Positions 1 through 44,000 of a DNA stretch of 44,000 nt are shown piece by piece (positions within the stretch are counted from its first letter, which is position 1; the number at the start of each line of letters is the position of its first letter). The notes below the pieces were generated by a model. That model was given only the letters and a program-made list of their open reading frames with translations, did no database searches and had not been told where the DNA came from. The position numbers were made by a program, and so were the translations under genes. This stretch comes from Geopsychrobacter sp. (lineage in GTDB: Bacteria; Desulfobacterota; Desulfuromonadia; Desulfuromonadales; Geopsychrobacteraceae), in assembly GCA_012974425.1 (NCBI GenBank), contig JAAXQE010000190.1, forward strand, positions 1 to 44,000. The letters are read 5' to 3'.

Positions 1-627
1 CTGGGGCTGCTGAGTAGCCCAGAATTGTTGCTGATTTTCTCGCTGGCGCTCGGCAAGCCATATAGTTTGAATCTGGTTGAGTGCAGCGCCTGCCCCAATG
101 CGGGGATGCTGCCATCTTTACGGGCCGCAGCAGCTGAAGTCGGCGCGATTTTGGCTCACGCCTGCCTGATCGAAGCTGAACAGCATCTTGATTTCAGGGA
201 GAGCGGCGTGAGTCGGCGTGAGTTTTTTAGCCTGCTGCGTCGCCAGACCGAGGTTGCCGTCTGTTCGCTGGCGGATCAACTCCACGAGGTGCCTGAGCGT
301 CCCTACGGGGAGAAATCCCTTCCTCCGCAGCGCCTGTTGCTCATGCAGCTTTTGAAACGCAAACCTGAGGTTGAGCGCGCCGAACTTGTTGCCCGACTTT
401 TCCCCCAGATTGAAATCTCAAGCGTCAGTTGCTCGGGTTGCAGCGGTTGCGTCGGTCTCTGCCCAACCGGGGCCTTGTTGCCAGCGCGCAACCCTGACGA
501 CCCACCAACGGCCCATCCCCCAAACTGCACGGAGTGCGGCCTTTGCAGTGCTTTCTGCAGCAAAGCTGCAATCACTGTGACTCCGGGTTGGCTATCGCAG
601 GCGGCCAAGCATGTGCTTGCTGGTTAG
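1..627 (+). CDS. 4Fe-4S ferredoxin-type protein, 5' end cut by window edge
   Basis: The reading frame is open from base 1, so the true start lies outside the window; the visible part is about 208 residues. The C-terminal third carries two ferredoxin-like cysteine groups, C-S-G-C-S-G-C-V-G-L-C-P and C-T-E-C-G-L-C-S-A-F-C, which should bind two [4Fe-4S] clusters. A further C-S-A-C-P pair lies near the visible N-terminus. No signal peptide or membrane segment is visible in this part. It is probably a cytoplasmic electron carrier or an Fe-S accessory protein of a redox enzyme encoded upstream; the partner cannot be seen. The stop is TAG at 625-627. Confidence 0.75.
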   Translation: MGLLSSPELLLIFSLALGKPYSLNLVECSACPNAGMLPSLRAAAAEVGAILAHACLIEAEQHLDFRESGVSRREFFSLLRRQTEVAVCSLADQLHEVPERPYGEKSLPPQRLLLMQLLKRKPEVERAELVARLFPQIEISSVSCSGCSGCVGLCPTGALLPARNPDDPPTAHPPNCTECGLCSAFCSKAAITVTPGWLSQAAKHVLAG

Positions 628-790
628 AGCTCCGCATAATTTCATGAAAAACGAGAAACGATATCCTTGTTGCTATTTGACCAACATGGCAGGCTCCTGC
701 CTCTTCGAGGGCTAAGCTTAAAACTGGTAAGACACGTTGATTGAGCAGTTTTTATAATAGGCGCCGACTAATCCTTTTTGCTGGATCACC

Positions 791-799
791 TGTTATAAT
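791..799 (+). promoter_or_regulatory. Possible extended -10 promoter element
   Basis: TGTTATAAT combines an extended -10 (TGn) with a consensus TATAAT, about 84 bp before the cytidylate kinase-like gene. No good -35 hexamer lies at the usual distance, which an extended -10 can tolerate. Nothing else was recognised in the 255-bp gap 628-882. Confidence 0.4.
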
Positions 800-882
800 T
801 CTTCTACTTTCCGTCAGCTGGTTGCTGGCTTGCGCACCGGGACAAGGTTTTCTCCACTGAAACACATCTGAAAGGGGGCAGT

Positions 883-1575
883 ATGGCCAGAGATTCAATT
901 TTTTCTTTTCGGGATGAAGCACGCCTTGCGGCTTGGCATCGGCAGGCTCAGACGCGTAAAGATCAGGGTCGGGGGGAGGGCCCCTGTGTCACTATTTCGC
1001 GTGAGTTTGGTTGCCAGGCCTTTCCGCTGGCCAGGGAATTGGCAAATTGCTTAGGTGACACCTGGTCGGTGATCGATCGCGAGATGCTTGAGGAGGTCGC
1101 CAGGATCAGCGGCTTCACGGTCGAACAGATCGAGAAGACCCGCGACACCCCGGCGCTGCTCAAGGCAATTTTTGCGATGTTCCTTGACAGCAGTCGTGCC
1201 GAAGAGACAGAGTTGTCGACCCATCTGCGTCAGGTGATCTGCAAATTTGCTGATGCTGGCAACTGTATTATTGTTGGTGGAGGGGGGGTGTTTACGACGC
1301 AAGGGATGAAGAATATGTTCCACCTGCGGTTAGTGGCGCCACTCGAGTTTCGGATCAGCAAGATCATGCAGACTCATTCGCAGGACCGGCTTCAGGCGAC
1401 CGATTTCGTCAGTCAGCACCAGAAACAACGTGAAAATTTTGAGTCACGTCTGACCGGGAGAAGGCTCGATGATCCGCTGCTTTATCATCTGGTGCTGAAC
1501 AACGGTATGCTGACTCCTGAGCAGATGGCGGCTATCGCCGTGCAGGGGCTGGCGCAATTGGGGCTGGCTGATTAA
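883..1575 (+). CDS. Cytidylate kinase-like family protein
   Basis: 230 residues, ATG start behind a purine-rich ribosome binding site (GAAAGGGGG). Near residue 35 the motif TISREFGCQAFPLA resembles the start of the cytidylate kinase-like family, in which a P-loop-like Gly region precedes a conserved Asp-Arg (here VIDREML). Members of this family are P-loop nucleotide kinase relatives of unproven substrate, so CMP kinase activity is not claimed. A glycine-rich stretch, IIVGGGGVF, occurs at about residue 127. The gene is monocistronic and converges with the hydrogenase operon that ends at 1623. The family call is fairly firm; the function is not known. Confidence 0.75.
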   Translation: MARDSIFSFRDEARLAAWHRQAQTRKDQGRGEGPCVTISREFGCQAFPLARELANCLGDTWSVIDREMLEEVARISGFTVEQIEKTRDTPALLKAIFAMFLDSSRAEETELSTHLRQVICKFADAGNCIIVGGGGVFTTQGMKNMFHLRLVAPLEFRISKIMQTHSQDRLQATDFVSQHQKQRENFESRLTGRRLDDPLLYHLVLNNGMLTPEQMAAIAVQGLAQLGLAD

Positions 1576-1622
1576 GGTTTGTCTGTTCTTTTTAAGGAGC
1601 AGTTGTTTGTTGCTCGTTGCAC

Positions 1623-2909
1623 TTACTTAATGGTGATCCGGAGCTGGTGGGTTGAACAACTGAGGCAGGGATCATAGGCTCGGATCAGGGTTTCGACCCT
1701 CTGTTTGAGTTGTTCGTCCGGTAGATCGAGCAGATCGGGGAGCAGGCTTTCGATATCTGCTTCGATGCTTGCCAGATTCTGCGCCGTAGGAATGATACAA
1801 TCGGCAGTTTCCAGCAGTCCGTTCTGGTCGTAGCTATAGGCATGAAACAGCAAACCCCGCGGCGCCTCGACTGCCGCGACCCCCTGGCCGCCACCCTTCG
1901 GCATGGCGGTTGCGCGCGCCCGCGAAAAACTGTGCAGCAGCAGATCATCGATGGCATGGATCGCTTCTTCAACATAATGCACCACTTCGATCAGGCGGGC
2001 CTTGAGTCCGTGAAATGGGTTGTCGGTGGCCGGGTCCATCTGCAGGGCTTTGCTGACCTTTTGGGCCATTGGGGAGAGGCGGCGATGGCTGTTCTTGACC
2101 CGGGCCAGGGCGCCGACACAGTAGTGGCCGCGTGCGGTGCGGGCCATTTTGGCGGTTGAATGGGGCACAATATATTCGTCAATAGAGGCCTTGAACTGGG
2201 CAACGCTTTGATCGATACCGCAGCTGCTGATCACGCGTTTGGCATGCAGTGGATACTGGCCGCTATGATCGAGGCAGACCTGCTCGGCCGGGCGTGAAAA
2301 CTCGGGGAAATCGAAGCCGGCAAAGAGCTCGACGGTCGCCTCCAGATCGGGCAGGGTACCGACCAGATCCTGACGCAGCTGTTTAAGCTCACTCGTTTCG
2401 GGCAAGGCGGAGAATCCGCCGATCGTCGTTGTCACCGGATGAACCGCGCGACCGCCAATCAGCTCACAGATCCGGTTGGCCGTGCGTTTCAGGCGCAAGG
2501 CGCGGCCGAACAGGTCTCCACGGCGGTTCAGAAGCTGGAAGATACTTGGAATGCCGAGATAATCGGGGACCGCCATGAAATAGAGCTGCAACAGATGGCT
2601 CTGCAGAATCTCGCCCTGGCTGAGCAGGCGGCGCAGAACTTGGGCGCGCGGATCTACTTCTATCCCCAGGGCATTTTCGGTCGCCATCAATGAAGCCATG
2701 CTGTGCGAGATGGAGCAGACCCCGCAGACCCGCGCCACAATCGGTGCGATGTCGCTGAAGTGACGCCCCTTGAGCAGCGCCTCGAAGAAGCGCGGCGATT
2801 CAATGACCTCGAGTCGGCAGGATTCAATCTTGCCGGCTTTTTTGTCGATGACCAGGTGGGCATGACCCTCGATCCGGGTCAGATGGTTGAGTGTGATCTT
2901 GCGGCTCAT
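1623..2909 (-). CDS. Cytoplasmic [NiFe] hydrogenase large (alpha) subunit, group 3b-like
   Basis: 428 residues. This is the catalytic subunit that binds the Ni-Fe(CN)2CO centre. The N-terminal motif RIEGHAHLVID, the first cysteine pair in RVCGVCSISH and the C-terminal pair in DPCLSCSTH are all present, so all four Ni ligands are intact. After the last His only seven residues follow, a short tail of the kind seen in soluble group 3 enzymes and presumably removed by an endopeptidase. There is no signal sequence, so the enzyme should be cytoplasmic. The ATG start overlaps the TAA stop of the small subunit gene by one base (TAATG), indicating translational coupling. It is the last gene of the three-gene operon 5529-1623 on the minus strand. 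Confidence 0.92.
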   Translation of the reverse strand: MSRKITLNHLTRIEGHAHLVIDKKAGKIESCRLEVIESPRFFEALLKGRHFSDIAPIVARVCGVCSISHSMASLMATENALGIEVDPRAQVLRRLLSQGEILQSHLLQLYFMAVPDYLGIPSIFQLLNRRGDLFGRALRLKRTANRICELIGGRAVHPVTTTIGGFSALPETSELKQLRQDLVGTLPDLEATVELFAGFDFPEFSRPAEQVCLDHSGQYPLHAKRVISSCGIDQSVAQFKASIDEYIVPHSTAKMARTARGHYCVGALARVKNSHRRLSPMAQKVSKALQMDPATDNPFHGLKARLIEVVHYVEEAIHAIDDLLLHSFSRARATAMPKGGGQGVAAVEAPRGLLFHAYSYDQNGLLETADCIIPTAQNLASIEADIESLLPDLLDLPDEQLKQRVETLIRAYDPCLSCSTHQLRITIK

Positions 2910-3637
2910 TATTCCTCACCGATATTAAAGATACGATACTGTTCAAGGATATCCTGCAGGTTCAGACCCTGTTCTTCGAGCACCCGATGGTAGGGGCTGG
3001 TGCGTGGATTGTCGACCAGACCTCGGCAACCGCGGCAGCGATCTCCCCCCGCGATACAGATCGCGCGGCAGCCGGCGCGGGTCACCGGGCCGAGGCAGAT
3101 CTCACCGTAATCGAAGCTACAGGGGTATTCGGCCAGCTTGCATTCGACACAGACCGCGAAGCTTGGCAGGTCGGGTTCGCGCTCCAGCAGCAGCGCCTGG
3201 AGCACCGCGAGAAACTCGCGCCCGTCGATCGGACAGCCGGGGATGCGGTAATCGACCTTGACCACCTTGTGCAGCGGCAGGGGCGTCTCGGTTTGCAGGT
3301 GCTTGGCATCACTGGCGTAGACCTGCCGGCGGAGTGCAGCGACATCCTGATCACTCGCCAGCAGATTGATCCCGCCATTGTCGGCACAGGCGCCGAGGGC
3401 GACCAGAGTTTTGCTGCGCGCGCGGATGGCCTGCAGGCGTTCCCGATCTTGCCGCCGGGTGATGCTCCCTTCAATAAAGGCGATATCGAGGGCGCTGACC
3501 TCTTCTGACATCAGTTCCCGAAATTCAACCACCTCGACCAGTTGCAGCACCTGCAGCAGGTCATCCTCCAGATTCATGACGGTGAGTTGGCAGCCTTCAC
3601 AGCCGGTAAAGTCGAAGAAGCCGATTCTGGTTTTCAT
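2909..3637 (-). CDS. Cytoplasmic [NiFe] hydrogenase small (delta) subunit
   Basis: 242 residues. It resembles HydD/MvhG/HoxY-type small subunits: the proximal-cluster motif GCEGCQLTVMN lies near residue 13, followed by GACADNGG and PGCPIDG, which supply the remaining proximal-cluster ligands. A C-terminal set of cysteines (CVECKLAEYPC, CLGP, GCRAIC, CRGCRG) can hold additional Fe-S clusters. It has no Tat signal, unlike the small subunit at 9276-10388, so it works in the cytoplasm and passes electrons between the large subunit and the fused diaphorase protein. The start codon overlaps the upstream stop by four bases (ATGA). Confidence 0.92.
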   Translation of the reverse strand: MKTRIGFFDFTGCEGCQLTVMNLEDDLLQVLQLVEVVEFRELMSEEVSALDIAFIEGSITRRQDRERLQAIRARSKTLVALGACADNGGINLLASDQDVAALRRQVYASDAKHLQTETPLPLHKVVKVDYRIPGCPIDGREFLAVLQALLLEREPDLPSFAVCVECKLAEYPCSFDYGEICLGPVTRAGCRAICIAGGDRCRGCRGLVDNPRTSPYHRVLEEQGLNLQDILEQYRIFNIGEE

Positions 3638-5529
3638 CGTTCAATCGCCTCGGCCATGTGCTTGACGCTGCTGTAGGGGAAGATCGGGCCACATTCACAG
3701 ACGCAGATATTGTTGATCCGGCATTTGCCACACTTTCCCAGACCGCATTTTATGTGGCGCTCAAGGTTGAGGTAGATATCCTCATCCGCTAATCCGAGGC
3801 GGAAGAGGAGGGGATTGATCTGGCGATACATCTCGGGCGGGCCGGAAACCGCGGCAATGGTCCGGCTGGCATCGATATCCAGATCCCGCAACAGGTAACT
3901 GACGTCGACCGCCGGTATTCCCCAGCTGTTATGCTGTTCATTGACCGAAAAGCGGCAGTCGACCAGCCCGGAACGGTGCCAATCGAGGAGATCTTCCTGA
4001 AAGAGGAGCGATTCGATCGAGCGCGCGCCACATAACAGCGTGATCCGCCCGTAATTTTCGCGCTGGGACAACAGCGCGAGCATCAATGAACGCAGGGCGA
4101 TCAGGCCGCGGCCACCGGCGATCAGCAGCAGGTCATGCCCCTGCATCTTCTCCAGCGGGTAGCCGTTGCCGAAGGGTCCCCGGATACCGAGACTGTCACC
4201 ACTTCTGACCCGGTGTAGCGCCTGGGTCAGGGCTCCGGCGCGGCGCACCACCAGCTCGATTTCTTCTGTCCCGTCAGGGGCGGAGGCGATAGAGAACGGG
4301 GCTTCGCCGAGACCGAAGACCGAGACCTGCAGAAAACTGCCAGGCAGAAAAGTGAATTGCTCCGGGATTTTGAGACGGAACAGGCGGTCCTCGCTTGAAA
4401 TAACTTCGATCCGTTCGACCTTGGCCATCTGCGGTTGGTATTCACTGCCGGGGTTGGTAGGCTGCTGCTGTGGCGGGGCCTGGCAGAAGAGCTCATTTAA
4501 GACCTCGGTCGGTTTTATTTTGGCCAGACATTCCCGGCTGCAACGCCCACAACCGACACAGGCGGTGCGCTGATGCTGGTCCCACAGGTATTTGTATTTA
4601 CGATAAAAACGGTGCCGTTGCCGGTCTGACTGACTCGCGCGGAAGTTGTCACCGCCACTGACCTTGGCAAACTGGTCGAACTGGCAGCTGTCCCAGGTGC
4701 GCACTCGTTGCCCCTCTTTGAGGTCGAGCTCCAGTTTGTCCTGTACGTTAAAGCAGTAGCAACTGGGGCAAAGCAGGGTGCAGCCTCCGCAGCCGAGACA
4801 GTCATCTCCGAGCCTTTTCCAGATCGGATCCTCGTAGGCATCTTTCATCAGCAGCGGCAACGATTCGGTCGGAAATTGCAGATGGCTTTTGCACTGTTTG
4901 ACCTGCAGCGCCAGCGGGGCCTCATGCTCCCTTGCCATGGTTTCAGGGGCATGGTCGGCCAGCAGTTGACGGCCCTGCTCACTGCCGGTTTGGACCAGGT
5001 ACTTATCATCGCGGCGATGGAAGAACAGATCGAAACCGCTGGCAATGCGATCGGTGCCGAGACTGGTGCAGAAGCAGTGTTCGTCGGGCACACAGTCAAC
5101 CCCGATCAGCAGGGTTGCCTCCCGTTTGGCGCGGTAGGTGCTGTCGGTCTCCCCTTCAAACAGACAGTCGTCGAGAATTTTGACCGCGTGCAGGTCGCAG
5201 GGGTGCATGCCGAAGATGACGCGTGGCGGCGCGGCGCTCTCGGCCTCAAGCAGGACATTCCCCTCGAGTTTGAAGCGGAAAAGTTCATCCCAGTGGGGAA
5301 AGAGGAACTTCTTGGGGGAGTGGACCGACGGCGGAAATTCGAGTTCGAGGTCGGCGGCGTCGCTTAAGGTGCCGAGGGTGATCCGGCCTTTTTTGCGGCG
5401 CGGGGCGACAAGGTCGTAGGACTGCATCAGTGCCCGTGCAAAACGCAGAATCTCCGCCAGGCTCATTGCCAGCCAGAGGGTCTCATCCGGTGTGTTTTGA
5501 TGTGTTGTACTGGATATGGGTGCAGGCAC
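3634..5529 (-). CDS. Fused hydrogenase beta-gamma subunit (HydB-HydG-like Fe-S/flavin diaphorase)
   Basis: 631 residues. Residues 1-350 match the beta (HydB/AsrA-like) Fe-S subunit: ligands of two [4Fe-4S] clusters lie at about 243-257 (C-L-G-C-G-G-C-T-L-L-C-P) and 324-334 (C-V-G-C-G-R-C-S-R-E-C). Residues 365-631 match the gamma (HydG/AsrB-like) ferredoxin-NADP reductase-type subunit: an FAD-binding EAPFSIAS at about 409, GPFGNG at 451, a nucleotide-binding AGGRG at about 471, and a C-terminal cysteine group at 595-614 for a [2Fe-2S]-type cluster. In Pyrococcus-type sulfhydrogenases these are separate proteins. The GTG start lacks a clear Shine-Dalgarno; an ATG at 5466 (22 residues in) is an alternative that fits HydB N-termini about equally well. 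The stop overlaps the small subunit start (ATGA). Confidence 0.88.
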   Translation of the reverse strand: MPAPISSTTHQNTPDETLWLAMSLAEILRFARALMQSYDLVAPRRKKGRITLGTLSDAADLELEFPPSVHSPKKFLFPHWDELFRFKLEGNVLLEAESAAPPRVIFGMHPCDLHAVKILDDCLFEGETDSTYRAKREATLLIGVDCVPDEHCFCTSLGTDRIASGFDLFFHRRDDKYLVQTGSEQGRQLLADHAPETMAREHEAPLALQVKQCKSHLQFPTESLPLLMKDAYEDPIWKRLGDDCLGCGGCTLLCPSCYCFNVQDKLELDLKEGQRVRTWDSCQFDQFAKVSGGDNFRASQSDRQRHRFYRKYKYLWDQHQRTACVGCGRCSRECLAKIKPTEVLNELFCQAPPQQQPTNPGSEYQPQMAKVERIEVISSEDRLFRLKIPEQFTFLPGSFLQVSVFGLGEAPFSIASAPDGTEEIELVVRRAGALTQALHRVRSGDSLGIRGPFGNGYPLEKMQGHDLLLIAGGRGLIALRSLMLALLSQRENYGRITLLCGARSIESLLFQEDLLDWHRSGLVDCRFSVNEQHNSWGIPAVDVSYLLRDLDIDASRTIAAVSGPPEMYRQINPLLFRLGLADEDIYLNLERHIKCGLGKCGKCRINNICVCECGPIFPYSSVKHMAEAIER

Positions 5530-5555
5530 GTTTTGAAAACCAAAAAGAGTAAAGT

Positions 5556-5567
5556 AGCGTATACGCT
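5556..5567. promoter_or_regulatory. Perfect 12-bp palindrome AGCGTATACGCT, possible operator
   Basis: A perfect palindrome in the leader of the cytoplasmic hydrogenase operon, about 30-40 bp downstream of the predicted transcription start. It shares its GTATACGCT half with sites at 5603 and 6672 and its GTATAC core with sites at 12610 and 14136. Its centre is 44 bp (about four helical turns) from that of the 5603 site. Binding by a repressor is inferred. Confidence 0.45.
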
Positions 5568-5601
5568 CCGGTGGCTTAACCTAGCTCCGGACTCGGAAAT
5601 G

Positions 5602-5631
5602 AGTATACGCTGGCGGGGCTTAAGGGGTCAA
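5602..5631 (-). promoter_or_regulatory. Sigma-70-type promoter of the cytoplasmic hydrogenase operon, overlapping a GTATAC site
   Basis: On the minus strand a -35 TTGACC (5626-5631) and a -10 TATACT (5602-5607) are separated by 18 bp, about 75 bp upstream of the GTG start. The -10 is embedded in AGCGTATACT, so a protein bound at the GTATAC core would block RNA polymerase. Confidence 0.55.
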
Positions 5632-5655
5632 CGTAGGAGGACTGATATGGTTGTT

Positions 5656-6639
5656 TCAGTTCAGACGTGCCTGGAGCTGCAGCCGTGACGCCCAGCGGGT
5701 CATGCCGGCGGTATCTCCCTGAGAAGCATAGAGCGCAAAGAGCGCCTGGCTGACACGATGGTCGGGTGGGCAGGCGAGCCACAATTTCTCGGCCTGTTTG
5801 ATATCGCCCAGCTGATAATAGCTCAGGGCCAGGTTGTAGCGAACGCGTTGATTCTCGGGGTCGATATCGAGAGCCGTCCGGTAGTGCTCTATCTGGGTGT
5901 TGGGACTGCTGCTGTTGTAGGCCGTCCAGTAGTGCCAATCGGGGTCCATGAATGGATGCTGAAGGTAAATTGCAGAACTTAGGATAAGTGCCAGGGTCGG
6001 AACTGCCAGCCCCATGGCCCATAGGGGTTGAGAGAACCTTGCGCGCTGCCGGTAGATTTCGGCGGTCAACAGACCACAGATGACACCGCTGAGATGAACC
6101 AGATTGCCAACCTTGACCAGTCCAGCGAGAGTCAGGCCCGGTCCGATCAGGATCAGCCAGATCCATAACAGGTTACAGGTGGCAGGATCGCAGATCTTTT
6201 TCGCCAGAGGTTCGCTATTCCGCAGGCGCCACAGGACCGCAAACAGGAAGTAGATCAGACCCGACAGGCCGATCCCCCCTGCTTCCCAGCTGAGTTGACT
6301 GGCCGTGCCAATCAGCCAGGCGCTGCAGAGCAGGCTGGCCAGATAAAAGCGCCGACCCAGAATCCGCTCGACTGCCGGACCGAAATGGAGCAACCAGTAG
6401 GCGTTGAACAGGAAATGGAAAATATTGATATGCAGAATATTGTTGATCAGTAGCCGCCAGAGTTCGCCTTGCCAGAGCAGGCTCTGCTCTCCCCAACCGA
6501 AGCTGCTGAGGATGTCGGGCTGATTGGCGTTGGGGAGGAAGCAGAGGGTCAGACTCAGGGTCGCCGAGACCAGAAAAAGCAGTGCCGTTGCCGGGGTCTG
6601 ACGCAGCAGGCGGTGGGTCTGTCCGGTACGAGCGGTCAT
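5656..6639 (-). CDS. Rhomboid family intramembrane serine protease with C-terminal TPR
   Basis: 327 residues from the ATG at 6639, which has a clear GGAGG five bases upstream; the more distal TTG at 6651 lacks one. Several hydrophobic segments cover the first 230 residues. Rhomboid signatures are present: H-x4-H-x3-N (HINIFHFLFN) in TM2, the catalytic serine in GIGLSG, and the catalytic histidine in NLVHLSG. The last ~90 residues hold one or two tetratricopeptide-like units (YRTALDIDPENQRVRYNLALSYYQLG by position, about residues 245-275). It should cleave membrane substrates near the bilayer. It is on the same strand as, and just upstream of, the hydrogenase operon, but has its own promoter; a functional link is not shown. 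Confidence 0.85.
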   Translation of the reverse strand: MTARTGQTHRLLRQTPATALLFLVSATLSLTLCFLPNANQPDILSSFGWGEQSLLWQGELWRLLINNILHINIFHFLFNAYWLLHFGPAVERILGRRFYLASLLCSAWLIGTASQLSWEAGGIGLSGLIYFLFAVLWRLRNSEPLAKKICDPATCNLLWIWLILIGPGLTLAGLVKVGNLVHLSGVICGLLTAEIYRQRARFSQPLWAMGLAVPTLALILSSAIYLQHPFMDPDWHYWTAYNSSSPNTQIEHYRTALDIDPENQRVRYNLALSYYQLGDIKQAEKLWLACPPDHRVSQALFALYASQGDTAGMTRWASRLQLQARLN

Positions 6640-6670
6640 CCTGGCCTCCAATGGCGAAATGCATCTATGC

Positions 6671-6680
6671 CGTATACGCT
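6671..6680. promoter_or_regulatory. GTATAC palindrome CGTATACG at the rhomboid promoter
   Basis: CGTATACG is a perfect 8-bp palindrome and continues as GTATACGCT, identical to nine bases of the two sites at 5559 and 5603. It lies on the predicted transcription start of the rhomboid gene, a typical repressor position. Confidence 0.4.
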
Positions 6681-6682
6681 AA

Positions 6683-6710
6683 ACTATAGCCGATTTATTC
6701 AGAAAATCAA
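6683..6710 (-). promoter_or_regulatory. Sigma-70-type promoter of the rhomboid gene
   Basis: On the minus strand a -35 TTGATT (6705-6710), a 16-bp spacer and a -10 TATAGT (6683-6688) give a start near 6676, about 37 bp before the ATG at 6639. Confidence 0.5.
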
Positions 6711-6780
6711 ACAATGTTTCCCTGTGTTTTGTCTGGCTTTAATGAGCCATGGTGGTTGGAAAAGCTTTATTTTTGGGGGG

Positions 6781-6808
6781 TTGCATTGTGTATGTCTGGT
6801 GATATTAA
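6781..6808 (+). promoter_or_regulatory. Possible sigma-70 promoter of the WYL-like gene
   Basis: TTGCAT (6781-6786), 16 bp, TATTAA (6803-6808), then AGGGAGG directly before the ATG at 6856. Two promoters therefore diverge in 6640-6855. Confidence 0.4.
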
Positions 6809-6855
6809 TTGAATCAGGCTCGCTGCTTGACGACAAGGACATCTAGGGAGGGATT

Positions 6856-7107
6856 ATGGATGTAGAAGGAATTATCTCGACTGCCGGGCGCCGTAACTAT
6901 ACGGTGCAGCTTAGGGTTGAGACTCGCAGGGGCCAGGTTGAGGCATTTGAGGTTGAGCCTTACGCCAGTAATCAGAAGGGTTTAAGGCGGCTGCTCTTCT
7001 GTCTCGATGTTAACACCTTTGAATACCTGAATATCGATCTGTCATTGATTCGGGCGGCTGAGATGACCCGTAATATGTTCACGCCACGCTTTCCGATAAT
7101 TTTCTGA
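6856..7107 (+). CDS. Small orphan protein with WYL-like C-terminal region
   Basis: 83 residues with ATG behind a strong GGGAGG ribosome binding site. The segment FEVEPYASNQKGLRRLLFCLD, followed by a hydrophobic strand and IRAAEMTRNMFTPRF, follows the pattern of a WYL domain (a ligand- or nucleic-acid-sensing beta fold): V-E-P-Y, then a strand, then an R-x3-M/F-x4-F-x-P-R ending. There is no helix-turn-helix, so it would be a stand-alone sensor fold rather than a classical WYL transcription factor. It stands alone between the rhomboid gene and the Hyb operon and ends 23 bp before a strong hairpin. The WYL assignment is an inference from pattern; the function is unknown. Confidence 0.6.
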   Translation: MDVEGIISTAGRRNYTVQLRVETRRGQVEAFEVEPYASNQKGLRRLLFCLDVNTFEYLNIDLSLIRAAEMTRNMFTPRFPIIF

Positions 7108-7130
7108 AGCGAAACTATATTGACATCGGT

Positions 7131-7177
7131 CCAACCAAAGAAGGCCGCCCCTAAATGGAGTGGCCTTCTTTGGTTGG
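7131..7177. terminator. Perfect 16-bp hairpin between convergent genes
   Basis: CCAACCAAAGAAGGCC (7131-7146) pairs perfectly with 7162-7177 around a 15-base loop. It sits between the convergent WYL-like gene and the Hyb operon. Neither side has a proper U-tract, so it may act as a bidirectional terminator or as a 3'-end stabiliser. Confidence 0.6.
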
Positions 7178-7198
7178 AATTATCCTGGATCCCTAAGA

Positions 7199-8377
7199 TC
7201 AGTGATCTTCGAGGATCGGCAGGTAGTTGACTGCGAGTTTATAGAGGAAGACCCCGAAGGCCAAGAAGCCGAAGGTGATTGCAAACTCGCCGACCGATGG
7301 GAAATAATTCCAGCCGCCGCCCATATCCATGCCGATCAAGAAGACATTGAAACGGTAGGCGACGACGCCGCCGATGATCGACAGGGCGCATAGAAAGAGG
7401 CCTGTGCCATTTTCACGGACCTTGCGTACGAAGAGCAGCACAAAGGGGACGACGAAAAGCGCCATCTCGACCAGAAAGGCATTGCCCTGACGGCCGCCGG
7501 CAAGAGCCTCTGTGAGGGCGCCGCGGTAGATCAGATCGGCGAAGCGCAGCAGCAGAAAGGTGCCGAGGAAGAGCGGAATAATCCGCGCCAGATCGGCCAG
7601 CAGCGGCAGTTCCGATTTGCGCCCGAAGAAGTAGCTCGCCAGGGTCCCTTCGAAGATAACCATCGGCAGACCGACACTCATGGCTGAGAGTAGGAAGAGC
7701 AGTGGTGACCAGGCGGTCATCCAGAGTTCATGCAGCTTGTTGGGTGCGATCAGCATCATGGTGCCGAGTGAGGACTGGTGGCCGAAGGAGAGCACCACGC
7801 CGGCGATGACGAAGAAGACCCCGACGCGGCGCAGGATCTTTTCGGAACGGCTGAGAAAACCCTCGCTCGTTTTGTTGAAAGCCGACAGGGGGCCGGGCAG
7901 ATTGACCTTCCCTTTGTACTGCTCGATGACATTCGGCAGGTTTTCGATCGCCAGGACGTTGAGATAGAGCATGACGCACCAGGCAACTTCGAACAACACC
8001 GAGTTGCCGTTCCAGTAGATCAGGGTGTGCCAGATGTAGTACCAGCGGCCGAGGTCGAACATGACCGCCATTGCCACCAGCATGTAGCCGATGAAGGCGG
8101 TCAGCAGCGCCGGGCGCAGCAGCGAGTGGTACTTGTGGCGGCCGAAGATCTCGACCACCAGGCAGGTGGTGAAACCGCCTGCGGCCAGGGCGACGCCGCA
8201 GGCGACGTCGAAGGCGATCCAGATGCCCATCGGGTAGCTAGGGTTGAGGTTGGTCACCGAACCGAAGCCGTAGACGAAGCGGAAATAGGCGAAAACGGCG
8301 GCTGAGGCCATGAAAAAGACCAAAAGCCAGGCGTTCGGTGTCCAGAATTTCTGATGCAGTGGAGCCGCTTTACTCAT
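7199..8377 (-). CDS. hybB: Hyb-type hydrogenase integral membrane subunit, NrfD/PsrC family
   Basis: 392 residues from ATG 8377, which follows AGGGAGG; this start overlaps the stop of the preceding gene by eight bases. The protein is almost entirely hydrophobic, with roughly ten membrane segments, as in the NrfD/PsrC/HybB family, which passes electrons from periplasmic Fe-S subunits to the quinone pool. It is the last gene of the large-protease-small-FeS-membrane operon. A longer reading frame upstream of the ATG runs through the Fe-S gene and is not expected to be used. Together with the neighbours it would form a quinone-linked, membrane-bound uptake hydrogenase. Confidence 0.88.
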   Translation of the reverse strand: MSKAAPLHQKFWTPNAWLLVFFMASAAVFAYFRFVYGFGSVTNLNPSYPMGIWIAFDVACGVALAAGGFTTCLVVEIFGRHKYHSLLRPALLTAFIGYMLVAMAVMFDLGRWYYIWHTLIYWNGNSVLFEVAWCVMLYLNVLAIENLPNVIEQYKGKVNLPGPLSAFNKTSEGFLSRSEKILRRVGVFFVIAGVVLSFGHQSSLGTMMLIAPNKLHELWMTAWSPLLFLLSAMSVGLPMVIFEGTLASYFFGRKSELPLLADLARIIPLFLGTFLLLRFADLIYRGALTEALAGGRQGNAFLVEMALFVVPFVLLFVRKVRENGTGLFLCALSIIGGVVAYRFNVFLIGMDMGGGWNYFPSVGEFAITFGFLAFGVFLYKLAVNYLPILEDH

Positions 8378-9272
8378 CGGGCCCTCCCTTCTCTTCTGCC
8401 TTGTTCTTGCGGTTGGTGAAGGCCATGATGCCACCCAGGGCTGCATAGATGGCGACCGGCGGGATAAAATACTTGAAAACGCCGTGCTGGATGCTTTCGG
8501 TCAGGCGCGGCGGGGCCTTGAAGCCGAGATCGGGCAGGCCGAGTGTGGCGAAGGCGACCTTCTTCTTGGTCAGGTAGATCACGTTGGTGCCGCCGATCTC
8601 CTTCTCGCCATAGATATGATCTAGGTAGAGCTCCGGGCTGGCCGCGATCCGCTCTCTGGCGACTTTCAGCAGGTCGTCCCGTTTGCCGAAGCTGATCGCC
8701 CCGGCCGGGCAGGACGTGGTGCAGCCGGTCGGCAACTCCTTGTTGAGGCGGGTGTCGGCGCACAGGGTGCACTTGCTGATAGCGGGGATCGCCTCTTTCC
8801 ATTGAAACTGCGGCACATTGTAGGGGCAAGCCACCATGCAGTAGCGGCAGCCCATGCACTTGTTGCCGTCCCATTCGACCGCGCCATTCTCCTGCTTGAC
8901 CAAGGCGCCGACCAGGCAGGCCGACTGGCAGGCCGGATCGATGCAATGCATGCACTGTTTCTTGACGAAGGTCGCCTCGCCGCTTTCGCCCTGATGCATC
9001 TTGATCAGGGTGTAGGTGCTGTCCGACAGGTCACGCGGGGAATCGTAGTAGTCCCCCTCGAGGCTCGAGTCGGGCGGCAGCTTGTTGATCTGTTTGCAGG
9101 CCGACTGGCAGGCCTTGCAGCCGATGCAGCGTACCGAATCCTGCAGCATGCCGTAGCCGTCGGCGCCGATCCGCCTGGCACTGTCCGCAGCGAAGGTCGG
9201 GCTGGCGAGGGCGCAGGCAGTACCGCACCCGGCGGCTGCGACCTTGAAGAATTTTCTTCGGTCCATAGCCAT
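8370..9272 (-). CDS. hybA: Hyb-type hydrogenase periplasmic 4Fe-4S subunit
   Basis: 300 residues. A Tat signal (D-R-R-K-F-F-K followed by a hydrophobic alanine-rich stretch) exports the folded protein. Four ferredoxin-like cysteine groups follow: CIGCKACQSAC, CMHCIDPACQSAC, CMGCRYCMVACP and CTLC with the later C-T-T-S-C-P, consistent with four [4Fe-4S] clusters. Near the C-terminus YFIPPVAIYAALGGIMAF is a single membrane anchor. It relays electrons between the hydrogenase small subunit and the NrfD-like membrane subunit. It begins three bases after the small subunit stop; a second in-frame ATG two codons on is an equally possible start. Confidence 0.92.
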   Translation of the reverse strand: MAMDRRKFFKVAAAGCGTACALASPTFAADSARRIGADGYGMLQDSVRCIGCKACQSACKQINKLPPDSSLEGDYYDSPRDLSDSTYTLIKMHQGESGEATFVKKQCMHCIDPACQSACLVGALVKQENGAVEWDGNKCMGCRYCMVACPYNVPQFQWKEAIPAISKCTLCADTRLNKELPTGCTTSCPAGAISFGKRDDLLKVARERIAASPELYLDHIYGEKEIGGTNVIYLTKKKVAFATLGLPDLGFKAPPRLTESIQHGVFKYFIPPVAIYAALGGIMAFTNRKNKAEEKGGPDE

Positions 9273-9275
9273 TGT

Positions 9276-10388
9276 TTACTCCCTCTCGTCTTGATCGTCC
9301 AGATCACCTTGGCCGCCGTTGTCACCTTTTTTCAGGATGTTCATCCCGGCGGCACCCACGGCTAAACCGGCCAATGCACCATAGGTCGGGGTGAAGTCGA
9401 CCCCCTGCTTGCGCTCGGTGGTGATCGGCGGATAGGCGGCCGGCGGGGTGACCTGCTGCAATTGAACCGGATTATGCATCGAGCCCTCGTAGGGGAACTC
9501 CGGTTCACAGCAGCCGATACAGGGGTGGCGGTTTTCGATACACCAGTTGGTCCCGGAGTTGAATTTCTTCTCGGGGCAGTTGGCATGGACGACCGGACCC
9601 TTGCAGCCGAGCTTGTAGAGGCAGAAGTCGTCGGAGAACTTCTCGGCGAAGCGACCGGCGTCGAAATGACCGCGTAACGGACAGTTGTCATGAATCAGTT
9701 TCTTGTAGTGCATCAGCGGGCGGCCCTTGTCGTCGAGCTCGACCGCATCGAGGCCACCGAGCAGGATGGCGGCGACGGTGCTGACGAACCAGTCGGGGTG
9801 CACGGCGCAGCCCGGCAGGTTGATCACCGGGGTGGCGACGTTTTTATCTCTCAAGAATTCGGCCACGCCGACCGAATCACTCGGATTCATGTTGGCCTTG
9901 TTGACTCCGCCGTAGGCGGCGCAGCTTCCGACCGCCAGCACTGCAAGCGCTTTTTTGCCGAGACGCTCGACATGTTCGGTGACCGGGATGCCGTGACCGT
10001 CCTTCTCACCGACCTCCATGTAGGTGCCGCCTGCGGCGCGACCGACCGAGCCTTCGACGACCAGGATGAACGGTTTTTCCTCAACCTTGTACATATGCTC
10101 CATGGCCAGATCGCCTGAAGCGGCCATGAGGGTCGGGTGCCAGGCCAGTTCGGTGTGATGGCCCGGGATCACTTGATCGAGCAACACATCCTGGATGCGT
10201 GGCGAAAGGGTATTGAGCAGCGAAACGCTGCAACCGGAACAGGCCCCGCCCGCCAGCCAGATGATCGGGGTTTCCTTGATCGCATCGGCAAAGGCGCTGC
10301 GCAGGGTCGGGTTGTCGAACAGGTTGACGCCGATCGCGGCGGCGCTGCCTGCGGATACCTTGAGAAAATTACGACGTGAAATCGCCAT
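9276..10388 (-). CDS. hybS: Periplasmic [NiFe] uptake hydrogenase small subunit
   Basis: 370 residues. The twin-arginine motif S-R-R-N-F-L-K begins at residue 4, so the mature dimer is exported. Proximal-cluster ligands are in CSGCSV, GSCAAYGG and PGCAVHP; medial and distal cluster ligands are in the C-terminal half (CLYKLGCKGPVVHANCP, NWCIENRHPCIGCCEPEFP). A hydrophobic stretch near the C-terminus (about residues 342-354) may help anchor it. The context identifies it as the partner of the large subunit at 10896-12455 even though the protease gene lies between them. The symbol hybS follows the Geobacter naming of this enzyme. Confidence 0.92.
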   Translation of the reverse strand: MAISRRNFLKVSAGSAAAIGVNLFDNPTLRSAFADAIKETPIIWLAGGACSGCSVSLLNTLSPRIQDVLLDQVIPGHHTELAWHPTLMAASGDLAMEHMYKVEEKPFILVVEGSVGRAAGGTYMEVGEKDGHGIPVTEHVERLGKKALAVLAVGSCAAYGGVNKANMNPSDSVGVAEFLRDKNVATPVINLPGCAVHPDWFVSTVAAILLGGLDAVELDDKGRPLMHYKKLIHDNCPLRGHFDAGRFAEKFSDDFCLYKLGCKGPVVHANCPEKKFNSGTNWCIENRHPCIGCCEPEFPYEGSMHNPVQLQQVTPPAAYPPITTERKQGVDFTPTYGALAGLAVGAAGMNILKKGDNGGQGDLDDQDERE

Positions 10389-10404
10389 ATTTAGAGTCTC
10401 CTTT

Positions 10405-10899
10405 TTATATTGAATTCAACGAACTATTGATCTCTTCGAGCACCAGCTCTGCGGCCTTTTCGATGCGCGCGGCAACCACGTCGCTGAGGCCGATCCCCAG
10501 CTCGGTCTGCTGCGGTTGGCAACCGATAATCACGGTTTCATCCGGCTTGCAGTCGACCAGTTCACCCAGACGCAGGGTTTCGAGCAGGCCGACCTGGTGC
10601 AGGGTGTTCATCGGCAGCGCCTGATTCTCGACATCTTCTGGGGAGAAGCGATAGAGAGTCCCGGCCGGCTGACCGCCACGCACGGCATCCAGTACGATCA
10701 GTTTCTTGCGACCGTTGAAGACCTCCATCAGATCGATGGCGCTGGTGCCCGCGTCGAAGAGTTCGATCTCTGCGGGCAGATCCTGCTCTTCGAGGCGCCG
10801 CAGCACCGTCTCGCCGAAGCCGTCATCCTGCTTGAGGATGTTGCCGACCGCCATGACCAGGATCGGCGCATAGGCTGATGTCAGAGGCTGCGCAATCAC
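10405..10899 (-). CDS. hybP: Hydrogenase maturation endopeptidase (HybD/HyaD family)
   Basis: 164 residues from the GTG at 10899, which overlaps the large subunit stop as GTGA; longer in-frame starts lie inside the large subunit gene. The N-terminus VMAVGNILKQDDGFGE is the family signature; the aspartate after Gln in this loop, an Asp in DAGTSAIDL and the His in NTLHQVGL correspond to the three nickel-sensing ligands known in HybD. It should cleave the C-terminal tail of the Hyb large subunit after nickel insertion. It is the only such protease visible in the window. Confidence 0.9.
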   Translation of the reverse strand: MIAQPLTSAYAPILVMAVGNILKQDDGFGETVLRRLEEQDLPAEIELFDAGTSAIDLMEVFNGRKKLIVLDAVRGGQPAGTLYRFSPEDVENQALPMNTLHQVGLLETLRLGELVDCKPDETVIIGCQPQQTELGIGLSDVVAARIEKAAELVLEEINSSLNSI

Positions 10900-12455
10900 T
10901 CGCCACCTACCACGAAGCGCCCGAGATCCTCGCCCTTGGGGGTGACGACGTGTACGGCGCAGGAGAGGCATGGATCGTAGGCACGAACAATCCGCACCAG
11001 TTCAAAGGGGTTACGCTCGTCTTTGACCTTGGTGCCGATCAATGACTGCTCGATGGGACCCGGCTGCCCCTTGGCGTCGACCGGACCGGCGTTCCAGGTG
11101 GTCGGCACGATGGCCTGATAGTTCTTGACCTTGCCGTCGACCACGTCGATCCAGTGGCCCAGGGCACCGCGTGGAGCTTCGTGCAGACCCATGCCGCGGT
11201 TGGTGACATTGAGCGGGTAGTCGGTGAAGGTCGGCTCGCCCGGCTTGAGCTGGAGGACCCAGTCCTTGAGACGCTCGGCGACGATCTTGGTTTCGATGGC
11301 GCGCGCCGCGTGGCGGCCGAGGGTCGAGAAGAGGACATCTGGCCCGGCGTTGAACTTGGCGAGGACGCCGTTGACCATCGACTGGACCTCTTGGTCGCCG
11401 CGCACATAGGCGACGAGTATGCGTGCCAGTGGGCCAACTTCCATGACCTCGCCAGCGTAACGCGGCGATTTGATCCAGCTGTAGGCGCCAGCCTTGTCGC
11501 GTTCGGCAACGGTCGAACCGTCGTAGGGGTGAACCGGGCCGGTCTCTTTGAACCAACTGCTGACCACCTCTTCGGTGATCTTGCTTGGATCGAGCTCGCG
11601 CAGTTTGAGGTCGGCGCCGACGATACCGTTGGGGAAGTAGCGCTTGCGGGCGATCAGGTCGGGGTTGCTGTCGAGATCGAAGCCACCGAAGCTAAGCATG
11701 GTCTTGCAGCCAGCACCGATGCCGAAGTAATCGGAATAGCGGCCGGCAACCATCATCACGTCGGGCAGATAGCGGCTGTCGATGAAGTCGATCAGGCGTT
11801 CGATCTTCCACAGGAAGGAAGCGATCTTGTCGATGGTCGGGGCGACAGTGACGCCCCCGGGGACGATCGACATGTTGTGCGGCATTTTGCCGCCAAAGAC
11901 AGCGACCGCTTCATGGGCCAGACGGCGCATGTCGAGGGCTTCGACATAGTGAGCAACCGCGGCCTGGTTTTCGCCTTTAGTCAGACGATAGTCGCCTTCG
12001 TAGCGGGGCAGGAAGGGACCCAGGTGGCCCCGCGCGATGAAGTCTTTGACCTTCTTCATGGCTGGATCGCTGCCCGAGTAGTCGGCACAGGCGGTGACAT
12101 CGACAAAGTCGAGGGCGGCCAGATGATAGAAGTGGAGGATGTGCGATTGCACGAAGTTGGCACCCTGAACCAGATTACGGATGATGCGACCGTTATCGGT
12201 GATGCTGCCGTTGACGTTGTAGACCTCATCCAGAGCATAGGTCGCGGCCAGACCGTGTGAGGTCGGGCAGACGCCGCAGATGCGTTGCATGATGCGCGAG
12301 GCATCGCGCGGGTCACGGCCTTGGAGAATGTTCTCCAGTCCGCGATACATCATGCCGGAGCTTTTGGCTTCCTTGACGGTCCCGTTCTCGACCACGGCCT
12401 CGATCTTCATGTGGCCTTCGATACGGGAGATTGGATCGATTACGATTTTTGCCAT
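10896..12455 (-). CDS. hybL: Periplasmic [NiFe] uptake hydrogenase large subunit
   Basis: 519 residues from the ATG at 12455, preceded by GGAGAGAG; an upstream in-frame start at 12518 would add 21 residues that do not look conserved. MAKIVIDPISRIEGHMKIE is the family N-terminus, RICGVCPTSHG carries the first Ni cysteine pair and DPCLSCAVH the second, followed by a 17-residue C-terminal extension for the maturation protease. It has no signal of its own and would be exported with the Tat-bearing small subunit. It is the first gene of the operon, unlike the Geobacter order in which the small subunit comes first. Confidence 0.93.
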   Translation of the reverse strand: MAKIVIDPISRIEGHMKIEAVVENGTVKEAKSSGMMYRGLENILQGRDPRDASRIMQRICGVCPTSHGLAATYALDEVYNVNGSITDNGRIIRNLVQGANFVQSHILHFYHLAALDFVDVTACADYSGSDPAMKKVKDFIARGHLGPFLPRYEGDYRLTKGENQAAVAHYVEALDMRRLAHEAVAVFGGKMPHNMSIVPGGVTVAPTIDKIASFLWKIERLIDFIDSRYLPDVMMVAGRYSDYFGIGAGCKTMLSFGGFDLDSNPDLIARKRYFPNGIVGADLKLRELDPSKITEEVVSSWFKETGPVHPYDGSTVAERDKAGAYSWIKSPRYAGEVMEVGPLARILVAYVRGDQEVQSMVNGVLAKFNAGPDVLFSTLGRHAARAIETKIVAERLKDWVLQLKPGEPTFTDYPLNVTNRGMGLHEAPRGALGHWIDVVDGKVKNYQAIVPTTWNAGPVDAKGQPGPIEQSLIGTKVKDERNPFELVRIVRAYDPCLSCAVHVVTPKGEDLGRFVVGGE

Positions 12456-12602
12456 TAATCTCTCTCCTGCTTTGGGTTCATGAGGGAACCCCTTGATATG
12501 GATTCTCCCCGCATACACGGGGGGTGACTGACAACCTGCTTATGCCACTCATTAAAAGAGACATTTTGCGAAGAAAACAGTGATTCAAGGGAGCGGGAAG
12601 GG

Positions 12603-12617
12603 GCAAGTTGTATACCG
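12603..12617 (-). promoter_or_regulatory. Candidate sigma-54 (-24/-12) promoter of the Hyb operon with GTATAC core
   Basis: On the minus strand the bases CGGTATACAACTTGCC put GG and GC ten bases apart, the required -24/-12 spacing; TTGC is consensus, but the -24 half is only partly so. It lies about 150 bp before the hybL ATG. The same bases contain the GTATAC core shared with other sites (12610-12615). The neighbouring NtrC-type gene makes sigma-54 control plausible. Apart from this and a small CCCCG/CGGGG hairpin at 12507-12522, I recognise nothing in 12456-12729. Confidence 0.35.
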
Positions 12618-12729
12618 AATCAGGGCAGGGGAGGGGATAGCCTAATTAAAACGGGGGTTTAAAGCTGTGGTGTAGGGGGGGAGCTGGTTCGGTTTGGCGC
12701 AGATGTGAGACAGAAGTAAACAGGATGTG

Positions 12730-14106
12730 TCATTCTGTCTCGTTCTGGAGGTTTTCTTTCTGAATGTTGTACTGCAAAAGCTTGCGATCGAGGGTGCGGC
12801 GAGCAATCTGCAGGATTTGCGCAGTACGGACCTTGTGGAAGCGGGTCTGGCGATAGACCTGCTCGATATAGAGCCGTTCGACATCTTCGAGGCTCATCCC
12901 TTTCTTGGGAGCGGCCATGGGGGTAACACTCTCGGTGGCGATCTTGGTCGGGAGGTGTTGCATGCAAATCTCCCCGTTTTCGGCCAGGATAACCGACATT
13001 TCGATGATGTTTTCCAGCTCACGAACATTGCCGGGCCAGCTGTATTCGGTCAGCATCTGCATCGCGGCCTGATCGATGCGCAGCTGGTCACGGCCGGCGA
13101 AACGCTCGATGAAGAAGTGGGCCAGCGGCGGGATATCTTCCGGGCGCTCGCGCAGGGGCGGGACATACAGGGTGATGACATTCAGGCGGTAGAAGAGGTC
13201 CTCGCGGAAGTTGCCGGCCTTGACCTCGTCCTCGAGACACTTATTGGTGGCGGCGATGAAGCGCACGTTGGCGTGGCGCACCTTGGTCGAACCGACCGGG
13301 ATGTATTCCCGTTCCTGCAATACTCGCAGGAGTTTGGCCTGCAGGGCCGGGCTGATGTCGCCGATTTCATCCAGGAACAGGCTGCCATGCTCCGCTTCCT
13401 CGATCAGTCCCTGGTGGGTAGCGACCGCGCCGGTGAAGGCCCCTTTGATGTGGCCGAAGAGCTGGCTTTCGAGCAGGGTGTCGGTCAGGGCGGCGCAGTT
13501 GATGGTCAGGAAACGTCTGTCGCGGCGGTTGCTGCTGTAGTGGATGGTTGAGGCGATCACCTCTTTGCCCGCACCACTCTCGCCGGTGATCAGGATGCTC
13601 GCTTCGCTGGGTGCGACCTTTTGCGCCATCTCGAAGACCTTGCCGAAGGCCGGGCTGCGGTAGATGACCTGCTCCGGGTCGAAACGCCGGCGTATTTCGG
13701 CCTTTAAGGAGCGGTTTTCGCTCAGCAGGCGGTTGTGTTCGATCAGTTTGTCGACCAGATTGTAGAGTTCACTCGAGGTGAACGGCTTGAGCAGAAAATC
13801 GTGGGCGCCCTGCTTCATCGCTTCGACCGCGCTGCGCACCGTACCGAAGGCGCTCATCATCACGACTTTCTGGGCCGGGCGCTGGGCCTTGATCCGCCGG
13901 AGCAGATCGAGGCCATCGAGGTCTGGCATGCGCATGTCGACCAGGATCAGGTCGGGGAGGTCCTCCTCCTGTTCGGCTAGCGTCTGGAGCAGCAGCTGTC
14001 CCTGTCCGAACGTGCTGACCTTATGCCCCTGGGCATTCAGCATCTTCTCCAGCAGGCATTGTACGCCCTGGTCGTCATCGCAGATATAGATCTTGCCGGT
14101 TTGCAT
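12730..14106 (-). CDS. Sigma-54-dependent response regulator, NtrC family (orphan, hydrogenase-linked)
   Basis: 458 residues from the ATG at 14106, which begins the conserved receiver domain; the reading frame stays open upstream but that part is non-coding in character. Receiver domain 1-120: acidic pocket CDDD at 9-12, phospho-acceptor D57, K107. AAA+ domain about 145-375: Walker A GESGAGKE at 175-182, the sigma-54 contact loop GAFTGA at 222-227, Walker B LFLDEIGD near 243-250. The C-terminus has a Fis-type helix-turn-helix (VRTAQILQIARRTLDRKL). It stands alone between the Hyb operon and hypA, the position of HoxA-like hydrogenase activators, so control of the hydrogenases is likely but inferred. 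The nearest unpaired kinase is at 18649-20514. Confidence 0.9.
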   Translation of the reverse strand: MQTGKIYICDDDQGVQCLLEKMLNAQGHKVSTFGQGQLLLQTLAEQEEDLPDLILVDMRMPDLDGLDLLRRIKAQRPAQKVVMMSAFGTVRSAVEAMKQGAHDFLLKPFTSSELYNLVDKLIEHNRLLSENRSLKAEIRRRFDPEQVIYRSPAFGKVFEMAQKVAPSEASILITGESGAGKEVIASTIHYSSNRRDRRFLTINCAALTDTLLESQLFGHIKGAFTGAVATHQGLIEEAEHGSLFLDEIGDISPALQAKLLRVLQEREYIPVGSTKVRHANVRFIAATNKCLEDEVKAGNFREDLFYRLNVITLYVPPLRERPEDIPPLAHFFIERFAGRDQLRIDQAAMQMLTEYSWPGNVRELENIIEMSVILAENGEICMQHLPTKIATESVTPMAAPKKGMSLEDVERLYIEQVYRQTRFHKVRTAQILQIARRTLDRKLLQYNIQKENLQNETE

Positions 14107-14131
14107 CAAGGGAGCTCCATGGATCACTAAA

Positions 14132-14145
14132 AACCGTATACGGTT
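14132..14145. promoter_or_regulatory. Perfect 14-bp palindrome AACCGTATACGGTT, possible operator
   Basis: It lies 26-39 bp before the response regulator ATG, inside the divergent interval 14107-14389. The core is the same CGTATACG as at 5558 and 6671. Its position suits autoregulation of the regulator gene or control by a shared factor. Confidence 0.45.
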
Positions 14146-14262
14146 AAATACTCTAAATATGTGAATTAAGGGCGGAATGTGGATTCCGACGCTTGATTTT
14201 TTTACCGGGTTGAATTTATAGTAGCGCTCTGTCGCAACCGGCACCGGCTTGGGATATACAAG

Positions 14263-14292
14263 AAGGGTGCCGCCTTTAGGGAGACCCTTTTT
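14263..14292 (+). terminator. Possible attenuator hairpin in the hypA leader
   Basis: AAGGGT (14263-14268) can pair with ACCCTT (14284-14289), and a run of five T (14288-14292) follows. The stem is short and the loop is 15 bases, so it is weak. It lies about 100 bp before hypA on the coding strand, where it could act as an attenuator. Confidence 0.3.
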
Positions 14293-14389
14293 CTGTGACG
14301 ATTGCTCGTCCGGTGTGCTGTTAAAGCAGAACACTGAGCTATTTACGAGACTATAGCGGAAGGCTCCCCATTGGGGTAAAGGAAAAGTT

Positions 14390-14731
14390 TTGCACGAACT
14401 TGGAATCACCCAGAGTATTGTCGAGATTGCGCTCCGCACCGCCGCAGGGCAGCAGGCCCAAAAAATCCATTCTGTCACCTTGGAGATTGGTTCTCTGGCC
14501 GGGGTTGTTGGCGAAGCCCTCGAATTTTGTTTTGAGGCTTGCAGCAAGGAGACTCTGCTTGAGGGGAGTCGGCTGATTATCGAACCGGTTCAGGCTAAGG
14601 CGCGTTGCCGCGCTTGTGCGCTTGAGTATCCGCTGACCGATCTGCTGGCCTGTTGTCCGGCTTGTAACAGCGCTGCGGGGGATTTGATCTGCGGTGAAGA
14701 GCTACGTATTAAAGAAATGGAGATCGACTGA
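14390..14731 (+). CDS. hypA: Hydrogenase nickel incorporation protein HypA
   Basis: 113 residues. The start is a TTG at 14390: the conserved MHELGIT N-terminus, whose second residue His binds nickel, begins exactly there, and GGAAAAG lies just upstream. Two zinc-binding CxxC pairs (CRAC, CCPAC) occupy about residues 73-96. HypA with HypB delivers Ni to the hydrogenase large subunit. It is the first gene of the plus-strand hypABCDE cluster. Confidence 0.95.
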   Translation: MHELGITQSIVEIALRTAAGQQAQKIHSVTLEIGSLAGVVGEALEFCFEACSKETLLEGSRLIIEPVQAKARCRACALEYPLTDLLACCPACNSAAGDLICGEELRIKEMEID

Positions 14732-14734
14732 CCT

Positions 14735-15505
14735 ATGTGTATCGACTGTGGCTGTGGCCCCTCAGATCACCACCATCATCACCACCATCATGATGATCAT
14801 CATCACCACCCCGAGACCGGCGCTCCGCGCAAGACGATCAGCGTAGAGGAGGATATCCTCTCCAAGAATAATCGCCTGGCAGCGGGGAACCGTGCGCTCT
14901 TCGCCGAAAAGGGGATCTTTACCCTCAATCTGGTCAGTTCGCCCGGCAGCGGTAAGACCAGCCTGCTCGAGAAGACACTGGTCGATCTGAAGGATGAGCT
15001 CTCTTTTGCGGTCCTCGAAGGGGATCAGCAGACCACTAATGACGCTGACCGGATTGCCGCGACCGGCACCCCGGCCTACCAGATCAATACCGGCGCAGGC
15101 TGCCATCTCGATGCGCATATGGTTGGCCATGGCCTGGAGCATTTCGCTCTGGATGCGCTGGAGATGCTGATGATCGAAAATGTCGGCAACCTGGTCTGCC
15201 CCGCGTCTTTCGATCTGGGTGAAGATTTCAAGGTCTCGCTGCTGTCGGTCACCGAGGGGGAAGACAAGCCCCTCAAGTACCCACAGATGTTCCGGGCCAG
15301 TGAGATTATGCTGATTAATAAGATCGACCTGCTGCCGCATCTGCGCTTCGATGTCGCCAAGTGCCGTGAATATGCCGAACGGGTGCATCCCGGGATCAAG
15401 ATTTTCGAGGTCTCCTGCTACAGCGGTGAGGGGCTCGATCAATGGTATGCCTGGTTGAAAGAACAGGTTGTAGCCAAAGGCAGACTGGTGAGGAGTAAGG
15501 GGTAG
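14735..15505 (+). CDS. hypB: Hydrogenase nickel incorporation GTPase HypB
   Basis: 256 residues, beginning three bases after hypA. The N-terminus has the CxxCGC high-affinity nickel motif (MCIDCGCG) followed by a histidine-rich stretch of 12 His in 16 residues (from about residue 12), used for nickel storage in some HypB proteins. The GTPase domain shows Walker A SSPGSGKTSL (about 68-77), the metal-binding cysteine and histidines in TGAGCHLDAHMV, and NKID (G4 motif). GTP hydrolysis drives Ni transfer with HypA. Confidence 0.96.
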   Translation: MCIDCGCGPSDHHHHHHHHDDHHHHPETGAPRKTISVEEDILSKNNRLAAGNRALFAEKGIFTLNLVSSPGSGKTSLLEKTLVDLKDELSFAVLEGDQQTTNDADRIAATGTPAYQINTGAGCHLDAHMVGHGLEHFALDALEMLMIENVGNLVCPASFDLGEDFKVSLLSVTEGEDKPLKYPQMFRASEIMLINKIDLLPHLRFDVAKCREYAERVHPGIKIFEVSCYSGEGLDQWYAWLKEQVVAKGRLVRSKG

Positions 15506-15560
15506 GAACACCTCTCGCCTCACACCTCTCGCTTTTATCCCTCTTAAAGGAGTTGAAATT

Positions 15561-15794
15561 ATGTGTCTGGCCGTGCCGATGAAGATAGCCGAAATTGCCG
15601 AGGGTACCGCGATCTGTGAGGTTGACGGAGTGCGCCGTGAGGCGAGTCTGATGATGCTTGAGGATGCGGTGGTCGGTGACTATGTCCTGATCCACGCCGG
15701 ATTCGCCATCGAGAAGCTCGATCCGCTTGAGGCTGAGAAGACTCTCGCGATTTTCCGGGAGGTGCTCGAAGCGGGGGGTGGAGTCGAGGCATGA
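15561..15794 (+). CDS. hypC: Hydrogenase assembly chaperone HypC
   Basis: 77 residues starting MCLAVPMKI, the invariant HypC/HybG N-terminus with the essential Cys at position 2 that carries the Fe(CN)2CO unit with HypD. AAAGGAG precedes the ATG. The stop overlaps the hypD start (ATGA). In the 55-bp gap after hypB an imperfect tandem of CACCTCTCGC occurs twice. Confidence 0.95.
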   Translation: MCLAVPMKIAEIAEGTAICEVDGVRREASLMMLEDAVVGDYVLIHAGFAIEKLDPLEAEKTLAIFREVLEAGGGVEA

Positions 15795-16885
15795 AGTACA
15801 GCACGGAATACCGTGATCCGGAACTGGCGAAGGGCCTGATCGCCGCGATAGCCAAAGATGTTGCGGACTATGCGGGTCAGATAACCCTGATGGAGGTCTG
15901 TGGCACCCACACCATGTCGATCTACCAGCATGGTATCCGTAATTTGCTCCCGGCGCAGGTCCGTTTGATCAGTGGCCCGGGTTGCCCGGTCTGCGTTACC
16001 CCGATCGGCTACGTCGACCAGGCCGTAGCCTATGCGCGTCGAGAGCAGACGATCGTTGCCACCTTCGGCGATATGGTCCGCGTGCCCGGTTCAAGCAGTA
16101 ACCTGCAGCGCGAGAAGGCCGAGGGCGCTGATGTGCGGATTGTCTACTCGCCCCTCGATGCGCTCGCCATCGCCGAAAAGAATCCCGACCAGAGCGTAGT
16201 CTTTCTCGGGGTCGGATTTGAGACGACTGCCCCGACCATCGGTGGCAGTCTGCTCGAGGCCGAAAAGCGTGGGCTGAAGAATTTTTTTGTGCTCTGTGCG
16301 CATAAGACCATGCCGACCCCGATGATCGCTCTGGCCAGCGACCCCGAACTCAAGGTCGATGGCTATATATGTCCTGCCCATGTCAGTGCGGTAATCGGTT
16401 CGGATGCCTACCGGCCCATCGCCGAGGGTTTCGGGGTGCCCTGCGTGGTGACAGGTTTTGAGCCGGTCGATATGTTGCGTGGCATTCAGCTGTTGGTGCG
16501 CCAGGTGCTAGCGGGCGCAGCCAGGGTCGAATGTGAGTACAGTCGGATCGTTAAGCCCGCAGGAAACCGCACGGCCCAGGCGATTTTGTTCAAGGTTTTT
16601 GAACCCTGCGATGCCGACTGGCGCGGCATCGGCCCTATCCCGAATAGCGGCCTGCAGCTGCGCGAGGCCTATCGCAAGTTTGACGCATTGACTGCCCTGC
16701 CGGTCGAAGTCGAAGAGCCGCGCGAGCACAAGGGCTGTTGCTGTGGTGAAATTCTCAAGGGGAAGCTCGGCGCCAAGGATTGTCCCCTCTTTCGCAAGAG
16801 TTGCACCCCGGAGCATCCAATCGGTGCCTGTATGGTGAGCAGCGAAGGAAGCTGCGCGGCGGAGTACAAATACGGGGACTGTTAA
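15791..16885 (+). CDS. hypD: Hydrogenase formation scaffold protein HypD
   Basis: 364 residues. Family motifs are complete: EVCGTHTMSIYQHG, SGPGCPVCVTP, GFETTAP and the C-terminal cysteines CCCGEILKGKLGAKDCPLF that bind the [4Fe-4S] cluster. It holds the Fe(CN)2CO precursor with HypC and passes it to the large subunit. It is translationally coupled to hypC by a four-base overlap. Confidence 0.96.
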   Translation: MKYSTEYRDPELAKGLIAAIAKDVADYAGQITLMEVCGTHTMSIYQHGIRNLLPAQVRLISGPGCPVCVTPIGYVDQAVAYARREQTIVATFGDMVRVPGSSSNLQREKAEGADVRIVYSPLDALAIAEKNPDQSVVFLGVGFETTAPTIGGSLLEAEKRGLKNFFVLCAHKTMPTPMIALASDPELKVDGYICPAHVSAVIGSDAYRPIAEGFGVPCVVTGFEPVDMLRGIQLLVRQVLAGAARVECEYSRIVKPAGNRTAQAILFKVFEPCDADWRGIGPIPNSGLQLREAYRKFDALTALPVEVEEPREHKGCCCGEILKGKLGAKDCPLFRKSCTPEHPIGACMVSSEGSCAAEYKYGDC

Positions 16886-16974
16886 AGCCGTGCGGCGTTC
16901 CATGTTCGACGTTGAAATACCAAGCATTAGGCCTTGCATCTAAGTGCATCGAAATATTTGATGGAGAGTTTCTT

Positions 16975-17991
16975 ATGAAAGACGATATCATCCTGCTCGG
17001 CCATGGCAGTGGCGGTAAGCTGAGTCATCAACTGCTGGACGAACTGATTATCCCGATCCTCTCGCAGGTCGCTCAGTCCGAGCAGAACGATGCGGCGGTG
17101 CTTGAGGGGATAACCGGCGAGCGTATCGCCTTTACCACCGATAGTTTCGTGGTCGATCCGATTTTTTTCCCTGGCGGAAATATTGGTGATCTGGCGATCA
17201 ACGGCACGGTCAACGATCTGGCGATGAGTGGCGCCCGGCCGCTGGCGCTGAGCGTTGCTCTGATTCTGGAGGAGGGTCTTAAGCTGGCTGAACTGCGTGA
17301 GATTCTTGAGTCGATGAAGAGAGCAGCCGATAAGGCCGGAGTCAAGATTGTCACCGGTGATACCAAGGTGGTCCCGCGTGGCAAGGGGGATAAGATCTTC
17401 ATCAATACCTCCGGGATCGGTCTCTTCGATCATGACCTGCGCCCAGCGGGGAGTGCCGCCAGGCCGGGCGATAAGGTGTTGATCAACGGCAGTATCGGTG
17501 AGCATGGCATGGCGGTCTTGGCCAGCCGCGAGGGTCTGGATCTGCACAGCGAGATTGCGACCGACAGCGCCCCCCTGAATGCCATGGTGGCTAAATTGCT
17601 GGCCGCACATGGCGCGGCGATTCACGTGCTGCGTGATCCGACCCGTGGTGGGGTGGCGACCACCCTCAAGGAGATCGCCCTCCAATCGGGGGTGGATATC
17701 TGTCTTGCCGAGGAGTCCCTGCCGGTGAATGCTGCGGTGGCTGGCGCCTGTGCAATTCTCGGGCTCGATCCGTTGTTTGTCGCTAACGAAGGGAAACTGT
17801 TGGTGATTGTTGCGCCCGAGGAGGCCGATAGCGCCCTGGCGACGCTGCAGGGCTGTGAGTATGGTGAGCAATCGGCCATTATCGGTGAGGTGACAGCTGT
17901 TTCGGCTGGTCGGGTGATGATGCGTACCGCCATCGGCGGCCTGCGCGCAATCGAAATGCTGGCCGGTGAGCAGCTACCGCGAATCTGCTGA
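16975..17991 (+). CDS. hypE: Hydrogenase maturation protein HypE (carbamoyl dehydratase)
   Basis: 338 residues from the ATG at 16975, preceded by GGAGAG and starting MKDDIILLGHGSGGK, the family N-terminus; an open frame extending upstream into hypD is not used. The ATP-binding PurM-like fold is indicated by GHGSGGKLS, TTDSFVVDP and GDTKVVPRG. The C-terminal PRIC supplies the cysteine that is carbamoylated by HypF and dehydrated to thiocyanate for the CN ligands. hypF is not found in the window. Confidence 0.95.
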   Translation: MKDDIILLGHGSGGKLSHQLLDELIIPILSQVAQSEQNDAAVLEGITGERIAFTTDSFVVDPIFFPGGNIGDLAINGTVNDLAMSGARPLALSVALILEEGLKLAELREILESMKRAADKAGVKIVTGDTKVVPRGKGDKIFINTSGIGLFDHDLRPAGSAARPGDKVLINGSIGEHGMAVLASREGLDLHSEIATDSAPLNAMVAKLLAAHGAAIHVLRDPTRGGVATTLKEIALQSGVDICLAEESLPVNAAVAGACAILGLDPLFVANEGKLLVIVAPEEADSALATLQGCEYGEQSAIIGEVTAVSAGRVMMRTAIGGLRAIEMLAGEQLPRIC

Positions 17992-18012
17992 ATCGGGAAA
18001 TTTAACGTTTAG

Positions 18013-18055
18013 AAAAAGGGCCCTGTTCTGCACTGTAGAACGGGGCCCTTTTTTT
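18013..18055 (+). terminator. Rho-independent terminator of the hyp operon
   Basis: A long GC-rich stem, GGGCCCTGTTCT (18018-18029) with AGAACGGGGCCC, is followed by seven T, 22 bp after the hypE stop. Confidence 0.9.
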
Positions 18056-18170
18056 GGGAGAAACAAGGGGGAGATTCAGAAGGACTGAAATGGCCCACCA
18101 TTTCAACACCCAAAGTTCCTGTGGAATTGGGGGTTGAAATGAATTTACAGAAGAAAAGTTACACTGCCCA

Positions 18171-18302
18171 TCATCTGTCATTTGTCAGGTCTTGCGGAAT
18201 ATTTTGAAGCTGCGCAGGTAGATTTTTTGATTTGGCGAATTGGCGGTAGATGTTGGCAGCGGTCTCTACGATTTGAGCACAGAGTTGCAGGTATCTTTTC
18301 AT
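18171..18302 (-). CDS. Possible 43-residue small protein
   Basis: ATG at 18302, stop TGA at 18171-18173. The predicted product begins MKRYLQLCAQIVETAANIYR and has an amphipathic helical look with no unusual codons. There is only a weak GAAGACGAG upstream. It lies between two terminators and would need its own promoter, which I did not find. It matches nothing I recognise; it may be chance. Confidence 0.28.
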   Translation of the reverse strand: MKRYLQLCAQIVETAANIYRQFAKSKNLPAQLQNIPQDLTNDR

Positions 18303-18409
18303 GCTTACTCGTCTTCTATTGGGTTTTATGTGAAGTGCAATAAGGCAGCGTAAACGATAGCGGCAGGCAGGGTGCTCTGCAAGGGGGGAGGAATCGGCGA
18401 AAAAAGAAT

Positions 18410-18449
18410 AAAAAAAGCCCGGTGACGGAGGGGGGGGGTCACCGGGCTT
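18410..18449 (-). terminator. Rho-independent terminator for the minus-strand kinase operon
   Basis: The perfect 12-bp stem AAGCCCGGTGAC / GTCACCGGGCTT (18415-18426 with 18438-18449) reads into TTTTTTT on the minus strand, about 200 bp beyond the histidine kinase stop. Confidence 0.8.
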
Positions 18450-18648
18450 CCGGACACCTAGGGCGTCCGTTGATTGACAATATCGGATAGTCTGCTAAGG
18501 AAGTCAAGCAAAAAAAACACTGTTGACGGAAAAGGTCTGGATCTTTTGCGGGCAGAATTGATTGGTTGGTGCGGAGAATGGAGCCCGAGCTATGGCCCCC
18601 CTCTTTGTTCATTATTGCGAATTTTGTCGGGTATCTGTTTATTGCCTA

Positions 18649-20514
18649 TCAGTGATGGTTGTCGGGGCGTTGCCGGAGATGTAATGGCAGGGTGATGCTG
18701 AAAACGGCACCATCTGCGTAGTTGGCGGCTTTGAGTTCGCCCTGATGGTGTTCGATGATGCGGTGACAGATCGACAGGCCGAGGCCGGTTCCTTCTTTGC
18801 GGGTGGTGAAGAAGGGGGTGAAGATGTTGCGCATCATCTCTGGCTGAATCCCTTCGCCGGTGTCCAGAATTTCGATCTGGACGGCTTCCTCGCCGCGCAG
18901 GTGGGCCTGTGTCATACGAAGAGTCAGTTGGCCTCCCTGCGGCATCGCCTGACGAGCATTGGAAATCAGATTTATCAAGACCTGGACTATCTGTTCGGCG
19001 TCTCCATGAAGTGGCGGGAGGTCGTCGCCAATTTCGGTTTTCAGGTCGATACTCGCTTTGCTCAGCTTTTCGCCTTCGATCAGCAGGGCTTGGTCGATGA
19101 CCCGGTCGAGGCTGAAGGGAGTTGGTACCAGTTCGGTCTGACGGGAAAAGGAGAGGATTTTTGTGAGCATCTTTTCGAGCCGATCCGTCTCCTCGTGAAT
19201 GATATTGGCGTATTTGAGTTCGCTGCTTCCCGGTTGCAGTTTCTTGCTGAGGCGGCGCGCGAAGCCACCAACCGAGACGAGCGGATTGCGTAGTTCGTGT
19301 GCCACCGAGGCTGACATCTCACCGATTGTTGCCATTTTTTCGCGTTGCAGCAGGCGTTCCTGGGTTTCGTGGAGGCTTTGGTGGGCTGTTTCAATGCGCT
19401 GGACCAGTTGGGCATTGTCGAGCGCGATACCAGCCTGGGCGGCAAAGAGTTCGAGGAACCTGAGGCGGTGGCTGGTGATCTTTTCAGGGGTGCCAAAGTT
19501 GTCGACTTCGAGAACGCAGAGTACTTGCTGGCGAGCGATTAGCGGTATGCAGACATGATCGCTGAGCGAAAGTTGCTGGCTATGCTTGTCTTCAGAGGTG
19601 CTTGGATGCTCGATCAGGATGGCTTGTTGTTCGCGGACGACGCGAGCCAGGCAACTGTGTTGATTGTCCAGGCTCAGGCGGAGTTGCATGACCTGACGGG
19701 AGAAGTCGGATTGGCGTTGGGCGTTCAGCGCTTCGGGCGCGATCAGGAATTGCTGACTTTCGCCTGGCAGCCCTTCGGGAAGCAGGAGCTCTGCGGTTTC
19801 GCGGGTGACGCCGAGCATCCCCTGCAGGCTGTTGCTGCGCTCGTTGACCATGAAGAGCATCGCACGTTGGAATGCACCACCCTGGGGGTGGACCAGCAGC
19901 GAGAGGATCAGATGCATCAGGTTGTCAGTAGCCTGAGTGCTGTGGAGGAGTTGACTGATACGGTAGAGCAACGAGATGTCCTGCAGGTTGCGCGCGTCGG
20001 TTGCGGATACCCTGCGCAGGCGTTCTGTCGTCAGTTGTTGTTCTATCGCCTGGGCAATTTGAAAGCTGCAGGTCAGCATCAGCTGTTGTTGTTCGAGTCG
20101 GAAGGGGGCACGGCCTTCACCGCTGCTGCCGATGAGGCAGAGAGTACCGAGATTTCGGCCATGAACACGCAGCGGGATGCAGTAGAGGCAGGGGGGGAGT
20201 TTGCCCTGTGTGTCGAGTGGCGACAGCAGTTGGCTGCGACCGCTGCGCAGAACCTTTTCACTGCTTTGCTGTTCAAGTTGCAGCAGGTAGGCAAGCTGGG
20301 CCGGGTCTTCAGTGTTCGCCCGCATGTAGTAAGGGCTCAGGTTGCTCTCTTCATCGGGAGCGGGCCGCAGGATGACCGTTGTTGCGGGGGTATGTTCAAA
20401 GAGGACGGCAGGGATGGTCGTGCACAGGCTGACGAGGTCAGCGGCGGCGTTGAGCGATTGGCCAAGGCGTGACAGCAGGGTCAGTTGAGCTATCCGGCGG
20501 GATGTTTGCTCCAT
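18649..20514 (-). CDS. Soluble histidine kinase with two GAF domains
   Basis: 621 residues with no membrane segment. Residues about 15-160 and 180-370 look like two GAF sensor domains (the second ends FAAQAGIALDNAQLVQRIE). A short coiled linker leads to HisKA with phospho-acceptor H406 in SASVAHELRNPL, then HATPase_c: N-box N519, DTGEGI at 551, FTPFFTTRKEGTGLGL at about 565-580. It is a cytoplasmic sensor of unknown ligand. It has no adjacent regulator; the orphan NtrC-type regulator at 12730-14106 is the closest candidate partner, across the hyp operon. It follows dksA by 75 bp on the same strand. Confidence 0.9.
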   Translation of the reverse strand: MEQTSRRIAQLTLLSRLGQSLNAAADLVSLCTTIPAVLFEHTPATTVILRPAPDEESNLSPYYMRANTEDPAQLAYLLQLEQQSSEKVLRSGRSQLLSPLDTQGKLPPCLYCIPLRVHGRNLGTLCLIGSSGEGRAPFRLEQQQLMLTCSFQIAQAIEQQLTTERLRRVSATDARNLQDISLLYRISQLLHSTQATDNLMHLILSLLVHPQGGAFQRAMLFMVNERSNSLQGMLGVTRETAELLLPEGLPGESQQFLIAPEALNAQRQSDFSRQVMQLRLSLDNQHSCLARVVREQQAILIEHPSTSEDKHSQQLSLSDHVCIPLIARQQVLCVLEVDNFGTPEKITSHRLRFLELFAAQAGIALDNAQLVQRIETAHQSLHETQERLLQREKMATIGEMSASVAHELRNPLVSVGGFARRLSKKLQPGSSELKYANIIHEETDRLEKMLTKILSFSRQTELVPTPFSLDRVIDQALLIEGEKLSKASIDLKTEIGDDLPPLHGDAEQIVQVLINLISNARQAMPQGGQLTLRMTQAHLRGEEAVQIEILDTGEGIQPEMMRNIFTPFFTTRKEGTGLGLSICHRIIEHHQGELKAANYADGAVFSITLPLHLRQRPDNHH

Positions 20515-20572
20515 GGGCTGTCATTGCCTGAGATATGGCCGGGCTAGAGTGCCCCAGCCGTGGGGAAAAGCT

Positions 20573-20609
20573 GGCAGGAAGGCTGTTGTTCAGCCAACTT
20601 TTTCCTGCC
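20573..20609 (-). terminator. Hairpin spanning the dksA stop codon
   Basis: On the minus strand GGCAGGAA pairs with TTCCTGCC and, inside, GGCTG with CAGCC, with a one-sided bulge. A short TTTT occurs shortly after. It may cause partial termination between dksA and the kinase gene or stabilise the mRNA end. Confidence 0.35.
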
Positions 20610-20946
20610 TCTCCTGTTCGGTTTTGCAGTCGATACACAGGGTGGTGACGGGGCGGACGCGCAATCTTTCGACCCCGATCTGCTCTTCGCAGCTTTCACA
20701 CAGCCCGAAAGATGCGTCTTCGATTCGCTCAAGGGCTTCGCGGATCTTGTTGATCAGTTTGCGTTCCCGATCGCGGATGCGCAGTTCAAAGTTCCGATCC
20801 GACTCGAGGCTGGCCCGATCGGTCGGGTCGGGGAAATTGATGTTCTCCTCGGTCATGTCTGAGACGGTCTTGTCGGCATCGACCAGCAGTTCGTCCATCT
20901 GTGACTGAAGCAGGGTGCGGAATTCGTTTATCTGTTTTTCATTCAT
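20590..20946 (-). CDS. dksA: RNA polymerase-binding transcription factor DksA
   Basis: 118 residues from the ATG at 20946, with GAGGTG upstream; a GTG three codons earlier lacks a binding site. A coiled-coil N-terminal half holds the tip motif DPTDRA (the D-x-x-D-x-A that reaches the polymerase active site), and a four-cysteine zinc finger (CESC, CIDC) follows. It modulates rRNA and amino-acid promoters with ppGpp. It is one of two DksA/TraR proteins in the window and the more canonical. Confidence 0.92.
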   Translation of the reverse strand: MNEKQINEFRTLLQSQMDELLVDADKTVSDMTEENINFPDPTDRASLESDRNFELRIRDRERKLINKIREALERIEDASFGLCESCEEQIGVERLRVRPVTTLCIDCKTEQERQEKVG

Positions 20947-21006
20947 AATGGACACCTCGCGAGACCGGGTTAGGCAATGCTGGCAACGATGAGCTGCTAA
21001 ACAGGT

Positions 21007-21522
21007 TCATAGCTGCCCACCGAGTTGAACATAAATAATTAAGAGTAGCACCACGACCGCCAGCCAGATCGAAAAAAGATCATTGCTTTTGTGCGGAAGT
21101 TCATTGGATAGACTTCTGGTCTCATCACTGATCACCGCTTCTGGCAGGCGCTCCTGGAGCAGGGCGATTAGTTGGTCAAAGTGGTCATAGTTGTTCGAAA
21201 ATATTAAAAAATCCGCTTCGGTGCTGATGCTGACAAAGATACGCCGTCTGACCTTGACGGTGTCGACCGCGGTGATTTCGCTAAAGGGGAGCCTCTTGGT
21301 GCGAAACAGCCGACAGGCGACAACTGAATCGTCGCTGAGGCTGATCTGGCGGCGCCAGCTCTCGCTAAAGAGTCCCAGGACCGGGAACGTGATCGCCCCC
21401 AGAATCAGGATTTTTCCGGTGGCCTCTTGTTGGGCAATACAGATCAGCAGTAGTGTCACCAGCAACAGGCTGGTCAGGCCGAGGGCAAACAGAAATTTTT
21501 TTCGAATTTTATACTGCAACAT
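21007..21522 (-). CDS. Membrane protein with PH-like domain, function unknown
   Basis: 171 residues from the ATG at 21522 (AAAGG upstream; a longer frame starts at 21564 without good support). Two N-terminal hydrophobic segments (about 10-30 and 37-53), then a mostly beta region (ISLSDDSVVACRLFRTKRLPFSEITAVDTVKVRRRIFVSI) that has the order of a bacterial PH-like domain, and a C-terminal membrane helix (IWLAVVVLLLIIYV). It is placed between moaC and dksA on the same strand. I recognise no specific family. Confidence 0.7.
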   Translation of the reverse strand: MLQYKIRKKFLFALGLTSLLLVTLLLICIAQQEATGKILILGAITFPVLGLFSESWRRQISLSDDSVVACRLFRTKRLPFSEITAVDTVKVRRRIFVSISTEADFLIFSNNYDHFDQLIALLQERLPEAVISDETRSLSNELPHKSNDLFSIWLAVVVLLLIIYVQLGGQL

Positions 21523-21597
21523 GAGACAGCCTTTACCGCCAGGTACGTCTGTGAAATCTAGCAAAAACTACTGTTTGTGCCAAGCAAAATCGCACGT

Positions 21598-22086
21598 TCA
21601 GGCATCCAGGGGCCTGATGAAATCTCCACTTTTGCCACCACTTTTCTCCTGCAGGCGGACTGCGCCGATCACCATCAATTTGTCGACCGCCTTGCACATG
21701 TCATAAATGGTCAATGCTGCGACCGAGACTGCGGTCAGGGCCTCCATCTCAACTCCGGTCTGGCCATTGACCTTGGCCGTGGCTGTGATCTCGACGATCC
21801 CTTCTGCGGCGCGTGGCGTGAATTCGAGTTCGACCGAGGTCAGCGCCAGGGGGTGGCAGAGTGGAATCAGGATCGAGGTCTGCTTGGCCGCCATGATGCC
21901 GGCCACACGCGCGATGCCGAAGACATCGCCTTTTTCAATGTTGCGATCCAGGATCCGTTTGAGGGTAGCCGGTTGCATGCAGATTTCACCCAGGGCCAGC
22001 GCGCGACGGCTGGTGGCTAGCTTGGCGCCGACATCGACCATGATTGCTTTACCCTCGGCATCGAAATGGGTCAGTTTATCGCTCAT
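21598..22086 (-). CDS. moaC: Cyclic pyranopterin monophosphate synthase MoaC
   Basis: 162 residues. The family motifs IPLCHPL (about residue 75) and [20 protein letters not shown] are complete, with the conserved lysine in KAVDK. It converts the radical SAM product of MoaA into cPMP in molybdenum cofactor synthesis. It starts 33 bp after the radA stop and is likely co-transcribed. Confidence 0.97.
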
Positions 22087-22119
22087 TTGAATAGCTCCTG
22101 TTTGTATATATTGATTGAA

Positions 22120-23472
22120 TCAGTCGAAGATTAGTTCCATCAGTTCACTGGCGTGGCGAATCCCGACCAGCTTCATCCCCTTGGGCGGCTTGATGTTCTT
22201 CAGGCTTCCGTGGGGCAGTATGCAGCGCGTGAAACCGAGCCGAGCCGCTTCTTTGATGCGGAGTTCGGGTTGGGAGACGGCACGTACCTCGCCGGTCAGG
22301 CCGACTTCGCCAAAGATGACGGTCTGTGGCTCAACCGCGCGATTGAGGTGGCTGCTGGCCAGGGCCGCGATGGTGGCCAGATCGAGAGCGGGCTCATCCA
22401 GGCGCACCCCACCGGCGACATTGACAAAGATATCCTGCCCGGCGAGCTGAAGTTCAACTTTTTTATCGAGGATCGCTACCAGCAGCGCCATCCGCTTGTG
22501 ATCGATGCCGATCGCGGTGCGTTGCGGGGTGCCGAAGCTGCTGCTGGAGACCAGCGCCTGTAGCTCAACCAGGATCGGGCGCGTTCCTTCCAGGGCCGGC
22601 ACGACAACGCTCCCGGCATTCTTCTCGGGGCGCTCGGCGAGGAAGAGTTCCGAGGGGTTGGCGACCTCGCGCAGGCCAATGTCGCACATCTCGAAGACCC
22701 CGATTTCGTTGGTCGAGCCGAAGCGGTTTTTGACCGCGCGCAGGATCCGATAGGGGTGGCCGGGATCGCCCTCGAAGTAGAGCACGGTGTCGACCATATG
22801 CTCCAGCACCCGCGGACCTGCGATGGAACCATCCTTGGTGACATGCCCGACCAGGAAGGTCGGAATCCCTTCCCCCTTGGCGATCAGCATCAGTTGGCCG
22901 GCGCATTCGCGGACCTGGCTGACACTGCCGGGCGCCGATTCGATACTGTTGGTAAAGATGGTCTGGATCGAATCGATGACCAGATAGTCGGGCTTGAGTT
23001 CGCTCACCCGCTTGCGGATCTGCTCCAGCGAGGTTTCGGCCAGCAGGTAAAGGTTTTTGGCTGAGGCGCCGAGGCGTTCGCCGCGCAGTTTAACCTGGCG
23101 GGTCGATTCTTCGGCGGTCACGTAGAGGGCGGTGCCGGTCGTGGCCAGCTTGTCGATCGCCTGCAGGAGCAGGGTCGATTTGCCGATGCCTGGGTCCCCC
23201 CCGACCAGAATCAACGAGCCGGGTACCAGCCCGCCGCCTAAGGTGCGGTCGAATTCGGCGATACCGCAACTGACCCGATCCTCGGCGGTGCTGGTGATCT
23301 CGGCCATTCTTTGTGGTTTGCCTGGTGTAGGGAGCGCGCGTCCCCCTTGTTGGGGTTGTGTCTGCTCTTCGGCCAGGCTGTTCCACTGGTTGCAGTCTGG
23401 ACATTTGCCGAGCCATTTGGGGCTCTGGAAGCCGCACTGTTGACAGGTGAAGAAGGTCTTTGGCCTGGCCAT
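22120..23472 (-). CDS. radA: DNA repair protein RadA (Sms)
   Basis: 450 residues. An N-terminal zinc finger (C-x2-C ... C-x2-C in CQQCGFQSPKWLGKCPDC), Walker A GGDPGIGKSTLL, the RadA-specific KNRFG motif, and a C-terminal Lon-protease-like domain are all visible. It is a branch-migrating recombination helicase related to RecA/DnaB. It is the first gene of the minus-strand group radA-moaC-PH-dksA-kinase. Confidence 0.97.
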   Translation of the reverse strand: MARPKTFFTCQQCGFQSPKWLGKCPDCNQWNSLAEEQTQPQQGGRALPTPGKPQRMAEITSTAEDRVSCGIAEFDRTLGGGLVPGSLILVGGDPGIGKSTLLLQAIDKLATTGTALYVTAEESTRQVKLRGERLGASAKNLYLLAETSLEQIRKRVSELKPDYLVIDSIQTIFTNSIESAPGSVSQVRECAGQLMLIAKGEGIPTFLVGHVTKDGSIAGPRVLEHMVDTVLYFEGDPGHPYRILRAVKNRFGSTNEIGVFEMCDIGLREVANPSELFLAERPEKNAGSVVVPALEGTRPILVELQALVSSSSFGTPQRTAIGIDHKRMALLVAILDKKVELQLAGQDIFVNVAGGVRLDEPALDLATIAALASSHLNRAVEPQTVIFGEVGLTGEVRAVSQPELRIKEAARLGFTRCILPHGSLKNIKPPKGMKLVGIRHASELMELIFD

Positions 23473-23537
23473 GATTGCCCTTTGTACCCTGAGTTAGAAA
23501 CTGAAAAGAGTTCAATTGGTTGGTGTTGAAGCAGCAC

Positions 23538-23566
23538 ATCCTAAGGTTTGGCTGGAGAACTGTCAA
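23538..23566 (-). promoter_or_regulatory. Sigma-70 promoter of radA
   Basis: On the minus strand a consensus -35 TTGACA (23561-23566), a 17-bp spacer and a -10 TAGGAT (23538-23543), about 60 bp before the radA ATG. Confidence 0.65.
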
Positions 23567-23591
23567 TTGCAAGCCTCTTTGGTTATACTAC

Positions 23592-23610
23592 CCTGTTGCC
23601 CCGCAACAGG
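23592..23610 (+). repeat. Perfect 8-bp hairpin overlapping the J-domain gene ribosome binding site
   Basis: CCTGTTGC (23592-23599), loop CCC, GCAACAGG (23603-23610); the last bases belong to the AGGA ribosome binding site of the GTG at 23616. Confidence 0.45.
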
Positions 23611-23615
23611 ACGAT

Positions 23616-23876
23616 GTGAGATGCAGTACTCTAGAGTTGTGTGCCGCTCTTGCGAAGTTTGAGTATTCACCGCGGGTCAGTCTGCGCCAGATCAAGGAGC
23701 GTTACCCTGACCTGGCGCGGCGTTATCATCCCGATTCCGGACTGGAATCCGATCCAGAAAAAATCCGCCGCATCAACGCTGCTGGCCAGATTTTGCGCGC
23801 TTATTATCATGGCTATAGATTCAATTGTTCGCGGGCCGAATATCTTCAGCAGTATCTTACTAGGGTGCCTACGTGA
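23616..23876 (+). CDS. Minimal J-domain protein
   Basis: 86 residues if it starts at the GTG at 23616, which has AGGA four bases upstream; the frame is open further 5' but that part overlaps the promoter region. Residues about 17-65 form a J-domain: helix II with IKERYPDLARRY, the essential H-P-D (RYHPDSG) and a following helix IRRINAAGQILRAYY. No glycine-rich, zinc or substrate domain is present, so it may act as a small DnaK co-factor. It diverges from radA. The J-domain call rests on the HPD and its flanking helices. Confidence 0.65.
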   Translation: MRCSTLELCAALAKFEYSPRVSLRQIKERYPDLARRYHPDSGLESDPEKIRRINAAGQILRAYYHGYRFNCSRAEYLQQYLTRVPT

Positions 23877-23933
23877 ACAGTTTCGCCGCAGACAGTCTCT
23901 GGGGCGGTCGCGGCGAGGATGTTTGATTCTTTG

Positions 23934-23960
23934 GGAGAATTAATTTTTCTCCTTGTTTTT
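23934..23960 (+). terminator. Weak terminator after the J-domain gene
   Basis: GGAGAA / TTCTCC stem with loop TTAATTT, followed by TTGTTTTT. Confidence 0.4.
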
Positions 23961-24025
23961 CAGAGGTTTGACGTGTTAACTTTCCCCCTTTTCATAAGAA
24001 TTTCAAAGGATAATAAAGAGTACGT

Positions 24026-26521
24026 ATGAGCGATTTTCAGAGACTTACAGAGGTCAGCCGCCCCTCCCGCTATCTTGGTGGTGAGCTGGGCAGTCGGTGC
24101 AAGGATTCGGAGCAGGTCGATTTGCGCATGGTCCTGGCCTTTCCCGATGTCTACGAAGTCGGGATGAGTTATCTTGGTTTTCCGATCCTCTACCGCATCC
24201 TGAATGATCTCGATGGCGTCGCCGCCGAACGGGTCTACGCCCCCTGGCCAGATATGGCCGAACTTCTCGAACGGGATGGCGCGCCACTCTCCTCATTGGA
24301 GAGCGGCCTGCCCCTGGGCGATTTCGATATCATCGGCTTCACCCTGCAGTATGAACTCAGCTACACCAACGTTCTCTCGATGCTGCAACTGGCCGGTCTG
24401 CCGCTGCGCCGTGCCGAGCGGGGTGAGGATGCGCCGCTGATTCTGGTCGGTGGCCCCTGCGCCTTCAACCCGGAGCCGCTGGCTGATTTCTTCGATTGTG
24501 CCCTGATCGGCGATGGCGAAGAGGCCCTGGTTGAACTGGTTGAGGCCGTGCGTGCCGCGCGTAAAGATGGTCTGTCTCGTTCAGAACTTTTGAACAAGCT
24601 CGCCAGCATAGATGGGATCTATGTCCCTTCACTCTTCGATGTTGCCTATCGGGAAGACGGTCGGATCGCTGAAATCAAACCTTTGAAAGAGGGCTACGCC
24701 AGCGTGCGCCGGCGCTTTCTGGCCGACCTTGAAACCGCGCCCTTTCCGACCGCTCCGCTGGTTCCCTTTATGCAGACCGTGCATAACCGGGTGGCGATGG
24801 AGATTGCGCGTGGTTGCACCCGTGGTTGCCGCTTCTGCCAGGCGGGTTACATCTATCGTCCGGTGCGGGAGCGTAGCCCGGAGAAGATTGCCGAGTTGGT
24901 CGAAGCCGCGCTGGAAAACTCTGGCTACGAAGAGATCTCACTCCTTTCACTCTCGACCGGCGACTACAGCTGTATCGAGCCCTTATTGAAGGGCTTGATG
25001 GCCAAGTACGCCAAGGAACGGGTTGCGGTCTCTTTTCCGAGTCTGCGCGTCGGTTCCTTGACCGAGGGGCTGATGGAGGAGATCAAGAAGGTGCGCAAGA
25101 CCGGTTTCACTCTGGCTCCCGAAGCGGGCAGTGTGCGGATGCGTCAACTGATCAACAAGGGGATTACCGAAGAGGATCTGCTTGAGACAACGACTAATGC
25201 CTTTACCCTCGGCTGGCGGGTGATCAAGCTCTATTTCATGATGGGGCTGCCCACCGAAACCGACGAAGATCTGCAGGCGATCATCGATCTGTCGGCACGT
25301 GTCAAGCGCAGCGGGCGTGGCACCGAGGGGGGCGCCGATGTCAATGTTGCGGTCTCGACCTTTGTGCCCAAGCCGCATACCCCTTTTCAGTGGGAAGCGC
25401 AGCTCGGCATAGATGAGATTTTACGTATGCAGGGGCTGCTCAAGGGCGGTCTGCGCGCGAAGAAGTTGAAATTCAAATATCACGAGGCCTCGCTCTCATT
25501 CTTAGAAGGGGTCTTCGCCCGCGGTGATCGGCGCTTGGGCCGGGTTCTCGAGGCAGCATTGGCTGCCGGTTGCCGGTTCGATGGCTGGCGCGAACACTTC
25601 AATTTTGGCAAATGGCAGCAGGCCTTTATCGATGCCGAGATCGAGCCCGCCTGGTATCTGCGTGAGCGGAATGAGGATGAAGTCCTCCCCTGGGACCATA
25701 TCGACTGCGGCCTGCCGAAGAGCTTCTTCGTCAAGGAGCGCCAGAAGGCTCTGGCGCTGGCCGGGACGCCCGATTGTCGCGACGGGGAGTGCAGTGCTTG
25801 CGGGGTCTGCGATTTTGAGTTGATCAAGATGCGCCTGCAGCAAGCCCAGGAGTTGCCGCTGGTCGCAAGCGCCAAGCCGGTGTCAGCCGACAGCGATCTG
25901 CGTTTTCGGGTGCGCCTGAAGTTGGCCAAGCGCGGACGGGCGAAGATGGTCGCTCATCTGGAATACCTGACCATGTTCCAACGCGCGGTGCGTCGTGCCA
26001 AGCTTCCGGTGCGTTTTTCTCAAGGTTTTCATCCCACCCCGAAGGTCTCTTACCTTGAGGCCTTGCCGATGGGGGTGGAGAGTGAGGCCGAACTGGTCGA
26101 TATCGAACTGTTCGAGCCGCTTGCGGCCGATGAGGTCGCCAGTCGCCTGAATGCTCAACTGCCCGAAGGCTTTACGATCATCTCGGCCGAGATCCCTGCG
26201 GCGGGTATCCCTTCGCCCTCGGCATCGGTCTTGGCGAGTATTTACCGCGTACCGCTGCCCGAGGCAGGTAGCGATATTGAACAGAAGGTCGCCGACTTTC
26301 TTGCCAGCGAGCGGGTCGAGGCGGTGCATATCAAAAAAGGGGTGGAGAAGAAGGTCGATCTGCGTGGCGATGTTATTGCCCTCGAGCTGGTGGATAGCGA
26401 GCTGGAGCTCAAACTGGTCAAGGGGAGTCCGTTGCGGATCGCCGCGCACCTGTTTGCGCTGGATATCGAAGCGGTTCGTCAGCTTGGCGTGCGTAAGACG
26501 GCTATTCTGCTCAAGGCGTAA
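24026..26521 (+). CDS. B12-binding-type radical SAM protein fused to DUF2344 (TIGR03960/TIGR03936)
   Basis: 831 residues. An N-terminal cobalamin-binding-like Rossmann region (about 30-200; LAFPDVYEVGMSYLG) precedes a radical SAM core with the [4Fe-4S] motif C-x3-C-x2-C at C264/C268/C271 (RGCTRGCRFCQAGYIYRP). The last ~200 residues (from about 628) form a DUF2344 domain (RVRLKLAKRGRAKMVAHLEYLTMFQRAVRRA region). A short cysteine cluster (CRDGECSACGVC) joins the two. In many bacteria this protein precedes RNase E/G and the L21-L27-Obg genes, as here. It is thought to modify RNA or a ribosomal component, but the substrate is unproven. Confidence 0.9.
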   Translation: MSDFQRLTEVSRPSRYLGGELGSRCKDSEQVDLRMVLAFPDVYEVGMSYLGFPILYRILNDLDGVAAERVYAPWPDMAELLERDGAPLSSLESGLPLGDFDIIGFTLQYELSYTNVLSMLQLAGLPLRRAERGEDAPLILVGGPCAFNPEPLADFFDCALIGDGEEALVELVEAVRAARKDGLSRSELLNKLASIDGIYVPSLFDVAYREDGRIAEIKPLKEGYASVRRRFLADLETAPFPTAPLVPFMQTVHNRVAMEIARGCTRGCRFCQAGYIYRPVRERSPEKIAELVEAALENSGYEEISLLSLSTGDYSCIEPLLKGLMAKYAKERVAVSFPSLRVGSLTEGLMEEIKKVRKTGFTLAPEAGSVRMRQLINKGITEEDLLETTTNAFTLGWRVIKLYFMMGLPTETDEDLQAIIDLSARVKRSGRGTEGGADVNVAVSTFVPKPHTPFQWEAQLGIDEILRMQGLLKGGLRAKKLKFKYHEASLSFLEGVFARGDRRLGRVLEAALAAGCRFDGWREHFNFGKWQQAFIDAEIEPAWYLRERNEDEVLPWDHIDCGLPKSFFVKERQKALALAGTPDCRDGECSACGVCDFELIKMRLQQAQELPLVASAKPVSADSDLRFRVRLKLAKRGRAKMVAHLEYLTMFQRAVRRAKLPVRFSQGFHPTPKVSYLEALPMGVESEAELVDIELFEPLAADEVASRLNAQLPEGFTIISAEIPAAGIPSPSASVLASIYRVPLPEAGSDIEQKVADFLASERVEAVHIKKGVEKKVDLRGDVIALELVDSELELKLVKGSPLRIAAHLFALDIEAVRQLGVRKTAILLKA

Positions 26522-26611
26522 AGTCGGGCAATGCGCTAGGCTGGTGTGGCGCGTCTGAAAATTAAATAAATTATTTCCCTTTATATATCTAATCCGGAAC
26601 GGAGTTAAGTC

Positions 26612-28114
26612 ATGACCAGGGAGCTGGTGATCAACACTACCTCACACGAAACCCGTGTGGCGTTGCTTGAAGGTGGGCATATTGCCGAACTCTATATCGA
26701 GCGCGAGCGCGAAATGGGGATTGTCGGCAATATCTATAAGGGCCGGGTTATCCGTGTTCTGCCGGGGATGCAGGCGGCTTTTGTCGACATCGGGCTGGAG
26801 AAGGCCGCTTTTCTCTATGTCGCCGATGTGTTCGATGAGATGAATGAGGTGGCCCGCTACGTCGATGGCGATAACTCGGGCACCGATCAGGCCGAAGCTG
26901 TCGAGGTGCCCCTGCCGCCGATTGAGGACCTGCTCAAGGAGGGACAGGAAATTCTGGTCCAGATCTCGAAGGAACCGATCAGCACCAAGGGCGCGCGGAT
27001 CACTTCACATATTTCGTTGCCGGGTCGGCATCTGGTTTATATGCCGACTGTCGATCATATCGGGATCTCACGCCGAATTGATGACGAGGAGGAGCGCGAG
27101 CGTTTACGCCTGCTGGTCGAGGCCATGAAGCCGGAGGGCGCTGGATTTATCGTTCGAACCGTCTCCGAAGGCAAGAGTGAGGCCGACCTGCAGGCCGACA
27201 TGGAGTTTCTGGTCGAGCTCTGGAAGGATATCAGCGCGGGTGTCGAAGAGCGTAAGGTGCCAGCCCTGATCCATTCGGATCTCGATGTCACCAGTAAGGT
27301 TTTGCGCGATATCCTGACCGAGGATGTACGCCGGATCATCGTGGATACCCAGGATGAGTACAATAAGATCGTCCGCTTTATCCGCACCTTCATGCCCAAG
27401 CTGAATTACTGCATTGAACTCTATGACGGTGATGAGCCGATTTTCGATTCTTTCGGGCTCGAGGTCGAGATCTCGCGTGCCCTGGGCAAGAAGGTCTGGC
27501 TTAAGAGTGGCGGCTCGATCATTATCGAGCAGACCGAAGCCCTGACGGCGGTCGATGTCAATACCGGGCGCTATGTCGGTAAGCATAATCTTGAAGATAC
27601 CATCCTCAAGACCAACCTTGAGGCGCTCAAGGAGATCGCCTTTCAGCTGCGCCTGCGCAATATCGGTGGGCTGATCATCGTCGATTTCATCGACATGGAG
27701 AAGGAGGCTCATCGCGAGAAGGTGCATGGCGCCTTCGAGGAAGCGCTCAAGAACGACAAGAACAAGACCAATATTCTCAAGATCAGTGAGCTCGGACTGG
27801 TCGAGATGACCCGCAAGCGGGTGCGCGAGTCGATCGGCCGTACCCTCTGTGAGCCCTGCACCTATTGCGAAGGAAAGGGTTACGTCAAGGGGCACCTGAC
27901 GGTGATCTACGAGATCTTGCGCGAGTTGCAACGCGAGCTCAAGGACCTGCCCGCCGGGCGCATCACCCTCTTGGCGCATCCCGCCATTGCCGGTCTGTTG
28001 ATCGACGAAGAGCGCGCCGGGATCGATGAGCTTGAGCAGGAGGGCGGCCGCAGTATCCTGATTAACTCCCGACCCGGTTTTCATGTCGAGCAGTTTGAGA
28101 TTGCCATCGGTTAG
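26612..28114 (+). CDS. rng: Ribonuclease G (Rne/Rng family)
   Basis: 500 residues, close to RNase G length and lacking the long C-terminal scaffold of RNase E. The S1 domain is at about 35-130, with an acidic insert. The catalytic aspartates of the DNase I-like domain are D315 (TAVDVNTG) and D358 (LIIVDFIDM). The Zn-link C-x2-C is at C413/C416 (CEPCTYCEGKG). It processes 16S rRNA and some mRNAs. The start ATG is preceded by CGGAG. Confidence 0.94.
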   Translation: MTRELVINTTSHETRVALLEGGHIAELYIEREREMGIVGNIYKGRVIRVLPGMQAAFVDIGLEKAAFLYVADVFDEMNEVARYVDGDNSGTDQAEAVEVPLPPIEDLLKEGQEILVQISKEPISTKGARITSHISLPGRHLVYMPTVDHIGISRRIDDEEERERLRLLVEAMKPEGAGFIVRTVSEGKSEADLQADMEFLVELWKDISAGVEERKVPALIHSDLDVTSKVLRDILTEDVRRIIVDTQDEYNKIVRFIRTFMPKLNYCIELYDGDEPIFDSFGLEVEISRALGKKVWLKSGGSIIIEQTEALTAVDVNTGRYVGKHNLEDTILKTNLEALKEIAFQLRLRNIGGLIIVDFIDMEKEAHREKVHGAFEEALKNDKNKTNILKISELGLVEMTRKRVRESIGRTLCEPCTYCEGKGYVKGHLTVIYEILRELQRELKDLPAGRITLLAHPAIAGLLIDEERAGIDELEQEGGRSILINSRPGFHVEQFEIAIG

Positions 28115-28170
28115 GAGGGAATAGGTGTAAGGGGGGTTGGATCGCAACTGAGTCGCGGCCACTATTTTTC

Positions 28171-28199
28171 TTGACAGCTAAGCGATCCGCCGCTATATT
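28171..28199 (+). promoter_or_regulatory. Strong sigma-70 promoter of rplU-rpmA
   Basis: Consensus TTGACA (28171-28176), exactly 17 bp, TATATT (28194-28199). The start near 28206 leaves a leader of about 50 nt before rplU. Confidence 0.8.
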
Positions 28200-28256
28200 A
28201 GCCCGCTGCGGCGCTGTGTTGGCGTCGTTATAGTCTAACGAAGCGAGGTATAGAAC

Positions 28257-28565
28257 ATGTATGCGGTGATCAAGACCGGAGGCAAACAGTACAAAGTTTC
28301 CGAAGGCGACCTTTTTAAGGTCGAAATGCTCGAGGGCGCTGTCGGTGAGACGGTAGAACTCGATCAGGTCCTCATGGTCGGTGGCGTAGAGGTTAAAATC
28401 GGAACACCTCTCGTACCAGGCGCTAAGGTTATGGCGCAGATTGTTGCTCAGGAAAAAGACAAGAAGATTATTGTCTTTAAGTCTAAGCGACGTGGAGGTA
28501 AGCGTACGAAAAACGGCCACCGTCAACCTATTACCCGACTTAAAGTCGCGTCAATCCAAGCTTAA
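28257..28565 (+). CDS. rplU: 50S ribosomal protein L21
   Basis: 102 residues: [18 protein letters not shown] at the N-terminus and [14 protein letters not shown] near the C-terminus are typical of L21. An AGCGAGG precedes the ATG. It is followed 11 bp later by rpmA. Confidence 0.98.
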
Positions 28566-28576
28566 GGAGGCAACTC

Positions 28577-28831
28577 ATGGCACATAAAAAAGCTGCCGGC
28601 AGCACCAGGAATGGCCGCGATAGTGCGGGCAAGCGTCTAGGCGTCAAGCGTTTTGGTGGTGAGCAAGTTACCGCCGGTTCGATTCTTGTTCGTCAGCGTG
28701 GCACAACTTTCCACCCCGGCACCAATGTCGGTTGTGGCAAGGATTACACCCTGTTTGCCCTGATTGAGGGTGAGGTCAAGTTCGAGACCAAGGCTAAGGG
28801 ACGTCAGTTTATCAGCGTCTACTCAGCCTGA
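28577..28831 (+). CDS. rpmA: 50S ribosomal protein L27
   Basis: 84 residues: [20 protein letters not shown] is the typical L27 N-terminus that reaches the peptidyl transferase centre; it starts with MAHKK directly, without the cleavable N-terminal extension found in Firmicutes. AAGGAGG precedes the ATG. Confidence 0.98.
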
Positions 28832-28863
28832 GAGAAATCTCAACCTGAACAGGAATGACATGG

Positions 28864-28904
28864 CCCGGGGCTCGCTGAAGCGAACCTCGGGTTTTGTTTT
28901 TTTT
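28864..28904 (+). terminator. Rho-independent terminator after rpmA
   Basis: CCCGGGGCTCGC and GCGAACCTCGGG form an imperfect stem with loop TGAA, followed by TTTTGTTTTTTTT. Confidence 0.75.
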
Positions 28905-28935
28905 GGTGGTAGGCGCGTCCGTCCTTGGCGGCGCT

Positions 28936-28970
28936 GCGCAAATGCTCACATACTTTATTGTATGTTGCGC
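28936..28970. repeat. Two-tier inverted repeat in the rpmA-obgE interval
   Basis: GCGCAA (28936-28941) pairs with TTGCGC (28965-28970), and inside it CATAC (28949-28953) with GTATG (28960-28964) round the loop TTTATT. It is about 110 bp before obgE. It has the look of a dispersed intergenic palindrome; no other copy was found in the window. Confidence 0.4.
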
Positions 28971-29080
28971 TTTTGTGCTGCTCGTGCCTAGCCAGTGCAC
29001 CAAATCCGCACGCGCAAAGTACAGTTTTAGAGTTTTTGAGCCGTTTTTGGCTTTGAGAGAATCTTTGAGAGAATAAATCT

Positions 29081-30127
29081 ATGAAGTTTGTTGATCAGGT
29101 ATTAATCGAGGCCCGTTCGGGCGATGGTGGTCGTGGCTGTGTTTCATTTCGGCGTGAGAAGTTTGTCGAGATGGGGGGGCCGGATGGCGGCGATGGCGGG
29201 CGCGGCGGCGATATCTATTTTGTCGTCGATTCCAGCTTGACGACCCTGCTCGATTTTCGCTATCAGCGCCATCATCGGGCTAAACACGGCATGCCTGGTC
29301 TCGGCAAGGACATGCATGGCAAGGGGGGAGGCGACCTCTTGCTGAGTGTCCCACAGGGGACACTGGTCTACGATGATGAGAGCGGCGAGCAGTTGCTCGA
29401 TTTGACCGAAGCCGGTTCTAGGGTCCTCTTTCTCAAAGGGGGGATCGGCGGTCGTGGCAATGCCCGTTTCAAGACCAGTCGAAATCGTGCCCCGCGTCAC
29501 GCTCAGCCCGGGATGCCCGGTGAGACCAGGCAGTTACGGCTTGAGCTGAAATTGCTCGCCGATGTCGGCCTGATCGGCCTGCCGAATGCCGGAAAATCGA
29601 CCCTGATCTCGGTCGTTTCGGCCGCCAAGCCGAAGATATCTGATTATCCCTTTACGACTCTGGTGCCGAACCTGGGAGTCGTTGATCTCGGTGACCGGAC
29701 TATGGTTATCGCCGACATCCCCGGTTTGATCAAAGGGGCGAGTGAGGGCCATGGTCTGGGGACGCGTTTCTTACGGCACGTTGAGCGGACCGATCTGTTT
29801 CTGCATCTGGTCGACCTGAGTTCGTTGCAGACCGGAGATGCGGTCGAGAACTTTGCCCTGATCAACACCGAACTCGAACTTTATGATCCCGAGTTGGCGA
29901 AAAAGACGCAGTTGGTGGTCTTCAATAAGATCGATATCCCCGAGGTCAGAGAGCAGGCCGAAGAGCTCCGCGAGAACTTTGTCGCCCAGGGGCATGAAGT
30001 TTTCCTGATCTCGGCGGTCACGCGCGAAGGGGTCAAGGAACTGGTGCGGGCCACGGCCACTCGACTCGAAGAATCCCGCCTGCCGGAAATTGATCCTGCC
30101 GACAGAGAATACGACCCCTTAAGTTGA
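29081..30127 (+). CDS. obgE: GTPase ObgE/CgtA
   Basis: 348 residues. A glycine-rich Obg fold occupies 1-158 (GPDGGDGGRGGDIYF), followed by the G domain: G1 GLPNAGKST, G3 DIPGLIKGAS, G4 NKID, G5 SAVTREG. The C-terminus ends soon after, without the OCT domain of some Gram-positive Obg. It acts in late 50S subunit assembly and stress control. It begins a run of plus-strand genes from obgE to rlmH. Confidence 0.97.
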   Translation: MKFVDQVLIEARSGDGGRGCVSFRREKFVEMGGPDGGDGGRGGDIYFVVDSSLTTLLDFRYQRHHRAKHGMPGLGKDMHGKGGGDLLLSVPQGTLVYDDESGEQLLDLTEAGSRVLFLKGGIGGRGNARFKTSRNRAPRHAQPGMPGETRQLRLELKLLADVGLIGLPNAGKSTLISVVSAAKPKISDYPFTTLVPNLGVVDLGDRTMVIADIPGLIKGASEGHGLGTRFLRHVERTDLFLHLVDLSSLQTGDAVENFALINTELELYDPELAKKTQLVVFNKIDIPEVREQAEELRENFVAQGHEVFLISAVTREGVKELVRATATRLEESRLPEIDPADREYDPLS

Positions 30128-30205
30128 CGGCAATTATCTGCAACGGCTAATATTTTAACCTTCTAGCAGTGTATATTTGATATTGATGTGAAAGTTTCTC
30201 TGACT

Positions 30206-31360
30206 ATGAATACTCTGCGCGGCAATATTCTGCAGCAACTCAAGCGGGTCGTTATTAAGGTCGGTAGTGGCGTGATCTCGACTGACGATGGTCTGGATGG
30301 GGCAATGGTCACTCGTTTGGCCGATGATATCTGTGAGCTCTGTGCGCGCGGGATTGAGGTGATCCTGGTCTCCTCGGGCGCGGTATCTGCCGGGCGTAAT
30401 TTCCTCGGGATAGAGGGGCGCCCCAAAACCATCCCGCAGAAACAGGCCGCAGCCGCGATCGGTCAACCCCGTATTATGCGCGCCTACAAAGAGGTTTTTG
30501 AGCGCCATGAACGGGTCGCGGCACAGGTGTTATTGACTCGCGATGATCTGTCTAACCGCCGCCGCTACCTGAATGCCCACAATACCTTCGATACCCTTCT
30601 CGAGTATGGGGTAACTCCGATCGTCAATGAGAACGATACGGTGGTGGTCGAAGAGATCCGTTTCGGCGACAACGACAACCTCTCGGCCCAGGTCGCCAGC
30701 CTGATGGAGGCGGATCTGTTGTTGATCCTCTCCGATGTAGATGGTTTTTACGATGGCGACCCGAGCTGTAACGCCGGTGCGCAGTTTGTGCCGCTCATCG
30801 AAAAGGTGACCCCGGAGGTCATGGCGATGGCGGGGACAACGCGCAGCACTCTGGGAACCGGTGGCATGCTGACCAAGCTACAGGCCGCACAGAAAGCCGG
30901 TCTCGCCGGGATTCCTACCCTGATCGTCAATGGTCGCTCGCCGTCGATTCTGCGCCGGGTTTTCGAGGGTGAGGAGCTTGGCAGCCTCTTTCTGGCGTCG
31001 GCTTCAAAGTTGAGTGCGCGCAAGCGCTGGATTGCATTGACGATGCTGCCGAGCGGAAAGATTCTGCTCGATGGGGGCGCGGTCAGGGCGGTTGCCGATT
31101 CGGGCAAGAGTTTGTTACCGACCGGGATTGTTGCGGTCGAGGGTGAATTTGAGCGGGGCGATGCGGTGCATATCTGTGATGGCAATGGCGTTCCTTTTGC
31201 GATCGGCGTTGCCAGCTACAACCATGTCGAGTTGGAGCAGATCAAGGGGCACCGTTGCGCCGAGATCGAGCAGATTCTGGGTTATCAATATCGGGACGAA
31301 GCGGTTTATCGCGACAACCTGGTATTGATCTGTGACACAGCGGAGGAGATTGAAGCATGA
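30206..31360 (+). CDS. proB: Glutamate 5-kinase
   Basis: 384 residues from the ATG at 30206; a GTG six codons upstream (30188) is possible, and neither has a clear binding site. The amino acid kinase domain shows VVIKVGSGV near the N-terminus, [18 protein letters not shown] and [11 protein letters not shown]; the C-terminal ~100 residues are a PUA domain ([22 protein letters not shown]). It carries out the first step of proline synthesis. Its stop overlaps proA (ATGA). Confidence 0.95.
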
Positions 31361-32613
31361 GTATCGCCAATGAAATGCTGGAACTTGCAAGTCAGGCGCG
31401 GGTTGCATCACGGATCATCGCGACCCTCTCATCGGGGGTGAAAAATGAATTACTGCTGAAGATGGCCGCACAGGTTGAAGCGAGCGCCAAGAGACTGCAG
31501 CAGGCTAACCTTCTCGATCTGCAGGTTGGTCGTGACAGGGGGATGGCGGCGGCAATGCTCGATCGGCTTGAGCTTTCCGATCAGGTGATTGCGGCGATGG
31601 CTGCTGGCTTGCGCGAGGTTGCGGCCTTGCCCGATCCGGTCGGTGAGGTGACCGGCATGTGGCTGCGGCCCAATGGTATCCGGGTCGGCCGCCAGCGGAT
31701 CCCCCTCGGCGTTATCGGGATCATCTACGAGTCGCGGCCTAATGTCACCGCCGATGCGGCCGGGCTCTGTCTCAAGAGTGGCAATGCGGTTATCCTGCGC
31801 GGCGGCTCCGAGGCGATCCATTCCAATCGCGCGATTGGCGAAGTGCTGCAGCAGGCGATCACCGCCATGGGCCTGCCCGCTGAGGTGTTGCAGGTGGTCA
31901 CCACCAGCGAGCGTAGCGCGGTGACTGAATTGCTGAAGCTCGAAGAGCAGATCGATCTGATTATCCCGCGCGGTGGTGAAGGGCTGATCCGGTTCGTCAG
32001 TGAGAACTCACGCATCCCGGTCATCAAGCATTACAAGGGGGTCTGTCATACCTATGTCGATGCCGATGCCGATTTTGAAATGGCCGAAAGAATCTGCCTG
32101 AACGAAAAGGTTCAGCGTCCGGGTGTGTGCAACTCTCTCGAGACCCTGCTGGTGCATCGCGCTGCCGCGCCGGTTTTTCTGCCACAGATCGCTGCTGCCA
32201 TGACGAAAGCCGGGGTCGAACTGCGTGGTTGCGCGGTCTCGCGGAGCCTGGTACCGGAGATGAGTGTTGCCAGCGAAGAGGATTGGGCGGCCGAATATCT
32301 GGATCTGATTCTGGCGGTTCGGGTGGTCGATGACTTCGAGGGGGCACGAGATCATATCAACCGTTATTGTTCGCTGCACACCGAGACGATCGTCACACGT
32401 GACTATGCGATGTCGCAGCGTTTTCTGCGTGAGATCAATTCGAGTGTCGTCATGGTTAATGCCTCTTCGCGTTTCTCGGATGGAGGACAGCTCGGCCTCG
32501 GCGCCGAGATCGGGATCTCCACTTCAAAGCTGCACTCCTTCGGCCCGATGGGGCTGGAGGATCTGACCACCCGTAAGTTTATTGTGCTGGGTGATGGTCA
32601 GATCCGCGAGTAG
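31357..32613 (+). CDS. proA: Gamma-glutamyl phosphate reductase
   Basis: 418 residues. An aldehyde dehydrogenase-like fold with the catalytic cysteine in [14 protein letters not shown] and the family motifs [20 protein letters not shown] (in part) and [21 protein letters not shown] (in part). NADPH-dependent second step of proline synthesis, coupled to proB by a four-base overlap. Confidence 0.97.
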
Positions 32614-32631
32614 GCGGACGACTTAAGCGCT

Positions 32632-33285
32632 ATGCGAATCGGGATACTCGGGGGGACATTTAATCCGATCCATAACGGGCACCTGCATATTGCCAGCGAG
32701 GTGCTTAACGCCTGCGCCCTCGAACGGATCTGGTTCATGCCGACCTGTCTGCCGCCCCACAAGGATCTGGCCGATGCGGTCTCTTTTGCGCATCGCTTTG
32801 CCATGGTCGAGGCGGCGATAGGCGCCTACCCGCAGTTTGCAGCCTGCGACCTTGAAGGCCGCCGAGGCGGGCGCAGTTATTCGGTGAAAACTCTCGAAGA
32901 GTTGCGCCGTTTGTATCCGGATGATGAATTCACATTCATCATGGGGCTCGATTCATTTGCCGAGATCGGCCTGTGGAGATCCTATCCCCGCCTCTTTGAA
33001 CTTTGTCACATCGCCGTGGCGGCCAGACCCGGATTTACCGGGAGTCTCGAGCAGTTGCTACCTGTTGCGGTGGCTGACCGCTTCTGTTATGATGCCGACG
33101 CTTTAAAATTGTCTGGCAAATCGGGTTTTTCGGTGCAGTTGGTCAAACAGACTGCAGCCGATATCTCGTCGACCGAAATCCGCAGCAGACTCGCCACAGG
33201 TGAGCCGGTAGATGGACTGATTTCAGCGGCGGTTGCCGATTATGTTCACCAGCACCAACTTTACCGACAGCCATCTGTCGGGTGA
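32632..33285 (+). CDS. nadD: Nicotinate-nucleotide adenylyltransferase
   Basis: 217 residues. The nucleotidyltransferase signature GGTFNPIHNGHL begins at residue 7 and the C-terminal ISSTEIRSRL motif is present. It converts nicotinate mononucleotide to deamido-NAD. Its TGA stop overlaps a possible GTG start of rsfS. Confidence 0.96.
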   Translation: MRIGILGGTFNPIHNGHLHIASEVLNACALERIWFMPTCLPPHKDLADAVSFAHRFAMVEAAIGAYPQFAACDLEGRRGGRSYSVKTLEELRRLYPDDEFTFIMGLDSFAEIGLWRSYPRLFELCHIAVAARPGFTGSLEQLLPVAVADRFCYDADALKLSGKSGFSVQLVKQTAADISSTEIRSRLATGEPVDGLISAAVADYVHQHQLYRQPSVG

Positions 33286-33299
33286 TTGAAGGATCCATA

Positions 33300-33656
33300 T
33301 TGAACGCTGAAAAAAATGTTCTGCAAGCCGTCGAACTAGGCCTCGAAAAGAAGGCCTACGATCTGCAACTGCTGGATGTCCGGGAACTCTCCTCGCTGAC
33401 CGATTATCTGCTGATTGCCTCGGGTCGTTCTGACCGCCAGGTATCCGCAATTGCCGAATCGATTCGGATTGGGCTTAAGGATCTGGGCGTGTCTCCTCTG
33501 GCCTACGAAGGAATTGATCAGGGTCGCTGGGCGCTGCTTGATTATGGCGATTTCATGGTCCATATCTTTCAGCCAGCGGTGCGCAGTTTCTATGACCTTG
33601 AAGGGCTCTGGAGTGAAGCACCCCTTGTCCCTCTGGCCGATAGCGGAACGGCATGA
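33300..33656 (+). CDS. rsfS: Ribosomal silencing factor RsfS
   Basis: 118 residues if it starts at the TTG at 33300, which has AAGGA six bases upstream; a GTG at 33282 overlapping the nadD stop would add six residues but lacks a binding site. The RsfS/YbeB/Iojap core is visible: LQLLDVRELSSLTDYLLIASGRSDRQ, then GRWALLDYGDFMVHIF. It binds L14 and blocks subunit joining in starvation. nadD-rsfS-rlmH is a common bacterial order. Confidence 0.95.
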   Translation: MNAEKNVLQAVELGLEKKAYDLQLLDVRELSSLTDYLLIASGRSDRQVSAIAESIRIGLKDLGVSPLAYEGIDQGRWALLDYGDFMVHIFQPAVRSFYDLEGLWSEAPLVPLADSGTA

Positions 33657-34123
33657 AATTCCGTCTTGTCTGTGTCGGTCGATTGTCCGAAGACTGGCTC
33701 AAGCAGGGCGTAGCCGAGTATCTGAAACGGCTGCAAAAACATTATTCGATTGAGATCATTGAGCTGAAAGAAGAGCAGGGACAACGAAAGGACGTTGCCG
33801 GGCTCGTCAGGCGCGAAGGCGCCAGGATTTTAGAGCGCATTCCGGCAGACGCAGTGGCCATTGTGCTCGATGAAAAGGGAAAATTGGTCGGTTCCGAAGA
33901 TCTTGCCGACCGACTGCAACAGGAGATGCTGCATGGTGGGCGGGATTGGTGCCTGGTCATCGGTGGCCCCTACGGGCTTGCTCCAGCGGTGCGCTCGCGC
34001 GCCGATCTGCTCCTCTCCCTTTCGCGGATGACCTTAACCCATCAGATGGCGCGCTTACTGTTACTGGAACAGCTTTATCGTAGCGGCACCATCATGCGTA
34101 ATGAGCCATATCACAACCGTTAA
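33653..34123 (+). CDS. rlmH: 23S rRNA pseudouridine1915-N3 methyltransferase RlmH
   Basis: 156 residues. SPOUT-family features: MKFRLVCVGRL start, LDEKGKLVGSEDLA, the SAM-binding VIGGPYGL knot and the ending LLLEQLYRSGTIMRNEPYH. It methylates pseudouridine 1915 in helix 69. The ATG overlaps the rsfS stop (ATGA). Confidence 0.97.
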   Translation: MKFRLVCVGRLSEDWLKQGVAEYLKRLQKHYSIEIIELKEEQGQRKDVAGLVRREGARILERIPADAVAIVLDEKGKLVGSEDLADRLQQEMLHGGRDWCLVIGGPYGLAPAVRSRADLLLSLSRMTLTHQMARLLLLEQLYRSGTIMRNEPYHNR

Positions 34124-34152
34124 GTTTTATATGAGGGAGGGTAAGACGTACC

Positions 34153-34506
34153 ATGGATCCAGAAGAAGTAGCACAGGCCCGCCTGCGGCTGATAGAGATG
34201 CGTGAAGAATTGCTTGATAAGGCCGAACGTGCCTATGCTGATTCGCAAACCCTCGGCAAGGATGGGGTGCCAGATATTGGTGACATGTCGTCCAACAGTT
34301 ATAATCAGGAGGTCTTGATGAGCCTGAGTAACGCTCAGCGGCGTGCTGCCGCTGACATCGATGCTGCTCTTGAGCGGATCGCTGGTGGCGTTTACGGTAT
34401 GTGTGCTCGCTGTGAGGAAGAAATCCCCCCGCGGCGCATGGAAGTTCGTCCGTTCTCACGTTATTGTGTAGAGTGTAAATCTGAAGTTGAGAAGTACGGC
34501 GAATAA
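34153..34506 (+). CDS. DksA/TraR-family zinc finger protein
   Basis: 117 residues. A predicted coiled coil precedes a four-cysteine zinc finger (CARC, CVEC) with the family's IPPRRMEVRPFSRYCVEC region. The coiled-coil tip reads DIGDMS rather than the DksA D-x-x-D-x-A, so activity at the polymerase secondary channel may differ from that of DksA at 20590-20946. It starts 30 bp after rlmH with GGGAGGG just upstream. Calling it dksA would be unsafe; it is a paralogue. Confidence 0.88.
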   Translation: MDPEEVAQARLRLIEMREELLDKAERAYADSQTLGKDGVPDIGDMSSNSYNQEVLMSLSNAQRRAAADIDAALERIAGGVYGMCARCEEEIPPRRMEVRPFSRYCVECKSEVEKYGE

Positions 34507-34628
34507 TTCGACTTCTCCGATGGCCGCCAGTGGCTCATCGTGACTGTAATTTATTTACCTGTTGTACGCACGCTTGCAATGGGACATCTGCCTGCCCTTA
34601 AAAAGAGGGCCGGCTCGGGGAGAAGGCC

Positions 34629-35996
34629 ATGATCGTTATTGCCCTGTTCATGTTCATTTTTGTCCTCTTTGCCCTCTTTTTCCTCTATTTCTGGGGAATC
34701 AACCCGGGGGACATGACGGTCTTCTTAGCCTCGGACCAGAGTTTTACCTTTCCCACTCCGATATTTCTGATTGCGGCTGTACTGCTCGGGCTGTTGTTGG
34801 GCAACGGGGTGCATATCCTCAGCCTCTTCGGTCGTTCGGTTGCCAGTTGGCGTGTTACGCGGCGGCAGAAACACAGCGATGAGACCCTCAGTATCTACCG
34901 TAAGGGGGTTGGTCGCCTCCTCTCCGGCGACCTTAAGAAAGCCCATAGCCTGTTGCAGAAGGCTCTGGATCGCGACCGCAAGCGGGTCGATATCCATCTG
35001 GCCCTGGCCAATGTCGCCGAGCAGGAGGGGAATAGCCAGCAGGCGATCGATCTGCTGCTTAAGGCCTCTGATCTTGAGCCGAAGAGTGTTGAAGTACTCT
35101 TCAAGCTGGCCTCGGTCTATCGGACAGCCGGACGCATTGATGATGCTATCGAGACCTACCGTAACCTCATCTCTATCGATGGCGAAAACCGCAAGGCGCT
35201 CAGGGCAGTGCGCGATATGCAGATTGAGCGGCAGGAATGGGATGATGCTCAGTCTCTCCAGAAAAGAATCATCAAGTCGGCTTCAGCTGGAAGTAAACTG
35301 ACTGCTGAGAACGAGTTGTTGCTTCAGCTTCGCTATGAACTTGCCCTGGCAGATCTCAAGCAGGGCGCGTCTGATCAGGCCATCCCCGTACTCGAGGAGC
35401 TGAGCCGAGAGGCTCAGGTTGCTACCCCGGCCCGGGTCTCCCTGGGGGATGCCCATATGCAAAAAGGGGATATCGGCAAGGCTGCCGAAGTTTTTCAGGC
35501 CGGTTATCTGGCCGAGAAACGGAGTGTCTTTTTGGCCCGTCTCGAAGATTGCTACATGCAGGCAGAAGATCCCTCCGGGCTGCTCAACTTTTATCGCAAG
35601 CAGTCGCTTGAAGATGGCAACGATCTGTTGCTGCGCCTCTATTTTGGTCGTTTCTGCCTGCGGATTGAGATGGTCGACGAAGCGATCAATCAGCTGCATG
35701 CCGTTGAGAGTTCTGGGGTCGATTTCCCGCAACTCCACCTGCTACTGGCTGAGGCCAACCGGCGTCGTCAGCAGATCGACGAGGCGATCAAGGAGTATCG
35801 TCTGGCGCTTAAGATCGATAACCATCTGAGCCTCGGTTTTGTTTGCGAAGAATGCGGCACCGCGAGCAGCAGCTGGCAGAGTCGCTGTGCTGATTGTGGT
35901 ACCTTTGACAGCTTGGTTCTCCCCGAGCGTCAGCAGATCCAGCAGGGTCGCCCGCAAATCCAGAAGGCGATACCACACGGACAGCGTGAGGTCTGA
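34629..35996 (+). CDS. LapA-LapB-like fusion: membrane-anchored TPR protein with C-terminal zinc ribbon
   Basis: 455 residues. Two N-terminal membrane helices (about 2-23 and 45-68) with a short loop between them resemble a LapA (DUF1049/YciS) domain. Residues 85-400 are a TPR superhelix (repeat starts near 86, 120, 154, 265). The C-terminus has a rubredoxin-like metal site C406/C409 and C420/C423 ([21 protein letters not shown]). Anchor, TPRs and rubredoxin-like site are the architecture of LapB/YciM, which tunes LPS synthesis through LpxC degradation; in E. coli lapA and lapB are separate neighbours. ATG start with GGGAGAAGG upstream. LapB family fairly sure, fusion inferred. Confidence 0.75.
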
Positions 35997-35998
35997 AC

Positions 35999-37522
35999 TT
36001 GACGACAAAACCTGTAGTCATGATGATCCTCGATGGTTGGGGTCTGAACGCTCGTTGTGAAGCCAACGCCGCCTGTCTTGCCGAGACGCCACATCTTGAT
36101 CGTCTCCAAAGTGATTATCCGACCAGCCAACTCGTGACTTCAGGGCTGGATGTCGGTCTCCCGGCAGGTCAGATGGGTAACTCGGAGGTTGGTCACCTGA
36201 ACATTGGCGCCGGACGGGTCGTCTATCAGGATCTGACCCGGATCAGTCGGGCGATTGATGAGGGTTCCTTCTTCGATAATCCGCAATTAGTTCAACTCTG
36301 CCGCCGCCTGGCTGCTTCTGGAGGCACCCTGCATTTGCTCGGGCTGCTCTCCGATGGTGGCGTCCACTCTCATAACAGTCACCTCTATGCTCTGTTACGC
36401 CTGGCGCGTCAGATCGGCGTCATCGATGTCTGTATTCACGCCATCCTGGATGGCCGAGATACCCCGCCGCGCAGTGGTGCCGGTTATCTGGCTGCGCTCG
36501 AAAGAGAGATTGTGACTGTTGGTGTCGGACGGATTGCAAGCCTAACCGGGCGCTACTGGACCATGGACCGTGATCAGCGCTGGGAGCGGGTTGAGCGTGG
36601 CTACCGGGCGCTGACCGAAGGGGTCGGCCAGGCCGCCACAAGCTCTGGCGAAGCGATTGCTGCGGCCTATGCGGCCGATCAGGGCGACGAGTTTGTGGAA
36701 CCCTGGGTGATTGATGGCGGCGCCGAGATCGCAGATGGCGATGGGGTGATCTTTTTCAATTTCCGCGCCGATCGGGCCCGGGAAATTACTCATGCCTTCA
36801 CCGCTAACGATTTCGATGCCTTCCCGCGGCCTAAGAAGATCTCTCTTGAGGGCTATGTCTGTTTGACCGAATATGACGAAACCTTCGGTCTGCCGGTCGC
36901 TTTTCAGCCTGAGCCTCTCACGCAAATCCTCGGCGAGGTGGTCGCAGCGGCTGGTCTGAAGCAGTTGCGGATTGCCGAAACCGAAAAATACGCACATGTG
37001 ACATTCTTCTTTAACGGCGGGGTCGAAAAGCCCTTCACTGGTGAAGATCGCGTCTTGATCCCCTCGCCCAGAGAGGTTGCCACCTACGACCTGAAGCCTG
37101 AGATGAGTGCTCTTGAGGTGACCGCAGAACTGGTGGCGCAGATCGACTCTGATACTTACGATCTGATCATCGTCAACTATGCCAATTGTGACATGGTCGG
37201 ACATACCGGTGATCTTGAAGCGGCAATCAAGGCGGTAGAGACTGTTGACCGCTGTGTCGGCCAGGTTGTCGAGCGGGTTCTGGCAAGGGGGGGCGCTTTG
37301 CTGATCAGTGCCGATCACGGCAACTGTGAGCAGATGCGCGACGCCAATGGTGGACCATTTACCGCTCACACCAGCAACCCGGTACCGCTGATCTTTGTCG
37401 ATCAACCGCGCAAGCGCAAGCTTAAGGCTGGGAACCTGGCCGACCTGGCACCGACTCTACTCGATCTGCTCGACCTGCCGGTTCCGCCGCAGATGACGGG
37501 CTCCAGCCTCCTGTCTGCATAA
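35999..37522 (+). CDS. gpmI: 2,3-bisphosphoglycerate-independent phosphoglycerate mutase
   Basis: 507 residues. It starts at a TTG (35999) with GAGGT six bases before it, two bases after the preceding stop. The alkaline phosphatase-like fold shows MMILDGWG near the N-terminus, the phospho-serine site [35 protein letters not shown] and ADHGNCEQM with Mn-binding residues. Glycolysis/gluconeogenesis: 3-PG to 2-PG. Confidence 0.97.
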
Positions 37523-37531
37523 GGGCTGAAG

Positions 37532-38275
37532 TTGCGCGGAGGGGGAAAAAAATGGGCAGGATGGCAGCTTGTCGGCTTGCTTGATCTGCTCTTTCCGCCA
37601 GCCTGCCCGGTCTGTCTTGGCCCCTTAGGGTCATCATCTCCGCCATCACCTCCTTTTTGTCCTCCCTGTTCCGCAGCAATAACTCCTCTGCCTTCCGGGC
37701 GCTGTAGTCGCTGTGCTCTGCCCTTTATCGCAACTGAAAGCAGCAGTCATCTTTGTGTCGATTGTAGTCGGCAAGAGCCTGAGTTTTCGATGGTTTACGC
37801 GGCAGGAGTCTACACCGGCACCCTGAAACAGGCTCTGCAACGCTTCAAGTATGCTGGTGTTGTCGATCTCGATCGTCCGCTGGCCAACCTGTTACATGCC
37901 GTGATTCCGACAGATATTGACGCTGAGGTTATCGTTCCGGTTCCCTTACACCTCTCCCGCCTCAGGGCTCGTGGCTATAATCAGGCGTTATTGCTGGCCC
38001 GGGTGTTGGCACGTGAATTGCTCATTCCTCTTGATTGTGCGATTCTGCAACGCACCGTAGATTCACACACACAGCAGGGGCTTAATGCCCGTCAGCGGTT
38101 GCATAACCTGCGCGACGTCTTTATTACTACGCGCGGGCTGGCAGGGGCACAGGTTCTGCTGATTGACGATGTAATGACTACCGGAGCAACGGTCGCCGCT
38201 TGTACTCGTGCCCTGTTGGACGCCGGGGCCAGCAGGGTCAAGATTGCAGTCATCGCCCGTGCACCTCGACACTGA
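37532..38275 (+). CDS. ComF family phosphoribosyltransferase-like protein
   Basis: 247 residues, probable TTG start at 37532 with AAGGG upstream. Two N-terminal CxxC pairs (CPVC, CPPC) and two more (CSRC, CVDC) form the double zinc finger of ComF/GntX. The C-terminal PRTase domain carries PVPLHLSRLRARGYNQA and the PRPP-binding loop VLLIDDVMTTGATV. The family is linked to DNA uptake/competence and recombination. It follows gpmI by nine bases. Confidence 0.9.
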   Translation: MRGGGKKWAGWQLVGLLDLLFPPACPVCLGPLGSSSPPSPPFCPPCSAAITPLPSGRCSRCALPFIATESSSHLCVDCSRQEPEFSMVYAAGVYTGTLKQALQRFKYAGVVDLDRPLANLLHAVIPTDIDAEVIVPVPLHLSRLRARGYNQALLLARVLARELLIPLDCAILQRTVDSHTQQGLNARQRLHNLRDVFITTRGLAGAQVLLIDDVMTTGATVAACTRALLDAGASRVKIAVIARAPRH

Positions 38276-38305
38276 ATGGTATGTTTTTTTGACAGGGAGG
38301 AATAG

Positions 38306-39772
38306 GTGGAGAGCCAATTAAATTCTTTTATCAGTGCCTATCCATTCGAAAAATTGATGAAGACCATCCCTACCGGTCTGTTGATGGTCAATACCGCGAT
38401 GGAGATCGTTTACTGGAATGATGAAGCCGAAAGAATTACCGGTTATCCGGCCAGTGAAATTGTCGGCAAGCACTGTTCCTTTCTGGAGGGGGTACCCTGC
38501 AACAAGCACTGTGGCCTGTTCGGGGTCAAAACTGCGAAGCCGATAACCGGGATTGGTTGTTCGGTTATTCATCGTGACGGGCAACGTGTCGAACTGAGTA
38601 AGAATATCGACCTGCTCTATGACGCTGATGGTCAAGTGATCGGTGGCATTGAAGCCTTTGTCGATATCACCCGGCTGAAAGAGTTGCAAGATAATCTGAA
38701 ACGCGAGGTCAGCAAGCGGACCGTTGAGCTCGAACATGAGCAGCGCAATTTAGGCGCAGTCCTCGATGGCATGACCGATCTGGCCTATATCTGTACCGAA
38801 GATTACGAAATCAGCTTCATGAACCGTGCGATGCTGGAACTCTTTGGTGAGGTCAGGGATCGCAAGTGCTATGAGGTGATGCATGGCCTGCCACGCATCT
38901 GTGATGATTGCCCGCTGCCAGAGATCAAGCTGGGGAATAACGTACGCCAGGAGAGGCGACTGCCCATTTCCGGCCGGACCTATGAGATTATCCACTCCCC
39001 CTTGGCGCAGACAGATGGAGGGGTGCGAAAGTTGGGGGTTTGTCGTGATATTACCGAGCGTTTACGCAACGAAACCGAATTGAAGCAGGCTAACGCCGAT
39101 CTCGATGCCTTTGTCGCCACGGTCTCGCATGACCTCCGTTCGCCACTGACTCCACTCATCGGATTCTCCGAATTTCTGCTTGAACAGTACAGCCCCACTC
39201 TCGATGAGACCGCCATCAGCTGTCTGCAGGAGATCGAATTGACCGGGCGCAAGATGCAGGTTCTGCTCGAAGATCTCCTGACCCTGGCGCGTGTCGGTCA
39301 GGTCCCCCGCCCCCTGACTCCGGTAGCGGTTTGTCGGGTGCTGGATGAGGTGCGCCAGGAGTTGGCCGTTCAGATTTTGCGCACTAAGGCCCGTATTGAG
39401 ATAGCCGATAATCTGCCAGCGCTCAAGGTGCCGGAGAGCCTGTTGGTCGATCTGTTTCGGAACCTGTTGCGCAATGCGCTGGCCTACGCCGTTGGCATGA
39501 ATCCACTCATAGAGATCAGCGGTGTCAGATTAGATGATCGCGTGCAATTCAAGGTGGTTGACCATGGCCCCGGTGTGCCCGATGCTGAAAAGAATAGAAT
39601 CTTTGAACCCTTTCAACGCGGTAGCGCTGGCGAACAGGTCTCTGGAACCGGAATCGGCTTAGCGACGGTGCGTAAAATTGTGCGGTTTTACGATGGACAG
39701 GTTCGGGTTACCGAAACCTACGGTGGCGGGGCAACCTTCCTTATCGATTTCTTTGGCGAAGCGCAGGGGTAG
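38306..39772 (+). CDS. Soluble histidine kinase with two cysteine-bearing PAS domains
   Basis: 488 residues; GTG start preceded by AGGGAGG. PAS1 (about 12-125) contains C57, C65 and C69 (HCSFLEGVPCNKHC); PAS2 (about 150-255) contains C188, C199 and C202 (CYEVMHGLPRICDDC). This cysteine spacing recurs in PAS kinases of anaerobic deltaproteobacteria and may sense redox state or metals. HisKA follows with H275 (TVSHDLRSPL), then HATPase_c with DHGPGV and GTGIGL. There is no membrane segment. It ends two bases before the next kinase, so it may be co-transcribed with the two-component pair. Confidence 0.9.
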   Translation: MESQLNSFISAYPFEKLMKTIPTGLLMVNTAMEIVYWNDEAERITGYPASEIVGKHCSFLEGVPCNKHCGLFGVKTAKPITGIGCSVIHRDGQRVELSKNIDLLYDADGQVIGGIEAFVDITRLKELQDNLKREVSKRTVELEHEQRNLGAVLDGMTDLAYICTEDYEISFMNRAMLELFGEVRDRKCYEVMHGLPRICDDCPLPEIKLGNNVRQERRLPISGRTYEIIHSPLAQTDGGVRKLGVCRDITERLRNETELKQANADLDAFVATVSHDLRSPLTPLIGFSEFLLEQYSPTLDETAISCLQEIELTGRKMQVLLEDLLTLARVGQVPRPLTPVAVCRVLDEVRQELAVQILRTKARIEIADNLPALKVPESLLVDLFRNLLRNALAYAVGMNPLIEISGVRLDDRVQFKVVDHGPGVPDAEKNRIFEPFQRGSAGEQVSGTGIGLATVRKIVRFYDGQVRVTETYGGGATFLIDFFGEAQG

Positions 39773-39774
39773 AG

Positions 39775-41502
39775 ATGTTCCCTTCTGCGCGCGGTAGTGC
39801 CGGACCTCCTCTCGCCCCACTGATAATCCTGCTCGCAAGTCTCCTGCTTGCTGGTCTTTTGGCGCTGAGCTCCTGGCGCAACTATCAACATGAAGAGAAC
39901 TTACGCGTGCGTTTTTTGCGGCAACAGGGGGAGACCCTGATCCGATCATTTGAGGCCGGTGCCCGGACCGGAATGATGATGCGGTGGCGGGAAGACGCTC
40001 TGCGCACCCTGGTCGAGGAGACGGTGCATGAAACTGCTGTCGCCTATATTGTGATCGTGGATCAGCAGGGGACCGTCATCGCCGCTGGCGGGTCCTGGGC
40101 TGAAGGGATGATTCTGCCGCTGGCCAGAGCGCTGGGTGCCGAAGATATGCTGGCACGTTCTACCAGCGATAGCTTGGGGGAGACGGTCTTCGAGGTGTCG
40201 GGCCAATTCCGGCCGCGCTGGGCAGGACGTCGATTGGCTGCAGGGATGAAACATCGTCATGCCAGGATGGGGGAGGCGGGGGAGGCAGAAGGCCCGGCAG
40301 CTGTACCCCAGGCGATATTTGTCGGTCTTTATACGGGAGAGTTTGAGCAGGCCCGCAGCGACAGCCTGCGCCAGAATCTGTTACTCGGCGGGCTGTTGCT
40401 GCTTGTCGGAACTGCCGGTTTCCATATGCTCTTTTTATCACAGCGCAATCGCATTAGCGGCGCAACCCTCGAAACCATGGAGATCTATGCCGCCAGTCTG
40501 ATCGATGGCATGCCCGCGGGATTGCTGGGGCTCGATCACACCCGGAAAGTCCATGCGGTGAACGCTCAAGCCCTTGCGATGCTCGAGTACAAGCGAAAGG
40601 ATGTGCTGGGACGAAGCCTGGCCGAACTGATGCCGGATGAACCGCGTCTAAGCGGGATGCTTGCAGCTGGAGACTTTATCGAACAATCCCTGGTCTGGCA
40701 GACGGCAACCGGCTTGCCGCTCCCGTTGAAAATCAGTGCCTCGCGGCTTATGCATAACAGCGGAGAACTGCTCGGTACGGTGCTGATTCTGCGGGATATG
40801 CGCGAACTTCAGGCGATGGAGGAGCAGCTCGAACGTTCGCGCCGCCATTCGGCACTCGGGGTCATGGCGGCCGGGGTCGCCCATGAGATTCGCAACCCGC
40901 TCGGGACCTTGCGCGGTTTTGCCCAGTATTTTCAGCGCAGCTCTCCCGATGAGCTGGCGCGTGATTATGCCGGTTTGATGATCAGTGAGGTTGATCGTTT
41001 GAACCGGGTTATCTCAGCGCTGCTGCAGTTTGCACGACCGCGCGAGGCTGAACTGGTGCCGCTTGAGTCAAGTCACCTCTGTGCAAGAGTGCGAGCCTTG
41101 ATGGGCGAAGAGGCCGGGACGGGTAAAATTGAACTGCTGATTGATTGCGATGAGGCTCCATTCTCTTTTTTGGGAGACTTCGACTTGCTGCTGCAGATGT
41201 TGCTCAATCTGCTCCAGAATGCCTTCGAGGCGAGCAGCGCCGGAGACCTGATCGAGCTGCGGCTCTCTGCCGCGGGGAGTATGCTTGTCATCGAGGTCAA
41301 GGATAGCGGTTGCGGGATAGAAGCTGAGGCGCGCGGCGCGATTTTCGATCCATTTTTCACTACACGCAAGACTGGGACCGGGCTCGGATTGGCGATCGTC
41401 AGTCAGGTTGTCGAGCAGCATCGCGGTGAGATTGCAGTCGAATCGCGCCCCGGGCAGGGGACCAGATTCATTATCAAACTACCCATTGCGGGGAATGTAT
41501 GA
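39775..41502 (+). CDS. Membrane sensor histidine kinase, ZraS/HydH-like
   Basis: 575 residues. TM1 about 15-34 and TM2 about 201-221 enclose a periplasmic domain of ~165 residues that includes a His/Met-rich segment (MKHRHARM at 158-165), possibly metal-binding. A cytoplasmic PAS (about 238-345), HisKA with H370 (GVAHEIRNPLGTLRGF) and HATPase_c (NLLQNAFEA, DSGCGI, FFTTRKTGTGLGL) follow. The architecture and partner match ZraS. It overlaps the response regulator by four bases (ATGA). Confidence 0.9.
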   Translation: MFPSARGSAGPPLAPLIILLASLLLAGLLALSSWRNYQHEENLRVRFLRQQGETLIRSFEAGARTGMMMRWREDALRTLVEETVHETAVAYIVIVDQQGTVIAAGGSWAEGMILPLARALGAEDMLARSTSDSLGETVFEVSGQFRPRWAGRRLAAGMKHRHARMGEAGEAEGPAAVPQAIFVGLYTGEFEQARSDSLRQNLLLGGLLLLVGTAGFHMLFLSQRNRISGATLETMEIYAASLIDGMPAGLLGLDHTRKVHAVNAQALAMLEYKRKDVLGRSLAELMPDEPRLSGMLAAGDFIEQSLVWQTATGLPLPLKISASRLMHNSGELLGTVLILRDMRELQAMEEQLERSRRHSALGVMAAGVAHEIRNPLGTLRGFAQYFQRSSPDELARDYAGLMISEVDRLNRVISALLQFARPREAELVPLESSHLCARVRALMGEEAGTGKIELLIDCDEAPFSFLGDFDLLLQMLLNLLQNAFEASSAGDLIELRLSAAGSMLVIEVKDSGCGIEAEARGAIFDPFFTTRKTGTGLGLAIVSQVVEQHRGEIAVESRPGQGTRFIIKLPIAGNV

Positions 41503-42860
41503 ACTTAAACACAGAAAAGATCCTTCTGGTTGATGATGACGCTGCGCATCGGACGATGCTCAGGCTGCACCTGGCAGAGGCAGGCTATAGCATCAGCGAA
41601 GCGGAAGATGGTGACATCGCTCTGGCCCTGCTCAAGCGGCAGTCCTTCGACCTGGTTCTGCTCGATATGCGCATGCAACGGCTGAATGGGCTTGAGGCCC
41701 TGGCCGCAATCGGTGAAGAGTACCCGCGCCTCCCAGTGATCATGCTGACCGCCTTTTCTTCGGTCGAAACCGCAGTCGAGGCGATGCGCCAGGGGGCGTT
41801 CGACTATCTGACCAAGCCGGTTGATATCGAGCAGCTGTTGCTGGTGGTGGAGCGTGCGTTGAGGAATCGACAGCTGGTCTCTCCGTCTGCCGAGCCGCCG
41901 GTTGCCGAACCGATAGCTATTGCGGGCTTTGTCGGAACCGGGGGGAGAATGCGCGAGTTGATGCGGACTCTGGGCCTGGTGGCGCCGACCGAAGCGACGG
42001 TATTGATACAGGGAGAATCTGGCACCGGCAAAGAGCTGATAGCAGATGCCGTGCATCGGAACAGCTTCAGGCGGAACGCTGCGTTGATCAAGTTAAACTG
42101 CGCCGCGCTGCACGAAAACCTGCTCGAAAGCGAACTCTTTGGCCATGAAAAGGGTGCTTTTACCGGGGCGGCCACCGAGCGACGGGGTCGCTTCGAACTG
42201 GCCGATAAGGGCACCCTGTTTCTGGATGAGATCGGTGATATGAGTCTCACCACCCAGGCCAAGGTCTTGCGCGTTATCCAGCAGGGTGAATTTGAGCGCT
42301 TGGGTGGCACCACCACCCTGAGGGTTGACGTGCGCATTATTGCCGCGACCCATCGTGATCTGCGCCGGATGGTTGATGAGGGGAGTTTTCGTCAGGATCT
42401 TTACTTCCGCCTGGCCGTCGTGCCCCTCGATCTGCCGGCGTTACGCGAGCGACCCGAGGATATCCCCGTGCTGGCCGAGTTTTTCGTCAAACGCTATGCC
42501 GAGCGCAACCGCAAGCAGATAAACAATCTGAACCCTGACGCATTGAATCAACTGGTGGCCTGGCACTGGCCGGGGAATATTCGTGAGCTTGAAAACTGCA
42601 TTGAGCGCGCGGTTATCCTCTGTCCCGGCGAACAGATCGGGCCCCAGGATCTGCCGGCGGCCCTGCGTGAGATCGAAGCAGAATCTATTGTTGTGCCCCT
42701 GACCGGGACCAGTCTCAAGGAGATGGAGCGCCAGCTGATTCTTAAGACCCTTGGGCAGACCGGTGGTAATCGAACCAAGGCGGCCGAACTCCTCGGGGTT
42801 ACCCGCCAGACCCTGCAGAATAAAGTCCGCGAATATGGACTCTTGCGTTCTGAGGGGTGA
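41499..42860 (+). CDS. Sigma-54-dependent response regulator, ZraR-like
   Basis: 453 residues. Receiver: DDD at 12-14, phospho-acceptor D56, K106. AAA+: Walker A GESGTGKE at 172-179, GAFTGA at 219-224, Walker B LFLDEIGD about 240-247, R-finger region FRQDLYFRL. Fis-type HTH near 420-446 (NRTKAAELLGVTRQTLQNKV). It is translationally coupled to the kinase. Its likely target is the -24/-12 promoter 0.5 kb downstream at 43331, before the ZraP-like gene. Confidence 0.93.
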   Translation: MNLNTEKILLVDDDAAHRTMLRLHLAEAGYSISEAEDGDIALALLKRQSFDLVLLDMRMQRLNGLEALAAIGEEYPRLPVIMLTAFSSVETAVEAMRQGAFDYLTKPVDIEQLLLVVERALRNRQLVSPSAEPPVAEPIAIAGFVGTGGRMRELMRTLGLVAPTEATVLIQGESGTGKELIADAVHRNSFRRNAALIKLNCAALHENLLESELFGHEKGAFTGAATERRGRFELADKGTLFLDEIGDMSLTTQAKVLRVIQQGEFERLGGTTTLRVDVRIIAATHRDLRRMVDEGSFRQDLYFRLAVVPLDLPALRERPEDIPVLAEFFVKRYAERNRKQINNLNPDALNQLVAWHWPGNIRELENCIERAVILCPGEQIGPQDLPAALREIEAESIVVPLTGTSLKEMERQLILKTLGQTGGNRTKAAELLGVTRQTLQNKVREYGLLRSEG

Positions 42861-42863
42861 GCA

Positions 42864-43193
42864 ATGGCCTACGCTGAAGATCTCGCCGCACGGATTCGCA
42901 TTCAGCTGATTGAACGAGAAAACTATGTTGAAAAAAAGATGTTTGGCGGCATCTGTTTCATGCTCCAGGGGAACATGGCCTGCGGCATCATCCATGATTA
43001 TTTGATCTCGCGGGTAGGACCTGGCGCCTATGCCGCAGCTCTTGAACAACCGCATGCCGCCATTTTTGATTTTACCGGTCGACCGATGCGTGGTTGGGTC
43101 CAAATTGCCCCGGCTGGAACCCGGAGTGCAACGGAATTGGCCGAATGGATCGAAAAGGGTGTTGCTTTTGCGCTCTCTCTGCCGCCTAAGTGA
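42864..43193 (+). CDS. TfoX/Sxy N-terminal domain protein
   Basis: 109 residues, beginning three bases after the response regulator stop. KKMFGGICFMLQGNMACGI and the following beta segment match the TfoX N-terminal domain; the C-terminal helical TfoX domain of competence regulators is missing. The ending (GWVQIAPAGTRSATELAEWIEKGVAFA) is usual for these short family members. Function unknown; co-transcribed with the kinase/regulator pair by position. Confidence 0.85.
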   Translation: MAYAEDLAARIRIQLIERENYVEKKMFGGICFMLQGNMACGIIHDYLISRVGPGAYAAALEQPHAAIFDFTGRPMRGWVQIAPAGTRSATELAEWIEKGVAFALSLPPK

Positions 43194-43330
43194 TCCTGGA
43201 TGATTTTTTGTCAGATTCCTTTCTGCGGCTGGCGGGTGCTGTAAATATATTTGACTATTCCATAGCGGGCAGACATTCTTCGTAGAAATAATCCAGCTAT
43301 AAAACAGTCACTTACAGGTGTTGCGTGAGT

Positions 43331-43347
43331 TTGGCAAGTTTGATGCT
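43331..43347 (+). promoter_or_regulatory. Sigma-54 (-24/-12) promoter of the ZraP-like gene
   Basis: TTGGCAAGTTTGATGCT has GG (43333-43334) and GC (43345-43346) exactly ten bases apart, TGGCA matches the -24 consensus and TGCT the end of the -12 consensus. The predicted start near 43358 gives a leader of about 55 nt. The interval 43194-43330 would hold enhancer sites; I could not pick one with confidence. Confidence 0.7.
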
Positions 43348-43363
43348 ATAGCAGACTGCTTGA

Positions 43364-43378
43364 AGACAGGACCTGTCT
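43364..43378. repeat. 15-bp palindrome in the ZraP-like leader
   Basis: AGACAGG-A-CCTGTCT, perfect arms of seven bases, just downstream of the predicted start and flanked by two CTATAGC copies (43346-43352 and 43376-43382). Confidence 0.5.
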
Positions 43379-43412
43379 ATAGCTCTGAACGATTTTGCCA
43401 AAGGAGATAGGA

Positions 43413-43895
43413 ATGAAAAAGCTAAACCTCGGAATGATGATGCTGGTTGCCATGTTGATTCTGGTCGGTACAGCCATGGCTCACCGTAACGGTGGCGGTA
43501 TGATGTCCGATTCTGCCGCCAGTGATGGCTATGGATTTTGTGATCGCTACGCGGACGTAGATCCTGACGAAGTGACGGCGATTACCGGCAAGTATGCCGC
43601 TCAATTTGATGCCCTGCAGGAAAAGCTGCAGGCCAAACGCGATGAGATGCATACGGCTCGTAGTCAGGATACCACCACGGTCGGTCAGCTGAATACTCTG
43701 CGCGCTGAAATGCAGGAGATCAAGCAGGAGCGTGCTGCGCTGGACGCTAAGGTCGATACCGAGCTGGGCGCGAAATTCGGCGTGCAGGCCACCGAGACTT
43801 ATTGCGGAAAGAGAAAAGGCCATCATGGCCAAGCAGGGATGATGGGTGGAGAATCTGCCAGCGGTAATTGTGGCGGCCGGGGTAATATGCACTGA
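43413..43895 (+). CDS. Secreted ZraP/CpxP-like periplasmic protein
   Basis: 160 residues from the ATG at 43413, preceded by AAGGAG; an upstream in-frame start at 43395 would put the binding site inside the gene. A signal peptide (KK, hydrophobic core, cleavage after AMA near residue 24) precedes a helical region (about 50-125; AAQFDALQEKLQAKRDEMHT and a second helix) like the CpxP/ZraP/Spy LTxxQ superfamily. The tails are rich in His, Met, Gly and Cys (GGGMM; KGHHGQAGMMGG; GRGNMH), suiting metal binding. By context it is the periplasmic partner of the upstream kinase/regulator pair. Confidence 0.75.
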   Translation: MKKLNLGMMMLVAMLILVGTAMAHRNGGGMMSDSAASDGYGFCDRYADVDPDEVTAITGKYAAQFDALQEKLQAKRDEMHTARSQDTTTVGQLNTLRAEMQEIKQERAALDAKVDTELGAKFGVQATETYCGKRKGHHGQAGMMGGESASGNCGGRGNMH

Positions 43896-43914
43896 AAAAG
43901 TATGCAAATTTGAT

Positions 43915-43950
43915 AAAAAAGGGTTCCGTCGGGCGCCGGAACCCTTTTTT
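43915..43950 (+). terminator. Rho-independent terminator after the ZraP-like gene
   Basis: GGGTTCCG (43921-43928) with CGGAACCC (43937-43944), loop of eight bases, flanked by A6 and T6 runs. Confidence 0.9.
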
Positions 43951-44000
43951 ATTGTTCCATCACGCTAGTAAAAACTATGGACTTTAGTCCAAGACTTTCA

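Follow-up and report, generated by a model that had tools for sequence, protein, structure and literature searches.

A sulfhydrogenase-type beta-gamma fusion with a modified nucleotide site in a predicted cytoplasmic [NiFe] hydrogenase of Desulfuromonadales

The Locus and Its Gene Products

The window, that is, the whole stretch of 44,000 nucleotides of a Geopsychrobacter sp. contig that was analysed, carries close to its beginning three [NiFe] hydrogenase genes, all on the minus strand (Table 1): a gene for a fused electron-transfer subunit, a small-subunit gene and a large-subunit gene, the last two also overlapping. The fused gene is a single open frame of 631 codons, and both halves of its product are matched by family models, so that the earlier note, which gave no strand, was right in placing beta and gamma on one polypeptide. 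The Pfam domains are Fer4_22 (residues 244-338), FAD_binding_6 (369-455), NAD_binding_1 (469-570) and the DHODB-type Fe-S domain (590-622), while the NCBIfam matches are to a ShyB/HydB-like beta subunit (27-347) and to a hydrogenase-gamma-like protein (363-620). The earliest residue that is invariant across 28 relatives of the fused protein is W19. Since three adjacent genes stand where four are usual, the enzyme would be a heterotrimer, as had been proposed, the actual stoichiometry lying beyond what a sequence can tell; that the fused subunit would act as a fixed diaphorase arm is plausible.

Table 1: Features of the window (residue numbers refer to the encoded proteins).
Feature	Position	Strand	Remarks
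Fused beta-gamma electron-transfer subunit, 631 aa	3634..5529	(-)	GTG start, exact start codon uncertain
Beta half, about residues 17-350	4480..5481	(-)	Fer4_22 dicluster domain and further conserved cysteines
His-114, Cys-122 and His-171 of the beta half	5017-5190	(-)	
Linker, residues 349-361	4447..4485	(-)	
Gamma half, residues 362-631	3637..4446	(-)	FAD_binding_6, NAD_binding_1 and DHODB-type 2Fe-2S
Nucleotide loop GGRGLIALRS, residues 472-481	4087..4116	(-)	Ala-478 for the usual Pro
SGPPEMY, residues 562-568	3826..3846	(-)	Ser-562 for the usual Cys of CGPPxM
Hydrogenase small (delta) subunit, 242 aa	2909..3637	(-)	Start overlaps the end of the fused gene
Hydrogenase large (alpha) subunit, 428 aa	1623..2909	(-)	CxxC pairs C62/C65 and C415/C418
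4Fe-4S protein	25-627	(+)	Very start of contig, possibly cut by contig end
Hyb-like cluster	7199-12518	(-)	Large subunit, maturation protease, small subunit, HybA-like protein, HybB-like cytochrome b
ORF resembling a sigma-54 response regulator	12730-14547		
hypB (His-rich N-terminus), hypD, hypE	14735-17991	(+)	
Small ORF, possibly hypC	15561-15794		No NCBIfam match at strict cut-off

The join falls where the earlier note had put it, at about residues 350-361. Its Pro/Gln-rich composition, also remarked on there, is real in this protein but is no general trait, being confined to this genus among the 28 linkers compared; composition varies freely, whereas the length is retained (at most one residue fewer or two more than in the present protein), as are the flanks, mostly of the form VLNxLF...PGxEYxP. 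Purifying selection acts on both halves: when the gene is set against five close relatives, omega comes to 0.02-0.06 in beta and 0.06-0.10 in gamma, compared to 0.38-0.74 for the linker, all rough figures given a linker of only 13 codons and dS above 1 in several of the comparisons.

The operon is adjoined by the Hyb-like cluster, which encodes a membrane-linked group 1-type [NiFe] hydrogenase and parts of which lie near the fused operon in several related loci as well; by Pfam, the genome encodes three other [NiFe] large subunits, the one of this cluster included. Maturation genes are present, as hypB, hypD and hypE all occur in the window. In related loci, a protease-like cluster lies 3' of the operon in four cases (confirmed as HycI-type in L042), and in two relatives a sigma-54 response regulator gene, which the ORF at 12730-14547 of the window resembles, lies directly 5' of the fused gene (L037, 3452-4834; L039, 3274-5004). 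Ten neighbouring ORFs, some of them probably shadow frames, were scanned, and five gave no Pfam match.

Authenticity and Distribution of the Fusion

A missed stop or frameshift joining two genes in this particular assembly would also produce a 631-codon frame, and the genome is indeed a draft of 327 contigs; this explanation is nevertheless already refuted, because independent genomes share the open frame, and the probability left to it is negligible. Within the order, 136 genomes were surveyed; the fused protein finds a match (E 1e-75 or better) in 36 of them, and in 34 of these the linker region is crossed in one frame. In a further one (G027) the frame breaks elsewhere and is open over the linker (residues 299-440), bringing the total to 35 of 136 genomes, spread over 19 of the tally's 53 genera. 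The remaining match (G047) consists of separate genes, with no hydrogenase subunit found beside them, and two genomes (G031 and G035) that have a matching large subunit and whose linker is hidden by contig ends are left outside the 35. The open linker frame, of nearly constant length, occurs also in the named isolates Malonomonas rubra DSM 5091 and Geothermobacter hydrogeniphilus HR-1. One of the 34, a Desulfuromonas MAG (G050; loci L016 and L050), has an in-frame stop at about residue 81, a long way from the linker, which may be an error or the mark of a decaying copy.

The fusion is thus real and not a sequencing accident, and within its clade it is the norm. Among the 136 genomes no split counterpart of this hydrogenase type turned up, and the rarity that the earlier note had implied does not hold: that note had itself named commonness in the order as the finding that would count against it, and for this hydrogenase type the fused form is the only one seen there, so that the fusion remains as a character of the clade. 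In a sample spread evenly over the phylum, the fused form was found in 7 of 395 genomes, six from the order (the window genome included) and one, G310 (a Deferrisomatales record, L048), from outside both the order and its class. Beyond the phylum the scan relied on patterns taken from one sequence, and distant or independent fusions may exist. No description of a fused beta-gamma subunit was recognised among the open-licence papers listed for this hydrogenase type or for a fusion in it, a weak negative.

Family Assignment and Structure Model

The best solved relatives of all four parts are the chains of P. furiosus SHI, the fused protein aligning with two separate chains (9nez_B over residues 54-340, 9nez_C over 365-622) and the alpha and delta subunits with 9nez_D and 9nez_A, respectively; for alpha and delta, the matches that follow 9nez in the PDB are other SHI or related cytosolic entries, then F420-non-reducing, methyl-viologen and NAD-reducing hydrogenases. 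A group 3b-like assignment is consistent with three observations: the closest characterised relatives of alpha and delta belong to SHI, which we take to be filed as group 3b; the CxxC pairs that ligate Ni are present in all 27 large subunits of the fused clade and in all 18 split ones; and an Fe-S beta and an FAD/NAD(P) gamma component are encoded in the operon, though fused. The scores fall far under the NCBIfam equivalog cut-offs for HydA/B/G/D and ShyA/B/C/D (alpha 257 vs 700-880; beta 209-234 vs 690-750; gamma 164-168 vs 600-650; delta 158-179 vs 460-500), so that the enzyme is to be called a relative and not a certified member.

With 28 fused rows as input, the structure model reached only a mediocre mean pLDDT of 69.8; with 74 rows (22 fused proteins and 52 single halves) a mean pLDDT of 91.8 and a pTM of 0.65 were obtained, residues 1-12 lying below 50 and the linker being among the least confident internal stretches (mean pLDDT 67 over residues 351-360). 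The beta half of this model superposes on 9nf0_B with Z 36.7 and an rmsd of 2.5 over 332 residues; for the gamma half, Foldseek ranks 9nf0_C, the gamma chain of the NADPH-bound form, third (TMt 0.85, rmsd 2.2), despite its absence among the 50 VIA-align rows.

It could also be supposed that the fused protein is the arm of an AsrAB-like anaerobic sulfite reductase that merely adjoins hydrogenase genes, a reading favoured by the scores of AsrA (151 bits) and AsrB (167 bits), the latter equalling HydG (168) on the gamma half. Against it, the beta half scores higher with ShyB (234) than with AsrA (151), the hydrogenase-gamma subfamily model PRK08345 reaches 215 on the gamma half, and small and large hydrogenase subunits follow both in the window and in the fused loci that are sufficiently long; the curated cut-offs of AsrA and AsrB are also missed (151 vs 323 and 167 vs 289 bits). 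The sulfite reductase reading is therefore very improbable, and, judged by homology, the protein is a sulfhydrogenase-type beta-gamma fusion.

Cofactor Motifs and the Nucleotide Site

The earlier note described all cofactor motifs as intact, which is true of the Fe-S cysteines, is mostly true of the FAD stretch and fails for both signatures of the nucleotide site. The beta cysteines (C244/247/250/254/257/259/282/324/327/330/334) and the gamma cysteines (C595/600/603/611) are each conserved in 27/27 fused and 18/18 split sequences, and the stretch EAP[FL][ST]IAS occurs in most of the 28 aligned rows. Three further residues of the beta half, His-114, Cys-122 and His-171, are present in 27/27 fused and 0/18 split sequences.

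The NAD(P)-using members of the FNR superfamily typically bear two signatures, GxGxxP with its Pro and CGPxxM with its Cys; all 33 distinct fused sequences lack both residues, and some of the sampled relatives lack one. In the fused proteins the loop reads GG[RLMI]Gxx[TAIV][LI]RS (one starts with RG) vs GGLGxxPLR in split hydrogenase gammas, and SGP[PAT]xM stands for the CGPPxM found elsewhere: at position 478, Thr (21), Ala (10), Ile (1) or Val (1) replaces Pro, and position 562 is Ser in 33/33. The C-terminus is AIER in 30 of the 33, the others having AVER, AIEG or a truncated end. In the split paralogues, here designated types B and C (labels coined in this analysis), Pro is kept in 20/20 and Cys in 17/20 (type B: Pro 10/10, Cys 8/10 with two Val; type C: Pro 10/10, Cys 9/10 with one Ser). 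A third group of gammas, presumably Flx-like, has Pro in 5/5 and Val for Cys in 5/5, and the gammas with no hydrogenase genes found beside them have Thr for Pro in 19/22 and Cys in 22/22. Each replacement thus occurs alone elsewhere; both together occur in 33/33 fused sequences and in 0/47 of the other gammas grouped. The counts exclude 27 fused-gene copies that are truncated (loci L089-L118), and one locus with the fused pattern (L022) and one with the split pattern (L138) were set aside as "other"; the type B loci include three (L051, L066 and L067) whose membership of the order is not known.

We infer that the double substitution alters nucleotide affinity or the rate of hydride transfer. 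Altered nucleotide chemistry is plausible and a change of partner possible; in the latter case the same fused hydrogenase would no longer have NAD(P)(H) as its main partner and would exchange electrons with a ferredoxin- or flavodoxin-like protein or with a sulfur compound, the nucleotide pocket persisting as a relict. The joint replacement of the two residues throughout the fused sequences speaks for such a change; what speaks against it is that each change is tolerated alone in relatives (Thr for Pro in the 19 of 22 gammas just mentioned, Val or Ser for Cys in 8 others), that E. coli Fre works without a Cys of the CGPPxM type, that Pfam still recognises the NAD-binding domain with a score exceeding the cut-off (27.9 vs 22), and that, in a limited look covering those neighbours that were annotated, a part of the total, no electron-carrier gene was recognised beside the operon. 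On balance, a change of partner appears unlikely. The uniformly altered site, which the earlier note took as intact, is the more interesting part of the system; the fusion alone is a modest evolutionary event.

Split Relatives and Descent

Besides the fused type, the order also has the split types B (large subunit of about 450 aa, 40-44% identity to that of the window) and C (about 420 aa, 32-38%). By large-subunit matches, 14 genomes of the order hold the fused type alongside a split relative (G002, G005, G007, G017, G027, G048, G055, G068, G074, G095, G096, G106, G108 and G128); the second operon was fetched whole in seven of them (G007, G017, G048, G055, G096, G106 and G108), always with separate beta and gamma genes. 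At the same cut-off the window genome has the fused one only. This co-occurrence suggests that the roles may differ, and it is a further point in favour of a change of partner.

In unrooted trees of 27 fused and 18 split operons, from which L019 was excluded as no large-subunit locus was available for it, one branch parts all fused from all split sequences, with support of 1.0 for beta, 0.999 for gamma, 0.979 for delta, 0.965 for alpha and 1.0 for the concatenation; in the midpoint-rooted trees the node of the fused group carries values of 0.06-0.82, taken as those of other branches moved by the rooting. The length of the dividing branch is 0.83 for beta, 0.51 for gamma, 0.41 for delta and 0.29 for alpha, or 1.10, 0.61, 0.46 and 0.31 times the mean distance within the fused group. 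Change appears greater in the electron arm than in the catalytic core, an impression to be read with the facts that an unrooted branch mixes both sides and that beta is the most divergent among the split types too; the longer beta and gamma branches would likewise suit a changed partner. A more specific proposal is that the arm was repurposed after the fusion, rapid hydride exchange with NAD(P) being lost in favour of single-electron trade with a protein carrier or a sulfur species; this is less probable still than a change of partner as such, and, if true, some genomes would pair such an arm with an ordinary split paralogue.

A single fusion event is the simplest reading of the trees: in a beta-gamma-delta-alpha gene row, the boundary separating the first two genes would have been lost once, in the ancestor of the clade.

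Proposed Function and Its Significance

The enzyme is most likely an H2:NAD(P) oxidoreductase, cytoplasmic and trimeric, whose nucleotide site is modified. More fully, we read the locus as encoding a Desulfuromonadales form of group 3b-like [NiFe] hydrogenase, located in the cytoplasm and with beta and gamma merged into one chain (composition alpha-delta-(beta-gamma)), which passes electrons to or from NAD(P), a reading to which we assign a probability of roughly 0.68. It builds directly on the homology of each part, the gene order, the conservation of the Fe-S ligands, the grouping of the fused sequences and the purifying selection on them; stoichiometry, cellular location, direction of electron flow and the retention of NAD(P)(H) as partner are predicted from sequence. 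Electrons from H2 would travel from the NiFe site through the Fe-S clusters of delta and of the beta half to the 2Fe-2S cluster and FAD of the gamma half, ending at NAD(P)+, or would take the opposite course; by analogy with SHI, the fused subunit would connect the NiFe core with a flavin engaged in hydride exchange with NAD(P). The P. furiosus alpha-delta dimer is unable to use NADPH without beta and gamma, according to PMC3200332. The NAD(P) assignment is weakened by the replacement of Pro-478 and Cys-562 in all 33 fused sequences, and no biochemistry of any fused member was found.

The enzyme is a clade-specific variant of one already known. Its significance is that it marks, in Desulfuromonadales, a subtype of hydrogenase which would pass as NAD(P)-linked by family models despite the replacement of two usual nucleotide-site residues in all sequences examined; comparing fused and split relatives from one host would bear on the role of these residues, and a natural beta-gamma fusion offers a convenient template for the simpler expression of NAD(P)-coupled hydrogenases.

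Comparison with Known Systems

AsrA and AsrB, which are part of a sulfite reductase and not of a hydrogenase, share homologous beta-like and gamma-like subunits with the fused protein; on plasmids they are annotated as separate genes, in contrast to the one gene found here. Plasmid matches number 46, all below 60% identity, and among the 25 listed, 20 have two or three separate features and five have no annotation. The split group 3b-like hydrogenases of types B and C, drawn from the order and from its phylum, have the same four parts in the gene order beta-gamma-delta-alpha; their beta and gamma genes are separate and their gammas keep, in the proportions given above, the Pro and the Cys, neither of which is found in the fused type. 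P. furiosus SHI (PDB 9nez; NADPH-bound form, 9nf0) has the same four functional parts, with 31-34% identity in the two halves; its gamma keeps GLGTAPLRS and CGPPRM, in place of which Ala-478 and Ser-562 are found here. According to PMC3200332, the beta and gamma of SHI are separate chains of a four-polypeptide enzyme, whereas here they are fused.
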